The position numbers and the translations under genes were made by a program. 64,000 nt of DNA from assembly GCA_022226935.1 (NCBI GenBank), contig CP092081.1:3727857-3791856 (forward strand), written 5' to 3'. Under the pieces are notes generated by a model. The model worked only from the letters and a program-made list of their open reading frames with translations, did not search any database and was not told where the DNA came from. This DNA is from Nitrospira sp. (GTDB taxonomy: Bacteria; Nitrospirota; Nitrospiria; Nitrospirales; Nitrospiraceae). Below, piece by piece: positions 1-64,000 of this stretch (the first letter of the stretch is position 1; every line of letters begins with the position of its first letter).

Positions 1-31
1 GTATTGATATTTTTTGCGAAGGAGCCAACCC

Positions 32-1954
32 ATGGGCAAAGTTATTGGAATCGACCTCGGCACGACGAACTCCTGCGTCGCCATCATGAGCGGTGGAGAC
101 CCGGTTGTCATCGCCAATGCGGAAGGAAGTCGCACCACTCCATCCGTGGTAGGTATCACGGATAAGAATGAGCGCCTGGTGGGACAAATCGCCAAGCGGC
201 AAGCCATCACGAATCCCGAAAACACTATCTTTTCCGTCAAGCGATTGATGGGCCGCAAATTCAAGAGCAAAGAAGTTCAGGAAGCCATGAAGCGCCTCCC
301 CTACAAGGTCGTGGAAGCGGACAATGGCGACGCGCACGTGGAGTTGCGCGGCAAACGATATAGCCCGCCGGAAGTCTCCGCCATGATCCTGCAGAAAATG
401 CGGCAGACGGCCGAAGACTATCTGGGCGAAAAGGTCACGGAAGCCGTCGTCACGGTGCCGGCTTATTTCGACGACAGCCAACGGCAGGCTACGAAGGATG
501 CCGGGCAGATCGCCGGATTGAATGTCCTTCGTATCATCAATGAACCGACAGCGGCGTCATTGGCCTATGGCCTCGACAAGAAAAAAGACGAGCGTATCGC
601 CGTATACGATCTGGGCGGCGGGACCTTCGACGTGTCCGTCCTTGAAATCGGCGACGGCGTGTTTGAAGTGAAATCCACGAACGGCGACACCTACCTCGGC
701 GGCGACGACTTCGATGAACGCGTGATGGACTGGCTCGTCGAGGAATTTAAGAAGGATCAGGGCATCGACCTCCGCAAGGACCGTATGGCGCTCCAACGCC
801 TGAAAGAAGCGGCCGAGCGGGCGAAGATCGAACTCTCATCCTCTCAGGAAAGTGAAATCAACCTGCCGTTCATCACGGCAGACGCCAGCGGCCCGAAGCA
901 CATGGTCACCAAGCTGACCCGCGCGAAATTGGAGCAACTAGTTGACGACCTCATTCAAAAGACCATCGAACCTTGCCGCAAGGCCTTGGCGGATGCGGGA
1001 GTAAGCGCCAAGGATATCCAGGAAGTCGTGCTGGTCGGCGGCATGACCCGCATGCCGAAAGTCATTCAGGTCGTGAAGGACTTCTTCGGGAAAGAGCCTC
1101 ATCGCGGTGTGAACCCTGACGAAGTCGTCGCCATCGGCGCCGGCGTCCAAGGCGGCGTGTTGAAGGGCGAAGTCAAGGATGTGCTGCTGCTTGACGTGAC
1201 TCCATTGTCCCTCGGCATCGAAACCCTGGGTGGCGTGTTCACCAAACTGATCGAACGCAACACCACGATCCCGACGAAGAAGAGCCAGGTGTTCTCGACG
1301 GCGGCCGACAATCAAACCGCCGTGACCATCCGGGTCTTCCAGGGCGAACGTGAGATGGCCAACGACAACAAACTGCTGGGTCAGTTTGATCTCGTCGGTA
1401 TTCCTCCTGCCCCGCGCGGCATGCCGCAGGTGGAAGTGTCCTTCGATATCGATGCCAACGGTATCGTCCACGTCGCCGCCAAAGACCTGGCGACGCAGAA
1501 GGAACAATCCATCAAGATCACGGCATCCAGCGGACTCAGCAAAGAGGAAGTGGACAAGCTGGTCAAAGATGCGCAGTCTCATACGGAAGAAGACAAGAAA
1601 CGCCGCCGTGTTGCGGAAGCCCGTAACCAGGCTGACTCGCTGCTTTATAGCACCGAAAAGAACCTGACCGAGCATGGCGATAAGATCGGCGAAGACGACA
1701 AGACCAAGATCACCGAAGCGATTGCCGGACTCCGCAAGGCCATGGAAGGCGATGATCCCGCCGCTATCGAGACGGCGACGCAAACATTGACCACGGCTTC
1801 TCATAAACTGGCTGAAGAGATGTACAAAAAGGCTTCAGCCGCCGCTGGTCCGGCCGACGCCGGGGCTTCGGCCGGAGATGGCGGGGCACAGGCCAAGACC
1901 GATGAAAAGGTCGTGGACGCGGAATTCGAAGAAGTCGACAAGGATAAGAAGTAA
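32..1954 (+). CDS. dnaK: Hsp70 chaperone DnaK
   Basis: Cytoplasmic ATP-driven chaperone that works with DnaJ (next gene) and GrpE. The N-terminal ATPase domain opens with [10 protein letters not shown]; the second phosphate loop (DLGGGTFD) and adenosine motif ([10 protein letters not shown]) follow, then the interdomain linker [12 protein letters not shown] and a beta-sandwich substrate domain. The C-terminus is acidic and ends EEVDKDKK, close to the canonical EEVD-type tail. About 640 residues, normal length. The ATG at 32 is preferred over an in-frame TTG at 14 because AAGGAG lies about 7 bases upstream and family members start [10 protein letters not shown]. The 5' neighbour (often grpE) is outside the window. 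Confidence 0.98.
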
Positions 1955-2035
1955 GTCCCTCACTGCACGCAGGGTCAGGCTGCACCCACCGTGAAGCCTG
2001 GCCCTGCCGCACCTTACAACGGATACCCCTCTCCT

Positions 2036-3148
2036 GTGGCTAAACGCGATTATTACGAAACACTGGGCGTCGAACGGAACGCAAGCGACGACGAAGTCAA
2101 AAAGGCTTTCAGAAAACTCGCTCGCCAACATCACCCCGACCTCCATACCTCTCCAGAACAGAAAAAGTCGGCGGAAGAGAAATTCAAAGAGCTGAACGAA
2201 GCCTACGAAGTCATCAGCGACCCAAACAAACGTCGTCGGTATGATACGTTCGGCCATGCTGGCGGACCCCAGGGTGCCGAAGGATTCGATTTCGGAGGAC
2301 AGGGCGGCTTCGGCGATATCTTCAACGACATTTTCGAAGACTTCTTCGGGCAGCCTCGCGGCCGTGCTCGGGCCGAACGCGGGAATGATCTCCAATACAA
2401 TCTCGAGATCAGCTTTGAAGAGTCGGTGTTCGGGAAGGAAGCCAAACTCAAAATTCCTCGGTGGGAAACCTGTGCCGACTGCAAGGGCACCGGCGCAAAA
2501 TCCGCGACCGCCATCAAGATGTGTCCTGCCTGCAAAGGACAAGGACAGCTCCGTTTCCAACAAGGCTTTTTCAGCGTCAGCCGCCCCTGCGGTCAGTGCG
2601 AAGGCGTCGGACAAATCATCACCGAACCCTGCCAGGTTTGCGGTGGACGGCAACGCATCCGCAAGGAGCGCATGCTGTCGGTCAACATTCCCGGCGGCAT
2701 CGAAACCGGCATGCGCCTCCGTCTCGCCAATGAGGGTGAGCATGGCGTGCAAGGTGGCCCGCAGGGCGACCTGTATGTGGCGGTGACGGTCAAACCCCAT
2801 CCCCACTTCCGCCGGGAAGGCCAGGATATTACTTGCGATCTTCCCGTCAATCTCGTGACAGCGATTCTGGGAGGCCGTGTCGAAGTGCCCACGCTCAAGG
2901 GCAACACCTTCATGAAAATTCCCGCGGGAACCCAGCCCGATAAAGTGTTGCGGCTCAAGGGCCTCGGGTTTCCCAACCTCAAAGGCGGCCATACCGGGGA
3001 TCAATTGTTCAACGTGAAAGTGGAGATCCCTACAAAACTTAGCTCGAGGCAGAAAGAACTGCTCGAAGAATTCGCTAAAGAAAGCGGTTATACAAAAGAC
3101 AGCGAGGGCGAGGGTTTTCTAGATAAGATGAAGACGTTCTTCGAATAG
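2036..3148 (+). CDS. dnaJ: Hsp40 co-chaperone DnaJ
   Basis: Co-chaperone that delivers clients to DnaK and stimulates its ATPase. Visible domains in order: J domain beginning [11 protein letters not shown] with the HPD motif (QHHPDL), a Gly/Phe-rich region, a zinc-binding region with four CxxCxG repeats ([32 protein letters not shown]), then the C-terminal peptide-binding and dimerisation domains. About 370 residues. The start is uncertain: GTG at 2036 gives the usual N-terminus (VAKRDYYE), while an in-frame GTG at 1991 would add 15 unusual residues; neither has a strong ribosome site. It lies 80 bases after dnaK and is probably co-transcribed. Confidence 0.96.
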
Positions 3149-3184
3149 ACCGGGCATCTGCCCCCTCCCGATCCGCCGACCGTC

Positions 3185-3922
3185 ATGCCGGCATTTTTTA
3201 TCTCCTCAGCCGAAATCCGCGGAACCGAACTCACCCTCGCCGGCGAACTCTGCCACCATCTGCGTGCCAGCTTGCGCATCAAGCCCGGAGAGATCCTCCG
3301 GCTCACCGATGAACACCGTCAACGGTATCAGGTACGCGTGAGCGCCGTGACTACCCAGGCGTTGACTGCGGAGATTCTCACATGCCGGCCTGGACCGACT
3401 GATACAGCGCCACGTATCCTCCTCGCGCAAGTCGTACTCAAAGGCGATCACATGGATTGGGTGGTGCAGAAGGCGAGCGAGTTGGGCGTGCGGACGATTC
3501 TACCGCTGACTTCACGCTACGGCGTCGTACGACCGCAACCCGAGAGAGTCGCTGCCCAAGTGGCTCGCTGGCAGCGGATTGCCACCGAAGCCGCGCAACA
3601 ATCGGAACAGTGGCAGCCTCCACAGGTGTTGGAACCAATGGAGTCGCGTAGATTTTTCTCGAGCCATGAAGCCACCGCCGCACTCCTGTTAGCCGAACGC
3701 CAGGACACGACGGGATTGGCGGTTGTTCCCCTACCCACTCATTCAACCGACACCATCACCGTGATTGTCGGACCTGAAGGGGGATGGGCGGAAGAGGAAC
3801 TGTCTCAGGCCATCGAGAGAGAGTGCCGTCCCGTGAGTCTGGGTGAGCATATCCTTCGAGCGGATACCGCCGCGGTCACGGCGTTAAGCATCGTGCAGAG
3901 CCGATTAGGACGGTTGGGCTAG
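3185..3922 (+). CDS. rsmE: 16S rRNA (uracil1498-N3)-methyltransferase RsmE
   Basis: SPOUT-fold methyltransferase that uses S-adenosylmethionine to methylate U1498 of 16S rRNA in the assembled 30S subunit. The 245-residue length is normal. The N-terminal PUA-like part (ITSAEIRG to the DEHRQRY region) is followed by the knotted SPOUT domain with the diagnostic IVGPEGGW and LGEHILRADTAA motifs that form the cofactor pocket. It sits 36 bases after dnaJ on the same strand, an arrangement seen in many bacteria, so it likely shares the dnaK-dnaJ transcript. It converges with the YCF48-like gene 23 bases downstream. Confidence 0.95.
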   Translation: MPAFFISSAEIRGTELTLAGELCHHLRASLRIKPGEILRLTDEHRQRYQVRVSAVTTQALTAEILTCRPGPTDTAPRILLAQVVLKGDHMDWVVQKASELGVRTILPLTSRYGVVRPQPERVAAQVARWQRIATEAAQQSEQWQPPQVLEPMESRRFFSSHEATAALLLAERQDTTGLAVVPLPTHSTDTITVIVGPEGGWAEEELSQAIERECRPVSLGEHILRADTAAVTALSIVQSRLGRLG

Positions 3923-3945
3923 ACGAGTAGAAACGTGGCGAGCGG

Positions 3946-4929
3946 CTATTTCTTTGCCGTACTAATCGAAATGATGGTCCCACCTTCGCCGGCCGCCCAA
4001 CCGGCTGTTGCGCGAGGAAAACTGAGCGCCATGAGAGAACGTTTCACAGGACTGGTTTCTTCTACCCAATTGAATCCCGCATCGCTGGTTCGCAGAATCT
4101 GACCACGTTCCCCGACAATCCAACCCTGCTGCGCATCCGTGAACCGTACACGAATGAGATCCGTCAGTTTGTTGCAGGTCCGCCCACAGGGCAAGGTGCG
4201 ATCGACCCAGTGGGTTCCCCCATCGGTCGTTTGGAATAACGCCCCGGCATTGCCGACCGCCCATCCGTTGGTGTCATCTGCGAAGGCGACATCAAAAAAT
4301 GTGGCCGAACTTTGGCTGGCCTGTGTGGTCCAGCTATTCCCACCGTCTGCCGTTGTAAGGATCGTACCCAATGCACCCACGACGGTACCCTGCAGCTCAC
4401 TGGTCATCGCAATGGCATACAATGCCGCACTCGTGCCGCTGGTCTGATCCGTCCAATTCTCTCCGCCGTCACTGGTCTGCAGAATGGTGCCATTCCCGCC
4501 CACCATCCAACCCTTCGTCGGAGAGGCAAAGGCGATCCCGTACAAAGGCGCCTGAGTGGACACAACGACGACGCTCCAGGTCTCGCCTCCATCCTTGCTC
4601 ATTCTGACCGTACCGTTCGCCCCCACGACCCATCCGCGCTGCGCATCTCGAAAGTAGACGGCGGTCAGGAGCGACGGCGTGCCGCTGGAGATCTTCTTCC
4701 ACTTGTGGCCACCGTCGGTGGTCTTGAGAATCGCCCCACCTGACCCAACGGCCCAACCAAGCTGGTGGTCGTGAAAAAACATTCCCAACAGCGTCGCCTC
4801 GGATCCGCTCTTCTGCATAGAGACGGTCACCGGAGCGTGAGGAGAACCAGCCTGGACCGTGCCGACACAAAGCACGATCAAGAGCGAACCTACTACGGCA
4901 ATCAAAGTACGCAACGTGAGACGCCTCAA
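3946..4929 (-). CDS. Exported YCF48-like beta-propeller protein
   Basis: The protein has about 327 residues with an N-terminal signal peptide (hydrophobic LIAVVGSLLIVLCVG, cleavage near VQAG). The rest is built of about six repeats of roughly 40 residues, each with a GW.VG..G.I..T.DGG..W core (for example GWAVGSGGAILKTTDGG), the signature of YCF48/BNR-like propellers. YCF48 (HCF136) helps assemble photosystem II in phototrophs; related proteins in non-phototrophs are uncharacterised extracytoplasmic propellers, so no photosynthetic role is implied. The TTG start overlaps the stop of the upstream IPT/TIG gene (TTGA), which implies translational coupling and joint function outside the cytoplasm. 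A Cys pair (LPCGRTC) interrupts one repeat. Confidence 0.85.
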   Translation of the reverse strand: MRRLTLRTLIAVVGSLLIVLCVGTVQAGSPHAPVTVSMQKSGSEATLLGMFFHDHQLGWAVGSGGAILKTTDGGHKWKKISSGTPSLLTAVYFRDAQRGWVVGANGTVRMSKDGGETWSVVVVSTQAPLYGIAFASPTKGWMVGGNGTILQTSDGGENWTDQTSGTSAALYAIAMTSELQGTVVGALGTILTTADGGNSWTTQASQSSATFFDVAFADDTNGWAVGNAGALFQTTDGGTHWVDRTLPCGRTCNKLTDLIRVRFTDAQQGWIVGERGQILRTSDAGFNWVEETSPVKRSLMALSFPRATAGWAAGEGGTIISISTAKK

Positions 4930-6599
4930 TGAAAGTGACTGTTTTCAGGATTGGGATTTCGCCAATAGCTGGCATCCGGCAGGCCGGACGGTTGAATCGT
5001 GAAGGTGCCGGCTTCCAACGTGAGCCATTTTTTCGGCGTGCAGCAGGACCCATCCGGCAGCAAATCCCATGATCCGCGCCGCACGACGAGGGGCCCGGAC
5101 GTCAGGTCCGGATTGAATTCGCCGAGTTTCCCGACTCCGTATGAATGACGATGCGGAATTTTGACCTTGATCTCCGTATCCGTCCAGGATTGGACGATCG
5201 CCCCAACCCCGTTGAACAACACTTCGGTACGCGAAACATTCTCTCCCAACTCAGGCGCTACTCGGGCGTAGACACTGTCCGTGATGACCTTGCTCGGCTC
5301 GGCCGTCTTCAAAAACTTGCCGAACCCGCTACCCTTGATGGTCACGACTTCATCGAGTCCCCCGGTGTTCGGGCTGTACGAATCGATCTTCGGCGTCACG
5401 AGGGTGAAGTTACCGACCTCGGTCTCCAGCACCTTCTTATCGGCACAGCAGGTGCCGTCCGGCTTCGGCGTGTTGGCGGCGCGTTTCACCACCACCGGAC
5501 CACTCTTCGCGCTGAAGGGCACCCACACATCGATGCGGTCATGCCCCCATCGATACACAATCGCCTGCACCCCGCCGATCTCGACAGTGTTTTCGCTCAG
5601 CGAGAAGTCGATATAGTTAAACGGTGTAGAACCGGCCTCCGAGTAAAACCCGAAATTCTCTCCGGTAATTTTCAACAGCGTGCCGATGGGCGCCTCGGTC
5701 GGAGTCAGGGCTGTCGCCTTGGGCGTCTGCACGGTATAGGTTCCGATGGCCCGATCCTGCCCGCCGAGCTTCATCACGACCGGGCCGGTTTGGGCGTCGA
5801 GCGGTACGTGCACCACAACGGTCGTATCCGTCCACTGCGACACGGTGGCCAGATGCCCACCAAAAAGCACGCCATCCTCAGGATTTCTGGTCGTCCCGAA
5901 GCCTTTGCCAAACAAGACTACCTTCGTGCCGACCGGCCCGCTCGTAGGATCGACCCGCACCGACGCCAGCACCTTCATCGGCATCGAATTGCTCACGACC
6001 TGTTTGACCGGCGCACAACACGATCCATCCGGCAATGGATCAGATGAGGCCATGCGAATCACCACATCGCCCGACTGCACATTACCCGGCAACTCCACTT
6101 CGATCTTGTCGTCACGCCACTTGCGGACGCGTACCGTCACGTCGCCGACGGCTACGCTATTGACGCCGAAAATCGTGTTCGGATCGCGCGGGCCGGCGGT
6201 GTTGCCGAAATGTTCTCCGGTGATTTCCAGAATCGAGCCCGGTTCCGCTTCAGCCGGCGAAACCGACTGGATCACCGGGTGCAGCCTTGTAAACGAGCCG
6301 GCCTTCACATGCTTCTTGCCGATGATGACCTCAACCGGTCCACTGGCGGCTTGCGACGGCACCCGCACTTCGATGAGATCCGGATCCCACCGCTGAATCA
6401 ACGCCGGCACCCCTTGGAACGTCACCTGATTGAACCGGGTCGATTTGAACGGACCGAATCCTTTGCCCGTGATCGACAGCGTGGCTCCCGGCACGGCGGC
6501 ACTAGGATGCAGAGCTGGGGGTGCAGTCCGAGCAGCTATGGAATCGACGGAACTCGCCCATACGGCCAAGCCGAGGATGACACAAGTGATGTATTTCAT
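4926..6599 (-). CDS. Exported multi-IPT/TIG-domain protein with PDGSCC motifs
   Basis: The protein has about 557 residues: a signal peptide (ITCVILGLAVWASSVDSIAA) and then about five tandem IPT/TIG immunoglobulin-like domains. Each starts with a PxxGxxLxITGxxFG-type strand and ends in a ..SGPVVVK.. strand. IPT/TIG repeats usually mediate surface or extracellular protein binding. Three domains carry an insertion with an almost identical vicinal-cysteine motif (PDGSCCAP, PDGTCCAD, PDGSCCTP). ATG at 6599 is chosen over GTG at 6608 because GGAG lies 8 bases upstream of it. It is the first gene of a two-gene unit with the YCF48-like protein. Substrate and partner are unknown. Confidence 0.85.
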   Translation of the reverse strand: MKYITCVILGLAVWASSVDSIAARTAPPALHPSAAVPGATLSITGKGFGPFKSTRFNQVTFQGVPALIQRWDPDLIEVRVPSQAASGPVEVIIGKKHVKAGSFTRLHPVIQSVSPAEAEPGSILEITGEHFGNTAGPRDPNTIFGVNSVAVGDVTVRVRKWRDDKIEVELPGNVQSGDVVIRMASSDPLPDGSCCAPVKQVVSNSMPMKVLASVRVDPTSGPVGTKVVLFGKGFGTTRNPEDGVLFGGHLATVSQWTDTTVVVHVPLDAQTGPVVMKLGGQDRAIGTYTVQTPKATALTPTEAPIGTLLKITGENFGFYSEAGSTPFNYIDFSLSENTVEIGGVQAIVYRWGHDRIDVWVPFSAKSGPVVVKRAANTPKPDGTCCADKKVLETEVGNFTLVTPKIDSYSPNTGGLDEVVTIKGSGFGKFLKTAEPSKVITDSVYARVAPELGENVSRTEVLFNGVGAIVQSWTDTEIKVKIPHRHSYGVGKLGEFNPDLTSGPLVVRRGSWDLLPDGSCCTPKKWLTLEAGTFTIQPSGLPDASYWRNPNPENSHFH

Positions 6600-6749
6600 G
6601 GGATCCACTCCCTACCGATACCCTTGAGTGAGCCTGACCAGCAGGCCGGGTGAGCATGAAATGATGATACGCCAGATGAACGCCCCGCACGTGGCACAAA
6701 ACCCCACGCCACTGAGGCAACGACGCCGGATGGGGGGTATGACTCACGG

Positions 6750-6779
6750 ACTATAACAAGCGGTTTTTTTTGAAGTCAA
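6750..6779 (-). promoter_or_regulatory. Sigma-70-type promoter for the IPT/TIG-YCF48 unit
   Basis: On the minus strand TTGACT (6779-6774) and TATAGT (6755-6750) are separated by 18 bases that include an A-tract. Both boxes match the consensus at 5 of 6 positions. It lies about 150 bases upstream of the IPT/TIG start, leaving a leader of about 140 bases. Confidence 0.6.
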
Positions 6780-6821
6780 GGCAAGCGGCGCCGGCGGGAA
6801 GGAAACGGGAGCATGGTTGCA

Positions 6822-7283
6822 TCAGGCTCTGACTTGCACCAGTAATTCGAGCTCGATAGCGGCATGCAGGGGTAGTTCCGCCGCGCCAAGCGCCACACGC
6901 GCATGGCGCCCGGCTTCACCGAAAATCTGCACCAGCAAATCGGACGCTCCATTAATCACGGCCGGCTGCTGGACGAATCCGGTGGCCGACGCGACATGAC
7001 CGACGACTCGCACGATCCGCTGCACACGGTCCAACGAACCGAGTTCCTGTTTCACGACCGCCAGGGCGTTCAGGAGCGCCAGTCGTGCCGCTTCGGCACC
7101 CCGTTCAACCGTCACCTCCTGTCCCAGCTTCCCTGTGATCGCCACCTGCCCGTCACGAAACGGCAAGATGCCGCTCAGATACAGCAGGTCACCGGCCAAT
7201 ACAGCCGGCACATAACTCGCGACCGGTTTCGGCGCAGCCGGAAGCGTGAGACCGAGGCTGGTCAGTTTATCGTCAATCGACAC
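6822..7283 (-). CDS. RidA/YjgF family protein
   Basis: A small cytoplasmic protein of 153 residues of the RidA (YjgF/YER057c/UK114) family. Canonical RidA deaminates reactive enamine/imine intermediates formed by PLP enzymes. Family features visible are YLSGILPFRDG near residue 36, the central VVGHVASATGF stretch and the C-terminal LPLHAAIELELLVQV strand. The usual catalytic Arg of the RidA core (in NxR...P) is not obvious; the corresponding segment reads GEAGRHARVALGAAELP, which is closer to the YjgH/L-PSP-like subgroup. AAAGGAT precedes the ATG. It is transcribed toward the IPT/TIG promoter and appears to stand alone. Confidence 0.85.
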   Translation of the reverse strand: MSIDDKLTSLGLTLPAAPKPVASYVPAVLAGDLLYLSGILPFRDGQVAITGKLGQEVTVERGAEAARLALLNALAVVKQELGSLDRVQRIVRVVGHVASATGFVQQPAVINGASDLLVQIFGEAGRHARVALGAAELPLHAAIELELLVQVRA

Positions 7284-7484
7284 AATTGCATCCTTTCTTC
7301 TTCACCCTCGCCCGGCGGTCACGCAGGCGAGAGTCGACTGGTTCTCTACATCTGGAGTTCATCTCGGACAATCAACCGTACGTATACGTCATCAGGGAGC
7401 CATGGGGCAAGATGAACCCCTCAGACATGCATTACAAAAAAGCGGCAAGGAAATGGGCCGCATCGACAGCCAATCGGATCCTAT

Positions 7485-7505
7485 GATATATATGGCCTAT
7501 ATATC
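7485..7505. promoter_or_regulatory. Perfect 8-bp dyad upstream of the RHH gene
   Basis: GATATATA (7485-7492) and its exact reverse complement TATATATC (7498-7505) are separated by TGGCC. The AT-rich arms stand out in a GC-rich background and end 19 bases before the ATG at 7525, next to the ribosome site. The position and symmetry suggest an operator overlapping a promoter -10 region, possibly for autoregulation by the downstream ribbon-helix-helix-like protein. Confidence 0.5.
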
Positions 7506-7524
7506 CACGCCGAGGGAGGCCACC

Positions 7525-7806
7525 ATGCCATCAACGATGGTCCAAGTCCCCATCCTCATGAGCCCAGGCCAGAAACGCCGTCTGGCACAAAAGGCGAAAG
7601 CCGCCAATCTCACCATGGCAGAACTGCTTCGAGAGGGCGGCGAGCGATACGTGCCGGCTGACGATCCGACGCTCTTGGATCACATGGCCAAGCAAGTCAT
7701 CCGGGAGACGAAGAAAACCATTCGCGCCATCGACAAAACTCTCGCCCTGGTGGCGGAATCGGAAGCGCGGATGCAGGCGCTCGCCAAGACCCGTAAGAAA
7801 GGGTGA
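7525..7806 (+). CDS. Ribbon-helix-helix-like small protein
   Basis: The protein has 93 residues. The N-terminal part (VQVPILMSP, then two helices ending LLREGGERYV) fits a MetJ/Arc-type ribbon-helix-helix: a short beta strand, helix, turn with LTMAELLREG, helix. The remaining residues form a charged helix (VIRETKKTIRAIDKTLALV) with a basic tail. ATG at 7525 is preferred because GAGGGAGG lies 5-6 bases upstream; a longer in-frame opening starting at 7246 would run through the dyad. It is followed almost immediately by a coiled-coil gene. The arrangement of small DNA-binding protein, upstream dyad and second small gene resembles an autoregulated toxin-antitoxin or accessory module, but no toxin family is recognised. 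Confidence 0.75.
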   Translation: MPSTMVQVPILMSPGQKRRLAQKAKAANLTMAELLREGGERYVPADDPTLLDHMAKQVIRETKKTIRAIDKTLALVAESEARMQALAKTRKKG

Positions 7807-7808
7807 CG

Positions 7809-8009
7809 ATGGGACTCACCGAGCGTGTATGGGATGCCTTCGCCAACACCATCAAGCTGAACGACAAAGTGGAACAACTCAACACCACGGTCGCCAAGCA
7901 GCAGTCCCACATTGAAGATCTGAACGCCCGCGTGATTCGACTCGAAGCCGCGCTGGAATTTGCGCTCCACGCGCAACGCTCCCGGCGTCTGCCCACATCC
8001 CCCCGCTAG
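7809..8009 (+). CDS. Small coiled-coil protein
   Basis: A 66-residue protein starting MGLTERVWDAFANTIKL, followed by a heptad-patterned helix (LNDKVEQLNTTV.KQQSHIEDLNARVIRLEAAL) typical of a parallel coiled coil, and a basic tail. AAGAAAGG lies 5-6 bases upstream of the ATG inside the end of the RHH-like gene; GTG at 7803 (GTGA overlap) is an alternative. The two genes are translationally coupled, so the products probably act together. I do not recognise a family or function. Confidence 0.7.
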   Translation: MGLTERVWDAFANTIKLNDKVEQLNTTVAKQQSHIEDLNARVIRLEAALEFALHAQRSRRLPTSPR

Positions 8010-8210
8010 CACTCGTCCACATCGACTAGTTCACTGCGCAGACAGTTTAATTCGCAGCACTGTCGTGCCAAACCTGCAACCAGGATAGGGTACGACAGCC
8101 AGACAATGCTGGCCGGTCTGGATTGAATGGAGCTGAAGCGCCGCGATCCGACCACATACGTCGTGGCAGGCTATCGCAGACACGGGCTTGCAGAGGATTG
8201 AGACGCTCCG

Positions 8211-9365
8211 CTAGCGCGACTGTAATGCATCCAAGAAGCTGTCGCCCCAGGGGAGCCTCGTGGCTCCCAACGCTTCGCCGATCGTCTGGCCGAGGTCGGC
8301 GGCCGTCGTCCTGGTCCCAAGATTCACCCCTCGGGCAAGGCGGGGGCCGGTGATCAGGCAAGGGACATACTCACGCGAATGGCCCGGATTCGGTCTGGCG
8401 CAGTCGAATCCGTGATCACCGGTGATGATGAGAACATCACCGACTTTGAGACAATCTTGCAGGTCGCGCAACCGGCGATCGACGTGTTGCAACGTCGACA
8501 GAGTGTCCTGCAGGTCGGGGCTCATGATGGGAAGATTCGCATAAATCAAACCGCGAGGCGCTTTGCTGAACATGCCGATGACTTCATCCATGACGGCATG
8601 GGCATCAAAAATGGGCACAGACCTCGTGACGCCCCGCCCGCTGAACAGGTCGCCGACTTTTCCCACCCCGAACACCAGCTGGCTGGCCTGGCTCAAATGA
8701 TCCAGCAGCGTAAGGCCCGGTGCTTCCACGGCAAAATCCCGGCGGCGTTCCGTGACGGCTAATTGCCCCGGCTGCCCGGTAAACGGATGGGCCACCACAC
8801 GCACGATCGGCATCGTCGTCTTGAGCCGCCGTCTGGCTTCACGCGCCAGGCGATACAGCTCCTCCGGCGGGACGACCTGTTCGTGAGCGGCCAGCATGAT
8901 GGTCCCCGCCGTATCGATCCACGCGATGGGCATGCCGGATTTCTGATGCTGCGCCCCGAACTCTGCAATCGGCTCCAGGTAAACCGTGCGACAATTCCCC
9001 AGCGTCTTTTGTCCCAATGCGGCTTCAAGACCGGAGGCAAGCTCGCTCGTAAACGCCTCAAGGGGGGGCGGGCCGTCTTCGATGACGTACCCAGCCAACT
9101 CCCAATGCCCGGCCAGCGAGTGTTTGCCCTTGGTCGTAAACCCCAACATGCCATAGCAACCCTCCGGCTGAGCCATGGGACGGATACCTTGAAATTGGCC
9201 CAGGAGACCGAGGCCGAGTTGTTCGAGATTCGGGAGGGCGAGGCCTTTGGAGATTGCCGCCAGCCGCTGCAGTGTATTGCAGCCGCCATCGCCATACGAT
9301 TCCGCATCAGGTAAGGACCCGATACCAAATCCATCTAAGACCAGCAGGACGATTCGAGTCATCAT
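8211..9365 (-). CDS. deoB: Phosphopentomutase DeoB
   Basis: Interconverts (deoxy)ribose 1-phosphate and 5-phosphate in the cytoplasm, feeding DeoC. At 384 residues it matches the family, a member of the alkaline-phosphatase superfamily. The N-terminal metal motif is RIVLLVLDGFGIGSLPDA, and the C-terminal metal site shows ITGDHGFDCARPNPGHSREYVP. The segment LAGHWELAGY is also typical. It is the last gene of the recA-recX-alaS-ruvX-mltG-deoC-deoB run, 92 bases after deoC. MM at the N-terminus leaves two possible ATG starts (9365, 9362). Confidence 0.96.
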   Translation of the reverse strand: MMTRIVLLVLDGFGIGSLPDAESYGDGGCNTLQRLAAISKGLALPNLEQLGLGLLGQFQGIRPMAQPEGCYGMLGFTTKGKHSLAGHWELAGYVIEDGPPPLEAFTSELASGLEAALGQKTLGNCRTVYLEPIAEFGAQHQKSGMPIAWIDTAGTIMLAAHEQVVPPEELYRLAREARRRLKTTMPIVRVVAHPFTGQPGQLAVTERRRDFAVEAPGLTLLDHLSQASQLVFGVGKVGDLFSGRGVTRSVPIFDAHAVMDEVIGMFSKAPRGLIYANLPIMSPDLQDTLSTLQHVDRRLRDLQDCLKVGDVLIITGDHGFDCARPNPGHSREYVPCLITGPRLARGVNLGTRTTAADLGQTIGEALGATRLPWGDSFLDALQSR

Positions 9366-9457
9366 CGGGGCACTATATCAAATCCGTTGAAACGAGCAAG
9401 CCAATCTCACCGTCCCGGCAGAGCGACACCTGTTCCACTCAGAACTCGCGAGACGGC

Positions 9458-10147
9458 TCAACGGCCGGCGGCCTGTTCCGCTCGCCACTCACTGAGAATC
9501 TTCAGACTTGCGCTGGTGCCGATCCGGTCTGCCCCCGCCTCCAGCAAGGCGCACGTCGACTTCCAATCTCGAATACCGCCGGACGCCTTTACCTTCGCCC
9601 GTCCGGCCACGGCCTCTTTCATCAAGCGCACGTCTTCCACCGTGGCACCGGCTTGATTGAATCCCGTCGAGGTCTTCACATAGTCCATCCCCGCCTCGAC
9701 AGCCAGACGACACGCCGTAATTTTTTCTTCGCGAGTGAGCAGGCAGGTTTCTAAAATGACCTTGTGGTTGACTCCAGGCGTGGCGCGCACGACGGCCGCC
9801 ATATCCTTCCGAACGAAATCATAGTCGCCGGATTTCAGGCGGCTGATGTTGATGACCATATCCAGCACCCGCGCGCCATGCGCCACCGCCTCGATCGCTT
9901 CCGTCACCTTGGCATGGGTCGAGTGCCCGCCAAGGGGGAACCCGATCGGAATGCCGACCTGCACCGCCGTTCCGACAACGGCCGCGACCGCCTCATCGAC
10001 ATAACAGGGCGGCACAAAAATCACGACAAATCCCTGCTCCTTCGCCTCGGCACAGAGCCGCAACACATCCGCCTTGGTCGCTTCAGGACGCAACACCGTA
10101 TGATCCAACAGCGCCGGAAGATTGTCATTCCACGACACAAGTCCCAT
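9458..10147 (-). CDS. deoC: Deoxyribose-phosphate aldolase DeoC
   Basis: Class I aldolase that cleaves 2-deoxyribose 5-phosphate to acetaldehyde and glyceraldehyde 3-phosphate. The TIM barrel of 229 residues starts at LLDHTVLRPEAT; the Schiff-base lysine lies in YVKTSTGF, and the second lysine of the relay is in KVKASGGIRD. The phosphate-binding GADRIGTSAS loop is present. Adjacent deoB supplies its substrate, so the pair forms a deoxynucleoside salvage route. It lies 86 bases downstream of mltG in the same direction. Confidence 0.96.
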   Translation of the reverse strand: MGLVSWNDNLPALLDHTVLRPEATKADVLRLCAEAKEQGFVVIFVPPCYVDEAVAAVVGTAVQVGIPIGFPLGGHSTHAKVTEAIEAVAHGARVLDMVINISRLKSGDYDFVRKDMAAVVRATPGVNHKVILETCLLTREEKITACRLAVEAGMDYVKTSTGFNQAGATVEDVRLMKEAVAGRAKVKASGGIRDWKSTCALLEAGADRIGTSASLKILSEWRAEQAAGR

Positions 10148-10233
10148 GTCTCGATTCCTTTCAGATAATGACTCTCGATGAAATGAGTGAGCGCGATGCG
10201 GCGAGACGCCGTGCAGGCGGAAGCCACGACAGG

Positions 10234-11304
10234 TCAGGCGCCGTGAGTCACGAGGCTTCCTCTCGCGCGCTTGCGGAACGGCTGCTTTTGATACTTTTCC
10301 ACGGCTTGATTATGTTCGGCGAGCGTTGAGGAGAACTGATGGGTGCCATCGTTGCGCGACACGAAATAGAGATAGGTCGCCTGCGCCGGAAACAGTGCCG
10401 CACGGAGCGAATGGGCCCCTGGGCTGGCGATCGGGCCCGGCGGGAGTCCCTGCACACGATACGTATTGTACGGGCTCATGACGGACAGGTCGCGTTTATG
10501 AATATTGCCGTCAAATGCCGGGAGCCCATAGATGACCGTCGGATCGCTCTGCAGGGGGATTTTCTTGCGCAACCGGTTATGAAACACCGCCGCAATCAGT
10601 TCGCGCTCTTCCTTCGAGCCGGTTTCTTTTTCAATGACAGACGCCAACGTCAGGACTTGATGGAGGGAGAGCTTCATGCGCGCCGCTTGTTCCTGCAAGT
10701 CGGCGCTCCACACACGATGCAAGCCGTCGACCATCGCCTTGATGACTTCACGCGCCTTGGCTCCGCGAGGAAAAGAGTAGGTTTCCGGAAACAAGTAGCC
10801 TTCCAGCGAGTCGGCTTCGATTCCGAGCGTCGCAATGAACGTACGATCGCGCACCAGCTTCGAGAATTCCTGAACGTCGGTGACTTGCTGTGCCGCGAAG
10901 ACCTCGGCGATCTGCGCCAGGTTGTGCCCTTCGGGGATCGTCACCGGATGCAACACTACGCGGCCCGACAACAACTTGCTCAGAATGTCTTGCGGCGACA
11001 TGCCGCCATCCAGTTCGTATTCGCCCGGGCGAATTTTGCGATCGCTGTCATGCGACCGACCGAGCAACAGGAATGCCCAGCGGCTGCGAATCAGCTGCTC
11101 GCTCTTCAACATGCCCGCAACCTGCTGAAAGGTACTGCCATCAGGAATCGTGACGATCTTGGAGGGAGGCTTAGGAAGCCCGCTGGCGACGGGACTTTGA
11201 GCCCAGCGCAGGACGAGTAGCCCCGCGATGGCCGCGAGCATCACTGTCGCCAGCACCAGTCCCGCAATTAAACGCTTCTGCATCATCGACTCGTGGTTCG
11301 TCAA
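10234..11304 (-). CDS. mltG: Endolytic murein transglycosylase MltG (YceG-like)
   Basis: Inner-membrane lytic transglycosylase that cleaves nascent glycan strands and is thought to terminate peptidoglycan elongation. One N-terminal membrane segment (LIAGLVLATVMLAAIAGLLVL), then a LysM-like part (IPDGSTFQQVAGML...GEYELDGG) and the YceG catalytic domain with the SVIEKETG motif bearing the catalytic Glu, followed by NTYRVQGLPPGPIASPG. 356 residues, normal. The start overlaps the 3' end of ruvX by about 134 bases; ATG codons at 11286/11283 would shorten the overlap only slightly. Confidence 0.93.
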   Translation of the reverse strand: MTNHESMMQKRLIAGLVLATVMLAAIAGLLVLRWAQSPVASGLPKPPSKIVTIPDGSTFQQVAGMLKSEQLIRSRWAFLLLGRSHDSDRKIRPGEYELDGGMSPQDILSKLLSGRVVLHPVTIPEGHNLAQIAEVFAAQQVTDVQEFSKLVRDRTFIATLGIEADSLEGYLFPETYSFPRGAKAREVIKAMVDGLHRVWSADLQEQAARMKLSLHQVLTLASVIEKETGSKEERELIAAVFHNRLRKKIPLQSDPTVIYGLPAFDGNIHKRDLSVMSPYNTYRVQGLPPGPIASPGAHSLRAALFPAQATYLYFVSRNDGTHQFSSTLAEHNQAVEKYQKQPFRKRARGSLVTHGA

Positions 11305-11782
11305 AAGACCAGGGATCGTCTTCGTGGGAAGTGCTTAGGGCCTGCTCTTGGCCAGACGACGGATTCTCCAAACTCGCGAGGTAACTTTGGAGGAGAATCG
11401 CGGCGGCGATCCGATCGACGATGCCTTTCCGTTTCCGGCGTCCGACATCGGCAGCGATCAACAAATCCTCTGCCGCACAGGTCGTCATCCGTTCATCCCA
11501 GGTCACCACCGGGACCGACAAGGCCGGTTCCAGCAGCTGAATGAACTCCTCGACCACCTTTGCGGCGGGGCCACTTTCCCCGTCCAATCGAAGCGGGAGG
11601 CCGACGAGCACCCGGCCGACCTCGTGCTCGCGTACCAACTCCTGGATATGTCGAATGTCGGCCTCGGGATTGCGCCGATAAAACGTTTCCAACGGCTGGG
11701 CAGTCCACCCGAGCTCATCGCTCAAGGCAAAGCCGATGCGTTTGGATCCGTGATCGATCGCAAGAATCCGCTGGCCTTTCAT
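11171..11782 (-). CDS. ruvX: Holliday junction resolvase-like protein RuvX/YqgF
   Basis: RNase H-fold nuclease implicated in 16S rRNA 5'-end maturation and possibly Holliday junction resolution. The motif ILAIDHGSKRIGFALSD carries the first catalytic Asp; VLVGLPLRLDGESG and the VVTWDERMTT segment with the second acidic site follow. The family domain ends near residue 140, but the frame continues about 60 low-complexity residues (203 in total) into mltG. ATG at 11782 is chosen because GGAAGGG precedes it and the family N-terminus is KGQRILAIDHG; a longer open frame to 11911 runs into alaS. It starts 4 bases after the alaS stop. Confidence 0.92.
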   Translation of the reverse strand: MKGQRILAIDHGSKRIGFALSDELGWTAQPLETFYRRNPEADIRHIQELVREHEVGRVLVGLPLRLDGESGPAAKVVEEFIQLLEPALSVPVVTWDERMTTCAAEDLLIAADVGRRKRKGIVDRIAAAILLQSYLASLENPSSGQEQALSTSHEDDPWSFDEPRVDDAEAFNCGTGAGDSDARGHRGATRPALGSKSRRQRAS

Positions 11783-11786
11783 CAGT

Positions 11787-14417
11787 CTACCCTTCCAAGG
11801 CCTTTTGGACCAACCCAAAAACTTTTTCGAGCGCCGTACCCAGCCCTTCGGGATTTTTTCCGCCGGCCTGCGCCATCTCAGGGCGACCACCGCCGGTCCC
11901 GCCAACTTCAATCGCCATTTCCTTGATCAGCTCACCGGCCTTCAAGCGGCCCATCAGATCCTTCGTCACCACCACCAGCAACGACACCTTGCCGTCATTG
12001 GCTGCGCCGAGGGCAACCACACCGCTTCGGAGTTTGTCCCGCAATTGATCGGCGAGCGCACGCATGCCGTTCACATCGAGACCATCCGTACGTTGCGCGT
12101 GCACTTGCACGCCCTTGATCTCGCGTGCCTGCGCGTCACCGGACGACGTGCTCGCCATCTTGAGCTTCACGTCCGCAAGTTCCCGCTCTTTGTCCTTCAG
12201 CTGCTCGCTCAACTTTCTGGTGCGAGCGACCAGTTCGGTCGGCGCGACTTTCAGCAGTTCAGACATCTCGCGCACATCCGCTTCCAGGCGTTTGAGGGAA
12301 TCCAAGGCCCCACTCCCCGTCAAACACTCGATCCGACGCACCCCGGCGGCCACACCGGATTCAGAGACGATCCGGAACAACCCGATTTCTCCTGTACGCC
12401 GACAATGGGTGCCTCCGCACAATTCCTTGCTGAAGGTGTCGATCTGGACCACCCGCACCCGGTCGCCATACTTGTCGCCGAAGAACGCCAATGCTCCGCC
12501 GGCCACCGCATCCTGCACGCCCATCACATCCGTTTGCACCGGCTGATCCAGGCGGACCTGTTCATTAACGATCGACTCGATCTCGTCGATGTCACGAGAC
12601 GACATGGGCCGAAAGTGGGCGAAGTCGAACCGGAGCCGATTCGGCGCCACGAGCGAGCCATACTGTTTGACGTGTGGCCCAAGCAGATCGCGCAACGCAG
12701 CATGGACCAGATGGGTAGCGGTATGGTTACGCGCTGCATCCTTCCTGGTGCGAGAATTCACGGACAACTGCAGCCGTTCGCCTTCACGAATCGAACCGGA
12801 TGTCACCACGCCCTTGTGGACAATCAAGGTCGGCACTGGCCTGGTGGTCTCGCGAATCTCCACGCGACCGTCGGTGCCGGTCAACAGGCCCTGATCACCG
12901 GCCTGCCCGCCGCCTTCCGCATAAAATGGCGTGACATCGAGCACGATTTCGATTTCATCGCCCTCGCAAGCTTCCTTGATCAGACGATCGCCTTTGAGCA
13001 GCGCCTGCACCACGCCTTCGGAATCCAACCGGTCATAACCGACAAAGGTGGTGGTGCCGACACGAGCCGCCACCTCGCTGAGGGCCGGCTGCGCCGTTTC
13101 ATGCTCGAAGCCCCCCGTCTTTCTGGCGCGCGTCCGCTGCTCTTCGATGGCGGCTTCAAAGCCGGTTTCGTCGAGGGTCACCCCTTGCTCGCGGCAGGCT
13201 TCGGCAATGAGATCCATCGGGAACCCGTACGTATCGTACAATTTAAAAATTTCCGGCCCTTGCAACACAGGCTGCCCCGACGCTTTCACCTTCGACAACA
13301 TGTCGTTCAGGATCGGCAACCCTTGATCGAGTGTGGCGATAAACCGCTCTTCCTCACCGCGCGTGGCTTCGGCCACCGTACCGGCCGCCGGCCGCAACTC
13401 GTGATAGGCGTCGCCCATCTGGTCCACGACCGTCGCCGTCAGCTCATGCAGGAACGGTTCGGTGATGCCGAGCAACCGGCCGTGCCGGGCCGCGCGCCGC
13501 AGAATCCGCCGCAGTACGTAGCCCCTCCCTTCATTCGACGGCAACACGCCGTCGGCCATTAAAAAGGTAATCGCTCGTAGGTGATCGGCAATCACTCGCA
13601 TGGACCGATCCGCCTGATCCATGGCTCCATACTCAGCCCCGGCTCGCCGCCCGATCGCGGCCAATAACGGCGCGAACAAATCGCTGTCGTAGTTGCTGAG
13701 CTTTCCCTGCGCGACCGCCGTGAGACGTTCCAGCCCCATACCGGTGTCGATGCTCGGCTTTGGGAGCGGATTGAGCGTCCCCGCGCTATCGCGATTGAAT
13801 TGCATGAAGACCAGGTTCCAGATCTCGATGACCCGGTCCCCCTCCCCATTCGGCGTGTCATCGCCAGGCACCGACGGTCCCTGATCAAAGTGCAGTTCTG
13901 AGCAAGGTCCGCAAGGGCCCGTGTCGGCCATTTGCCAGAAGTTATCCTTCTCGCCACAACGCACGATACGGTTCGGAGATACACCGATCTTTCGCCACAA
14001 CCGATCGGCTTCGTCGTCCTCTCGAAAGATCGTGATCCACATCCGGTCTTTCGAGAGCCCGACCACCGACGTCAGAAACTCCCACCCGAACCGGATGGCG
14101 TCTTCCTTGAAGTAATCGCCGAAGGAAAAGTTGCCCAGCATTTCAAAGAACGTATGATGACGCCTGGTATAGCCGACATTTTCGAGGTCATTGTGTTTGC
14201 CGCCGGCGCGCAGGCATTTCTGCACGGTCACGGCCCGCTGATAGGCGCGCGTTTCTTCACCCAGGAACACCCGCTTGAATTGATTCATGCCGGCGTTCGT
14301 GAACAGCAATGTCGGATCGGCCTGAGGAATCAGTGGCGCGCTCGGCACCGCCCGATGGCCCTGCTGTTCAAAGTACCGGATGAAGGCTCGCCGCAGATCG
14401 TTTACACGTTGACTCAT
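11787..14417 (-). CDS. alaS: Alanine--tRNA ligase
   Basis: Class II synthetase that charges tRNA-Ala and edits mischarged Ser/Gly. 876 residues, standard length. The catalytic domain opens RRAFIRYFEQQGHRAVPSAP; the class II motif region TNAGMNQFKRVFLG follows. The editing domain carries HTATHLVHAAL and CGGTHCRRTGEIG zinc-binding signatures, and the C-terminal C-Ala domain ends GGTGGGRPEMAQAGG. The start overlaps the recX stop by 4 bases (ATGA). Confidence 0.98.
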   Translation of the reverse strand: MSQRVNDLRRAFIRYFEQQGHRAVPSAPLIPQADPTLLFTNAGMNQFKRVFLGEETRAYQRAVTVQKCLRAGGKHNDLENVGYTRRHHTFFEMLGNFSFGDYFKEDAIRFGWEFLTSVVGLSKDRMWITIFREDDEADRLWRKIGVSPNRIVRCGEKDNFWQMADTGPCGPCSELHFDQGPSVPGDDTPNGEGDRVIEIWNLVFMQFNRDSAGTLNPLPKPSIDTGMGLERLTAVAQGKLSNYDSDLFAPLLAAIGRRAGAEYGAMDQADRSMRVIADHLRAITFLMADGVLPSNEGRGYVLRRILRRAARHGRLLGITEPFLHELTATVVDQMGDAYHELRPAAGTVAEATRGEEERFIATLDQGLPILNDMLSKVKASGQPVLQGPEIFKLYDTYGFPMDLIAEACREQGVTLDETGFEAAIEEQRTRARKTGGFEHETAQPALSEVAARVGTTTFVGYDRLDSEGVVQALLKGDRLIKEACEGDEIEIVLDVTPFYAEGGGQAGDQGLLTGTDGRVEIRETTRPVPTLIVHKGVVTSGSIREGERLQLSVNSRTRKDAARNHTATHLVHAALRDLLGPHVKQYGSLVAPNRLRFDFAHFRPMSSRDIDEIESIVNEQVRLDQPVQTDVMGVQDAVAGGALAFFGDKYGDRVRVVQIDTFSKELCGGTHCRRTGEIGLFRIVSESGVAAGVRRIECLTGSGALDSLKRLEADVREMSELLKVAPTELVARTRKLSEQLKDKERELADVKLKMASTSSGDAQAREIKGVQVHAQRTDGLDVNGMRALADQLRDKLRSGVVALGAANDGKVSLLVVVTKDLMGRLKAGELIKEMAIEVGGTGGGRPEMAQAGGKNPEGLGTALEKVFGLVQKALEG

Positions 14418-14902
14418 AACTCGTCTAACCCCGTCTCCAAGTCGACTTGCGTGACTTGCTGAATGGTGTCGTCATCAAACCCGCGTTGCCGTAAAAATCT
14501 TACCCTCTGTAGTGCGCGCATGCTGGTCGTGCGCCCCTCTAACGCCCGGCACGCCAACTCCTGTTCGGAAATCGACCGGTAGGCACTGTGCAAGGCTAGC
14601 TCTGCCACCCTGTCTTCAAAGCCTCGACCGAGGAGTTCCAGCTTCAGCCGCTCACGCCCCATCGGGCGTCGTAACAGCCGGGATTCCGCCCAACGTGTGG
14701 CATAGGCCTGATCGTCGAGATACCCTCGCCGCTCCAGCTCACGTACAACCGCGTGCCCCTGCACCCGACTCGCCCCTTTTCGCTGAACGTACTGCTCGAC
14801 TTGAGAGGCGCTCCGCTCGGCGCGGGCAAGGTACCGGATCGCCATGGTCAGGAAATCCGGCTGCGATTCCGTGCGTCGTCGTCCACTGCGTACAGCCGGC
14901 AT
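14414..14902 (-). CDS. recX: Regulatory protein RecX
   Basis: A small helical modulator of RecA filaments. The 162 residues contain the three-helix RecX repeats: AIRYLARAERSASQVEQYVQRKG, ELERRGYLDDQAYATRWAESRL and the C-terminal RFLRQRGFDDDTIQQVT. It starts 8 bases after recA, as in many bacteria, and its stop overlaps alaS, so the three are surely co-transcribed. The N-terminal 18 residues are poorly conserved, so the true start may be slightly downstream. Confidence 0.93.
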   Translation of the reverse strand: MPAVRSGRRRTESQPDFLTMAIRYLARAERSASQVEQYVQRKGASRVQGHAVVRELERRGYLDDQAYATRWAESRLLRRPMGRERLKLELLGRGFEDRVAELALHSAYRSISEQELACRALEGRTTSMRALQRVRFLRQRGFDDDTIQQVTQVDLETGLDEL

Positions 14903-14910
14903 GCCGCTCC

Positions 14911-16014
14911 CTATGTCGTCGCCCTCGCACTGTGGCCGCGCTTCTCGTCCTGGCGACTCTCGACCTTGCGTTCGGGTTTTTCGTCTTTGGCCTCGGCTTT
15001 CTTGTCGGAACCGCGCAACGGCAGACCGGCGAGTTCGCGGACCTTGCCTTCAATCTCCTTGGCAATGGCTGGGTTGGTCTTCAGAAAATCGCGGACGGCT
15101 TCACGCCCCTGGCCCAATCGTTCTCCTTTATAGGAGTACCAGGCGCCGGCCTTCTCCACCACGCGCTTCTCAACTCCCATATCAACGATCTCGCCCGACT
15201 TGGAAATTCCCTCGGCAAACATGATGTCGAATTCGGCCTGCCTGAACGGCGGAGCCATTTTATTCTTGACCACCTTCACCCGGACACGGCTTCCGGTGAC
15301 ATCCTGCCCATCCTTGATCGACTCGATCCGGCGAATGTCGAGGCGCACGGAGGAATAAAACTTCAGTGCGTTGCCGCCGGTCGTCGTTTCCGGATTGCCG
15401 AACATCACGCCGATTTTCATGCGAATCTGATTGATGAAAATCAGGGTCGTTTGCGACTTGGCGATGGCCGCCGTCAGTTTGCGCAACGCCTGGGACATCA
15501 ACCGTGCCTGCAAGCCCATATGGGCATCGCCCATTTCGCCTTCAATCTCAGCCCGCGGCACCAACGCCGCCACGGAGTCGACGACGATCACGTCGATCGC
15601 GCCGCTGCGCACGAGGGTCTCCGCAATTTCGAGCGCCTGCTCGCCGGTGTCGGGCTGCGACACGAGCAAGTCGTCGGTGTGCACGCCCAATTTCTTGGCA
15701 TAGGTCAAATCGAGGGCATGTTCCGCATCGATAAAAGCAGCGACGCCACCCGCCTTCTGAGCCTCGGCGATGGCATGCAGCGTGAGCGTGGTTTTACCGG
15801 ACGACTCCGGTCCAAAAATCTCGATGACCCGCCCGCGCGGGAATCCACCCACGCCGAGCGCAATATCCAACCCTAAGGAACCGCTTGAAATGGCCGGCAC
15901 GTCGGCCGGGCGATCCTCGGTCCCCAGCTTCATCACCGCGCCCTTGCCGTATTGCTTTTCAATCTGAGCCAGGGCCAGGTCCAACGCGCGTTTCTTCTCG
16001 TCTTTTTCCGTCAT
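14911..16014 (-). CDS. recA: Recombinase RecA
   Basis: ATP-dependent strand-exchange protein for homologous recombination and SOS induction. The protein has 367 residues. Walker A is [10 protein letters not shown] and Walker [11 protein letters not shown]; the MAW-like segment [22 protein letters not shown] is near the N-terminus, and loop L1/L2 regions ([36 protein letters not shown]) are present. The C-terminal tail is Lys/Glu-rich. ATG at 16014 is preferred to an in-frame upstream start at 16104 because AGAAGGAG lies 6 bases before it. First gene of the recX-alaS-ruvX-mltG-deoC-deoB run. Confidence 0.98.
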
Positions 16015-16586
16015 TCCAAACTCCTTCTCGCGACATGACTCGTGAAGTGTGCGTGTCTCGCATGCCGTGGGAGACAACGCACCAGCCGGCCATGAGTTGA
16101 CCACGCACCAACCGGACCAGACTCAGACCAGGAACGCAGACAGAACAACGGATTATACCGGACTGAGAAGGAAGAAGCCTAGCCCAAGACCACGGTGGGA
16201 ATATCCGCGCGATCCGGATGAAATCACCGGAGGCTGTGTTGAAAATCGTCCAGCGGGGACAATTCTTCCTTCGCCGTCCCACCTTCAGCCAGCCAGGCTG
16301 TCAAAATTTCCAAGTCATGTCAGAACCAGCACAACGCCCGTCACAACGTCCATATCTAATTCGGATGCGCCTGCTCGCCCAGTTCCCATGGATTCAAAGA
16401 AGGATAACAATCGTAACTATTTGAAAAATAGCCGGAGCCAGAGAGCGAGACAGGCTCCATCGTTGCCGTCCCACGCCGATGGAACAGTATTGCCCAACCA
16501 GAAAAACCGGCGGACACTCTGGCACCAAGATTGCTCCTCTCTTTCGTCATGCGGGCCTGACATCTCGAACGATAGAGGAGGAGCCC
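16015..16586. other. recA upstream region, no convincing gene
   Basis: About 570 bases between recA and the small plus-strand gene. On the minus strand a perfect TATAAT (16157-16152) lies about 140 bases upstream of recA and is a likely -10 box; the expected -35 position reads AGGCTT, a poor match. I see neither a CTGT-N8-ACAG nor a GAAC-N4-GTTC LexA-type box near it. The remaining part (16200-16560) holds only short openings without ribosome sites. Confidence 0.45.
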
Positions 16587-16847
16587 ATGTCGCAAGAGTT
16601 GAGACAGAATACAACCGGTAACCACGTCGCCAGTTCCAACGAGCGGCCGGCTCAGGGCGGACGCGATCTGACCTACGATCAAAAAAAGGCCGCCGAGGCC
16701 GCCTTTCGAGGCGAACCATTCAACCCGGCCTGGTCTGTGGCCGCAGCCACGGTATATGAAGGCATTGTATCTGCCATGTGCCGGATGCAAGTCGCCGCAT
16801 TGACCAATCCGGCGGTGGAAGCCCCGGAGGAATGTCTCACCAGATAG
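16587..16847 (+). CDS. Small hypothetical protein
   Basis: An 86-residue protein starting MSQELRQNTTGNHVASSNERP, with a polar N-terminus and a later DLTYDQKKAAEAAFRGEPFNPAW segment followed by a helix (VAAATVYEGIVSAMCRMQVAAL). A strong ribosome site (GAGGAGGAG) lies 4 bases upstream of this ATG, which supports the start over the longer opening from 16479. No signal peptide or known motif. It converges with thpR 39 bases downstream. Function unknown. Confidence 0.65.
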   Translation: MSQELRQNTTGNHVASSNERPAQGGRDLTYDQKKAAEAAFRGEPFNPAWSVAAATVYEGIVSAMCRMQVAALTNPAVEAPEECLTR

Positions 16848-16886
16848 CAGGACGATCGGTTCGCATCAGTCTGACCGTTGTCGCGT

Positions 16887-17501
16887 TTACTCTATTGGAG
16901 CTAACGGACAGGTCCACAACGTTGAATAGACCGGCCCCGCCAGCCGCAATTCGCTTCTCATCATGACCAGCGCCGTGATCGGCAAGAGGCCGATCGTTAC
17001 GGGTTGATCCAGCAGGCCGCTTTGAGCCAATCCCTGTCCGACCTGCCGTTCCCCTACTTTGATTCGTGCCAGTGTCAGATGCGGACTGAACGGCCGCTCC
17101 TCCGCCGCAAGACCTGCCACCCGGCACACCTCTTCGACCGCCCGATACAAGGCCTGCAGCCGTTCCCCTTCCCTTCCCCGCTCCCAACTTTCCAACGGCC
17201 CAGCCCACAGGACCCTTGGTTGCTGTGGTCGAGGGAACGTTCCAAGCCGCGAAAAGGGAATCTGGACCACGTGATGATCGGCTAGCACCTCGGAAACCAT
17301 TGTATGGAGGGATTCGATCACGTCCTCCGGCGTCTCACCGAGAAACCTCACTGTCAGATGCATGGAGGCCGGTTGGACCCAGCTGATCCGCACCTGCCGG
17401 CCGACCGCTGGCTCCAGCCGTCGCTTGAGATCCTGCTGGACAACAGACAGGGCGGCGCGAAAATCCGGCGGCAATTCGACGGCCAGAAACGCTCTGATCA
17501 T
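16887..17501 (-). CDS. thpR: RNA 2',3'-cyclic phosphodiesterase ThpR (2H family)
   Basis: A 204-residue 2H phosphoesterase. The two HxTxx motifs are MHLTVRFLG and PHLTLARI, which supply the paired catalytic histidines; the N-terminus IRAFLAVELPP is typical. Family members hydrolyse RNA 2',3'-cyclic phosphates and were first described as 2'-5' RNA ligases. The start overlaps the cinA stop by 4 bases (ATGA), so it is coupled to cinA. The physiological substrate is not settled for the family. Confidence 0.92.
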   Translation of the reverse strand: MIRAFLAVELPPDFRAALSVVQQDLKRRLEPAVGRQVRISWVQPASMHLTVRFLGETPEDVIESLHTMVSEVLADHHVVQIPFSRLGTFPRPQQPRVLWAGPLESWERGREGERLQALYRAVEEVCRVAGLAAEERPFSPHLTLARIKVGERQVGQGLAQSGLLDQPVTIGLLPITALVMMRSELRLAGPVYSTLWTCPLAPIE

Positions 17502-18781
17502 CCGCCACCTTTTTTGATCAACCAGCGACGTAAGAAATCCAGTGCGGCCTGCGAGGAGCGCTGCTTGATGACGCTCCGGTCGCCGCCATGAAAACGGAAT
17601 TCCTTCGTCAAGCTCTCGCCTGGTCCGCCGTCGAGCCCCACGTAGACGAGTCCCACTGGCTTGGTCTTCGTCGCGCCTCCCGGTCCGGCGATGCCGGTCA
17701 CACTCAATCCCACCGATACCCCGCTGCGTTCACGAATGCCTCGCGCCATGGCTGCCGCCACTTCGGCGCTGACGGCTCCGTACCGCTCGAGCATCTCGGG
17801 AGAGACTCCCAACAATTCCACCTTCGCACGGTTGCTGTAACTGACGACGCCCCGCTCCACGTACGCTGAGGATCCGGGTATCTGAGTCAGCCGATGGCCG
17901 ATCAATCCACCGGTGCACGATTCGGCCAAGGCCAAGGTCATGTGCTGATCGTTTAGTAATCGGCCGACCACCGATTCCATCGTGTCGTCCGCCTCCCCAT
18001 ACAGAATGTCTCCGAGCCTGGTTTTCGCTTCTTCAAACAAGCGGTCGATCGTTACAGGCCCCGACTCCTTCTCCGGCCCTGTGAGCGACACCATCACTTC
18101 CATGGGAGAAGCATAGATACCGAGCTGGATCGCCGTCCCATCCGTGAGCAATCCTTCCAATCTTTGATCCACAATTGATTCGGGCACCCCGGAGGTATGC
18201 AGCACCCGCCGAATGACGGGAGTGGCGGGGATTCCCTTGTGCTTGCCGATCCAGGCCTGCAGGCGAGGCAGGACCCCGTCCTGAACCATCGGCTCCATCT
18301 CACGCGGCACTCCGGGCAAGGCGGCGAAAAAAGTCCCCTTCCAGACCAATACGAACCCCGGCGCCGTCCCCACCGGATTCGAGAGAATGTCCGCGTCGGC
18401 AGGAATCATCGCCTGCCGCAACTGCGCCTTCGTCGGCGTTCGGCCCCATTCAGCCAACCGGGCGATCATTCCATCCAGCGCGGTCTTTCGACGGCTCAGG
18501 CGTTGTCCCGTGGCCTGCGCAACCGCCTCACGCGTGAGGTCGTCGATTGTCGGCCCCAACCCGCCCGTGATGATCACCACGCGGGCGCGGCGGCCCGCCG
18601 TCTTGAGCACATTCACAATATCGGACAGCTCGTCACCCACGATCGATTTGTATCGAAGCTGTACCCCACATGCCGCCAGGCGATCAGCAATAAACAGAGA
18701 GTTGGTGTCCATCCGGCCACCGAGCAAGAGCTCGGACCCGATGGCAATGGTTTCAGCCGTCCAGGCGTTCGACTTGTTCAT
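17498..18781 (-). CDS. cinA: CinA family protein (MoaB-like plus NMN deamidase domains)
   Basis: The protein has 427 residues and two domains. The N-terminal MoaB/MogA-like domain starts AETIAIGSELLLGGRMDTNS and has the IITGGLGPTIDDLTREA loop, linked in homologues to ADP-ribose pyrophosphatase activity. The C-terminal PncC-type domain has AESCTGGLIGHRLTQIPGSS and SVTGIAGPGGATKTKPVGLVY, typical of NMN deamidase in NAD salvage. It is often called competence/damage-inducible protein because in some bacteria it lies next to recA; here it lies about 2.8 kb upstream of recA and reads in the same direction, with thpR next in the operon. Confidence 0.94.
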   Translation of the reverse strand: MNKSNAWTAETIAIGSELLLGGRMDTNSLFIADRLAACGVQLRYKSIVGDELSDIVNVLKTAGRRARVVIITGGLGPTIDDLTREAVAQATGQRLSRRKTALDGMIARLAEWGRTPTKAQLRQAMIPADADILSNPVGTAPGFVLVWKGTFFAALPGVPREMEPMVQDGVLPRLQAWIGKHKGIPATPVIRRVLHTSGVPESIVDQRLEGLLTDGTAIQLGIYASPMEVMVSLTGPEKESGPVTIDRLFEEAKTRLGDILYGEADDTMESVVGRLLNDQHMTLALAESCTGGLIGHRLTQIPGSSAYVERGVVSYSNRAKVELLGVSPEMLERYGAVSAEVAAAMARGIRERSGVSVGLSVTGIAGPGGATKTKPVGLVYVGLDGGPGESLTKEFRFHGGDRSVIKQRSSQAALDFLRRWLIKKGGG

Positions 18782-18829
18782 GCAGGATCAACCTTTATGC
18801 TCGGAAGAAACGTAGGGAGGATGTTCACA

Positions 18830-19444
18830 TTATTCGATCTGGGCGAAATCCAGTTCGAAGCTGACTTGCCCGCCGCCGGAGGGAAACACCATGAGCGTCG
18901 TCTTCGCGTGGGGGTCCAGATCGGCGTAGGGAAATTGGGCAATCACTTTCGCCCGATAGGCCGGCTGTTGGGGCCAGACAGCCGTGCGATCGCCCCGCGC
19001 GTCAAACCGAACCGAGGATGGTTTCACCGTCCGCCCCGCCTGCTCCAGGACGATGTAACTGTCGGCGGCAAAGTTCACCCGCTCACCGAACAGTACGACG
19101 TTGACGAGGAGATTGCCGTTCGCCATCACCTGCGCGATATCTTGCTCGGTGGGAGCCAGAGCCCGCAACGACAAATGGTTGGCCATCACCAGCAGGCTGC
19201 CCAACTTGGTCATGATGAATCCGCGCGGAGCGAGGTCTTCCTTCGCGCCGAACCACGTATGCAATTGATCCGGGGACACACCCTGGCCGGCGGCGGCCTT
19301 CCCCCGTTCCACGGTGGCCTGAATCTGTTCGGGAGTCGGCTGCACTTCGATGGCGAGCGACACCGCAGGGATGCTCATCCCTGCGACGACGAACAGGTAT
19401 GGCACGAGTTTGGAGCCGGCACACTCTCGCCGAATGTTACGCAT
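18830..19444 (-). CDS. Exported hypothetical protein
   Basis: A 204-residue protein with an N-terminal hydrophobic segment (LVPYLFVVAGMSIPAVSLA) consistent with a signal peptide. The mature part has a helical stretch (PEQIQATVERGKAAAGQG) and a beta-rich C-terminal half. No motif that assigns a function is seen. It lies upstream of cinA on the same strand with a 48-base gap and is divergent from the coproheme decarboxylase gene. Confidence 0.7.
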   Translation of the reverse strand: MRNIRRECAGSKLVPYLFVVAGMSIPAVSLAIEVQPTPEQIQATVERGKAAAGQGVSPDQLHTWFGAKEDLAPRGFIMTKLGSLLVMANHLSLRALAPTEQDIAQVMANGNLLVNVVLFGERVNFAADSYIVLEQAGRTVKPSSVRFDARGDRTAVWPQQPAYRAKVIAQFPYADLDPHAKTTLMVFPSGGGQVSFELDFAQIE

Positions 19445-19509
19445 GATACGGAGCCAGTATCAGATCGATAGGAGCGTGTCAATTCACAGCCCGCGCACCC
19501 TGCGCTCGG

Positions 19510-19539
19510 TTGACAGCCTAGGAGATGAAATGCTAAAGA
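19510..19539 (+). promoter_or_regulatory. Candidate promoter of the coproheme decarboxylase gene
   Basis: A perfect TTGACA at 19510-19515 is followed after 18 bases by TAAAGA (19534-19539), preceded by TG in the extended -10 position. The -35 box is strong and the -10 weak. It lies 50 bases before the start at 19590. Confidence 0.4.
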
Positions 19540-19589
19540 GCTAACTCTTATTCTTTTACATTATCAAGAAGTTGCCTGGAGGGTTCCTC

Positions 19590-20297
19590 ATGTCCAGCCC
19601 CGAACAAGCGCCCCGCCGTCAGTACGTCAATTTTACCTTCTACAAATTTGATCCGGCTTGGCGTCGGCTTCCTGAAGATGAGCGCACGCGCGGAAAACAA
19701 GAGTTCCTCCGTGCCGTGGAGGAATACCAGGGCAAAGTACTCGTCATTGCGTACACGACCGTTGGTATCCGCGGCGACTGCGACCTCATGCTCTGGCGCA
19801 TCAGCTACGAACTCGAACTGTTCCAAGAAATGAGCACCAAGATCCTGGCGTCCGGATTGGGCAAGTATTTGCTCAATCCCTATTCGTACCTCGCGATCAC
19901 CAAACGCTCCATTTATGTCGACAATCACACCCACGAGAATCAGGAAAGCAAACGCCTGACCGTTGTCCCGGGCAAGGCGAAGTACATCTTCGTGTATCCG
20001 TTCGTGAAGACTCGCGAATGGTTCCTGCTGACCAAGGCCGCGCGACAGGGCATGATGGACGAACACATTGAAGTCGGCCATCGCTTCCCTTCGGTCAAAC
20101 TGAATACCACCTACTCGTTCGGTCTCGACGACCAAGAATGGGTGGTCGCGTTTGAGAGCGACAAGCCGGAGGACTTCTTGGATCTCGTCATGGCGCTGCG
20201 GGAAACTGAAGGCAGCCGCTATACGTTGCGGGACACCCCGATCTTCACCTGCATCCGCAAGAGCCTGAAAGAAGCGTTAGACACGCTCGGTGGCTAA
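19590..20297 (+). CDS. chdC: Coproheme decarboxylase (ChdC/HemQ), chlorite-dismutase superfamily
   Basis: Decarboxylates iron-coproporphyrin III to haem b in the coproporphyrin-dependent haem pathway. A 235-residue dimeric ferredoxin-like protein without a signal peptide, so cytoplasmic. The VYPFVK segment matches the YPMSK motif of firmicute enzymes and gives Tyr136 (radical site) and Lys140; the proximal haem ligand is His159 in MMDEHIEVGH. The distal Arg that defines true chlorite dismutases is not in the equivalent place (NTTYSFGLDD). ATG at 19590 has GGAGG 7 bases upstream. A strong hairpin follows the gene. Assignment over periplasmic chlorite dismutase rests on these residues and the missing signal peptide. 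Confidence 0.85.
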   Translation: MSSPEQAPRRQYVNFTFYKFDPAWRRLPEDERTRGKQEFLRAVEEYQGKVLVIAYTTVGIRGDCDLMLWRISYELELFQEMSTKILASGLGKYLLNPYSYLAITKRSIYVDNHTHENQESKRLTVVPGKAKYIFVYPFVKTREWFLLTKAARQGMMDEHIEVGHRFPSVKLNTTYSFGLDDQEWVVAFESDKPEDFLDLVMALRETEGSRYTLRDTPIFTCIRKSLKEALDTLGG

Positions 20298-20325
20298 GAG
20301 TCGGCTAACACCCTTGGACAGTTTG

Positions 20326-20357
20326 CACGGCCTTCGATCCGATGATCGAAGGCCGTG
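20326..20357. terminator. Perfect 14-bp hairpin after chdC
   Basis: CACGGCCTTCGATC (20326-20339) pairs fully with GATCGAAGGCCGTG (20344-20357) around a CGAT loop. It starts 28 bases after the chdC stop. There is no T-tract on the plus side, so it may end transcription inefficiently or protect the 3' end. It covers the alternative start at 20342 of the next gene. Confidence 0.6.
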
Positions 20358-20401
20358 TACGTTCTGCCCCCGTAAGCCATCAGGCACCGCGTCCTTCACC
20401 C

Positions 20402-21064
20402 ATGTCCGTTGACGCTCAGACTCACCTAGCCTCCGATCATCGCGCAGCCTTGTACTCAGCCCTTCTCCCCGGACTGGGCCACCTGCTCCGCGGGCGGCAT
20501 AGAGCCGCCCTCTTCTATGGCTTCATGACCATTTTCCTCATCCTGCTGAGTTTGGCCCTGGGACGCGTATCCGGTCGAGCCGCGGAAGTCTTCTTCTTTA
20601 TGCTCCTGGCGCTTCCCTGGTGGGCGCTGCAGAGTTACGACGCCGCACTCGGCCCGGCCGCATCCGGATCCGATCTCGTGCGAACCACCCGCCAGGCATG
20701 GGCGGAAGGGCATGATATCCGGTTCCTTGGCCTCCTCTTCCTGGTCAGCGCCGCCAACGATGCGATCATCATTGCCAAGAACCCCGACTATCTATTGCCA
20801 TTTTTCTGCACGAAGTTGGACGGAGTCGCCGGCTTCGCGACCAAAGCCCTTTCCCCGTTTCTCCATACCTGGGTGGGGTACGGATTTTTGCGAGTCAAGA
20901 AATGGTCACTCTTGGTGTATTTGGTATATGCTGCCTACGGAACCACGAACGCGCTCGTCAACTTGACCTGTTTTGGGCCGGGTCGAATTCGGAACACCCT
21001 CTTGATCGCCCTCATCGCCTTCACCACCTATATCCTCTGGCGACGGCGGATATTCCAGCGCTGA
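20402..21064 (+). CDS. Multi-pass membrane protein, unknown function
   Basis: A 220-residue protein with about five to six hydrophobic segments, including ALFYGFMTIFLILLSLALG, VFFFMLLALPWWALQSY, FLGLLFLVSAANDAIII and a C-terminal TLLIALIAFTTYILW. The first part (SALLPGLGHLLRGRHRAALFYG) resembles the PGxGxxxxGR motif of TM2/DUF5683-like membrane proteins. ATG at 20402 is preferred to ATG 20342, which lies inside the preceding hairpin; neither has a clear ribosome site. Function is not known. Confidence 0.7.
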   Translation: MSVDAQTHLASDHRAALYSALLPGLGHLLRGRHRAALFYGFMTIFLILLSLALGRVSGRAAEVFFFMLLALPWWALQSYDAALGPAASGSDLVRTTRQAWAEGHDIRFLGLLFLVSAANDAIIIAKNPDYLLPFFCTKLDGVAGFATKALSPFLHTWVGYGFLRVKKWSLLVYLVYAAYGTTNALVNLTCFGPGRIRNTLLIALIAFTTYILWRRRIFQR

Positions 21065-21167
21065 CCGGCCTTGGTTTTAGACGGTAGACCGCATTTTGAC
21101 ACTCGGCTCGAGCCTGTGTTACCTGTAATAGCGATACCGTTCCCCATCCTCAGACGGAGCAGCTCCT

Positions 21168-21380
21168 ATGGCCGAAAACAATGCGGTCTATGCGATTCGC
21201 CATCCTGACGGTTCTGTGACCCTCTATATCGACGAAGAATATGCCATCGATCGGGGCGTCGACCCCGCCAAGTTGGTGCGTGTGGAAATCCCGCGCGAAC
21301 TGTTCGTCAGCGGCAGCATCCAACACATTCGGGAATACGTTGCGGTCTACCTTGAAAATAGCCATCAGGGCACGGCCTGA
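21168..21380 (+). CDS. Small hypothetical protein
   Basis: A 70-residue acidic protein (MAENNAVYAIRHPDGSVTLYIDEE...) with predicted beta strands followed by a helix (SIQHIREYVAVYLENSH). GGAGCAGC precedes the ATG. A consensus TTGACA lies at 21096-21101 but a matching -10 is unclear. It is 32 bases upstream of the 389-residue gene in the same direction, so the two are probably one unit. No known motif. Confidence 0.65.
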   Translation: MAENNAVYAIRHPDGSVTLYIDEEYAIDRGVDPAKLVRVEIPRELFVSGSIQHIREYVAVYLENSHQGTA

Positions 21381-21412
21381 GCGAACCTTTTACCTCGCAG
21401 AGAGGCCACACC

Positions 21413-22582
21413 ATGTCCGCATTACTCACCTCGGAACTTATTGCCTCCACCATCGAACAAGCCCCGATTCAGGGCAGGGTCATGCTCAAGCTGCTGCTCT
21501 TGCAGCATTTTGACATCACGCCCGAGGAAATCAGTTATATCGCCGCCGACCGGCCGGACCCTCGTTGCGTGGCCGGCTCCAAACCGATCCATCAGATGGT
21601 CAAGCAAGATGCCTTGCGGGATGTGACCAATCGGAGGGATGAGTACCGCCGTCGAGTCCGACTGCGACGGGAGCGCCTCTGGCTGCAAATGGAAGCCATG
21701 AAGGGCATGATCGCCCTGGCTGAAGGAATGATTCGGACGGCCACCGACCTGTTGCGCACTCGCTACAAGCTCAAGGCTGAAGCCGTGAATGCCATTACAC
21801 AAAGCGCCCGCACGGCAGTGCCCAAGCCGGCAATCCGATCGCTGAACCGCAGGTGGGACGAGAACGATATCTCCGCCGAGGCTTATCAGGAAGCCCGGCT
21901 CGGTCTGGAGATTCAAGCTCAACTCCGCTTGATCGAGAAGTACAAGAAGCGCCTCGAAGTCTCGGAGCGCGAATGGAAGTCGATCAACGCCGCTCCATTA
22001 CAGGATCACGAGATCGGCCATATTTGGGGTATCCCAGCCGGAAGTCTGGCCGGCCGAAAGGTGAAACATCTCCATCAATATCTTCACGCCATTCAATCTG
22101 CCCTTCAAAAGGCGTCAACGCAGGCAGTCCCGACGGCGGGAGCACTTGATCTCTGGAAAGAAACGCTTGCGGTTCTAGGTGAACGGCCGGTTGAACGCTC
22201 CATCGCTCTCTATGATGGCCTCGAGCGAACCGAAGAAGCCCTGGTGGAAAAACTTCGGACCTTCGCCTGGGGCACCCTGGGAGAAGACCTGGAAGCGAAG
22301 TTCTGGTTGTCCCTCGTGCATGGCGCCAGTTCCAATGCCGTGCACTCCGAAAACACGCGGTCCGTCTTTGGGTTGCAGCGGCTGCTGGCCGTGCTGTCGG
22401 AGATTGATTCCAGCCCAGACGCGCTCGAAGAGGAGCTTCTCGCGCGCACGGCCCCGACTCCGAAAGATGCGCCGGAACTCACCAATGAGGCAGCCCAGCC
22501 AGCGACGGAAGAAATGGGACAGATGCAACAGCATGTTCTCACCAGTTTTATTGGGGAGTTACACAACGATCTTCAGCGATAA
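21413..22582 (+). CDS. Uncharacterised helical protein
   Basis: A 389-residue protein without signal peptide or membrane segment. The first ~70 residues contain LLLQHFDITPEEISYIAADRPDPRCVAG; a long Arg/Lys-rich helical stretch follows (RRDEYRRRVRLRRERLWLQMEAMKGM, then LRLIEKYKKRLEVSEREWKSIN), consistent with coiled coils. A second, more globular half includes WGTLGEDLEAKFWLSLVHGASSNAVHSEN and a Pro/Glu-rich linker. GAGAGG lies upstream of the ATG. I do not recognise a family; the basic helices could bind nucleic acid or a partner, but that is a guess. Confidence 0.75.
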   Translation: MSALLTSELIASTIEQAPIQGRVMLKLLLLQHFDITPEEISYIAADRPDPRCVAGSKPIHQMVKQDALRDVTNRRDEYRRRVRLRRERLWLQMEAMKGMIALAEGMIRTATDLLRTRYKLKAEAVNAITQSARTAVPKPAIRSLNRRWDENDISAEAYQEARLGLEIQAQLRLIEKYKKRLEVSEREWKSINAAPLQDHEIGHIWGIPAGSLAGRKVKHLHQYLHAIQSALQKASTQAVPTAGALDLWKETLAVLGERPVERSIALYDGLERTEEALVEKLRTFAWGTLGEDLEAKFWLSLVHGASSNAVHSENTRSVFGLQRLLAVLSEIDSSPDALEEELLARTAPTPKDAPELTNEAAQPATEEMGQMQQHVLTSFIGELHNDLQR

Positions 22583-22659
22583 CGTCCTTCCGGCAACATG
22601 TACGATGGTTGGACATCAGCTGACCGGAAAACGTGACAAGATTTTCTTTCGTAACCGAC

Positions 22660-22688
22660 TTCTCAGTTCAGAGTGAATTTTGTATAAT
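22660..22688 (+). promoter_or_regulatory. Promoter abutting the OB-fold-like gene
   Basis: TTCTCA (22660-22665) and a perfect TATAAT (22683-22688) are spaced by 17 bases. Transcription would start near 22695, only a few bases before ATG 22698, so the message may be leaderless or nearly so. Confidence 0.6.
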
Positions 22689-22697
22689 CCAACTATC

Positions 22698-23135
22698 ATG
22701 CAGAAAGATCATGCCATGATTCCTCTTCGACGCATCCCCAGAGGCTCGGTTTTGATGGTATCCCTGCTGATGTTGGCCATGATGGCCATACCCGTTGCTC
22801 CGCTGACCGCGGCGGCTCTCGTGGAAGTTACGGAGCTTCTGGCCCATCCCGATCATTACAACCACCAAGTCGTCACCGTCAGTGGACGCGTGAGCAGTTT
22901 TCAGCTCGCCACGAATCGTGACGGTCAGCCGGCATTCGGCTTTCTGTTGCAAGACACTGCTGGAACGGTGAAGGTGGTGGGGCTGGGAAAGGCCGATGTT
23001 CGAGAGGGTGACTACGTCGTGGTCGAAGGTATCTTCAGCCGGTTGCGCCAGGCCGGTCGCGCCATTGTCTACAACGAAATCAAGGCCACGTCGGTTCAAT
23101 CCATGGCCAAAATGAACCCGGACCTGGTCGGTTAA
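22698..23135 (+). CDS. Exported OB-fold-like protein
   Basis: A 145-residue protein with a signal peptide (VLMVSLLMLAMMAIPVAPLTAAA). The mature part is about 105 residues with an OB-fold pattern: VTELLAHPDHYNHQVVTVSGRVSSF, then FGFLLQDTAGTVKVVG and GDYVVVEGIFSRLRQAGRAIVYNEIKA. It resembles stand-alone periplasmic OB-fold proteins that handle nucleic-acid-like or cytochrome-related ligands, but no ligand can be inferred. Starts at 22698 and 22716 are both plausible given the promoter at 22660-22688. The 3' end overlaps the convergent FKBP gene by 4 bases. Confidence 0.75.
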   Translation: MQKDHAMIPLRRIPRGSVLMVSLLMLAMMAIPVAPLTAAALVEVTELLAHPDHYNHQVVTVSGRVSSFQLATNRDGQPAFGFLLQDTAGTVKVVGLGKADVREGDYVVVEGIFSRLRQAGRAIVYNEIKATSVQSMAKMNPDLVG

Positions 23136-23608
23136 CCTTCCGCCCCTTTTGCCGACGCGATTCCCTCTGCGAGTCGGCTTCCTTCCCGCTGGATATCGAT
23201 CACTCTGACCTCGAAGACCAAGGTCTTCCCGGCAAGCGGATGGTTGAGGTCTAAGACAATGACCTCCGGTTTGATCGCGGCCACATAGGGAAAGACCACC
23301 CTCCCGTCAGGAGCCGTCGTCTCCAGCTTCGCCCCAACGCGTTGAGCTTCCAGCGGCACACGATCCTTCCGCACTTCGAAAAACCCCTCCGGATGCGTCT
23401 CGCCATAACCATCCACAGGCGCTACGGTCACGCGTTTCACGGCACCGATGGCCATGCCCTCGAGTCCTGCCTCCAGCCCGCGTAAAATTTCATTGTGCCC
23501 ATGGGTATAGACCAACGGAGCCTCACCGACGGTCGTATCAATGATCTGCTCGTCGTCGAGACGAATGATGTATTCGACGGAGACGACGTCTCCTCTGCTG
23601 ACGTGCAT
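23132..23608 (-). CDS. FKBP-type peptidyl-prolyl isomerase, SlyD-like
   Basis: Peptidyl-prolyl isomerase/chaperone of 158 residues. The FKBP core begins VSRGDVVSVEYIIRLDDEQIIDTT, continues PLVYTHGHNEILRGLEAGLEGM and is interrupted by an insert-in-flap region (VAPVDGYGETHPEGFFEVRKDRVP), the SlyD chaperone layout. It ends with LDLNHPLAGKTLVFEVRVIDI. The metal-binding His-rich tail of E. coli SlyD is missing. ATG at 23608 is chosen because AAGGAG lies 8 bases upstream; a longer opening to 23686 has no site. Confidence 0.9.
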   Translation of the reverse strand: MHVSRGDVVSVEYIIRLDDEQIIDTTVGEAPLVYTHGHNEILRGLEAGLEGMAIGAVKRVTVAPVDGYGETHPEGFFEVRKDRVPLEAQRVGAKLETTAPDGRVVFPYVAAIKPEVIVLDLNHPLAGKTLVFEVRVIDIQREGSRLAEGIASAKGAEG

Positions 23609-23873
23609 GCGTCGCACTCCTTTTTCAGTCTTTCCTTGGGGAGATGTTATCGATTGCCTGGACTCATGCGAATCATCGTGCCGCATCTTCCGTCCATTAC
23701 CGCGAAGGTCGTCGCCAGGATCACCCTGCCTTGGACCACCCTATCACGGGAAGAGGGCTTGGTCATGCGAATAGCGGAAGCTTAAAGGAGGAGCTGCCGC
23801 GGAACTCTTTGGGGATTATCTGAAGGAATCATCGAAAGAGGGAATGGGGGACAAGAGAGGACGAACGCGCGGC

Positions 23874-24440
23874 CTACCAATGCCGGAAAGGGCCTGAATC
23901 AAGGTGCACAAACTTTCCGCGCGGATAATAGCCGACGCCGCCGCAGCCAAGCCTCAACGCAACTTCTCGGACAGTCCGTAAAGGCACCCCAGGAATCTGC
24001 ACATCGACCGCCTGCCCCGACACATGGTAACTGTGGCGCGCCGCGCGAGTGCCCATTCTGATGAGCTGCGCGTTATATTCCGGCGAACGGTATCCTGACA
24101 CGATATGAATGTCCCGGCGGCCGCCGATCCGCTGTTGAACGAGAGCCACGAATTCAATGAGCTGCACATCCATCGTCGTCGTTTCATTCGTATGGTGACA
24201 GCGGAGAAAATGATTGAGCTCGTCAAACGCCGCCTGATCGTATGTTCCGCTCTCAGTTCGGAACGTGACCGACAAGCGTTCTTCGGTCTGCAGATTGAAT
24301 AAACTGATGCGCCCTGCCGGAAGCCGCGAGGCTCGCGTCTCTGCGGGAAGGGCCAGACCGGCGACGAACAGGGCCGTGCCCACGGTGACCGTACGCAAAA
24401 AATCCCGTCGACTCGACAGAGAGAGGGCCTCAGATGACAT
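23874..24440 (-). CDS. Tat-exported DUF882/M15-like peptidase
   Basis: A 188-residue protein with a twin-arginine signal (SRRDFLRT, then a hydrophobic stretch ending near ETRAS). The mature domain is DUF882 (YcbK-like, related to M15 peptidases such as E. coli MepK): VSGYRSPEYNAQL, SYHVSGQAVDVQI and KFVHLDSGP supply the HxxxxxxD...H zinc pattern. MepK cleaves 3-3 cross-links in peptidoglycan; this is the likely role in the periplasm. GGAGAAAG precedes the ATG. It stands alone downstream of the SlyD region. Confidence 0.88.
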   Translation of the reverse strand: MSSEALSLSSRRDFLRTVTVGTALFVAGLALPAETRASRLPAGRISLFNLQTEERLSVTFRTESGTYDQAAFDELNHFLRCHHTNETTTMDVQLIEFVALVQQRIGGRRDIHIVSGYRSPEYNAQLIRMGTRAARHSYHVSGQAVDVQIPGVPLRTVREVALRLGCGGVGYYPRGKFVHLDSGPFRHW

Positions 24441-24749
24441 CAGTTCTTTCTCCTAGCGGAAGCTTGCAAGCATCTCTCGCGGCCCCTTGGATCACGCCTT
24501 CATGGCTCACGACCAAAGCAATGCCCGCTGCAGTTGACTGAGGCGGGCCGCATGACGCACACACCCTGCGCAAATGGGCTGACGATACCTCGGAAGGAAC
24601 TAGGCCAGCAGATACCCAACACTGTTGTTCTTAACAAATACCCGAGATACGGTCAATCAATTTACCAGCATGAGCGATGTGTCCCTGCTTGCATCATCGC
24701 GCTCTCCGCTCTTGGTGCATGAGACCCGCAACAGAAATCCCTGTAGTGA
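24441..24749. other. Intergenic region, no gene seen
   Basis: About 309 bases upstream of the DUF882 gene and downstream of the sigma-54 activator. It contains a 10-base palindrome GCTTGCAAGC (24462-24471) and a weak 6-bp inverted repeat GCCCGC/GCGGGC (24523-24548). No supported ORF, tRNA or T-tailed terminator is visible. Confidence 0.5.
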
Positions 24750-26162
24750 TCAATGCTCCGTCATCGAAGCGCGCGGCGAGAGCCCGGGAAACCGGCGCGC
24801 CTCGAGGGATCGTTCCATTCCATATTGGCGAAGCCGCCGGTACAGCGTGGAGCGACTAATGCCCAACTCTTGGGCAGCTCGGCTCAAATTCCCTTGCGAG
24901 AGCGTAAACGCTTTCATGATCAGATCCGTCTCAATTCGCTGCTGATTGACCTTCAGCGAGATTGAGCCGTCGTCTTGCAGCGCAGCTTGTCGAGGCAAAT
25001 CCAAATCGATGGCGGTGATATGAGTGCCTTCCGCCATGACCACGGCGCGCCCCACTCGATTGGATAACTCACGCACATTTCCCGGCCACGAATAGGCCTG
25101 CATGGCCTCCAGCGCCTCCCGCGTAAACCCGTACAAAGGTTTATTGTAGTGGGCCGCCGCCTGCCGCAAAAACGCCATGGCGATCAGCGACACGTCCTCG
25201 CCCCGTTCCCGCAAGGGAGGCAGATTGATGTGCACCACGCCCAGCCGGTAGTACAGGTCTTCCCGAAAGGTGCCTTTCTCGATCGCTTCCTTCAAATTCA
25301 CATTTGTGGCGGCAATGATCCGCACGTTCATCTCGATCGCCTGATGCCCGCCGACTCGCTCAAACGTGTGATCTTGAAGAAACCGCAGCAGCTTGACCTG
25401 CAACGCATTGGGAAGTTCACCGACCTCATCGAGGAATAATGTCCCCCCTTGGGCAAACTCCACCTTTCCCTTTTTCTGGCCGACGGCGCCCGTAAAGGCT
25501 CCCCGCTCATAGCCGAAGAGCTCGGATTCCAGGAGACTTTCCGGAATGGCCCCGCAGTTGATCGGGATGAACGGACCCTGTCTGCGCAACCCGCGCGCAT
25601 GAATCGCACGCGCAGTCAGTTCCTTGCCCGTGCCGCTTTCGCCGGTGATCAGGATCGGCGCATCGCTTGTCGAGACCTTACGAATGGCATCAAAAATCCG
25701 GTTGATACTGGCGCTCATACCAAGCATGCCGCTGAATTCCTCCGGCCCGCCCACCACCATCGCTCCCCGAGCCTCCCGTTCCAGATCGGCCACCCGCGCG
25801 ACGCGTTCTATACTCTGCTGTAGTTGGCCTCCATCCAGAGATTTGGCCAAGACATCGCACGCGCCGCACTGAACGGCGCGTACCGCCACGCTGCGCTCCG
25901 GTCGTCCGGTATACGCGATGACCTTGCCGACATATCCGGTCTGACGCAATTTTTGGAGGACATTCAACCCTTCTTCGGCTGACGGCTGTGACGGCGAATC
26001 GATATCCAGAAGCATGACCGGATTGGCCTGCTCATGAACGGGCAAGAGGGACTCCGTCGTCCACAGCGCCGTCGAGACGTCGAACTCATCCTCAATCAAT
26101 GCCCGCACTGCGGACACCGTCGACTCATCAGGTCCGGCAATCATTACGCTGTGTTTCGCCAC
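24750..26162 (-). CDS. Sigma-54-dependent response regulator (NtrC family)
   Basis: A 470-residue protein with receiver, AAA+ and HTH domains. The receiver (residues ~1-125) has LLDIDSP as its phospho-acceptor segment. The AAA+ domain carries Walker A GESGTGKE, the sigma-54 loop GAFTGA and Walker [11 protein letters not shown]. The C-terminal Fis-type HTH is [25 protein letters not shown]. It activates sigma-54 promoters when phosphorylated. The receiver ends in ...AYTGRP...[12 protein letters not shown], recalling the PrsR family associated with PEP-CTERM/exosortase systems, but no such genes lie here. The start is GTG with AAAGGAG upstream. The cognate kinase is probably the PAS kinase upstream. 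Confidence 0.93.
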
Positions 26163-26266
26163 GATTCGGCTCCTTTCGGCTGGTAAGACTACGGGCGCCG
26201 CTCAGGCAAACCATCGTCTCACACACTGCAAGATAAAGGTGCGGCTCAGGCCCGCATGACGGCTGG

Positions 26267-26656
26267 TTACGAAACCGGCGGCGGGGGGTCGAGCGAGTCG
26301 CACCTAAACACATCGACGCCGAATGCCTTTGCCAACGCCGGCAAGGTCTCATTCGTTTCCTCAGTGGCACAATCCAGCATGGCAATGATCGGCACTTGCG
26401 GGCACGTTCTTTTCAGACGGGGAACCGCCTTCTGCAGTGATGTGGGAAATGACGACAATCCGACCACAATCACATCGGGACGCAGTTCCTGCAGGTGATG
26501 TTCCAATTGCGGAACCGCAGACGTCATGGTGGCTTGATAGCCATGCAGAGCAAACCAGTCGGCATAGCGATACCCGCTGGTGACATCTTCGTAAATGACC
26601 GCGACCGTCGGCCGTTTTCCGGAATGCGCCGGTTTCCTGCTCGTTGACTGCATCAT
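26267..26656 (-). CDS. Degenerate (pseudo-)receiver-domain protein
   Basis: A 129-residue stand-alone receiver-like protein. Beta-alpha pattern VAVIYEDVTSGYRYADWFALHGYQ, then RPDVIVVGLSSFP and VPIIAMLD. The position of the phosphorylated Asp at the end of the third strand is Gly (VIVVGLSS), and the lysine-bearing fifth strand is not recognisable, so phosphotransfer is unlikely. Proline-rich C-terminus. It lies in the signalling block between the sigma-54 regulator and the NarL-type regulator and may bind one of them. Confidence 0.7.
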   Translation of the reverse strand: MMQSTSRKPAHSGKRPTVAVIYEDVTSGYRYADWFALHGYQATMTSAVPQLEHHLQELRPDVIVVGLSSFPTSLQKAVPRLKRTCPQVPIIAMLDCATEETNETLPALAKAFGVDVFRCDSLDPPPPVS

Positions 26657-26680
26657 AAGTTCCCCCGCAGATGGATTCGC

Positions 26681-26935
26681 TCAAGTTGTGGTGTGCACGT
26701 TCGCGAGTTGAACCAATCGCTGCTTCATTTGCGGTCCCCACCAGGTGAGGTCCTGCAACATCGCGGCTTCGCGCGGGCTGAGTCTCGTCAGGAGATCCCA
26801 CCAGCCTTGACGATACGACCCTGTTCGTCGATCCACGGAGGAGCGCTCGGCAGCCGCATGGCCTTGCGCTGCGTCAAAAAGAGCCACTAATGTCGCGGTA
26901 TTGGAAATCCAGGCCCTCGTCATCTCGGAGAGCAT
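26681..26935 (-). CDS. Small hypothetical protein in the signalling block
   Basis: An 84-residue open frame, mostly helical (WWDLLTRLSPREAAMLQDLTWWGPQMKQRLVQL), that is Trp-rich. No good ribosome site precedes the ATG, and a shorter start at 26923 exists. It fills the gap between the pseudo-receiver and the NarL-type regulator on the same strand. No family recognised; it may be spurious. Confidence 0.4.
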   Translation of the reverse strand: MLSEMTRAWISNTATLVALFDAAQGHAAAERSSVDRRTGSYRQGWWDLLTRLSPREAAMLQDLTWWGPQMKQRLVQLANVHTTT

Positions 26936-27044
26936 AGGCCCGGAGGATCGATGAGGCTATCGGTCGGGGAGCGATTCGTGCGTCACAATAAAACAGTAGG
27001 GACGCGTCATCGTTTGATCGACAAATCTGAATGCGTCCGCGCCA

Positions 27045-27692
27045 TCAGACGACGAGGCCATGTTGCAAGGCGTACCGGGTCAGCTCGGCATTATTTTTCA
27101 AGTTCATCTTGTCCAGAATTCTCGCCCGATACGTGCTGATCGTCGTCACGCTGAGATGGATGCTCTCAGCGATATCACTGACGGTTTGCCCTGACGCAAT
27201 GAGGCACAGCACTTCATATTCCCGGTCCGACAAGCGCTCATGCGGCAATTTATCGACCCCGGTACGTACCGTGAGCGCCAGCGCCTCCCCCACGGAGGCA
27301 CTGACATACTGCCCGCCCGCCATCACCTTCTTCGCCGCATGCACTAACTCTTCCGGCGCACTCGCCTTGGTGAGATATCCCGCCGCGCCCGCTTTGAACA
27401 TCCGAATCGCATACTGATCTTCCGGATGCATGCTCAAGATCAAGACCGGCAACGTGGGCGCCAGTTGCTTGAGTTCCTTGAGGACCTCCGGGCCGCTTCG
27501 TCCGGGCATGCTGATATCCATCACGACCAGATCGTAGGTCTGTTCGCGAACGTGGTCCAGCATCTCCTGGGCATTTCCGCATTCGGCCATGCTGGCGCCT
27601 TCGAACCCTTCTTCGAGGATGTCCTTCACTCCGCGCCGGAAGGAGGGATGATCATCGACTACCAAAATCCGCACCGTCGCTGTGTTTCGCAT
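27045..27692 (-). CDS. NarL/FixJ-type LuxR response regulator
   Basis: A 215-residue response regulator. The receiver has ILVVDDHPSFRRG (acidic pocket), LVVMDISMPG (phospho-acceptor Asp), LILSMHPE and GYLTKASAPEE (conserved Lys). The C-terminal LuxR helix-turn-helix reads LSDREYEVLCLIASGQTVSDIAESIHLSVTTISTYRARIL. ATG at 27692 is chosen because GGAGGG lies 4 bases upstream; ATG 27704 is the alternative. It starts 30 bases after the HisKA_3 kinase gene, its likely partner. Confidence 0.93.
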   Translation of the reverse strand: MRNTATVRILVVDDHPSFRRGVKDILEEGFEGASMAECGNAQEMLDHVREQTYDLVVMDISMPGRSGPEVLKELKQLAPTLPVLILSMHPEDQYAIRMFKAGAAGYLTKASAPEELVHAAKKVMAGGQYVSASVGEALALTVRTGVDKLPHERLSDREYEVLCLIASGQTVSDIAESIHLSVTTISTYRARILDKMNLKNNAELTRYALQHGLVV

Positions 27693-27722
27693 CGTTCCCT
27701 CCATCGTACCCTCTCCCTTTCC

Positions 27723-30700
27723 TTAACGAGGCAATTGCAATGTAATGGTCGTCCCGTTGCCTTCCAGAGTGTCAATCTGCACATCCCCACCGAGAAGACC
27801 GGCGCGCTCCCGCATGCCGAGCAAGCCGAATGATCGAGCGTCGGCAAGCCGATCCTGAGGTATTCCACGCCCGTTGTCATGCACCTGCAGCAACAGCCCC
27901 ACGCCCTGATCTTCCAATCGCACATGCACTTCCGTCGCCTGGGCATGGCGGGTGACATTGGTCAACGCTTCCTGGCAAATGCGAAAGACGGCGGTGGCCT
28001 GTTCCGGATCCACCCGCAAATCCTCATGGCTGACCGCGCAGTGGCAAGTAATCCCGGTACGGCGCTGGAAATCGCGGCATTGCCATTCGATCGCCGCGAC
28101 CAGTCCCAGATCATCCAACACCCCCGGGCGCAATTCCGCGACGATCCGCTGCACCGACGTGATGGTGCTGTCGACTTGCTCTTTCATGCCGCGAATTTTC
28201 TCATCGACCTTGGCACGGTCGCCTGGAACCAGCCGTTCTCCCAGCAGACCGCCCAAGCGGGACAAATCGATTTTCAGGCATGTCAAACCGACTCCCAGTT
28301 CATCGTGCAATTCGCGCGCGATGCGCCCGCGTTCTTCCTCGCGGATCCCCTCCATGCGTCCGGAAAGTTTTCGCAGCCGGCGGAGGGAATCTTGAAGTTG
28401 CGCTTCGGCGCGTTTTCGATCCGTCGTATCTTTGAACACGACGACCGCGCCGACAAGGTCTCCCCGCTCGGAAATGGGCGTACTCACGTATTCCACGGGA
28501 AAACTCGTCCCATCCTTGCGCCAGAATGCGCTGTCCACCTGCTCTCGCATCTCGCCGGCCCGGATCGTTTCCACAATCGGGCAACTCAAGTCCCCGAACG
28601 GTCGTTCGCAGAGATCAGGAGGGAACACCAGGGCATGCAACGATCGGCCGATCATCGACTCCGCCTCCCACCCGAACATCTTGGCCGCAGCCGGATTCAC
28701 GAACGTCAAACGCCCCTCGCGATCCACGCCGTAGATGCCTTCTCCCGCCGAATTCAGGACGACTTGATTGTGGTAATGCAAGCGATCCAGTTGTTCCTCC
28801 GCCGACCGCCGCTCACTGATATCGCGCATGATGATGGTAAAAAAGAGGTCCGATTTTCCCTTCCACGACGTCACGCTCAACTCCAGGGGAAATTCGTCCC
28901 CTTGCTTCCGGCGGCCGACGAGTTCCAGCGTCTTGCTCGTTGAGTGCACTCGTTCCAGCACACGCACGCGCTGAACGTTGCGTTCCAGTTCCTCGTGATA
29001 CGGCTCCGGAATGATCATCGTGACAGGCTGTCCGATAATTTCCTCGGCCGAATACCCGAAGGTCGCTTCCGCCCCCTTGTTCCAGAACGCCACCTTCATG
29101 AGGGCATTGACGAGCACAATGGCATCTTTGGTCGATTGCACGATCGACCGCAGCCGTTCCTCGCTGACTCGGAGCGCGTCTTCGATCCGGCGGCGTTCGG
29201 TCACATCGCGGATGATGCCCAAGACGCCGACGACACGGCCCTGGCGCATTTGCGGAGTGCCGACGAATTCCCCCGTCACGTAGCCGCCCTGTTTCGTGCT
29301 GATTTGCATCGAACAGGTCAACGGCGTGCCGCGCTCGAGAATCGCCTGCAACACATCCTGACAAAATCCTGCATCATCGGGATGCAGCAGGGCGGCGAGC
29401 GGTTCGCCGATCCATTGCGAACGAGACCAGTTGGTCACCGTCTCAAACGCCTGGTTGAGAGAGGTCATGGTCGAATCGACCGAGAGCGTGAAAATAATAT
29501 CCCGCGCCCCTTCCACCAAACTCCGGAATCGATACTCCGATTCAAACAGAGCATCCTGCGCCCGCTTGAGCCAGGTAATATCATGAAACACCACGACGGT
29601 CCCGCACAGCAGTCCCGCATCATCCCTGATCGGTCTGGCATTGATACTGACCCATCGCCCCGGCACACCCTGCGACGCCCGCATGTAGACTTCGAGCCAA
29701 TCGACCTTCTCCCCTTTCAACGCGCGCGCCAGCGGCCACTCATCACGCTGGAAGGGCGTCGCCGTATCGCCATGAAAAAAATCATACCGATCCACCCACT
29801 CGCTCGGCGGTACGTCGCCGGGAGAAAAACCCACAATGCTTTCGACCGCGGGGTTGGCTACCACCAATCGCCCCATCGCATCGGTGACGACGACTCCGTC
29901 TCCCATGCTTCGCAACACCGAGTTGACGATTCTGGTCTGTTCATTTAAGGCCTGTTCGGACCGTTCCAGCGCCGCCGCTCGATCGTGGAGCGCCCGTTCC
30001 GCCTGCGCGATGCCCGCCGATTGGGTCCTGACGGCATCTTCATAGACCCGCAGCAACTGTTCCGCCACCGCCAAGCGGGATTGGTGTCGAAGGCTTGCCG
30101 ACGGCTCAGGCACTGGTCCCGACGGTTGGCTCGCCCCGTTGTCCGTGGGAGAGGCTTCATCAAACGCCAGCAAGGAGGTTTTCAAGCTGAGGGCGAGCGA
30201 TTTGCACAGCGCCGCGGTCTCACGCGGCACCGGTGTCTTGGAGAACAAAATCACGGCGAACAAATCGCGCGACGGTAACATGCCGCCGAAACACAATACC
30301 GACTTCACGCCGTATTTTCCGACAAACCCGTCCTGCACTGGCACATAGGGACTGCCATCCGCGTCGGGCACATAAAACACGTTATAGGTCTTCTCCTCCA
30401 AATCAACCAGCCATTCACCGTCCGGCCTGACGTCGAACTCCATGGAGACGCCAAACTGATACAGGAGTTGTGAAAACATCGGGAACTGTTTGACGAAATC
30501 GGCGCTGACCATCGGAATGACACGGTACCGGCGAGAACGATCAACCCGATTCCAATCCGGCTCGGCGCCGGTTGAAGCGACGAGTGTGAAGCACCGCAAA
30601 TCAGGGAACGGAGCGAGTCCGCCGAGTTTCTCTCGGACGAGCTGCTGATGCTCGGCATCCAGCCGGCTGTAAGATATGGTCTTGAAGCAACGGACGAGAA

Positions 30701-30863
30701 CACAATCGCGTTGCCCTGTTTCCGGATCGCCGAGCGCGTCGAAGAGATAGTTCACCGCCTTCGACGCCGCCTCCTGCAAGGAACTCGACTGCTCGCCCAG
30801 TTGACGCAGGACGGCCGAGCATTCGGTCATTTCCAACAGGGAAAAGCGAGCCAGACTATACAC
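27723..30863 (-). CDS. Multi-PAS sensor histidine kinase (HisKA_3 type)
   Basis: The protein has 1046 residues and no obvious membrane segment, so a cytoplasmic sensor. An N-terminal region of about 260 residues (with YSRLDAEHQQLVREKLGG and a GAF-like end) is of unknown fold. Four PAS domains follow (for example MGDGVVVTDAMGRLVVANPA; GARDIIFTLSVDS; STKDAIVLVNALMKVAFWN; SAGEGIYGVDREGRLTFVNP). The kinase core is HisKA_3 with REEERGRIARELHDELG (phospho-His about residue 850) and an HATPase domain with QEALTNVTRHAQA and NGRGIP. It is NarX/DegS-like and pairs with the NarL-type regulator. GTG start with GAGGG 7 bases upstream. Confidence 0.93.
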   Translation of the reverse strand: MYSLARFSLLEMTECSAVLRQLGEQSSSLQEAASKAVNYLFDALGDPETGQRDCVLVRCFKTISYSRLDAEHQQLVREKLGGLAPFPDLRCFTLVASTGAEPDWNRVDRSRRYRVIPMVSADFVKQFPMFSQLLYQFGVSMEFDVRPDGEWLVDLEEKTYNVFYVPDADGSPYVPVQDGFVGKYGVKSVLCFGGMLPSRDLFAVILFSKTPVPRETAALCKSLALSLKTSLLAFDEASPTDNGASQPSGPVPEPSASLRHQSRLAVAEQLLRVYEDAVRTQSAGIAQAERALHDRAAALERSEQALNEQTRIVNSVLRSMGDGVVVTDAMGRLVVANPAVESIVGFSPGDVPPSEWVDRYDFFHGDTATPFQRDEWPLARALKGEKVDWLEVYMRASQGVPGRWVSINARPIRDDAGLLCGTVVVFHDITWLKRAQDALFESEYRFRSLVEGARDIIFTLSVDSTMTSLNQAFETVTNWSRSQWIGEPLAALLHPDDAGFCQDVLQAILERGTPLTCSMQISTKQGGYVTGEFVGTPQMRQGRVVGVLGIIRDVTERRRIEDALRVSEERLRSIVQSTKDAIVLVNALMKVAFWNKGAEATFGYSAEEIIGQPVTMIIPEPYHEELERNVQRVRVLERVHSTSKTLELVGRRKQGDEFPLELSVTSWKGKSDLFFTIIMRDISERRSAEEQLDRLHYHNQVVLNSAGEGIYGVDREGRLTFVNPAAAKMFGWEAESMIGRSLHALVFPPDLCERPFGDLSCPIVETIRAGEMREQVDSAFWRKDGTSFPVEYVSTPISERGDLVGAVVVFKDTTDRKRAEAQLQDSLRRLRKLSGRMEGIREEERGRIARELHDELGVGLTCLKIDLSRLGGLLGERLVPGDRAKVDEKIRGMKEQVDSTITSVQRIVAELRPGVLDDLGLVAAIEWQCRDFQRRTGITCHCAVSHEDLRVDPEQATAVFRICQEALTNVTRHAQATEVHVRLEDQGVGLLLQVHDNGRGIPQDRLADARSFGLLGMRERAGLLGGDVQIDTLEGNGTTITLQLPR

Positions 30864-31119
30864 AGGCGGGCCCTCGGGTGAACGATGTGGGATGACTGAT
30901 CAACGCGCCACTGGTTGACGTGTGCCGGGAGATGCCGAATCGTGAAGGCAGGCGCGTACCGAGAACTCTGGCCTTCCAAAGCGAGGCGCAGAACCACTCT
31001 GCAGGCGAGTCTAGTTAAGGGCACCAGGCTTGTCAAGGCACGTCGATCGGATACATGCGCGACGCGTTGGCAGATGGAACAGGCGAGAGACGCAGATCGA
31101 AACGCAGCGGAAATCATTG

Positions 31120-31542
31120 CTATCGAGAAGGAGGATCCAACTCGAGCGCGCGCGACAATAACGCCGCATCGGACGCATACGTCAGTCGCCGGAGTGCTTC
31201 CGTACGCTCAACCCACTGCACGTCCTCCACTTCTCCGTCAGGGATGCCCGTCAGCTCGATCGGCGCCATCTTGAACCAGACAACCGTCTTGCGAAATCGA
31301 CGCCCCTCTCGTTGAAACCAATATTCGGTCGTTGAAAGATCCGCATCAATGCGGCAAGACCAGCCCGTCTCCTCGAGTACTTCCCGCACTGCGGCCTGCG
31401 CTGGGCTTTCACCCGCATCGATCCGCCCCTTAGGGAATGACCAGACCGGACGACCTTTCATGTCGGACACCCGAATCAGCAACACCTCCTGCTGCCGCAA
31501 GACCACACCGCCTGCCGAACGGACCAACCCTCCTTCACCCAT
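31120..31542 (-). CDS. Nudix hydrolase
   Basis: A 140-residue pyrophosphohydrolase. The Nudix box reads GRIDAGESPAQAAVREVLEETGW, a full match to Gx5Ex7REUxEExGU. The N-terminus RSAGGVVLRQQEVLLIRV and WSFPKGRID suggest a diadenosine-polyphosphate or nucleotide-sugar type, but the substrate cannot be read from sequence. ATG at 31542 follows AGAGGA; a longer opening to 31662 would overlap the SDR gene. Same direction as the SDR gene, 50 bases apart. Confidence 0.9.
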   Translation of the reverse strand: MGEGGLVRSAGGVVLRQQEVLLIRVSDMKGRPVWSFPKGRIDAGESPAQAAVREVLEETGWSCRIDADLSTTEYWFQREGRRFRKTVVWFKMAPIELTGIPDGEVEDVQWVERTEALRRLTYASDAALLSRALELDPPSR

Positions 31543-31592
31543 GCCGCGTTCCTCTCTTCTGACGCCGTTCTGATCCGCCGGGATGCGCAATC

Positions 31593-32450
31593 TTACGCAC
31601 GGCGCGACAGTCCTACAAACCATGCGAGGAGACGATCCTGAGCGTGGTCGGGCAGCAGCCACTTCAAAGCCGCTCTGAATCGTGCATCCTTACCGACCAG
31701 GTAACGGGCACGCGGCGACGACACGGTCAGCGCGCGAGCCACCACCCGGGCAACCGCCTCCGCAGGAATCGCACGGGCGACGGCTCCGGCCATCACATCT
31801 TGCATTCGCGCTAAGGGCTGTGCATACAGAGCGAGCGATTCTGGCGCGACTCCGCCGAGCGTGCGCGTGGCCGACATCGTCGCCCGCTGCCAAATCTGAG
31901 ATTGAACGGCGCCAGGCTCGACCAAGACCACCGCGATTCCCCAAGGCGCCAGCTCGAGACGCAACGCATCACTCATCGCCTCAAGCGCAAACTTCGATCC
32001 GCAATACGCGCCGAGAAACGGAGTGGCCGCCAACCCGGCAATCGAACTGATATTGACGATGCGTCCCCGTGCCCGACGCAGCAGCGGAAGAAATGCCTGA
32101 GTCACAGCCAGCGCCCCGATGACATTCACCTCAAACTGCGTTCGCACTTCCGCGAGGGGCAAGAGTTCCAACGGACCTGCGACGGAGATACCGGCATTAT
32201 TCACGAGGCCGACCAGCCCGGCTTCCGGCACGGCCTCCGTTAACGTTCGCCTCGCCGCAGCGATCGAGGCGGGATCGGCGACATCAAGCCGCAGTACACG
32301 AAGACGAGCGGATGTGGAACAAGCCAGGGCCTCGCCATCCTCTTTGCGGCGAACGCCGGCCCACACCGTAAAACCCAAACCGTCAAGATACCGCGCGCAG
32401 GCCGCGCCGATGCCGGACGAGGCGCCGGTAATCACGATGGCTCCTTGCAC
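31593..32450 (-). CDS. Short-chain dehydrogenase/reductase
   Basis: A 285-residue classical SDR. The NAD(P) motif is TGASSGIG, the NNAG motif is VNNAGIS, and the catalytic Ser and YxxxK are in NISSIAGLAATPFLGAYCGSKFALEA. The C-terminal extension (RARYLVGKDARFRAALKWLLPD) is like retinol-dehydrogenase/oxidoreductase subgroups acting on lipids or steroids, but the substrate is unknown. GTG start. Divergent from the Lon-like gene. Confidence 0.9.
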   Translation of the reverse strand: MQGAIVITGASSGIGAACARYLDGLGFTVWAGVRRKEDGEALACSTSARLRVLRLDVADPASIAAARRTLTEAVPEAGLVGLVNNAGISVAGPLELLPLAEVRTQFEVNVIGALAVTQAFLPLLRRARGRIVNISSIAGLAATPFLGAYCGSKFALEAMSDALRLELAPWGIAVVLVEPGAVQSQIWQRATMSATRTLGGVAPESLALYAQPLARMQDVMAGAVARAIPAEAVARVVARALTVSSPRARYLVGKDARFRAALKWLLPDHAQDRLLAWFVGLSRRA

Positions 32451-32689
32451 TGACAGGCTCCCATTGTTGACAACTCGCCCGCCGCACGCATTCGTTCGCC
32501 GGCGGATGAGTCTACGCCCGAGATTATCACGCGCGTGGGGTCAGAGGCATCAACGAGTCCGACAGAAGAACCCTTCAGGATATTCAGTAGGGAACTGTGC
32601 GCCCGAAGAAAGAGTTCAATGTTTCCGATTGCTTGCTCGGCACATGGTGATGACATCCGATGAGCGCTCGCCTCGCAAGATAGGCGAAT

Positions 32690-32717
32690 TTGACAATCGG
32701 GCATCCTCATCTAGACT
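32690..32717 (+). promoter_or_regulatory. Promoter abutting the Lon-like gene
   Basis: A perfect TTGACA (32690-32695) and TAGACT (32712-32717) are separated by 16 bases. The -10 box ends 6 bases before ATG 32724, so the predicted transcription start coincides with the start codon, implying a leaderless mRNA. Confidence 0.55.
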
Positions 32718-32723
32718 TGATTC

Positions 32724-33407
32724 ATGCGCGTACACACTTTCTTTTCCAGAAGCGGCACAGTGTCGAGAATCGTGGCGCTCTCCGCCCTCTCGCTATTGAG
32801 CTGTATCGCGTTTCTCTCTTCCACCGCCCATGCCAGTCGAACTCTCGTCGTTCCGATCTCGGTCACGACCTACACGGACAACCAAACAGGCTTTCCGACG
32901 TTCGTCATGAAATGGGACGAGGGCGCTCAGCCGGACCCGTTGTCTTTGCGATGGGGGCGCAGCCAGGTTCCTGTTCGAGGAACCGGCATGACATCGATCC
33001 AGCGCGCGTTTCAATTCGCCGTCACACGGTTGAGCTCCTCCGTTCGCCCGACCGGAACCCTGTCCCTCTATGCGACTTTTACGGGTCCGCTCAGCGAGCA
33101 AGGATCAACGGCTGAAGCTGCGTTGGCGATCGGTTTCATCGCTCTGTTGAAGGGCGATCAGCTGAAACGAGACATAACGATCACGGGAACGTTGGAAGGC
33201 GATGGTCGCATCGGACAGGTGGATCAGGTGGCGGAAAAAACGACCGCAGCCGCAAGAGCGGGCTACCACGTGCTGCTGGTACCGCGCGGGCAATTTTATG
33301 CCCCTCGAATGAATCGCGTCAGTTGGACGGCGGAATCGAACGTCCTCGTCCGCGAAGTAGACACGATCGAAGAAGCGTATGAAATCATGACAGGAAAGAA
33401 ACTCTAG
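32724..33407 (+). CDS. Exported Lon-like (S16) domain protein
   Basis: A 227-residue protein with a signal peptide (ALSALSLLSCIAFLSSTAHAS). From residue ~110 it matches the Lon protease proteolytic fold: GSTAEAALAIGFIALLKG aligns with the Ser loop, DITITGTLEGDGRIGQVDQVAEKTTAAARAG with the Lys strand and helix, and VLVREVDTIEEAYEIMTG with the C-terminal end. The catalytic Lys is kept (Lys172) and lies 43 residues from the nucleophile position, as in E. coli Lon (679/722), but that position is Thr129 rather than Ser; Ser128 is adjacent. No ATPase domain. Likely an extracytoplasmic stand-alone protease or a binding domain. Confidence 0.8.
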   Translation: MRVHTFFSRSGTVSRIVALSALSLLSCIAFLSSTAHASRTLVVPISVTTYTDNQTGFPTFVMKWDEGAQPDPLSLRWGRSQVPVRGTGMTSIQRAFQFAVTRLSSSVRPTGTLSLYATFTGPLSEQGSTAEAALAIGFIALLKGDQLKRDITITGTLEGDGRIGQVDQVAEKTTAAARAGYHVLLVPRGQFYAPRMNRVSWTAESNVLVREVDTIEEAYEIMTGKKL

Positions 33408-33493
33408 CCTCGCCCTCCCATCTACGGCGCACCGTTCACGCAGATCTCTCGTGTCACCTGCTTCGTAAATCCGAAACTCTCCCGGCCCGGCTC

Positions 33494-35968
33494 TCACATC
33501 CAGTTGTTGATGAGCAGGAATGCCGCCCAGAAACTCGGGTGCGTGCGACCGCGCTGAGAAAGAATCTTTTGCTGCGCGCGCTGCAAGGCCACGGCCTTTG
33601 AAATCGCGGGATCCTGGAGCTGCCGGTAGAATTCCGATACGAGTTCCGTCGTCGTTTCGTCATTCGACGTCCACAAGCTCGCCAAAGCCGTCCGTGCCCC
33701 GGTCTTGACGGCGACACCGGTCAACCCGAGCGCCGCGCGATCATCCTCCGCGGCAATTTCGCACGAGCTCAGCGTCAGCAGATCCAACGGCTGTTGCCGG
33801 TACTGTTGGAGTCCCACCAGCTGCGACAACCGGTCCATCGTGATCTTGCCGTCATGGGCCAGCACGAACGAATCTTTCGCCTCGTTGCCGACGACCGTAT
33901 GAGACGCCACATGAACGATCCCCAGGCCCTGGTCTTTGATCTCTTCCTCTAGCGTAGGCGCCGAGAACTGTTTGTTCATCAACAGTTTCCCGCCATACAT
34001 CGTTCTGATCGCCTGCACTTCGGTCTCCGCGTAGCGCGGCGCAGGCTGGCCCTCCACCGATTCAGTCAGGCCGACCGACAACAGGCTGCCTTTGCGGCGT
34101 TGAGCAGGACTCATATCGGTCAGCGCCAGGCTGGGCGTGACCGCCACGGCGAGTGAATCCACGAGAAAATGCCGGCCATCGTGCAGCGCCCCCATCGGAA
34201 TGGTCCTGAGCGATCCCTCGGCCACCATCACGAGCGTATGCACACCCGCCCCTTGCAAGTCCTGCTGAATCGGCGCCACCAACCACCCGTGCAGGGTCTG
34301 CGCCGAAGACAGATAATTCTGGGATTGCGAATCCTGGATCAGCCGCCTGAACGAACGTATTTCCTTCGTCAGTTTGTCTCCCATCACCGGAACCCTGACT
34401 TGCTTGAGGCCGGTGGAAGTTTCCAGGAGCAGTTCGAGCCGGTCGGGGAACGCAATGGGATAGATCACCGCCGTGCCGGGCGCCAACGCGCCGGCGCCTC
34501 GATGGCTCGCCACCGCCGCGACACAATCGTCCTGGAAATAATCCTGCAGCTCGGCCGCCTGCGAGACTTCGATCGTCTCTTTGACCTTCACGAGCAGCTG
34601 TTCATTCTGCTCGGGCGTCTTCGCCGCTGCCGCTCTCCGCAACAGGACATCCTCATACTCCACGAACAGCGGCGCAACGGATTCGTAGTACGAGTGATGC
34701 CGTCCCTGATACCCAACGGAATATTCATAATGAATCGGCTTCAGCAGCGTGACGGCGCGCTGATAGGCGGCCAGAGCTTCTTCTTCCTTGCCGTCCGCGC
34801 GCAACAATCTCGCGGTTTGCCATTGCCAACGGTAGAGTGATTCCGGCGCATTCACTTTTTGAGCGGCGAACATGGCCTTCCGCGTGTACTCCAATGCCTC
34901 AGGGTTGCGATGCTCCTGCTCCCGCAATCCACCCAGATATCCCCAAGCATAGGATTGTCCGCGTGCATCGCCGAGGCGTCCGGCGACTTCACCGGCTGCG
35001 GCAAACGCGTCCGACGATTGACGCAACAGGCCGGCCGCAGACCCGGCAGAAGCCACGGCCTCCGTCGCGCGCCCCTTACCCGCATCTGACTTTTTTGCCG
35101 TACCGGCTTTCCCCGTCGCGGCAGCGAACAATTCCTGATACCCAAGCCCGATGTTCAACAAGCCGGCGGTTTTTGCCTGCCCGTCGCCCAGCGAGCGCAC
35201 CTCGGACCAGGCTTGATCCAAATGGCGGTGGGCTTCACCCAGTTGCTGATTCTGCAACAAGGCCATCGCGCCATTGATTTGTGCCGTGGCCGCCAACGCC
35301 TGCTGCTTGGTTTCAGCGGCAAGCGCCCTGCTCTCCGCATAGACGTCGATCGCTTCGGCAAATTGCCGGCGCGCCGTCAGGGCATTCCCCAAATCGTTCA
35401 AAATCCCGGCTACCAGGACAGGTTTCTTTTCTTCCCTCGCCAGCGTCAAGGCCTTGGTCAAATGTTCGGTAGCCGGTTCGTCTTTCCCGAGCACATGAAA
35501 GGTGTTGCCGAGCTGAGCAAGGATCGTCGCGGTGAGGCCGCGCTCCCCGGCTTGTTCCGACAGCTTGAGCGCGGCTTGCAAGGTCCCCTGCGCGCGGCGG
35601 ATCTGCCCCTCCTGTTGCAGCGCATGCGCCACGTTGATCAAGGCCTGACTTCGCTCTTTGACCTGCCCGGTTTCTTCATATCCCCGCGCCGCATTCATCC
35701 AATGCGCGGCCGCCTGGGCAAAGGCCCCTTGCTGAAACTGTGTCGTCCCCTGTCGCATTTCTTGCGCAGGCGTGATCGACGACGCGCCTGCGCCGCCCAA
35801 CAATTCCAGCGCCGTGGCGTTCACAGGCCAGGCCAAGCCGCTCAACGCCAGCACCCCCAGGCTGAGTATCGTCAACGGCGAGGACAGCGTCGGCGGACCT
35901 GCGGGATGAGCAGCCCCACGGCCTCGCTTCATGCCGCGGCGAGTGACAATATTACGCATCGTAGGCAT
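33494..35968 (-). CDS. CHAT-domain TPR protein
   Basis: An 824-residue protein with a hydrophobic N-terminal segment (TILSLGVLALSGLAWPVNA), so membrane-anchored or exported. About ten tetratricopeptide repeats follow. The C-terminal CHAT (caspase HetF-associated) peptidase domain has catalytic His690 (IVHVASHTVVG) and Cys736 (LLTLSSCEIA). CHAT proteases cleave specific partners and act in signalling, cell death and surface systems. It starts 18 bases after tpsA, with AAGGAGG 5 bases before the ATG. The order tpsB-tpsA-CHAT/TPR suggests the CHAT domain processes or senses the secreted TpsA protein. Confidence 0.9.
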   Translation of the reverse strand: MPTMRNIVTRRGMKRGRGAAHPAGPPTLSSPLTILSLGVLALSGLAWPVNATALELLGGAGASSITPAQEMRQGTTQFQQGAFAQAAAHWMNAARGYEETGQVKERSQALINVAHALQQEGQIRRAQGTLQAALKLSEQAGERGLTATILAQLGNTFHVLGKDEPATEHLTKALTLAREEKKPVLVAGILNDLGNALTARRQFAEAIDVYAESRALAAETKQQALAATAQINGAMALLQNQQLGEAHRHLDQAWSEVRSLGDGQAKTAGLLNIGLGYQELFAAATGKAGTAKKSDAGKGRATEAVASAGSAAGLLRQSSDAFAAAGEVAGRLGDARGQSYAWGYLGGLREQEHRNPEALEYTRKAMFAAQKVNAPESLYRWQWQTARLLRADGKEEEALAAYQRAVTLLKPIHYEYSVGYQGRHHSYYESVAPLFVEYEDVLLRRAAAAKTPEQNEQLLVKVKETIEVSQAAELQDYFQDDCVAAVASHRGAGALAPGTAVIYPIAFPDRLELLLETSTGLKQVRVPVMGDKLTKEIRSFRRLIQDSQSQNYLSSAQTLHGWLVAPIQQDLQGAGVHTLVMVAEGSLRTIPMGALHDGRHFLVDSLAVAVTPSLALTDMSPAQRRKGSLLSVGLTESVEGQPAPRYAETEVQAIRTMYGGKLLMNKQFSAPTLEEEIKDQGLGIVHVASHTVVGNEAKDSFVLAHDGKITMDRLSQLVGLQQYRQQPLDLLTLSSCEIAAEDDRAALGLTGVAVKTGARTALASLWTSNDETTTELVSEFYRQLQDPAISKAVALQRAQQKILSQRGRTHPSFWAAFLLINNWM

Positions 35969-35986
35969 GACGTCCTCCTTGGGGAG

Positions 35987-37264
35987 CTAGCACCCCTGCC
36001 ATGATTCCATAAGTTGTGCGGTCGTCTGACCCTGAATGTGTGCCGCTGGTGCCGCCGGCGCGCCAGGTTCGACATCGCCGCCGATCTCCTCCAGCACCAC
36101 AGGCGCCGCCAGGGATCGACCGGGCTGCGAAGGCGTGACGTCGCGCGAGGCTTGCACCAGGCTGCTGAATGCGCCGTCTTTTCGCGCGGCGCACCGGCTG
36201 GTCAAGAGGGGAGCCGGTGGGGCCGGAGCGTCCTGTGGAAGCACCATGGCTGCACGATTCAAAAATGCGACAGGCTCGACAGGATTCGTCTGATTCACGC
36301 TGGCCGCATTCGCGGTAGCGAGAGGAGGAAGCCCTCCAAGGTTCACTCCCACGACTTGAATTTGCGTCACACGCTGGGTCAATGAATTCGTCGTCGTATT
36401 GACCTGCGCGCCCGTCGGCACGGTGACATTCGGACTCACGTCGATCGAAGCAGGAATGACTCCACCGCCACCCGCAACGATCAGCGTTCCAGGCAATGCT
36501 TGGACCTGCCCGTTGCCCGATGCTCCGGAGAACGGATTTCCAACAGCCGGCTGCGTACTCATTTCACCGGCCGAACTCGTACTGCCGAGAATGACACGCT
36601 GCGCGCTGATTTTCGATCCGTTGATCTGAATGCCTCCTCCCATCAACCCGAGCACAGCACCGGTCTGGAGCACCGTGGATGAAGAGTTCAGGACAATGGT
36701 TCCATAGGGGCCCTGGCCTAAAAATCCGAACGCGACAGGTGAGCCAACCGACAACGTCTGATCGAAGGCGAGGAGACCGGTATTGGCCGTAAATATGCCT
36801 CCGTCACTCAAGCGCAATTGTTGAGCGGTACTGAAATAGGCAGACCCGGACACATTCAGGTGAGCCGATGGGCCGAATACAATCCCGGCAGGATTCAGGA
36901 AGAACAGGTTCGCATTGAGCGCCTGAACAGTGCCGTTGATGTTGGATGGAGATCCTCCGATCACTCGACTGATGACGTTGGACACGCCGCCGGGATTCAC
37001 GAATGCCGCCACATCCCCTGCGCCGACGGAGAATTGGTTGAAGCTATGAAAGAGGTTAGGACCGCCGCCCGGCCTCGTTCCTCCGGCAATGTTGGTCGTA
37101 TTGCCCGATGTGCTCAGAGTCGTTCCAAGGCCGCCGGGTCCCGAAGGAGTTGCGGAGATGTTCGTGCCCTGTCCGTAGGCGATCGACCCGGTGGAGCCCA
37201 GAAGCATCAGGAAGGCGAGGTACCCACGAACCAACAGCGGCAATCCTGCGGGGCGACATAGCAT
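35987..37264 (-). CDS. Two-partner secretion exoprotein TpsA (FHA N-terminal domain)
   Basis: A short 425-residue exoprotein. Signal peptide (LVRGYLAFLMLLGSTGSIAYGQG), then the TPS/haemagglutination activity domain: FHSFNQFSVGAGDVAAFVNPGGVSNVISRVIGG, ...NLFFLNPAGIVFGPSAHLNVSG. The beta-helix region is short and rich in Gly/Ser/Asn. The C-terminus has TSRCAARKDGAFSSLVQASRD, a conserved Cys-containing tail seen in cyanobacterial-type TPS proteins. ATG 37264 with GAGGAG 7 bases upstream is preferred to ATG 37279. Secretion is through TpsB encoded upstream. Confidence 0.9.
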   Translation of the reverse strand: MLCRPAGLPLLVRGYLAFLMLLGSTGSIAYGQGTNISATPSGPGGLGTTLSTSGNTTNIAGGTRPGGGPNLFHSFNQFSVGAGDVAAFVNPGGVSNVISRVIGGSPSNINGTVQALNANLFFLNPAGIVFGPSAHLNVSGSAYFSTAQQLRLSDGGIFTANTGLLAFDQTLSVGSPVAFGFLGQGPYGTIVLNSSSTVLQTGAVLGLMGGGIQINGSKISAQRVILGSTSSAGEMSTQPAVGNPFSGASGNGQVQALPGTLIVAGGGGVIPASIDVSPNVTVPTGAQVNTTTNSLTQRVTQIQVVGVNLGGLPPLATANAASVNQTNPVEPVAFLNRAAMVLPQDAPAPPAPLLTSRCAARKDGAFSSLVQASRDVTPSQPGRSLAAPVVLEEIGGDVEPGAPAAPAAHIQGQTTAQLMESWQGC

Positions 37265-37283
37265 GGTCAATCTCCTCATATGA

Positions 37284-37304
37284 TAAGAGAGGCCCCCTCT
37301 CTTA
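37284..37304 (-). promoter_or_regulatory. Leader hairpin of tpsA
   Basis: TAAGAGAGG (37284-37292) and CCTCTCTTA (37296-37304) form a perfect 9-bp stem with a 3-base loop, about 20 bases upstream of the tpsA ATG. It could stabilise or regulate the tpsA segment of the transcript separately from tpsB. Confidence 0.45.
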
Positions 37305-37544
37305 CCTTAAACGCTGCTCAACTTCAACACGCACACCCTGCTTCACTCACGAACAGAAACGGCAAGGACCTGGCCGATCAGCCCTGGACATTACGCCCTA
37401 GCAAGAGACGCGTCGGCTGCCGGCGGCACGGCGCGCGAGTAAGTCATTGAAAAGAAATTCGCCAAAGCACACAGTCATTCATACCCGACGGCAGGGCGAA
37501 TGTCTCAGCAAGATCAGCGCGCCGCCGTCGAAGCCTGTCCGTCC

Positions 37545-39362
37545 TTAGAACGCCTCTACCACCAGTTGCAGATGGATGCCATGATCCTGCAGGTTGTTGC
37601 GATCGGTATCGTATCGCTTCAGCTGTTTTCCATAATAGAGTTCGAAATGGCTCCCCCGCCAAAAATTCCAGATGACACCGGCACCAAGGCTCGCCAAGGT
37701 TTTGGGGGGCGTCCCGGGCGTCTGGGCCGTCGTCTGCCAGCCATGGCCCAAATCAAAAAAGGGCGCGAGAAAGACTGAATCCACCCCGGCCTTCGTCGTG
37801 TACACCGGAACCCGTGCCTCGATGGATAACATGGCGGCATTGTCACGAATCAGGGTGAACTCCCGATATCCGCGCACACTGTATCGGCCACCGACTGCGA
37901 TCTGCTCGAGCGGGAACAAATGATCGTTGGACAATTGCACGACGCCACGGCTGACCAATTGTGTCCGCCAGAGAGGAAGCTGGCGGATCCACTGGGCTTC
38001 GCCCAACCAGGAGAAGAACCGCGCATCCGGCAGGTTCGGATCACCATTGGCGGTCGCCCCTATCGCGCCGACGCCGACGGAAAACCGCGATAACAGGGAA
38101 ATCACTTGTTCGGCAGAACGCTGGGCATACTCCTGACCGAAACGGAGCGAGGTCACACGGAACTTCCCGTTCGGCGCCCCAGTGATGAGTTCAAACGGGT
38201 TCCCGCCTAACGTGCTCTCATTTCTGGCATGTTCGCCCGTGAGGGAAAAGGCCAGTTCCTGGTCGGCCTTCCGGATCACAGGATGCCGGACCGAGAGACC
38301 GAATATCTGAGCCTTGTTCTTGATATCCAATGCATCGAACGGCGACTCCTCGACTCCGAAATCAAACCGGCGATATTGCAGCGCGACGGTGGTATCGCGG
38401 GGGCCCACCGGGATTTCATACTTGAAGTTGAGCATCGGGTTCACGCCGGCCGAACGCCCATATTGCAAACTCAGCGTATCGCCGAAACCCAACAAATTCT
38501 GGTGCGCCAGCGTGACAAATCCTTGCTCCGCGCCGACGACGGGAGACTGATAGTTGTTGAATTCCAGCCAGGCCTTGAGCGGGTTGGCTTCCTTCACCTT
38601 CACATTGAGCGTATTTTCTCCAATCGTGGCGCCCGGCAACAATTCGGCATTGATCCGTTCGATCCGGGGGTTGGCTTGCATCACGCGCAACCGTTCCTGG
38701 AGCGCTTCGACCTGCAGCGGAGGGCCGGCCGCCAGATTGACGCGGCTCTGAAAATACGAGGGCCGGAACCACTTGGTATCTTCGACGTTGACCTGCGTAA
38801 TCTTTCCCTCGATGACCTGCATGGTCAGGGTGCCGTCCGCGACATCCTGCTCCGGGACCACCGCACCGGACGTCACATAGCCGTGGTTGACATAGTAATA
38901 AGTAAGCGCGAGGCGCAACGATTCCAGATCTTCCGCCGTCAACTCGCGATTCGTATAGGGCGCGGTGATCTCCGAGAGTTGTTGCGACGTAAAGGCCGTA
39001 TTGCCGACCAGCCGGATCTCCTTGACCATGATCTTGGGCCCCTTTGCGGCCTGATCGAGCGCGCCGGGGGGCGTCGGGGTCGGAAGGTCGAGTGCGGGAG
39101 GCTGTGCGGGCGGAGGCACGACGGGCAACTGAGGCAATTTCGGTGGCAACGGGCCGAGCTGCGAGCCGGTCTGCGCATGGGCTGGCCCAACCAGCGCGCC
39201 GAGCAACACCAAGGCCGCCATACCCGCAACAGTCCCACGCCATCGATGCAACACATTCCCGCCTTCCCCACGGCGAGATGAACGACACGACGCGGCCGAA
39301 CGCGCGTCAGCAGGCCTACACAGTCCTGCTTCCTGCCCCACGGATTTCTTCACACAAGCCAT
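37545..39362 (-). CDS. Two-partner secretion transporter TpsB (ShlB/FhaC/HecB family)
   Basis: An outer-membrane beta-barrel that exports TpsA. 605 residues. Signal region TVAGMAALVLLGALVGPAHAQ, a Pro-rich linker, a first POTRA domain (IMVKEIRLVGNTAFTSQQL..., LTMQVIEGKITQVNVED), a second POTRA and a 16-strand barrel ending in FELYYGKQLKRYDTDRNN...LQLVVEAF. The conserved VRGY motif in extracellular loop 6 is present (YSVRGYREF). ATG at 39362 is chosen because GGGGAGG lies 6 bases before it; an in-frame start at 39482 lacks one. The tpsA gene is 280 bases downstream. Confidence 0.93.
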   Translation of the reverse strand: MACVKKSVGQEAGLCRPADARSAASCRSSRRGEGGNVLHRWRGTVAGMAALVLLGALVGPAHAQTGSQLGPLPPKLPQLPVVPPPAQPPALDLPTPTPPGALDQAAKGPKIMVKEIRLVGNTAFTSQQLSEITAPYTNRELTAEDLESLRLALTYYYVNHGYVTSGAVVPEQDVADGTLTMQVIEGKITQVNVEDTKWFRPSYFQSRVNLAAGPPLQVEALQERLRVMQANPRIERINAELLPGATIGENTLNVKVKEANPLKAWLEFNNYQSPVVGAEQGFVTLAHQNLLGFGDTLSLQYGRSAGVNPMLNFKYEIPVGPRDTTVALQYRRFDFGVEESPFDALDIKNKAQIFGLSVRHPVIRKADQELAFSLTGEHARNESTLGGNPFELITGAPNGKFRVTSLRFGQEYAQRSAEQVISLLSRFSVGVGAIGATANGDPNLPDARFFSWLGEAQWIRQLPLWRTQLVSRGVVQLSNDHLFPLEQIAVGGRYSVRGYREFTLIRDNAAMLSIEARVPVYTTKAGVDSVFLAPFFDLGHGWQTTAQTPGTPPKTLASLGAGVIWNFWRGSHFELYYGKQLKRYDTDRNNLQDHGIHLQLVVEAF

Positions 39363-39786
39363 CAAGGCCTCCCCTCTTTCTTGATGACGGGGCACAAAGA
39401 TTCGTGAATCGGTGCCCGTAAAATCATCTGCTCGCGATCTGTTTTTTTGAATGACATTGCTGCTACCCGGCGCATCACGCATTCTTCAGAAACACCACAC
39501 AGTCGCGCGGCAGCCGACTATCAGCCGAGGCGATACGTAGCTGTTTGGAGAATCCGCTCTGCGAAGGAACTGCTTATAACATGTCTCGACACAAATTACT
39601 CCTGGGGCCACAAAGTTTTTTGGTTGGCAGGAATGAATGGATCAGGTTGGCACAGAGTAGACGTCAGAGATACGTGACAGTTCAGCGAGATCGGACGAGA
39701 AAGCGGCCACCCACCCGGAACGAAATGTTCGGGAGGTCCTGTTTCGGACCGGTGTTATGCATACCTCCCTGCGCGCCCTGGCCGTG
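39363..39786. other. Intergenic region between tpsB and tnaA, no gene seen
   Basis: About 424 bases. Apart from the leader hairpin at 39390-39417 and a T-tract near 39436 the region holds only short openings without ribosome sites. It should contain the tpsB promoter and the 3' end of the long catabolic operon; no clear terminator is visible. Confidence 0.5.
39390..39417 (-). promoter_or_regulatory. Leader hairpin of tpsB
   Basis: GGGCAC (39390-39395) pairs with GTGCCC (39412-39417), and inside it GATTC (39399-39403) pairs with GAATC (39406-39410). The two-part stem sits 20-30 bases upstream of the tpsB ribosome site on the minus-strand transcript. Confidence 0.35.
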
Positions 39787-41214
39787 TCATGACATGGGCG
39801 CAGCCGCGAACCCCGTGCCGGGCCATGGAATCTCGGCAGGGACGGCTTCTTCAAATCGGGCCGTAAAATGTCGCAACCTGGGGGCTTCGTACGTCATGAC
39901 CAATCCCCCGATGGAGTTCCGGCGATGATACAAATCCACCAGCGCTTCTGCCACGAAGGACAGATGCTGGTTGGTGTACACCCGGCGGGGGATCGCCAGT
40001 CGCACGAGTTCAAGTTCCGGGTCGATGCTCCGCCCGGTCGCCGGGTCCCGCTTGCCGAACATCACGGTTCCGATCTCGACCGTGCGAATGCCATAGTCGC
40101 GATAGAGCGCTACGGCCAAGGCCTGCGCAGGGAATTGCGATTGTGGCAGGTGCGGCAGGAAGTCTTTTGCATTCACATAGACGGCATGGCCTCCGGTCGG
40201 CTTCAGGATCGGCACGCCTCCCTCTTCCAGCAGGGCTCCCAGCGCTCGCACCTGGCCGATGCGATAGTAGAGATACTCCTCATCGAGCACTTCTTCGAGT
40301 CCCCTGGCCATTGCTTCCAGATCACGCCCCGCCAGGCCTCCATAGGTAGGAAATCCCTCGACGAGGATCAGCATGTCGGTGATCGCCTGTGCCCATCGTT
40401 CGTCATTGAGGCTGAGAAATCCGCCGATGTTCACCAGGCCATCCTTTTTGGCTGACATCAGACAACCGTCACCAAGGCTGAACAGTTCCCTGGCGATGTC
40501 CCGGACCGGCCTGTCCGCATACCCCGGTTCGCGCTCCCGGATAAAAAAACAATTCTCCGCAAACCGGCAGGCATCGAACAGCAGCGGGAGGCCGTAACGA
40601 TTCAGCACCTGTCTCGTCGCGCGGATATTGGCCATTGAGACCGGCTGGCCGCCGGCGCTGTTATTGGTGATGGTGAGGATGACAAACGGAATCCGTGAAG
40701 GTCCGACTCGCCGGATGGTTTCCTCGAGTCGAGTGACGTCCATATTGCCCTTGAACGACATCTCGCAATGCGGATCGTACGCCTCCTTGATCACCAGGTC
40801 CAGCGCCTCCGCCTCCTGGTGCTCGACATTGGCCCTGGTCGTATCAAAATGCATGTTGTTCGGCACGCACATGCCCGGCTTGACGATCGTGGAACACAAC
40901 ACATGTTCCGCGGCCCGTCCCTGGTGCGTCGGAATGACGTAGCGGTACCCGAAGAGCCCGCGCACGACCGATTCGAAGTGATGGAAACTTTTGCTGCCTG
41001 CATAGGACTCGTCGCCGAGCATCATCCCGGCCCATTGGGAATCACTCATGGCCGATGTGCCGCTATCCGTCAGCAGATCGATGGCGACGCTCTCGGCGGG
41101 AACATGGAAGAGGTTGTACCCCGCTTCGCGGAGCAACCGGCCACGCGCTTCGCGGGTGGTGCGTTTAATGGGCTCGACGACTTTGATCCTAAACGGCTCG
41201 GATGGGAAGTTCAC
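39787..41214 (-). CDS. tnaA: Tryptophanase (tryptophan indole-lyase)
   Basis: PLP enzyme that splits L-tryptophan into indole, pyruvate and ammonia. 475 residues, beta-eliminating lyase family shared with tyrosine phenol-lyase. The PLP lysine is Lys257 in SAKKDG. Position 381 is Ile (VEIGT) where tyrosine phenol-lyase has Arg381, and position 124 is Asp (HFDTTR) where tyrosine phenol-lyase has Thr124; both match tryptophanase. Other segments (SDSQWAGMMLGDESYAGS) look more like the phenol-lyase. GTG start with AGAGG 8 bases upstream, overlapping the HTH gene by 26 bases. Last gene of the minus-strand catabolic operon. Confidence 0.85.
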   Translation of the reverse strand: MNFPSEPFRIKVVEPIKRTTREARGRLLREAGYNLFHVPAESVAIDLLTDSGTSAMSDSQWAGMMLGDESYAGSKSFHHFESVVRGLFGYRYVIPTHQGRAAEHVLCSTIVKPGMCVPNNMHFDTTRANVEHQEAEALDLVIKEAYDPHCEMSFKGNMDVTRLEETIRRVGPSRIPFVILTITNNSAGGQPVSMANIRATRQVLNRYGLPLLFDACRFAENCFFIREREPGYADRPVRDIARELFSLGDGCLMSAKKDGLVNIGGFLSLNDERWAQAITDMLILVEGFPTYGGLAGRDLEAMARGLEEVLDEEYLYYRIGQVRALGALLEEGGVPILKPTGGHAVYVNAKDFLPHLPQSQFPAQALAVALYRDYGIRTVEIGTVMFGKRDPATGRSIDPELELVRLAIPRRVYTNQHLSFVAEALVDLYHRRNSIGGLVMTYEAPRLRHFTARFEEAVPAEIPWPGTGFAAAPMS

Positions 41215-42169
41215 GGATCGACCTCTTGAAATAGGCCAACTGCTCGTGAAACGGTCCGGATCCCTGGTAGTCGAAGACGTAGCGCGTCATGTCGAAGAGC
41301 GGCGCCGGATCGAGCTCCCGAATCATCTCCGGCTTCCACGAAATCTGCAGGCGATTGATCATCGTAATGGGCGTCGGCGTGCCGACCATCCCGAGCGGCA
41401 CACTCCCGTATGTCTGCGAAAAAATCAAAATTTCCCGATCGAACATGGCGGTATTCATATCTTCCGCCGCGCCGTATTTCCTGAAATCCTCTTCCAATCG
41501 CTGGAAGGCCGGGGACTGAACCAGCGCTTCTCGAAACGCATAAAACACCTTCACGCCCGCGCGCCGCTGGTCATCCATCACCTGAATAGCATCGGCCACC
41601 GTGGCGTCGTGCTGCATCTGTTCTTGCGTGAGAATCAGCAGCCGCCGGATCCGGACATGCCGCCGCGCCGCCGCCTGATTCGCCAGCAGATAGTTGGGAT
41701 ACAGCGCTTCGCCCTTTTTCCAAATATTCCAGCGTTCCATCATGGCGTCGACGGACTGTTCCGCCGTCTCCATGAGCCGCACCGCCTCGGCGTTTGCCGC
41801 CGCCCCTTCATACGTCAGCGTTTGAGCCTCCAACTGTTTCAATTCCCGCCCGATGGCTTCCACCTTCTTCGGCAGATACCGGGGGCGCTTCGGCACATGC
41901 AGCATGACATCCACCGCCGTGAGGGCCAGGGTCCAGTATTCCTTGGCCTGTTTGGGCGCCTTGTCCTTTTGCGCGATCAACAGCAGTTCCACCGGATTTT
42001 TATCCAACAGCTTCGCCATTTTGATGCACAGTTCCGGTTTGGGAATCTTCAGACCGCGGCGCATCAAATTCGCTTCCGGCTGCGCGATGCCCAATTTTTC
42101 GGCCAGCGCGTAATCGCTGCTCAAGTCATACCGGTCTTTGACCGCATCAAAGTACCTGGCAATTTCCAT
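41189..42169 (-). CDS. HTH-domain protein, phage-repressor-like N-terminus
   Basis: A 326-residue protein. The first ~60 residues (YALAEKLGIAQPEANLMRRGLKIPKPELCIKMAKLLDKNPVELLLIA) form an XRE/Cro-type helix-turn-helix. The remaining residues are helical with no recognised domain; a late segment has PTPITMINRLQISWKPEMI. ATG 42169 or 42172 follows GGGAG. Translationally coupled to tnaA (26-base overlap) and 63 bases after the acyl-CoA dehydrogenase, so it may regulate this operon or tryptophanase. Function of the C-terminal part is unknown. Confidence 0.75.
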   Translation of the reverse strand: MEIARYFDAVKDRYDLSSDYALAEKLGIAQPEANLMRRGLKIPKPELCIKMAKLLDKNPVELLLIAQKDKAPKQAKEYWTLALTAVDVMLHVPKRPRYLPKKVEAIGRELKQLEAQTLTYEGAAANAEAVRLMETAEQSVDAMMERWNIWKKGEALYPNYLLANQAAARRHVRIRRLLILTQEQMQHDATVADAIQVMDDQRRAGVKVFYAFREALVQSPAFQRLEEDFRKYGAAEDMNTAMFDREILIFSQTYGSVPLGMVGTPTPITMINRLQISWKPEMIRELDPAPLFDMTRYVFDYQGSGPFHEQLAYFKRSIRELPIRAV

Positions 42170-42232
42170 CATGTCGCTCCCGGCCACTCGTCATCTTTCG
42201 CCGAACCGGCGCCCCACAGGTGCCTACCTGTT

Positions 42233-44179
42233 TCACCGCGCCAGGCCGACACCGTATTCATCTTCTCGCAGCGGCGCCGCCATCCGTTCCTCGTTGGTCG
42301 CCAACTCTTTTTCGATCGCGCGACAAGGAATGATGCCTTCTTCCAACCAGTCGACTTGCCCGGACAAAATGGCTTTCGCCAGCGAATACAGCTTGGAATC
42401 ATCATCCCACAACGGCGTCCGCCATGAGAGTAGCGGCTCCGGATTAAATGCGGCGCTGGTTCTCGAACAGAAGTAGCTGACGAGACGTTCCATATGCGCC
42501 TTGCCGCGCTGCTCTGGGCGTGACTTGTACCACAGCACTGTTTCGACGGCAAAGAGATGCATGGCGGCGCTCACCAGACGCGTCATCAGCCGCTGCTTCC
42601 GTGCCAGCGCCTGCCGATCTCGCGCGGCAACCCACAACGTCATGCGCGCCAGTTCGCGACTCGTTCGTGCCACGAAACGCTCCCACGTGGGATCGAATGA
42701 GCCGGCTTCAGAGTCCTGTTCATACACCGTCAGACCGGCGAATGACCTGGCTGCCGTGTTGACGAAGAACGGTGTCGCCCGCACCATGTCGGCGATGTGA
42801 ACGTCGAGGAACGCTTGGCCATGGGTAAAATACTGGGACAGGCCTTCTCTCCCGATCCAAAGGGTCAAGATTCCATTACTGCCCTCCCAAATCACGTTGA
42901 TGAGCGCGTCGCGTATCATTCGTTCGATCGGCGCCGGCAGGTCGCCATGGAGACGCAAGGAATCCGGCGTCTCAAATGCGCGTCCGCCATAGATGCGGAA
43001 CAGATCGAGCAACGATTCCAGAAGCCATTCCGTCGCGAGGATCTTTGCGGCCGCGGACTCCAACCGCACATCCTGCTTGGCATCGGCCCAGATGCCGGTG
43101 ATTTTCACGATGGCTTCCAACGCCAGCACGCGCGAAGCCATGAGGACGATCTTCGCCCCGATATCGGTGTGTTCGCCGATCGGGCGATCGTATTGCACGC
43201 GCTGCTGCGCGCGCAGGCGAGCCAACCAGAGACACTGTTTGAGATTCCCAAGGCAGGCGGCGGGGAGCGTGAGTCTCCCCACGGTCAGGCTTTCCAGGGC
43301 GCGCCGCAGGCCCTCGCCCTCTGCGCCCAGCCGGTCCGCGACCGGCACCCACACGTCTCGCAAATGCACCTGACCGTTATAAATTCCGCGCACGCCCATA
43401 AAACTGAGACGCGTGCAGGTGCACCCTCGCGCCTGGGTCTCAACGACAAACGCTCCGAATCGCCGCTCTTCCTTGGGGCGGTGGATCTCGTGGGGCGCGT
43501 CGACAATTTGCGCAATCACGACGAGCCATGACGCCAGAAATGCATGGCGGCCGCGCGGGGCATTGGTCGTATACAACTTCTCGCCGGTCAGGCGATACCC
43601 GATCAGCACGCCGTCTTCATGGACCGGGATCGCATAGGTCTTGAGATCCCAGATATCGCAACCAGCCCCCTTTTCCGTCAGCGCAAAGCCGGAAACCTCT
43701 CCCCTTGCCAGTCGAGGCAGCAATCGTCGTTGTTGTTCTTGGTTCCCGACCAATTTGACCGGTTCGGCCACTCCGATCGAATTGTGCGCCGACAGCAGGA
43801 CGGTGGTAGCCGCATCATGGCTGCCGAGCAATGTCGCCGCCTCGTGATATTCCGATTGCGTGAATCCGAGCCCGCCGTACCCGCGTGGAATTTTGATGCC
43901 GAACGCTCCGATCTCTTTTAACGCAGCGATCACATCCTCGCCGATCATGCCCTCTCTGTCGATTCTTTCTGGGTCCACTTTCTCAACCAACAGATGACGG
44001 AGCGTGTCGAGAAATTCGCTTGCCGCCGCGCTCCTGGCAGGGAGTGACGCGTGCGTATACAGATGCCGCCGGACTTTCCCCTCGAACAGGCCGGACAGAA
44101 ACCCTGAATAGATCCGCGTATCACGAGCAGCTTCCGCCGCCGCGAGCGACCCTGCAAACATGCGGTCGTTGTTCCCCAT
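42233..44179 (-). CDS. Acyl-CoA dehydrogenase
   Basis: FAD enzyme that introduces the alpha-beta double bond in acyl-CoA. 648 residues with the usual N-terminal helical, beta and C-terminal helical domains (IKIPRGYGGLGFTQSEY; GFALTEKGAGCDIWDLKT; VGRLTLPAACLG; YDRPIGEHTDI; IYGGRAFETPDSLRLHGDLP with WEGSNGILTL) plus a C-terminal extension of about 150 residues. Several larger bacterial members of this family act on long or branched acyl-CoA; the exact substrate is unknown. ATG 44179 follows GGGAGAAAG; the opening extends to 44425 without a site. It is in an operon with ECH and HAD genes. Confidence 0.9.
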   Translation of the reverse strand: MGNNDRMFAGSLAAAEAARDTRIYSGFLSGLFEGKVRRHLYTHASLPARSAAASEFLDTLRHLLVEKVDPERIDREGMIGEDVIAALKEIGAFGIKIPRGYGGLGFTQSEYHEAATLLGSHDAATTVLLSAHNSIGVAEPVKLVGNQEQQRRLLPRLARGEVSGFALTEKGAGCDIWDLKTYAIPVHEDGVLIGYRLTGEKLYTTNAPRGRHAFLASWLVVIAQIVDAPHEIHRPKEERRFGAFVVETQARGCTCTRLSFMGVRGIYNGQVHLRDVWVPVADRLGAEGEGLRRALESLTVGRLTLPAACLGNLKQCLWLARLRAQQRVQYDRPIGEHTDIGAKIVLMASRVLALEAIVKITGIWADAKQDVRLESAAAKILATEWLLESLLDLFRIYGGRAFETPDSLRLHGDLPAPIERMIRDALINVIWEGSNGILTLWIGREGLSQYFTHGQAFLDVHIADMVRATPFFVNTAARSFAGLTVYEQDSEAGSFDPTWERFVARTSRELARMTLWVAARDRQALARKQRLMTRLVSAAMHLFAVETVLWYKSRPEQRGKAHMERLVSYFCSRTSAAFNPEPLLSWRTPLWDDDSKLYSLAKAILSGQVDWLEEGIIPCRAIEKELATNEERMAAPLREDEYGVGLAR

Positions 44180-44201
44180 CGATGCTTTCTCCCGCCCTGA
44201 G

Positions 44202-45422
44202 TCAGTGGGCTTTGCGCCAGGCGGCGCCGACGCCGCCGATACGTGCAGATGCGCCTGCGTTCGGCGCAACACGCGGGGCCGATATGCATGCGACCTGATT
44301 GAGTCGGGCGAGGCGTTGCACGGCGCGGTCCTCGAAGCGGTCGCGCGAAACGGCCATGCCGCGTGACGCAAACTGCGCGGATACGCCATCGAAATGGTCT
44401 CTGACCAAGGTCCTGACCGAGACATATCCGGCGCGCAAGAGATGGATCCGATCCCGGTAACTCAGAAAACTGCGCTCAAACAACAGCGCATCCTCCTCCA
44501 CCGGCGAAATAACCAGGACTTCCTTCGCGGGATAGTCGTGCTGGAACCGTTCCAAGGCCTGGGAGAAGCGCGCGTCAAAGTTGATTCGCGAGGCCTGTTC
44601 GCCGATGGACAAAAAACCCCGATCTCGCAGCCGGCCGGCCGTATTGCTGTTATCCGGCAGATCTTCCGGCAACCGGCGCTGAGGAGGTCGCGCCATGGGA
44701 TTGATCATGATCATGAAATCCACGTTTTTTTGCACGGCGACTTCGAAGAACGCCATGCGGCCGATTCCCGCATCGATATAGTCACGGCCCTGGATACGGA
44801 CCGGGCAGAAGTAGATGGGAACCGCCGAAGAAGCCGTCACCGCCCGGGAAATCGGCACATCCCGCCACCCTTCGTCCCCGAACAGGACACTCGCGCCTGT
44901 TTCCAGATCGATGGCCGGGATATACAGTTCCTTCGACAGTCCCGCAAAAGAATTGCTCAAACCTTTGGCCTTGTAGAGGCCGGCGAGATAGAGGGCGAAC
45001 GGTTCGAGGGTATAGATCCCGCTCGGCAGCGCATCCTGAGCCTTATCGAGCAGGTCGATAAGCGTCATCTCGCCGTAATGCCGCACATAATATTTCAAGA
45101 GCGGAACCAGTCGGCGGGTCACGCGCCAGAACGTCTTCAGCCCCTCGCCGATGGCGGGAGAAAACACGTTGCGATGATCGAAATAATAGGGCCTCGTGCC
45201 GGAAAGATTCGTGTCCAGGATGTCCCGGGGCCGCACGCCGTTGGCGATCAATGACACGGCCGCCGCTCCCGCGCTGACACCGACGTAGAGATCGAGGTCG
45301 TTCATGGTCACGCCGTCCTCGAACAGGTCGTCCAATGCGGTCAAGGCGCCGATCTCAAAGAGATATCCCGTGAAACCTCCTCCGCCTAACGCCAAAGCCC
45401 GCTTGCCGAACGCCGATGCCAT
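44202..45422 (-). CDS. Patatin-like phospholipase
   Basis: A 406-residue lipid hydrolase. The oxyanion loop is GGGGFTG, the nucleophile motif is GVSAG (GxSxG), and the Asp is in YIDAGIG. No signal peptide, so cytoplasmic or peripheral. Patatins release fatty acids from phospholipids or acyl lipids; within this beta-oxidation operon the enzyme could supply fatty acids to the acyl-CoA synthetase. 36 bases after the enoyl-CoA hydratase gene. Confidence 0.9.
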   Translation of the reverse strand: MASAFGKRALALGGGGFTGYLFEIGALTALDDLFEDGVTMNDLDLYVGVSAGAAAVSLIANGVRPRDILDTNLSGTRPYYFDHRNVFSPAIGEGLKTFWRVTRRLVPLLKYYVRHYGEMTLIDLLDKAQDALPSGIYTLEPFALYLAGLYKAKGLSNSFAGLSKELYIPAIDLETGASVLFGDEGWRDVPISRAVTASSAVPIYFCPVRIQGRDYIDAGIGRMAFFEVAVQKNVDFMIMINPMARPPQRRLPEDLPDNSNTAGRLRDRGFLSIGEQASRINFDARFSQALERFQHDYPAKEVLVISPVEEDALLFERSFLSYRDRIHLLRAGYVSVRTLVRDHFDGVSAQFASRGMAVSRDRFEDRAVQRLARLNQVACISAPRVAPNAGASARIGGVGAAWRKAH

Positions 45423-45458
45423 GACGCCCTTTCATCGGCAGAGTTGCCCGCACAACTG

Positions 45459-46247
45459 CTAACGGTCCGTGAAACGCGGCTGACGTTTCTCCAAAAACGC
45501 AGCCAGGCCTTCCCGCTTATCCTCCGTCTCGCACAGGCCACCGAACAGGCGCGCCTCCAAGGCCAGGCCTTCCTGCAGACTCGTGTCTGCGCCGCTACGA
45601 ATGGCCCGCAACGAGGCGCGCAAGGCCGGCAAACTTTTGGCAGCCATCTTTCGAGCCAGGCCTTGAGCCTGGTGCAACAGATCTTCGGGCGGGATGACCT
45701 GAGATACCAACCCGATCGACTTCGCTTCCTGCGAAGAAATCGGATCGCCGGTCAGGATCAGTTCCAGTGCCTTGGACTGGCCGACGATCCGGGGAAGCCG
45801 CTGCGTGCCGCCAAATCCCGGCATGATGCCCAAATTGATTTCCGGCTGGCCCAATCTGCTGCCCTCCGCCACGAGTCTGATGTGACAACACATCGCCAAT
45901 TCCAAACCTCCCCCCAGACAGACGCCATTGATGGCCGCAATGACAGGTTTTTCCAGCGATTCAATCCGGTTGAGGATGGCCTGACCTTGCCGAGCGATGG
46001 ATTCGCCCTCTTGCGAGGAGGCAATCGAGGCCAGCAGGCGAATATCGGCGCCCGCAACAAAAAACCGGCCCGTGCCCGTCAGCACCACCGCTTTGATCGC
46101 ATCGTCCTTGGCGAAGACCTCAAAGGCCTGGCTGAGTTCGGCAAGCAGTTCCGGCGTCAGCGTATTGGCCGGCGGATGGTGAATCGTCACGGTTGCCACT
46201 GCGCCGTCACGCTGACACGCGAGCATCGAACCGGCCGTGGTCGTCAT
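45459..46247 (-). CDS. Enoyl-CoA hydratase/isomerase
   Basis: Crotonase-fold enzyme of 262 residues that hydrates trans-2-enoyl-CoA in beta-oxidation. The oxyanion segments are FFVAGADIRLLA and NGVCLGGGLELAM; the two catalytic Glu positions are in GGGLELAMCC and LGQPEINLGIMPGFGGTQRL. Normal length. It starts 7 bases after the 3-hydroxyacyl-CoA dehydrogenase gene, so the two are coupled. Confidence 0.93.
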   Translation of the reverse strand: MTTTAGSMLACQRDGAVATVTIHHPPANTLTPELLAELSQAFEVFAKDDAIKAVVLTGTGRFFVAGADIRLLASIASSQEGESIARQGQAILNRIESLEKPVIAAINGVCLGGGLELAMCCHIRLVAEGSRLGQPEINLGIMPGFGGTQRLPRIVGQSKALELILTGDPISSQEAKSIGLVSQVIPPEDLLHQAQGLARKMAAKSLPALRASLRAIRSGADTSLQEGLALEARLFGGLCETEDKREGLAAFLEKRQPRFTDR

Positions 46248-46254
46248 AAGAACC

Positions 46255-47502
46255 TCACTTCATTCGCGCACTGGTGGGTTCGTACGAAAAGAATCCCCTT
46301 CCTGCTGTCTGCCCTGTAAACCCGGCATCCACCAAACGACGCAACATCGGCGCCGGCCAGAACCGCGGACCCACTCGCTCTTGAAGCTCCTCCAATTCCT
46401 GGAGCACGTGATCGATACCGATATGATCAGCCAGATGCAGCGGCCCGCTCTTCTCGCTCGGAAATCCCGTTCCCGCCGCCATCGCCAAGTCGATATCGCG
46501 CGCGGAGGCGACACCTTCCTGCAGCGCAATGACCGCCTCATTCACCATGGCGAAGAGAGGACGCAACCGGGACCATTTCATCTGCTGCCGCCCGGTGAGC
46601 TGCCATACCTGCGCTCTTAGACGTGCCAGATGTTGATCGAGACCATCCTTGTCGACGGCGCCGTAATCATAAAACCCCTTCCCGGTCTTGATGCCGATCC
46701 GCCCGGCCTTCACGAACGCTTCCAGCAGCGGCGCCGGCGCCATCCTGGGCCCATACGAACGGTGCAGGATGCGCGCGACGTCGAGCGCAATATCCAGCCC
46801 GACGGTATCCAGCAGGGTAAACGGGCCGACCGGCATGCCGAAGGACACCATGTCCTGGTCGATCTCTTTGATGGAGACATCGCCGTCCTGGAGGCACCAG
46901 ACGGCTTCGTTCAAATAGGGAGAGAGCAAGCGATTGACGAGGAATCCCGCGCACTCCTTGACGATCACCGGCTGTTTTCGAAGGCTCTCCGAAAAACCGA
47001 CCACGTCATCGACCGTCTGCGGATCGGTGCCCAGGCCGGGAATCACCTCCACCAGCGGCATCGCATAAGCGGGATTGAAAAAATGCAGGCCGATCACCTT
47101 GCCTGGCCTCTTGGTGACTGATCCGATGGCCGAGATGGACAGCGCGGAAGTGTTACTGGCGAGAATGGCGCTGCGGGAACAGATTCGATCAAGCTCCTGG
47201 AACACCCGCTGTTTGAGCCCCAATTCTTCAGACACCGCTTCGATGACGAGATCGGCCTCCTGGAGCCCATCGAGAGTCGGCGATGCCGTCACCAGCAGCA
47301 TCTTCTCTTCCAATTGTTCAGGCGTCATCTTGCCCTTCGCCACGCGGGCCTGATAGATCGCTCGTACCGAGTCGACGCCACGCCGCGAGAGAGATTCGTT
47401 TCTATCTGCCACGACCACCGGCAGACCGGCAAAACTCACCACTTCCGCAATCTGCGCGCCCATGGTGCCTGCGCCGGCCACCCCGACCTTGTAGATATAC
47501 AT
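46255..47502 (-). CDS. 3-hydroxyacyl-CoA dehydrogenase
   Basis: NAD-dependent beta-oxidation enzyme. 415 residues: Rossmann domain with GVAGAGTMGAQIAE, the catalytic His/Glu segment VIGLHFFNPAYAMPLVEVI and GFLVNRLLSPYLNEA, a first helical domain (GPFTLLDTVGLDIALDV) and a second C-terminal helical repeat (GTGFPSEKSGPLHLADHIGIDHVL) that is shared with longer bacterial enzymes. It lies between the thiolase and the enoyl-CoA hydratase genes. Confidence 0.93.
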   Translation of the reverse strand: MYIYKVGVAGAGTMGAQIAEVVSFAGLPVVVADRNESLSRRGVDSVRAIYQARVAKGKMTPEQLEEKMLLVTASPTLDGLQEADLVIEAVSEELGLKQRVFQELDRICSRSAILASNTSALSISAIGSVTKRPGKVIGLHFFNPAYAMPLVEVIPGLGTDPQTVDDVVGFSESLRKQPVIVKECAGFLVNRLLSPYLNEAVWCLQDGDVSIKEIDQDMVSFGMPVGPFTLLDTVGLDIALDVARILHRSYGPRMAPAPLLEAFVKAGRIGIKTGKGFYDYGAVDKDGLDQHLARLRAQVWQLTGRQQMKWSRLRPLFAMVNEAVIALQEGVASARDIDLAMAAGTGFPSEKSGPLHLADHIGIDHVLQELEELQERVGPRFWPAPMLRRLVDAGFTGQTAGRGFFSYEPTSARMK

Positions 47503-47572
47503 GGCGTCACCACACGTGAGTCTTCCACGATTCAGCAGTCAGCATTCACAACTCGCCACTCCATCGCCTGTC

Positions 47573-48763
47573 TCACACCTGCTCCAGAACCATGGCGGCC
47601 CCCTGGCCGCCGCCGACACACAGAGCTACCGCGCCCAGCGCCGCGCCACGCCGCTTCATTTCATAGAGGAGCGTCATCACCAGGCGCGTGCCGGTCATGC
47701 CGACCGGATGCCCCAACGCAATAGCGCCGCCGTTCACATTGACGATATCCCGCTTGAGTCCCAAGACACGCTCCACCGCAAGGTACTGCGCGGCAAAGGC
47801 CTCATTCACTTCGATCAGGTTCAGATCTGCCAGGCTGATTCCGGCGCGCTTGAGGGCCAGCGGCAGCGCTTCCGCCGGCCCGATACCCATGCGGGTCGGG
47901 TCCACACCAACGAAGGCGTAACTCTTGATGCGCCCGAGAAGGCGGCGGTTGAGATCGCGCGCGCGCGCGGCCGACATGACAATTGCGGCGGCGGCGCCGT
48001 CATTGAGCGGACAACTGTTCCCTGCCGTCACAGTCCCGCCTTCCTTGAACAGCGGCGGATACAGCGCCAGCTGCTGTTCGGTCAACCCGACATTGGGCCC
48101 TTCATCCTGGGTCACGGCAACCGGAGGGACCTCGCGCCCTGCCACCGATTTTGGAACCATCACCGGAAACACCTCATCTTTGAGCCGTCCTTCACGGATG
48201 GCCTTGAACGCGCGGCGGTGACTTTCCACGGCAAAGTGGTCCTGCTCCTCACGACTGATGCTGAATTCCTCCGCCAAGTTCTCCGCCGTGAGACCCATCA
48301 ACTGACCGCAAAAGGCATCGGTCAACCCTTCCCAGATGCTGTCGATAAATTCCGCGTGACGCAGCCGCTTCCCCCACCGCATGTCCCGCGAGACAAACGG
48401 CGCGCGGCTCATGCTCTCGACTCCTCCGATCACCTGCACATCCGCATCCTCGCTTTGAATGTTTTGATAGGCGTTCACAAAAGGCTGGAGGCCGGACGAA
48501 CAATTCCGCTGGACCGAATAGGCAGGAGTTCGTACCGGGAGACCCGCCATCAGAGCGATCACGCGCGCGACGTTGTAGGCGTCGCTGGTATGTCCGACCG
48601 AGCCGATGATGACTTCATCGATGAGCCGGGGATCCAACTCGGCCCGCGCGATCACCTCGCGCACGGCCAGTTCACCCATTTTATGCGGCGTAAGATCTTT
48701 CAGCGCACCCCCGAAGGCGCCGATGGGAGTTCGCGCGGCGGCGGCAATCACGACCTCTTTCAC
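47573..48763 (-). CDS. Acetyl-CoA acyltransferase (thiolase)
   Basis: Thiolase of 396 residues that cleaves 3-ketoacyl-CoA. The active-site Cys loop is SVQRNCSSGLQ; the His is in NVNGGAIALGHPVGMTGTR, and the second Cys is in ALCVGGGQG. Typical degradative thiolase order. Same strand and spacing (70 bases) as the 3-hydroxyacyl-CoA dehydrogenase. A second thiolase is encoded in the divergent arm. Confidence 0.93.
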   Translation of the reverse strand: MKEVVIAAAARTPIGAFGGALKDLTPHKMGELAVREVIARAELDPRLIDEVIIGSVGHTSDAYNVARVIALMAGLPVRTPAYSVQRNCSSGLQPFVNAYQNIQSEDADVQVIGGVESMSRAPFVSRDMRWGKRLRHAEFIDSIWEGLTDAFCGQLMGLTAENLAEEFSISREEQDHFAVESHRRAFKAIREGRLKDEVFPVMVPKSVAGREVPPVAVTQDEGPNVGLTEQQLALYPPLFKEGGTVTAGNSCPLNDGAAAAIVMSAARARDLNRRLLGRIKSYAFVGVDPTRMGIGPAEALPLALKRAGISLADLNLIEVNEAFAAQYLAVERVLGLKRDIVNVNGGAIALGHPVGMTGTRLVMTLLYEMKRRGAALGAVALCVGGGQGAAMVLEQV

Positions 48764-48781
48764 GGAAGCCTCCTTCCGGCT

Positions 48782-50497
48782 TCACATCGCCTTACGCGGA
48801 GCCTCTCCGGCGGCGACAGGAATCTGAACCTCATCACGCAAGGCCCTTCGCAGCACTTTTCCGATGATGGTCCGAGGCAACTCGGAGCGAAACTCAATGG
48901 CGACCGGCACTTTGAACCGCGCGAGAGACGTGCGGCAGTGGTCGATGAGCTCGCGTTCAGTCACGGACGATCCTTCGCTTGGCACGACAAACGCTTTCAC
49001 CGCTTCTCCGTAATGACGATCGGGAACCCCCACCACCACCGCTTCGCGCACCGCCGGATGCTGGAAGAGAATTTCTTCGACCTCCCGGGGGTACACGGTC
49101 TCGCCCCATGGCTTGATCACGTCCTTCTTGCGATCGAGAAAAAAGAAAAACCCCTGCTCGTCCCGCCTGACGATGTCTCCGGTATGGAGCCAGCCGCCTT
49201 GCAACACCGCCTGCGTGTCCGACTCTTTGTTCCAATAACCCTGCATCACCTGAGGCCCGCGGACAATCAATTCGCCGGCCTCTCCTGCCGGAAGGTCTTT
49301 GAGTCCCGTCTCCACATCGACGATCTTCGCGTCGGTATCCGGAAACGGCAATCCCATCGAACCAGAAGGATGATCCCGTTCGATCGGGTTGCAATGCGTC
49401 GTGGGACCGGCTTCGGTCAGCCCATACCCTTCCGAAATTTTCACGCCACTGAGACGTTCAAATGCGTCCTGGACTTCAGCCGGGAGCGGACTCGCCCCGC
49501 ACAGACAGACTCGTATCGAATGGAGATCGTATCGGCGGACGTTCGGACAATCGGTCATCATCGAAAACATCATCGGCACGCCGGACATGATGGTGACGCG
49601 ATGGTGCTGGATCGCTTTCACCGCCTCGTCGGCGTGAAACCGCGGGAGCAGAATAATCTGGGAACCGGTCGCGACCGCCAGATTCTGGCAGGTGTTCAAT
49701 CCATAGCAATGGAACAATGGCACGGCGCCGAGAAACACTTCCTTCCCTTCGCGGAAGTTCGAACACCAGAAACGGCCTTGCAGCGTATTGACCACCACAT
49801 TGCGATGCGTGAGCATCACGCCTTTGGGCGTGCCGGTCGTTCCGCCGGTGTACTGGATCTGCGCCAGCGCGCCTGGCTCAAGGGTTGGAAGTGGCTCGGC
49901 ATCGGTTTCTCTATGTACCGTTTCCCCTTCAAGCAACTCGCAGAGGTCATAGACCGGAGGCTGCTTCTCAACGGCAATCCACCGTTTCGTCCAGCGCGCC
50001 TTGATCGGATAGAGCCATCGTTTCACGGGCGGGAGAAAATCCTTCAAGCTCGTGATGACAATCCGCTGCGGTAATCCGGTGCGCTCGCGTATGGCCTTGA
50101 TGCGAGGGTAAAACAGATCCAACGCGACGATGGTCTCGCTGCCGGAATCGCTCAGCTGGTCCTGGATTTCCCGCTCGACATACAGGGGATTCGTCGGCGT
50201 CACGACGGCTCCCGCCTTCAGCACGCCATAATACGCAATCACCGCTTGCGGGATATTCGGCAGCATGAGTGTCACCCGATCGCCGGTCCGGACGCCCAAT
50301 CGTCGCAAACCCAGCGCAAGACGGGTGCTCAGTTCATTCAGCTCCCGGAAGGAAATGCGTGTGCCGTAGAAGAACAGGGCGGGCGATTCGGGAAATCGTG
50401 ACGCGGAGCGCCGAAGCAGATCCGGAATCGTCCATTCCGGATAGTCGAAGGTAGCGGAAACACCGGGATCATACCGGCTGATCCAAGGCCGCGGCAT
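48782..50497 (-). CDS. Long-chain-fatty-acid--CoA ligase (AMP-forming)
   Basis: Activates fatty acids to acyl-CoA. 571 residues, ANL superfamily: P-loop IQYTGGTTGTPKG, AMP motif YGLTEAGPT, TGD segment GWLHTGDIVRRDEQG and C-terminal catalytic lysine in LPRTIIGKVLRR. ATG 50497 has GGTGGAGGAT upstream and is preferred over an opening extending to 50617. 18 bases upstream of the thiolase gene. Confidence 0.92.
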   Translation of the reverse strand: MPRPWISRYDPGVSATFDYPEWTIPDLLRRSASRFPESPALFFYGTRISFRELNELSTRLALGLRRLGVRTGDRVTLMLPNIPQAVIAYYGVLKAGAVVTPTNPLYVEREIQDQLSDSGSETIVALDLFYPRIKAIRERTGLPQRIVITSLKDFLPPVKRWLYPIKARWTKRWIAVEKQPPVYDLCELLEGETVHRETDAEPLPTLEPGALAQIQYTGGTTGTPKGVMLTHRNVVVNTLQGRFWCSNFREGKEVFLGAVPLFHCYGLNTCQNLAVATGSQIILLPRFHADEAVKAIQHHRVTIMSGVPMMFSMMTDCPNVRRYDLHSIRVCLCGASPLPAEVQDAFERLSGVKISEGYGLTEAGPTTHCNPIERDHPSGSMGLPFPDTDAKIVDVETGLKDLPAGEAGELIVRGPQVMQGYWNKESDTQAVLQGGWLHTGDIVRRDEQGFFFFLDRKKDVIKPWGETVYPREVEEILFQHPAVREAVVVGVPDRHYGEAVKAFVVPSEGSSVTERELIDHCRTSLARFKVPVAIEFRSELPRTIIGKVLRRALRDEVQIPVAAGEAPRKAM

Positions 50498-50529
50498 GTG
50501 ATCCTCCACCCCTGGCCCAACCAGGGAGG

Positions 50530-51288
50530 TTACCCGCGCAGCTCGCGTTCCAACCCTTGCACCGGTCGCGGCCGTGTCTGGACCGCTCCGACCGGCTTCC
50601 GTTCGAGTCCCATCCAAAATCCTTCGAGATAATCGAGCACGGCAGTCATGCCGCGACGAAAATCGTCTTTTTCCCTGTCAGACATGGGGGCGTGGGAGAC
50701 ACTCGTCTCGCCATCGATGGCCCCGATCGCATGCTCCATCGCCCGTTCGTGCTCAGACTCGAGTTGGCGATGAAAGACGAAATACGTTATGTCCATCTCG
50801 GGATACCGCGTGGCCTGCAAGACCGTCAGCCCGGGAATCAAAAGGTCCCACATCGTGATGGCCATATGTTCCAGACCAAAGGAAGCCCCCAACGCCATCG
50901 CATGATTTCCGCTGCTGTATAGATGTTCCATTCCTTCGATATAGGCCCTGGTCGAGGGCCGCATCGGTGAGGTCATCGCGGCGTGAATGTCGATTCCCAG
51001 CGATCGAAGGAAGTGGCGATACAACAACTCATGGCGATGTTTGACGCAGCCGTCACCCAGTTCCGAATACAGAACCTTCGTCAACTCATCCGCAACGGCT
51101 TCATCTTCGGTGTTGACCAATTGGGCGGCGAGAATGCGGGGAAAGAACCGCGAGAAGTTATAAAATTCGACGGCGAACTCACGAAATTCTTTGTCGCTCA
51201 GATCGCCGGTACAAAAACGGTCGAGATAGGAATTATTGATCGCGCCATGTCGAAGCACGTCCGCGCGCACTTGTTCGTAAAACGACAT
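50530..51288 (-). CDS. Haem-oxygenase-fold diiron oxidase (iron-containing redox enzyme family)
   Basis: A 252-residue all-helical protein of the Haem_oxygenas_2/TenA-like (HDO) superfamily. Candidate metal-ligand motifs: YSELGDGCVKHRHELLYRHFL (Glu and His), FGLEHMAI (Glu) and FHRQLESEHERAMEH (His, Glu, His). Family members include UndA (fatty acid to alkene), BesC and SznF domains, which use a diiron centre and O2. It is the first gene of the minus-strand acyl-CoA operon, directly before the acyl-CoA ligase, so a fatty-acid or amino-acid substrate is plausible but unproved. Confidence 0.8.
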   Translation of the reverse strand: MSFYEQVRADVLRHGAINNSYLDRFCTGDLSDKEFREFAVEFYNFSRFFPRILAAQLVNTEDEAVADELTKVLYSELGDGCVKHRHELLYRHFLRSLGIDIHAAMTSPMRPSTRAYIEGMEHLYSSGNHAMALGASFGLEHMAITMWDLLIPGLTVLQATRYPEMDITYFVFHRQLESEHERAMEHAIGAIDGETSVSHAPMSDREKDDFRRGMTAVLDYLEGFWMGLERKPVGAVQTRPRPVQGLERELRG

Positions 51289-51352
51289 CGTGCACCTCCG
51301 CTCTCGTCTCGCGGCACCCTTGTGAGGCCTGCTTCTGCGTGCGTGTTGGGCG

Positions 51353-51420
51353 AAAAATGATCATCATGCACAAATAATACAAAATCTATATTGAATGATG
51401 CAACTATTATGTTGTAGAGT
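51353..51420. promoter_or_regulatory. AT-rich divergent control region
   Basis: An AT-rich stretch in otherwise GC-rich DNA between the two arms of the catabolic island. On the minus strand TATTAT (51379-51374) is a good -10; on the plus strand TTGAAT (51391-51396) and TAGAGT (51415-51420), 18 bases apart, are a weaker candidate. A palindrome ATGATCAT (51357-51364) could be an operator half. Confidence 0.4.
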
Positions 51421-51501
51421 GTACTCATGCGTGGACGGTCAGGACACGCCGGCACGTGAAAGCGGCTCAGGTTCCCGTGATAACGCTGAGGAGGAACCGC
51501 C

Positions 51502-52101
51502 ATGAAAGAAGCCATCGGGGTTGATCACATCACCTTATGCGTGAAGAATCTGGCGGCCACCAAATATCTCTTCACGCAAATTCTCGGCTTCGACGTCATC
51601 TGGTCGGCCCAGGACGTGGGGAGCGAGAAGTCGAGCATGGATACCGTCGTCGTCCAACGGGGCGAGGCGAAAATCGCCTTGATGCAGGGCAGAAATAAGG
51701 AGCGGAAATCCCAGATCTGCGAGTTCGTCGAAACCTATGGCGAGGGCGTGCAGCATATCGCCTTGGAGGTCGACGATATCGAGGCGGTCTGCCGCGAATG
51801 GGAGAACCACGGCGTCCGGTTCAGCGGAGACATCAAAGATGGTCGAGACGGTTTCGGCCCCCTCCGGCAGCGCTTCACCTACCCGCTCTTTCCCGGCAGC
51901 GGACTGTTTCTCGAACTGACACAGCGGCAACATGGGCAAGAAGAATCCAAAACCTTCGTCCGCGCGACGGTGGAATCGTTGTACCGAGACATCGAACGGG
52001 ATCAGCTCAAAGGGGTGGCACGAACCATCATCGATTATGAAACGCTCCCGCTCCCGTTCGAAGAGGAAGTAGAAGCCGCGTCGTTTCGGCACGCATCATA
52101 A
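51502..52101 (+). CDS. Half-length HPPD-like VOC dioxygenase
   Basis: A 199-residue vicinal-oxygen-chelate protein. It resembles the iron-binding C-terminal half of 4-hydroxyphenylpyruvate dioxygenase: VDHITLCVKNL, GVQHIALEVDDIEAV, LFLELTQR and a C-terminal helix SLYRDIERDQLKGV corresponding to FxALFExIExEQxRRG. The three likely iron ligands His9, His85 and Glu138 are present. Canonical HPPD is about 350-380 residues. ATG follows GAGGAGGA. It heads the plus-strand arm and precedes the homogentisate-dioxygenase-like gene, which suggests it makes or handles homogentisate or a related hydroxyarylpyruvate. Confidence 0.8.
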   Translation: MKEAIGVDHITLCVKNLAATKYLFTQILGFDVIWSAQDVGSEKSSMDTVVVQRGEAKIALMQGRNKERKSQICEFVETYGEGVQHIALEVDDIEAVCREWENHGVRFSGDIKDGRDGFGPLRQRFTYPLFPGSGLFLELTQRQHGQEESKTFVRATVESLYRDIERDQLKGVARTIIDYETLPLPFEEEVEAASFRHAS

Positions 52102-52139
52102 AGACATCGAGCCGCACCTGACCTATCAAGAGGTGTCCG

Positions 52140-53255
52140 ATGTATCTGGTCAAGAAAGGCACCGCTCCGAATCAGGCCCATGTGGGAATCCCCGAGGGCC
52201 TGCACGAGGAGGAGCACGGTCGCCGCGGATTCAGCGGTCCCTCTTCGCACCTCTATCATACACACCCGCCCACCGGCTGGAGCCGGATCGAAGGTCTCCT
52301 GCGGCCGCGCGCGTTTACCTGTACCGAGTTACCGACTCCCGATCACTACACTGCCGACCGCCGGCCACTCCTGATCTTACAGAGCCCGGATGCCCGCGTG
52401 TTCCTTTCGCGGCGCGAGGCCACCATGACGCATTTTGTGCGCAATGCCGACGGAGACGAAATCGTCTTTGTGCACCGCGGCCGCGGAACCTGGGAGACCG
52501 ACTACGGCCTGCTGCGATATGAGCCGGGCGATTATCTGGTCATTCCCAAAGGCACGACGTATCGCATCCATGTGGATCACCAGGAAGAGCCAGGCCTGTT
52601 TCTGATCATTGAAACCACGGAGCCTGTGGAGCTACCGGATCGAGGGCCTCTCGGCCGGCATGCCTTGTTCGACCCGGGAGTCATCACAGCGCCTGAACCG
52701 GCCCCAACGCCGGATGATGCGAACAGCCGACGTGAATGGGAAGTGCGTATCAAACGGGATCAGGAGGACACGCGCGTCTACTATCCCTTTTATCCCATGG
52801 ATGTCGCCGGCTGGAAAGGCGATTTGTGGGTGGCCAAACTGAACGTACGGGATTTTCGCCCGGTCACCAGCCCTCGCTATCATCTCCCACCCAGCGTCCA
52901 CGCCACGTTTCAAGCCGGAGGACTGTTGATTTCGACCTTTGCACCAAGGCCGTTGGAAACCGATCCGGACGCATTACGAGTCCCCTTCTACCACCGCAAC
53001 ATGGATTATGACGAAGCGCTGTTCTACCACCAGGGCGAGTTTTTCAGCCGGGCCGGCATCCACGCGGGGATGTTGACGCTGCACCCGCAAGGCATACACC
53101 ACGGACCGCAACCGCAGGCCATCGCCGCCAGCAAGGGAAAAGACCAGACCAATGAAGTCGCCGTCATGATCGAATCGCGCCACGCCTTTCACGTCATGCC
53201 CGAATTGGAAGCCGTTGAACTGAAGGACTACGCGATGAGTTGGAGCCGGCCATGA
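52140..53255 (+). CDS. Homogentisate 1,2-dioxygenase-like cupin
   Basis: A 371-residue protein, shorter than the ~430-residue homogentisate dioxygenases. It has two cupin regions: DGDEIVFVHRGRGTWETDYGLLRYEPGDYLVIPKGTTYRI and the iron site FYHRNMDYDEAL...IHHGPQP. Spacing of the candidate ligands His285 and His321 (36 residues) matches His335/His371 of the human enzyme; the expected Glu position (+6) is Asp291, with Glu292 next. The context (HPPD-like before, fumarylacetoacetase after with a 4-base overlap) supports ring cleavage of homogentisate or a close analogue. Confidence 0.82.
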   Translation: MYLVKKGTAPNQAHVGIPEGLHEEEHGRRGFSGPSSHLYHTHPPTGWSRIEGLLRPRAFTCTELPTPDHYTADRRPLLILQSPDARVFLSRREATMTHFVRNADGDEIVFVHRGRGTWETDYGLLRYEPGDYLVIPKGTTYRIHVDHQEEPGLFLIIETTEPVELPDRGPLGRHALFDPGVITAPEPAPTPDDANSRREWEVRIKRDQEDTRVYYPFYPMDVAGWKGDLWVAKLNVRDFRPVTSPRYHLPPSVHATFQAGGLLISTFAPRPLETDPDALRVPFYHRNMDYDEALFYHQGEFFSRAGIHAGMLTLHPQGIHHGPQPQAIAASKGKDQTNEVAVMIESRHAFHVMPELEAVELKDYAMSWSRP

Positions 53256-54256
53256 AACTTGTGAGTTTCGAGGTTCACACACCAGTCGGGATGTTCACCA
53301 GAATCGGCGCGCTCCGGGGAAGGTCCATCATCGATCTCAACATGGCCTATGCCCGCCTGCTCGCCGAACAGCGGGAATCGCGGCCGCGGCGCCTCGCCGA
53401 TGCTCAGGTGCCGGCCACGATGTTGGAGTTTTTAGAAGGCGGCCCTTCCGCAATGGCTGCGGCGCGGCGCGCGCTCGAATTCGTGGCACAGGAGGATTCG
53501 GCCCTTACGGGCCCCGCGGGCGAAACGATCGTCTACGGCGCGGCTGATGTTCACATGACGGCACCTCTTCCCAATCCTGCTTCGCTCCGCGATTTCATCG
53601 CCTTCGAAGATCACATCGCCGCCACGTCGAAACGGCGAGGCCAACCGATTCCGCCTGAATGGTACAAAGCCCCGGTGTACTACAAGGGAAACCATCGAAC
53701 CATCGTGGGACCGGATCACTCCCTCCCCTGGCCGTTAAACACTCACAAGCTGGACTACGAATTGGAGCTGGCCTGCGTGATTGGACGCGACGGCATCGAT
53801 GTCGCGGAGCGCGACGCAACCGAGTACATCGCCGGCTATACGATCATGAACGACTTCAGCGCCAGAGACATCCAATTTCAGGAAATGGCCTGCCGGCTCG
53901 GTCCGGCGAAGGGAAAGGACTTTGCGACCGCCATTGGCCCTTGCATCGTGACACCGGACGAAATCCCCGATCTGGCTTCGCTGCGGATGATTGCCCGCAT
54001 CAATGGAGAAGTGTGGTCGGAGGGACGATTCGGGTCGATTCACTGGTCGTTCCCTCAAATGATTGAACATGTGTCGCGCGGTGAAGCCATTTATCCAGGC
54101 GACCTGCTTGGCTCGGGGACAGTCGGCGGAGGTTGCGGCCTTGAACTCGACCGGTACCTGCAGCCGGGAGATTGCATTGAACTGGAAATCCAACCCATCG
54201 GCATTCTCAGAACGACGATTGCCGGACACAACAGAGCCGCGCGGGAGGAGGCATGA
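53252..54256 (+). CDS. Fumarylacetoacetate hydrolase family protein
   Basis: A 334-residue FAH-fold C-C hydrolase, likely releasing fumarate and acetoacetate. Signatures: RDFIAFEDHIAATSKRRG (active-site His region), LDYELELACVIGRDG (metal-binding Glu pair), GYTIMNDFSARDIQ and GSGTVGGGCGLELDRYLQPGD. ATG 53252 overlaps the dioxygenase stop (ATGA), and its own stop overlaps the next gene in the same way, giving a tightly coupled triplet. Confidence 0.9.
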   Translation: MKLVSFEVHTPVGMFTRIGALRGRSIIDLNMAYARLLAEQRESRPRRLADAQVPATMLEFLEGGPSAMAAARRALEFVAQEDSALTGPAGETIVYGAADVHMTAPLPNPASLRDFIAFEDHIAATSKRRGQPIPPEWYKAPVYYKGNHRTIVGPDHSLPWPLNTHKLDYELELACVIGRDGIDVAERDATEYIAGYTIMNDFSARDIQFQEMACRLGPAKGKDFATAIGPCIVTPDEIPDLASLRMIARINGEVWSEGRFGSIHWSFPQMIEHVSRGEAIYPGDLLGSGTVGGGCGLELDRYLQPGDCIELEIQPIGILRTTIAGHNRAAREEA

Positions 54257-55014
54257 TGCCGGTTGTCACGAAATCTTCGGAGGCCGCCACCTTGGAACTG
54301 GTTGAACGACAGCAAGCGATCTATGATGGATCGGAGATCGACGTGAGGATGCAGCACCTCATTCGCGACACGCCGCACCCCACCCTGTCGTCCTGGGATA
54401 TTCAGCGCCTGTTGCGCGCTTCGCGCGCGGTGTATTTTGACACCCATGTGGAGGTGGTGTCGGGCCATCATACGGAGCTCTACCTGCGATTCGAATCCAT
54501 TGCACGTTTCCCGGACCTTGTGACGATCATCGCGTCCAACATGGCTGAATGGATTCTCCAAACGTTCCAGCAGAACCCGCCGGCCGGAATCCTCACCACG
54601 TCATCGGACGCGCGCCTCTTGGCGGAACGAACCTGTGAGATCCTGGCGACGCACCTTCCCATGCGCGCCGTGCTGACTCCCTTCAATCACGACACAGGCA
54701 AAATCGGCACGGAAATCATCAGCGGCACGGTTACACCGGGGGAGCGGTTTCTTTCACTCAACGATGTCACCACACGCGGCATGTGCGTCAGCAAGCTGGG
54801 GAAGGTCATCACCGATCACGGCGGCCAACTTGCGGGCATGATGGTGTTTGCCAGGCGGGACAGCGGACAGTTTCCGTTCATGGATGAGCTGACGGCCACC
54901 TATCCGTTTTACTTCGGGGTGGATCTGGATATGCCGCAATGGGAACCGCCCGACTGTCACGCCTGCCGGGCCGGAAAGCCGTTGCTGTCCTGGAGGGACT
55001 TGCCCGGACTCTGA
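54253..55014 (+). CDS. Type I phosphoribosyltransferase-like protein
   Basis: A 253-residue protein resembling orotate phosphoribosyltransferase. The PRPP-loop-like segment is GERFLSLNDVTTRGMCVSKLG, in which the usual acidic pair (DD) is Asn-Asp. Residues ~118-150 (SSDARLLAERTCEILATHL) match the first half of the fold. The C-terminus has PDCHACRAGKPLLS, a CxxC-type end seen in some stand-alone PRTases. No pyrimidine genes are nearby; it is coupled by overlap to fumarylacetoacetase, so its role in this catabolic island is unclear. Confidence 0.75.
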   Translation: MMPVVTKSSEAATLELVERQQAIYDGSEIDVRMQHLIRDTPHPTLSSWDIQRLLRASRAVYFDTHVEVVSGHHTELYLRFESIARFPDLVTIIASNMAEWILQTFQQNPPAGILTTSSDARLLAERTCEILATHLPMRAVLTPFNHDTGKIGTEIISGTVTPGERFLSLNDVTTRGMCVSKLGKVITDHGGQLAGMMVFARRDSGQFPFMDELTATYPFYFGVDLDMPQWEPPDCHACRAGKPLLSWRDLPGL

Positions 55015-55050
55015 CCTGAAACGGAGCATCGAGAGATAGAGGAGGCAGCT

Positions 55051-56052
55051 ATGGACCAGGCCGTCGTCGCACAGGACATCAAACGCAGCGACCTCCTTGA
55101 GATGTATTTCTACCTGCGGCTGACCAGAAGCCTGGAGGACCGGATCACGGCTCTCTACCGGCAAGGCCGGATCGTGGGCGGCGTGTATACCAGCCACGGC
55201 ATGGAAGCGATCGCCGTCGGTTATGCCTCGGCATTACAGCCCAATGATGTCATCGCCCCCTTCCATCGCGATATGGGAGCGTTCCTGATTCGCGGGTTTT
55301 CTCCCGGCGAAATCATCGCCCAATACCTCGGCAAACAGGCCGGGCCCACAAAAGGCAAAGACGGCAATGTGCACATGGGAGACCTGAAACGCGGAGTCAT
55401 CGGCTTTGTCAGCCACTTGGCCGACAACATGCCGGTTGCGGCCGGCGCGGCACTGGCGTTCAAAATCCGGGGAGAGTCCCGCGTGGCCTTCGCCGGAACC
55501 GGCGACGGTGGCACAAGTCGTGGCGACTTCCATGAAGCCATGAACTTCGCGGCGGTGCGCAAACTACCCGTCGTGTTTTTCTGCACCAACAACCAATATG
55601 CCTACTCCACGCCGGTCCGTTACCAAATGGCGATCACCGATGTGGTGGAACGGGCCAAGGGCTACGGGATGCCGGGTGAGATCGTTGATGGCAATGACGT
55701 GGCAGCGGTGTATCTGGCTTCCGGCCGAGCCATCGCCAAGGCCCGGTCCGGCGAAGGTCCGACGTTTCTCGAATTCAAAACCATGCGCATGCACGGCCAT
55801 TCCGCACATGACGCGGCCACGTACGTGCCGAGTACGTTGCTGGACGATTGGAAGACGAAAGACCCGATTCTGCGCGCCGAACAGTTGCTCATGCAGCTGG
55901 GCTACGGGGATGAGTCCTACTTTCATGAGGTGGGGGAACGCGCGAAGAAAGAAGTCGAGGCAGGCACCGAGTTCGCCGAGCGGAGCCCGCTGCCGGAAGG
56001 GCAGGAGACGTTGGTCGGCGTGTTCGCCACCGAAGACGAGGTGTTGCCATGA
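55051..56052 (+). CDS. 2-oxoacid dehydrogenase E1 alpha subunit
   Basis: Thiamine-diphosphate-dependent decarboxylase subunit, 333 residues. The TPP motif is GTGDGGTSRGDFHEAMNFAAVRKLPVVFFCTNN; PFHRDMGAFLIRG and the phosphorylation-loop-like RMHGHSAHDAATYVP are present. It could be pyruvate or branched-chain 2-oxoacid dehydrogenase; the branched-chain/isobutyryl-CoA context favours the latter, but sequence alone cannot decide. A strong site GAGGAGG precedes the ATG. Overlaps E1 beta by 4 bases. Confidence 0.88.
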   Translation: MDQAVVAQDIKRSDLLEMYFYLRLTRSLEDRITALYRQGRIVGGVYTSHGMEAIAVGYASALQPNDVIAPFHRDMGAFLIRGFSPGEIIAQYLGKQAGPTKGKDGNVHMGDLKRGVIGFVSHLADNMPVAAGAALAFKIRGESRVAFAGTGDGGTSRGDFHEAMNFAAVRKLPVVFFCTNNQYAYSTPVRYQMAITDVVERAKGYGMPGEIVDGNDVAAVYLASGRAIAKARSGEGPTFLEFKTMRMHGHSAHDAATYVPSTLLDDWKTKDPILRAEQLLMQLGYGDESYFHEVGERAKKEVEAGTEFAERSPLPEGQETLVGVFATEDEVLP

Positions 56053-57047
56053 CGACCGCGACCGCCACGCAGGAGACCCAGACCACCTACGTCGATGCCA
56101 TCTCACAGGCATTGGATGAAGAAATGAGCCGCGACGAACGGGTGTTTCTCATGGGTGAGGACATCGGCGCGTATGGCGGCGCATTCAAAGTGACGGAAGG
56201 GTTCTTGAAGAAATATGGGGAATGGCGCGTGCTGGATACGCCGCTGTCAGAATCCGGCTTCGTGGGAGCCGCCATCGGCGCGGCCATGATGGGCTTGCGC
56301 CCCGTGGTCGAGATGCAGTTCGCGGATTTCATTTCCTGCGCCTTCGATCAAATCACCGAGGTTGCCGCCAAGAATCACTACCGCTGGGGAGCGGCCGTTC
56401 CGCTTGTGATCCGGGCGCCCTTCGGGGGCGGCGTCCATGGGGGCCCGTTTCATTCTGAATGTCCGGAGGGGTGGTTCTTCCATTCGCCCGGCCTCAAGAT
56501 CGTTGCGCCATCGACGCCCTATGACGCCAAGGGTCTCTTGAAGGCGGCGATTCGCAACCCCAACCCGGTCCTCTACTTCGAACATAAGTTTCTGTATCGA
56601 CGAATTAAGGCCATTCTGCCGCAGGAGGAATACATCGTTCCCCTGGGAAAAGCCGACGTGAAACGGCCAGGCCGCGACATGTCCCTCATCACCTATGGAG
56701 CCATGGTCCACCTGGCGTTGGAGGCGGCGGAGGTGCTGCAGCAAGAAGGAATCGAGCTGGAAGTGGTGGATCTCCGCACGCTGATCCCCCTCGATAAAGA
56801 AACCCTTTACGCCTCGGTGCGCAAGACCAGCAAGGCGATCATCCTCCATGAAGACAACAAGACCGGCGGCATTGGCGCCGAAATTTCCGCGCTGCTGACC
56901 GAAGAATGTTTCGACTGTCTGGATGGGCCGATTCTTCGCATCGCCCCGCCCGACACGCCAGTGCCGTTCAGCACGCCATTGGAAGAATTCTTTTTGCCCA
57001 AGGTCAGCGACATCGTCGCAGGAGCCAGGAAACTGGCGGCCTATTGA
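56049..57047 (+). CDS. 2-oxoacid dehydrogenase E1 beta subunit
   Basis: A 332-residue transketolase-like subunit that completes the TPP site. Motifs: RVFLMGEDIGAYGGAFKVTEGFLKKYG, SESGFVGAAIGAAMMGLRPVVEMQFADF, RAPFGGGVHGGPFHSE and the C-terminal HEDNKTGGIGAEISALLTEECF. Starts with a 4-base overlap with E1 alpha, so a fixed subunit ratio is likely. Confidence 0.9.
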   Translation: MTTATATQETQTTYVDAISQALDEEMSRDERVFLMGEDIGAYGGAFKVTEGFLKKYGEWRVLDTPLSESGFVGAAIGAAMMGLRPVVEMQFADFISCAFDQITEVAAKNHYRWGAAVPLVIRAPFGGGVHGGPFHSECPEGWFFHSPGLKIVAPSTPYDAKGLLKAAIRNPNPVLYFEHKFLYRRIKAILPQEEYIVPLGKADVKRPGRDMSLITYGAMVHLALEAAEVLQQEGIELEVVDLRTLIPLDKETLYASVRKTSKAIILHEDNKTGGIGAEISALLTEECFDCLDGPILRIAPPDTPVPFSTPLEEFFLPKVSDIVAGARKLAAY

Positions 57048-57074
57048 AATGAACAGCCTTCAGCCATCAGGTGT

Positions 57075-57116
57075 CAGCTTTCAGCGAGAGAAAAGAGATT
57101 CTAAGGCTGAAAGCTG
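57075..57116 (+). repeat. Inverted repeat between E1 beta and E2
   Basis: CAGCTTTCAGC (57075-57085) pairs with GCTGAAAGCTG (57106-57116) around a 20-base loop. A related TTCAGCCATCAGGTGTCAG series precedes it. It sits in the only sizeable gap of the E1-E2 operon and may be an intergenic repeat element or an mRNA-processing hairpin. Confidence 0.55.
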
Positions 57117-57140
57117 CTTGCTGATCGCGGAGAACCTGAG

Positions 57141-58310
57141 GTGACAGTGGCTACCGATATCGTCATGCCGCAGCTCGGTGAAAGCATCGCTGAAGGCACC
57201 GTCGTCAAGTGGCTGATCCAAGCCGGCGGTGCAGTCGAAAAAGACCAGCCTCTCTTGGAGGTGGAAACCGAAAAGGTGGCCCTTGATGTGCCGTCTCCGG
57301 CTGCGGGATTTCTTGCGGAGGTGATGGTCCAAGAAGGTACGACGGTACCGGTCGGCACGGTACTCGCGAGGCTCGAGACGCAACCGGCTGCGGAGGGCGT
57401 CGTCAGCCGGGTCGGCGGCGTGGGTGTGCGCGCGAGGCAAGGCCAAGGCGAGCAGCACTATTCGCCCGCGGTTAAGCAACTGGCGCGAGAGCATGCGGTG
57501 GACCTCGCCGTTGTCCCCGGCACAGGCGAAGGTGGCCGGGTGACGAAGAAAGACCTGCTGGATTATGTGTCCACGCATCAACCGTCCAGTCACGAGCCAT
57601 CGCAGCCGGGTCAGGCTCCAACGCCCATCACTCAGCCCCGCCACACGCAGGAGGACATCATTCCGATCACCCAAATGCGGAAGACCATTGCCGACCGCAT
57701 GCTGCTCAGCCGACGCACCTCCGCCCATGTGACCACATTTTTCGAAGCGGACTTCCGGGGCATCGACACATTCCGCACGGGTCGCACACTCACCTATCTG
57801 CCCTTCGTGATCAGCGCAGTCACCCGCGCCATGAAGGACCTCCCATTGCTGAATGCGTCCTGGCGTGACCAAGGCCTTGCGATCAAAAAAGACGTCCACA
57901 TCGGTATTGCGGTGGCACTCGAGGAGGGCCTCCTGGTTCCAGTGATTCGCCATGCCGATCAGAAAGGGCTCACGCAATTGGCGCAGGAGGTCGCCGATGT
58001 GGCGGAACGGGCCAGGAAGAAACGGCTGGCGCCGGAGGAGGTACTCGACGGCACGTTCACCATCACCAATCACGGCGGATTCGGCAGCCTGTTCAGTACG
58101 CCGATCATCCACCAGCCACAGACGGCGATTCTCGGCGTGGGGTCGGTTCAGAAGCGTGCCGTGGTGATCGACGACGCCATCGCCATCCGCCCCATGTGTT
58201 ATCTGAGTCTCTCCTTCGACCACCGGATCATCGACGGGGCGACGGCGGATCGATTCATGGCCAAGGTCAAGCAGCATCTTCAACAGAACGACTGGGAGAA
58301 ACTTCTGTGA
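57141..58310 (+). CDS. 2-oxoacid dehydrogenase E2 (dihydrolipoamide acyltransferase)
   Basis: A 389-residue core subunit that transfers the acyl group to CoA. The lipoyl domain has Lys45 in EVETEKVAL; a peripheral-subunit-binding domain follows (YSPAVKQLAREHAVDLAVVPGTGEGGRVTKKDLLDYV), then the catalytic domain with the FDHRIIDGATADRF motif. Only one lipoyl domain. No E3 gene is in the window, so lipoamide dehydrogenase must be shared from elsewhere. GTG start with GGAGAACCTGAG upstream. Coupled to the thiolase by a GTGA overlap. Confidence 0.9.
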   Translation: MTVATDIVMPQLGESIAEGTVVKWLIQAGGAVEKDQPLLEVETEKVALDVPSPAAGFLAEVMVQEGTTVPVGTVLARLETQPAAEGVVSRVGGVGVRARQGQGEQHYSPAVKQLAREHAVDLAVVPGTGEGGRVTKKDLLDYVSTHQPSSHEPSQPGQAPTPITQPRHTQEDIIPITQMRKTIADRMLLSRRTSAHVTTFFEADFRGIDTFRTGRTLTYLPFVISAVTRAMKDLPLLNASWRDQGLAIKKDVHIGIAVALEEGLLVPVIRHADQKGLTQLAQEVADVAERARKKRLAPEEVLDGTFTITNHGGFGSLFSTPIIHQPQTAILGVGSVQKRAVVIDDAIAIRPMCYLSLSFDHRIIDGATADRFMAKVKQHLQQNDWEKLL

Positions 58311-59512
58311 CTGCCAGACACCATGCCGTCATCGTCAGCGCGGTTCGAACGCCGATGGGGAGCTTCAACGGCGGGTTCAGCTCGATCCCCTCAACCCGGT
58401 TGGGAAGCCTCGCCATCGCTGAGGCGCTGAAACGCATTCATCTGACGGGTGAGCAAGTAGATGAGGTCCTGATGGGATGTGTGCTCAGCGCCGGGCTTGG
58501 ACAGGCTCCCGCCAGGCAAGCAGCGATCGGAGCGGGACTGCCGCACCGGGTCGGGGCCGTGACCGTGAACAAGGTCTGTGGCTCCAGCCTGCAGACGGTC
58601 ATCATGGCGGCTCGGGCCATTGCCTTGGGTGACGCGCACATCATCGTCGCAGGCGGAATGGAAAACATGACCCGGGCCCCCTTTCTGCTGGAAAAAGCTC
58701 GACAAGGCTATCGGCTCGGACATGGAGAGCTGACGGATAGCCTGATCAAGGACGGCCTCTGGGACGTGTACAACCAATTTCACATGGGCAATGCCGGGGA
58801 ACTCTGCGCCGCTCGGTATCAGTTTTCACGGCAGCAGGTCGACGACTTTGCCTTGGAAAGTTACAGCCGCGCGCGTGAAGCCATCACCGCCGGTTCATTC
58901 ACCAGGGAGATTGTTCCGGTCGAAGTGTCCCAGAAAAAAGGCGCACCACTCATCGTCACGGACGATGAGGAACCGAACCGGGTCGATCTCTCAAGGCTGC
59001 GTCAGCTGAAACCCGTCTTTCAGGACGACGGAGTGCTCACCGTGGGCAACTCCCCTTCATGCAATGACGGCGCGGCAGCGTTGGTCATTATGGCGGAGGA
59101 AGAGGCTCATCGGCTTGGACTGCCCCCCATGGCTCGCATTGTCGGATATGCCGGAGCGGCGCTCGCGCCGGAATGGTTCACCATTGCGCCCATCGACGCG
59201 ATTCGGCAGCTCTTGAAACAGACGGAGTTGACGGTGAGCGACATCGACCTCTTTGAAATCAACGAAGCCTTTTCGGCCGTCTCCTTGGCGATCACTCGTG
59301 AACTCGGGTTGGATGCGAAGAAGGTCAACGTCAACGGCGGCGCAGTCGCGCTCGGTCATCCCATCGGCGCCACCGGCGCGAGGATCCTGACCACGCTGCT
59401 GTATGCGATGGAAGAACGTGATGCCCATCGCGGAATCGCCAGCCTCTGCATCGGCGGCGGTGAGGCGCTGGCAGTGCTGGTGGAACGGCCGAGAAAAATA
59501 CGGCATCAGTGA
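58307..59512 (+). CDS. Acetyl-CoA acetyltransferase (thiolase)
   Basis: A 401-residue thiolase. Active-site Cys in VNKVCGSSLQTVIMA, His in NVNGGAVALGHPIGATGAR, second Cys in ASLCIGGGEAL. The short-chain-type residues around HMGNAGELCA and its position before 3-hydroxybutyryl-CoA dehydrogenase suggest acetoacetyl-CoA cleavage, which would use both butyryl-CoA oxidation and homogentisate-derived acetoacetate. The GTG start overlaps the E2 stop. Confidence 0.92.
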   Translation: MTARHHAVIVSAVRTPMGSFNGGFSSIPSTRLGSLAIAEALKRIHLTGEQVDEVLMGCVLSAGLGQAPARQAAIGAGLPHRVGAVTVNKVCGSSLQTVIMAARAIALGDAHIIVAGGMENMTRAPFLLEKARQGYRLGHGELTDSLIKDGLWDVYNQFHMGNAGELCAARYQFSRQQVDDFALESYSRAREAITAGSFTREIVPVEVSQKKGAPLIVTDDEEPNRVDLSRLRQLKPVFQDDGVLTVGNSPSCNDGAAALVIMAEEEAHRLGLPPMARIVGYAGAALAPEWFTIAPIDAIRQLLKQTELTVSDIDLFEINEAFSAVSLAITRELGLDAKKVNVNGGAVALGHPIGATGARILTTLLYAMEERDAHRGIASLCIGGGEALAVLVERPRKIRHQ

Positions 59513-59549
59513 TGATGAGTGCGCGGAAGCCGCAGGCATGGAATCGCGA

Positions 59550-60434
59550 ATGACCATTGATGACATCACCACCATCGGCGTCGTCGGCGCAGGACAGATG
59601 GGGCGCGGGATCACCCAGGTACTGGCAACCGCAGGCTGGAATGTATTGCTGGTCGATGTGACGGAAGAGGCGCTGGAGGAGGCCACGAAAAAAATCTGGC
59701 AGGGCGTCACCAAGGCCGTGGAAAAGGGGGCGCTGCGTGGTGATCAGGCCGGCTCGGCCATGGCGATCATCCATCCGATACGGCACATGCAACGGCTGCG
59801 GGAGGCGCAGGTCGTGATCGAAGCCATACCGGAAGATCCCGTCATGAAACGGGCACTGTTCGCGCAACTGGGACAGATCTGCGAGCCCTCGACCCTGCTG
59901 GCCAGCAATACCTCCTCGATTTCCATCGCCAGCCTGGGCATGGTGTCCGGGCGGCCCGACCGTGTCGTCGGCATCCACTTCATGAACCCTGTCCCGGTGA
60001 TGCGACTAGTCGAAGTCGTCCGCGCCATCGGCACCTCCGAGCAGACCATGCGCCTGGCCCTGGATCTCGTGCGACGCGCAGGGAAAACCGCCGTGGTTTG
60101 CAAAGATTTTCCCGGCTTCATCGTCAACCGGGTGCTCATTCCCATGATCAATGAAGCCATCTTTGCGCTGGAAGACGGGGTGGCGACAGCGGAAGCCATC
60201 GACCTGGCCATGGTGGAAGGCACCAATCATCCCGTCGGTCCCCTGGCGCTGGCAGACCGCATCGGCCTGGATACCGTACTCGCCATCTGCGAAGTGCTGC
60301 ATCAGGACTTGGGCGATCCGAAATTCCGCCCCTGCCCCCTGTTGCGTAAATACGTGGAAGCCGGGTGGCTCGGGAGAAAAAGCGGGCATGGATTCTACGA
60401 GTACGGAGATCAGCCGGTGATGCATCTGACCTGA
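59550..60434 (+). CDS. 3-hydroxybutyryl-CoA dehydrogenase
   Basis: NAD(P)-dependent dehydrogenase of about 294 residues. The Rossmann motif is GVVGAGQMGRGITQ; the catalytic segment VVGIHFMNPVPVMRLVEVV, and GFIVNRVLIPMINEA and NHPVGPLALADRIGLDTVL follow. It has one helical domain, unlike the longer enzyme at 46-47 kb, which suits short-chain substrates. Start ATG 59538 or 59550 (family-like MTIDDITTIG). It overlaps the thiolase frame only outside the real coding start. Confidence 0.92.
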   Translation: MTIDDITTIGVVGAGQMGRGITQVLATAGWNVLLVDVTEEALEEATKKIWQGVTKAVEKGALRGDQAGSAMAIIHPIRHMQRLREAQVVIEAIPEDPVMKRALFAQLGQICEPSTLLASNTSSISIASLGMVSGRPDRVVGIHFMNPVPVMRLVEVVRAIGTSEQTMRLALDLVRRAGKTAVVCKDFPGFIVNRVLIPMINEAIFALEDGVATAEAIDLAMVEGTNHPVGPLALADRIGLDTVLAICEVLHQDLGDPKFRPCPLLRKYVEAGWLGRKSGHGFYEYGDQPVMHLT

Positions 60435-60465
60435 CGTTGCCGTTCCATGATCGGAGGAACGCGTC

Positions 60466-62061
<1,596 letters not shown>

Positions 62062-62181
62062 GGCGACGGCAACCAGACGCCTCCCGTGCTCGCGCAACGC
62101 GCGCAGTTGGAGGCGTCCTGGTCATCGCCGCTGAGACACATTGGAACGCGAGTACCGGGATTATAAGCAGACCTGTGGCAC

Positions 62182-63024
62182 ATGAAACTCGGAGCCTTTG
62201 AGATTTACCCCGTCACCGACGGCCGCTTCCGGCTCGACGGCGGCGCCATGTTCGGCGTCGTGCCGAAAGCCCTGTGGCAAACCTGTTGTCCGGCGGACAA
62301 CCTGAATCGCATTCCGCTCAGTCTGACCTGCTTGCTGATCCGCGCCCACGGTCAATACGTGCTCGTGGATACAGGGCTCGGCGATAAGGAGGATGAGAAA
62401 TTCCACTCGATGTTTGCGATCGAACGGGCGCCCACCCTGCGCCAATCCCTCTCGCAGCATGGCCTGAGCCGCGACGATATCCATCTGGTAATCAATACGC
62501 ATCTCCACTTCGACCATGCGGGAGGCAATACGGCGGCCAACGGAAACAACACGGTGATGCCAGCGTTTCCCAAGGCCACGTACTATGTGCAGGAGGGGGA
62601 ATACGACGATGCGGTTCATTCCAACGAACGGACCAGGGCCAGTTATCGCCGCAACAATTTCACACCGGTGGCCGACGCCAATCAGTGGGCATTGCTCCAG
62701 GGTGACACGGAACTGCTGCCGGGAGTGACAGCCGTCGTCACCCCTGGGCATACGCGCTGCCATCAAAGCGTCAAAGTGGAATCGGAAGGTCGCGTCGCGT
62801 TTTTCCTGGGCGATCTCATTCCCACGGTGTCCCATCTTCCGCTTCCCTACATCATGGGATACGACCTGAATCCCCTACAGACACTCGACAGCAAACGACA
62901 GGTGCTGGAGCGTGCCTGCAATGAACAGTGGTTGTTGCTCTTCGAGCATGATCCGTTCGTGCAGGCCGGATATGTCAGCAAAAACGTGGACGGGAAATAT
63001 GTTCTCCGGGAGGTGCCCCTATGA
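62182..63024 (+). CDS. Metallo-beta-lactamase-fold hydrolase
   Basis: A 280-residue MBL-fold protein. Zinc motif [10 protein letters not shown], later His in [11 protein letters not shown] and FLGDLIP (Asp), and a final His in LFEHDP. It resembles the AttM/AiiA lactonase and related thioesterase-like MBL groups ([18 protein letters not shown]). It lies between the large and small mutase subunits and overlaps the small subunit by 4 bases (ATGA). It may hydrolyse an acyl-CoA thioester or lactone made in this pathway; the substrate is unknown. Confidence 0.85.
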
Positions 63025-63428
63025 CCGTCGCGGCAACACCCCTGCGGATTTTGATCGGCAAGGTGGGATTGGACGGGCATGACCGCGGTGTGAAGCTGGT
63101 CGCCCGCGCGCTCCGTGATGCGGGCATCGAAATCATTTACACGGGACTTCACCAGAGTCCCGAACAGATCGTGACGACCGCCATCCAGGAAGACGTGCAA
63201 GCCATCGGTCTCAGCATCCATTCCGGCGCCCACAATTCCTTATTCCCCCGGATACTGGGACTGCTGCGGGAACAGGGCGCGGGAGACATCGTGCTCTTCG
63301 GCGGAGGGATCATTCCCGACGAGGATGTGCCGCGATTGAAGGCGGCAGGCGTGCAGATGTTGTTCCGGCCTGCCACTCCCATGCACGACATCGTGGAATT
63401 TGTGAACGGGCTTCGAACCGAACGGTAA
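63021..63428 (+). CDS. icmB: B12-binding small subunit of acyl-CoA mutase
   Basis: A 135-residue cobalamin-binding domain. The DxHxxG motif GLDGHDRG carries the His that ligates cobalt, and [18 protein letters not shown] and [20 protein letters not shown] complete the Rossmann-like fold. Together with icmA it forms a heteromeric mutase like Streptomyces IcmA/IcmB. No MeaB/IcmF-type G-protein chaperone is in the window. It overlaps the MBL gene, so the MBL protein is made together with the mutase. Confidence 0.85.
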
Positions 63429-63441
63429 GAGGATTCCGGCC

Positions 63442-64000
63442 ATGCGTGTGTTGAACACGGCAGTACGGCGAGAATCGGAAGACTTCCGACGAGGCCAAGC
63501 CCATTACGATGGCCTGATGGCCGATCTGCGGAAACATCTGGAGCTGGTGCGGGCCGGCGGATCGGCCGACGCCATCGCGCTTCACAAGCAACGCGGCAAA
63601 CTCACCGCGCGCGAACGGATTTCAGCGCTGCTCGACCCGGGCTCGCCCTGGCTGGAACTGAGCCCGCTCGCCGCCTTCAACCTCTACGACAATCAGGTGC
63701 CCTCAGCCGGGCTGATCACCGGCATCGGTTCGGTGTCGGGGCGCTTCTGTGTCATCGCAGCCAATGATGCCACGGTCAAAGGCGGCACCTACTTCCCGAT
63801 GACCATCACCAAACACCTTCGCGCGCAGGCCATCGCGCTGGAGAACCGGCTGCCGGCGATTTACCTCGTGGATTCCGGGGGCGTGTTCCTCCCGATGCAG
63901 GCCGAGGTCTTTGCAGACAAGGACCATTTCGGGCGGATCTTTTTCAACCAGGCGCGCATGTCGGCGGCCGGTATTCCTCAACTCGCCGTGGTCATGGGCA
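63442..64000 (+). CDS. Methylcrotonyl-CoA carboxylase-type carboxyltransferase, partial
   Basis: The first 186 residues of a biotin-dependent acyl-CoA carboxyltransferase; the frame is open to the window end. The segment [72 protein letters not shown] matches the beta subunit of 3-methylcrotonyl-CoA carboxylase (AccD-like family with TVKGGTYFP). It would carboxylate 3-methylcrotonyl-CoA in leucine breakdown; geranyl-CoA or propionyl-CoA types are alternatives. ATG at 63442 lies 13 bases after icmB. Confidence 0.85.

Follow-up and report, generated by a model that had tools for sequence, protein, structure and literature searches.

What holds a short TpsA exoprotein in the pore of its TpsB transporter, and what might release it? 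We propose that a periplasmic CHAT partner encoded beside tpsA acts on a cysteine-hook anchor in TpsA in the manner of LapG acting on CdrA, and we put the probability of this reading at roughly 0.5. The first-pass annotation had suggested that the CHAT protease has a specific substrate, either TpsA or a target bound through the TPRs. A dedicated pairing is now strongly supported: CHAT-linked TpsAs share a module that co-occurs with CHAT, the two proteins are naturally fused in one case, and the arrangement is conserved in two phyla. We regard it as very probable that TpsA and the CHAT protein are functional partners; that the CHAT protein cuts the TpsA tail is about an even bet.

The window analysed here is a 64,000-nucleotide stretch of a Nitrospira genome that forms a 4.23-Mb single contig. 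As first described, tpsB, tpsA and the CHAT gene are consecutive and co-oriented, and open reading frames and Pfam matches place all three on the minus strand. tpsB (37545–39482) encodes the TPS outer-membrane transporter, identified by Pfam (PF08479, PF03865 and PF01103 matched) and by its orthologues, with a POTRA_2 domain at 38805–39026 (1.2e-23) and a ShlB/FhaC barrel region at 37674–38621 (ShlB 1.7e-32); its true start is likely near 39362, 3' of AGAGGGGAGG. tpsA (35987–37279) encodes a 430-residue exoprotein in which a TPS domain (36560–37126; Pfam PF05860 5.4e-33, NCBIfam TIGR01901 1.1e-19) is followed by a C-terminal tail, as drawn from these matches, a structure model and an alignment of the leader. 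Its N-terminus is hydrophobic and, judged by eye, signal-peptide-like, and a start at 37264, preceded by GAGGAG, appears better than the one at 37279. The protein contains little besides the TPS domain, and so falls short of the typical TpsA size of about 100 kDa or more with a repetitive, beta-rich passenger. A large passenger is typical of TpsA but not strictly defining, and the paralogues in the window genome have 1020–1154 residues; because both defining features, the TPS domain and the TpsB partner, are present, we class the protein as an unusually short TpsA. The TPR-CHAT gene (33494–35968) encodes 824 residues with a signal-peptide-like N-terminus (hydrophobic stretch at about 35810–35881), TPRs (TPR_12, 6.8e-16) and a CHAT domain (4.5e-49) at 33509–34306, assignments that draw on Pfam, a structure model and fold matches. 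The CHAT match to PF12770 scores 167.9 bits against a cut-off of 24, and the dyad is intact as originally read, with His690 encoded at 33899–33901 and Cys736 at 33761–33763.

The three genes had been called an operon. For tpsA and the CHAT gene the spacing agrees, since the reported gap of 18 bases from the tpsA stop to the CHAT ATG is present in the sequence; tpsB and tpsA, however, are 265 bases apart. A TTGAAG-N17-TAAGAG-like stretch (TTGAAGTTG...TTTAGGGTAAGAGAGG-like) at about 37296–37340 on the minus strand lies upstream of tpsA and is conserved in most genus loci, so tpsA and the CHAT gene may have an internal promoter of their own; a promoter consensus scan did not call this stretch. 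Leader hairpins had been described for both tpsA and tpsB. The one before tpsA contains a real 11-bp inverted repeat (37284–37308, minus strand; GGTAAGAGAGG-GGG-CCTCTCTTATC), seen in the sequence, the leader alignment and folding, but the regional fold is non-significant (z −1.46) and the repeat is missing from loci L043, L046, L048 and L049; the hairpin before tpsB falls outside the minimum-energy fold (z −0.95). A conserved regulatory role for these hairpins is not supported, the tpsA repeat being lineage-limited and the folds non-significant.

The evidence that carries our proposal lies in the C-terminal tail of TpsA. In the window protein this module (35990–36193, minus strand) comprises Cys363, the segment SSLVQASRD with Arg379 encoded at 36143–36145, TPSQPG and a terminal WQGC that ends in Cys430, and Cys363 and Cys430 are the sole cysteines of the mature protein past the signal peptide. 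The same plan is common to the CHAT-linked TpsAs of Nitrospirota and Cyanobacteria: a first cysteine, S-x-F, GR[D/G] about 16 residues after that cysteine, and a second cysteine near the terminus. In Nitrospirota it reads LL.QRCAA..G..SS[FL]VVAGRD.LP.EPGGWL.SP followed by a terminal GC.S, and in cyanobacteria Q.C.....S.F..TGRGGLPP.P.E, then VEAQGW and the near-terminal cysteine; the tail of the window lineage is RCAARKDGAFSSLVQASRDVTPSQPG followed by WQGC. Exactly two cysteines follow the start of the TPS domain in 59 of 64 cyanobacterial and 52 of 71 Nitrospirota CHAT-linked TpsAs, usually one about 65–110 residues from the end and the other in the last dozen, and most of the remainder have extra, closely spaced pairs. 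In the 129 TpsAs that carry the pair, its two members are 65 to 163 residues apart (median 92), and a basic residue stands about 16 residues past the first cysteine; it is Arg in 104 of the 116 tails that could be parsed (13 could not), and a few lack a basic residue. Seven of eight TpsAs with neither a nearby CHAT gene nor the module contain no cysteine from the TPS domain onwards.

Is the module homologous in the two phyla? A module HMM built from cyanobacteria only recovered 18 of 71 Nitrospirota CHAT-linked tails at 1e-3 and is too weak alone, so we turned to profile–profile comparison of the last 130 residues of TpsA, chosen with no selection by motif. The cyanobacterial and Nitrospirota tail profiles match at E=6e-16, while 20 column-permuted nulls all gave 0.05 or more. 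The tails of large Nitrospirota TpsAs match those of the window lineage at 2.5e-14. Compared directly, the cyanobacterial and window-lineage tails match poorly (E 0.042), so that the larger Nitrospirota TpsAs are the only link between them. As judged from these sequence profiles, the C-terminal module is homologous across Nitrospirota and Cyanobacteria.

The module also tracks the presence of CHAT. In 198 Nitrospirota genomes, a CHAT gene lies within 15 kb of 72 of 136 TPS genes, more often than by chance, and among the CHAT genes listed for this phylum 59 of 131 are near a TPS gene; proximity of tpsA and CHAT alone is weak evidence of partnership. A module profile (A2, applied at 1e-4 or better) matches 43 Nitrospirota genomes, all 43 of which contain a CHAT gene, versus four of the 24 TPS genomes without the module. 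At the level of genes, 68 of 79 TpsAs bearing the module have a CHAT gene within 15 kb, versus 4 of 57 without the module (Fisher test, 1e-21), figures to be read with the facts that CHAT-linked TpsAs made up most of the profile's training set and that the genomes are related. Given that training set, the profile–profile result is the less circular support. The tail is absent from same-phylum TpsAs with no CHAT gene nearby (L098, L099, L102 and L105–L109), and the tail-bearing exceptions (L094, L096, L100 and L101) belong to genomes that hold a CHAT gene elsewhere. Two-cysteine TpsA tails are thus found almost only beside CHAT, which suggests a dedicated anchor-and-release system.

Conservation of the locus had been put forward as a check in Nitrospirota and cyanobacteria, and adjacency of TpsA and CHAT is found in both phyla. 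The window CHAT orthologue is matched in 29 of 29 genomes searched in the genus, and the complete tpsB–tpsA–CHAT trio was confirmed in all 13 genus loci fetched, the window included; in these 13 loci its neighbours are mostly shared (an SDR gene, a Lon-domain-like gene, a beta-eliminating lyase gene and an HTH gene). A second locus in the window genome (L037) is ordered tpsA–tpsA–tpsB–CHAT and encodes large TpsAs. In cyanobacteria, where 80 loci were fetched by CHAT similarity alone and six plasmid loci were added, the stretch retrieved includes a TpsA for 51 CHAT genes; 47 are on the same strand and 28 are directly adjacent, and the median gap is 41 bases. On three cyanobacterial plasmids (L142, L143 and L144), CHAT genes sit in a recurrent cluster beside DUF928 genes, CHASE2 genes, and DUF1822 or AAA-like genes; in L143 and L144 TpsA lies upstream of CHAT in the DUF928/CHASE2 cluster, which is possibly a sensing module. 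The Lon-domain-like gene adjoins the trio in 11 of the 13 genus loci. In the window it is convergent with the CHAT gene (32724–33407, plus strand) and encodes a small protein resembling the Lon (S16) C-terminal domain (PF05362, 7.5e-07) with a signal-peptide-like start, in which the Lon Ser and Lys dyad appears, by eye, to be replaced (GSTAE versus GPSAG; VAEK versus LKEK).

The two partners have been joined at least once. Plasmid pREC3 of Acaryochloris marina MBIC10699 (L227, 4475–9745) contains one 1756-residue frame with a TPS domain, the GRGG module, TPRs and CHAT, and the GRGG module sits at the TpsA/CHAT junction. TpsA and CHAT, normally neighbours, can therefore form one chain. In this single example the first cysteine is kept and the second is lost. 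After the fusion gene come two genes whose annotation is toxin-activating lysine-acyltransferase. A second candidate, in Halotia (H85), was rejected; it consists of two separate genes 3 bases apart.

The CHAT protein itself was modelled with AlphaFold2 (pLDDT 85), and three rows from plasmid records were left out of the structure job on CHATs. The closest solved structures are the Craspase TPR-CHAT protein (Z about 30) and the catalytic domain of separase (Z 23.4, 310 residues at 3.5 A), and the closest folds to its TPR region are those of LGN/Pins; when PDB sequences were searched with the CHAT domain as query, no relative emerged. Hydrophobic N-terminal stretches are present in 55 of 59 Nitrospirota and 81 of 87 cyanobacterial CHATs by a crude measure that involves no signal-peptide predictor, and such N-termini fit export. 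TPS-linked CHATs further share a linker motif, AELxDYFxDxC (AELQDYFQDDC in the window protein), that ends in Cys482 (34523–34525, minus strand). This cysteine is invariant in alignments of TPS-linked CHATs, and the motif is found in 133 of 146; it was not found in the stretch read of the window genome's two non-TPS CHATs (G000:C1:3677883-3678719 and G000:C1:664958-665809, in open frames of 1168 and 1058 residues). Exactly two cysteines follow residue 70 in 82 of the 146 TPS-linked CHATs, and these are probably Cys482 and the catalytic one. Cys482 could possibly act as a redox switch or form a mixed disulfide with TpsA.

We propose that TpsA would be exported via TpsB and its C-terminal tail would stay in the periplasm, where Cys363 and Cys430 would probably form a disulfide, closing a loop (the cysteine hook) by which TpsA is kept in the TpsB pore. 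The TPR-CHAT protein would reach the periplasm through its own signal peptide, bind this tail and, when active, cut it, and TpsA would then be released or matured as CdrA is by LapG. The likeliest cut would fall inside the loop, directly after the conserved basic residue (Arg379; GR or SR followed by D or G). Most clan CD families cleave after Arg, and separase (family C50) does so as well (PMC4357240), whereas Craspase enzymes cleave at non-conserved, non-Arg sites (PMC11106740); for this reason cleavage may fall elsewhere than at the conserved Arg, and the assignment of the site is a guess. In the structure model of TpsA the C-terminal tail has no confident structure and is probably flexible, and hook and cut site are consequently not placed in three dimensions.

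Does the pairing always involve proteolysis? The first-pass annotation had named a non-functional dyad in close homologues as a finding that would count against it, and five of the 29 same-genus CHAT orthologues have one: C736S in G112, H690Q in G121, G210 and G171, and H690R in G204. The tree of these changes needs four losses, at least three of them forced by supported branches, and we take the dyad to have been lost independently about four times in the genus. dN/dS is 0.06–0.08 in the three dyad-lost CHATs tested, and the TpsA module is kept where the dyad is lost; proteolysis is therefore not always needed. The dyad is intact, in contrast, in 57 of 60 Nitrospirota and 88 of 88 cyanobacterial TPS-linked CHATs, and the three exceptions all belong to these window orthologues, from which we conclude that the ancestor probably had an intact dyad and that some lineages can dispense with it. 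All five dyad-lost genomes also carry another TPS-linked CHAT with an intact dyad, and none of about ten genomes with a single TPS-linked CHAT has lost it (Fisher test computed by hand, about 0.1), so a restriction of dyad loss to genomes with an intact paralogue is suggestive only. In our proposal the losses would mean permanent anchoring of the adhesin, or help from the paralogue. G210 also contains a second copy of the trio (L233, G210:C35:178000-187000, and L127) whose CHAT gene is broken by a frame change into fragments that overlap at residues 566–570; H690Q is present in both copies.

These losses bear on the main rival of cleavage, which is binding without it. The CHAT protein could be a non-catalytic periplasmic adaptor or holding factor whose TPRs bind the hook module and keep TpsA secretion-competent or anchored, the caspase-like site being secondary. 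The repeated loss of catalytic residues while purifying selection still acts on the remainder of the protein and on the TpsA module speaks for such a role, as does the peptide binding known for TPR regions of the LGN/Pins type. The near-universal dyad of the TPS-linked CHATs speaks against it, and so does the intact paralogue in each dyad-lost genome, which could act in trans; we consider the adaptor unlikely, if the strongest of the alternatives. Less likely still, the CHAT protein would sense from the TpsA tail whether export is complete or blocked and would cut another protein, with TpsA as trigger and not substrate. The nearest folds are indeed proteases regulated by partner binding, Craspase and separase (PMC10028731, PMC9729208), but the conserved Arg lies inside the TpsA module itself, and in a non-systematic inspection of the loci we saw no third gene accompanying the pair across both phyla. 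That the two are mere neighbours, with CHAT an unrelated cytoplasmic protein of the defence type, is close to refuted: CHAT genes, like TPS genes, are common in Nitrospirota genomes and 72 of the 131 CHATs listed lie away from TPS, but co-occurrence of module and CHAT, adjacency in two phyla, the fusion, the signal-peptide-like N-termini and the lack of the TPS-type linker motif in the window genome's two other CHATs all oppose it.

The proposed anchor and release can be set beside several known systems. CdrA is presumed to have a C-terminal cysteine hook and is released when periplasmic LapG cuts near its C-terminus (PMC11898600, PMC5422565), and in HMW1 and HxuA of Haemophilus influenzae a C-terminal loop closed by a disulfide keeps the tail locked inside the pore of TpsB (PMC5422565, PMC8151025). 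Like CdrA–CdrB/LapG of Pseudomonas aeruginosa, the window system would pair a TPS adhesin bearing a C-terminal cysteine pair with a releasing protease; unlike the c-di-GMP-controlled LapG, its candidate protease is a TPR protein of CHAT/separase fold encoded next to tpsA. LapG belongs to a different protease family from CHAT. The cysteine pair is likewise shared with HMW1 and HxuA, the disulfide here being a prediction from sequence, but in the CHAT-linked TpsAs the cysteines stand 65–163 residues apart (median 92), with GR[D/G] between them and a CHAT gene alongside. The TPR and CHAT architecture, and the best structural match, are those of Craspase TPR-CHAT (Csx29), which differs in being RNA-activated and Cas7-11-bound, in its substrate Csx30 (PMC11106740), and in sequence (about 10% identity); no Cas gene was seen among the annotated neighbours of the window gene. 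The catalytic domain shares its fold with separase, a eukaryotic enzyme that acts on cohesin and is about 14% identical, and the acidic residue of the separase ExxR motif was not seen before the Arg of the TpsA module. A full-text search of open-licence papers returned none that links CHAT to TPS, to hemagglutinin or to the GRGGLPP motif.

Extended to the family, our proposal is that across Nitrospirota and Cyanobacteria a separase-like CHAT protein recognises and cuts a GR[D/G] cysteine-hook module and thereby releases an adhesin, and that in some lineages the partner is dead and the adhesin permanently anchored; we hold this broader form tentatively, at slightly under even odds. A 2017 review of TPS systems stated that the genes of maturation proteases apparently lie outside TPS operons (PMC5422565). 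If our reading is true, many genomes would depart from that statement through a built-in CHAT partner whose substrate module can be recognised, and TPS adhesins would have a second route of release besides LapG. With the module in hand the hypothesis can be tested directly, and nature supplies controls in the form of the dyad losses. The TpsA module would then be a likely natural substrate for many of the bacterial CHAT proteins that lie outside CRISPR systems, a large group.
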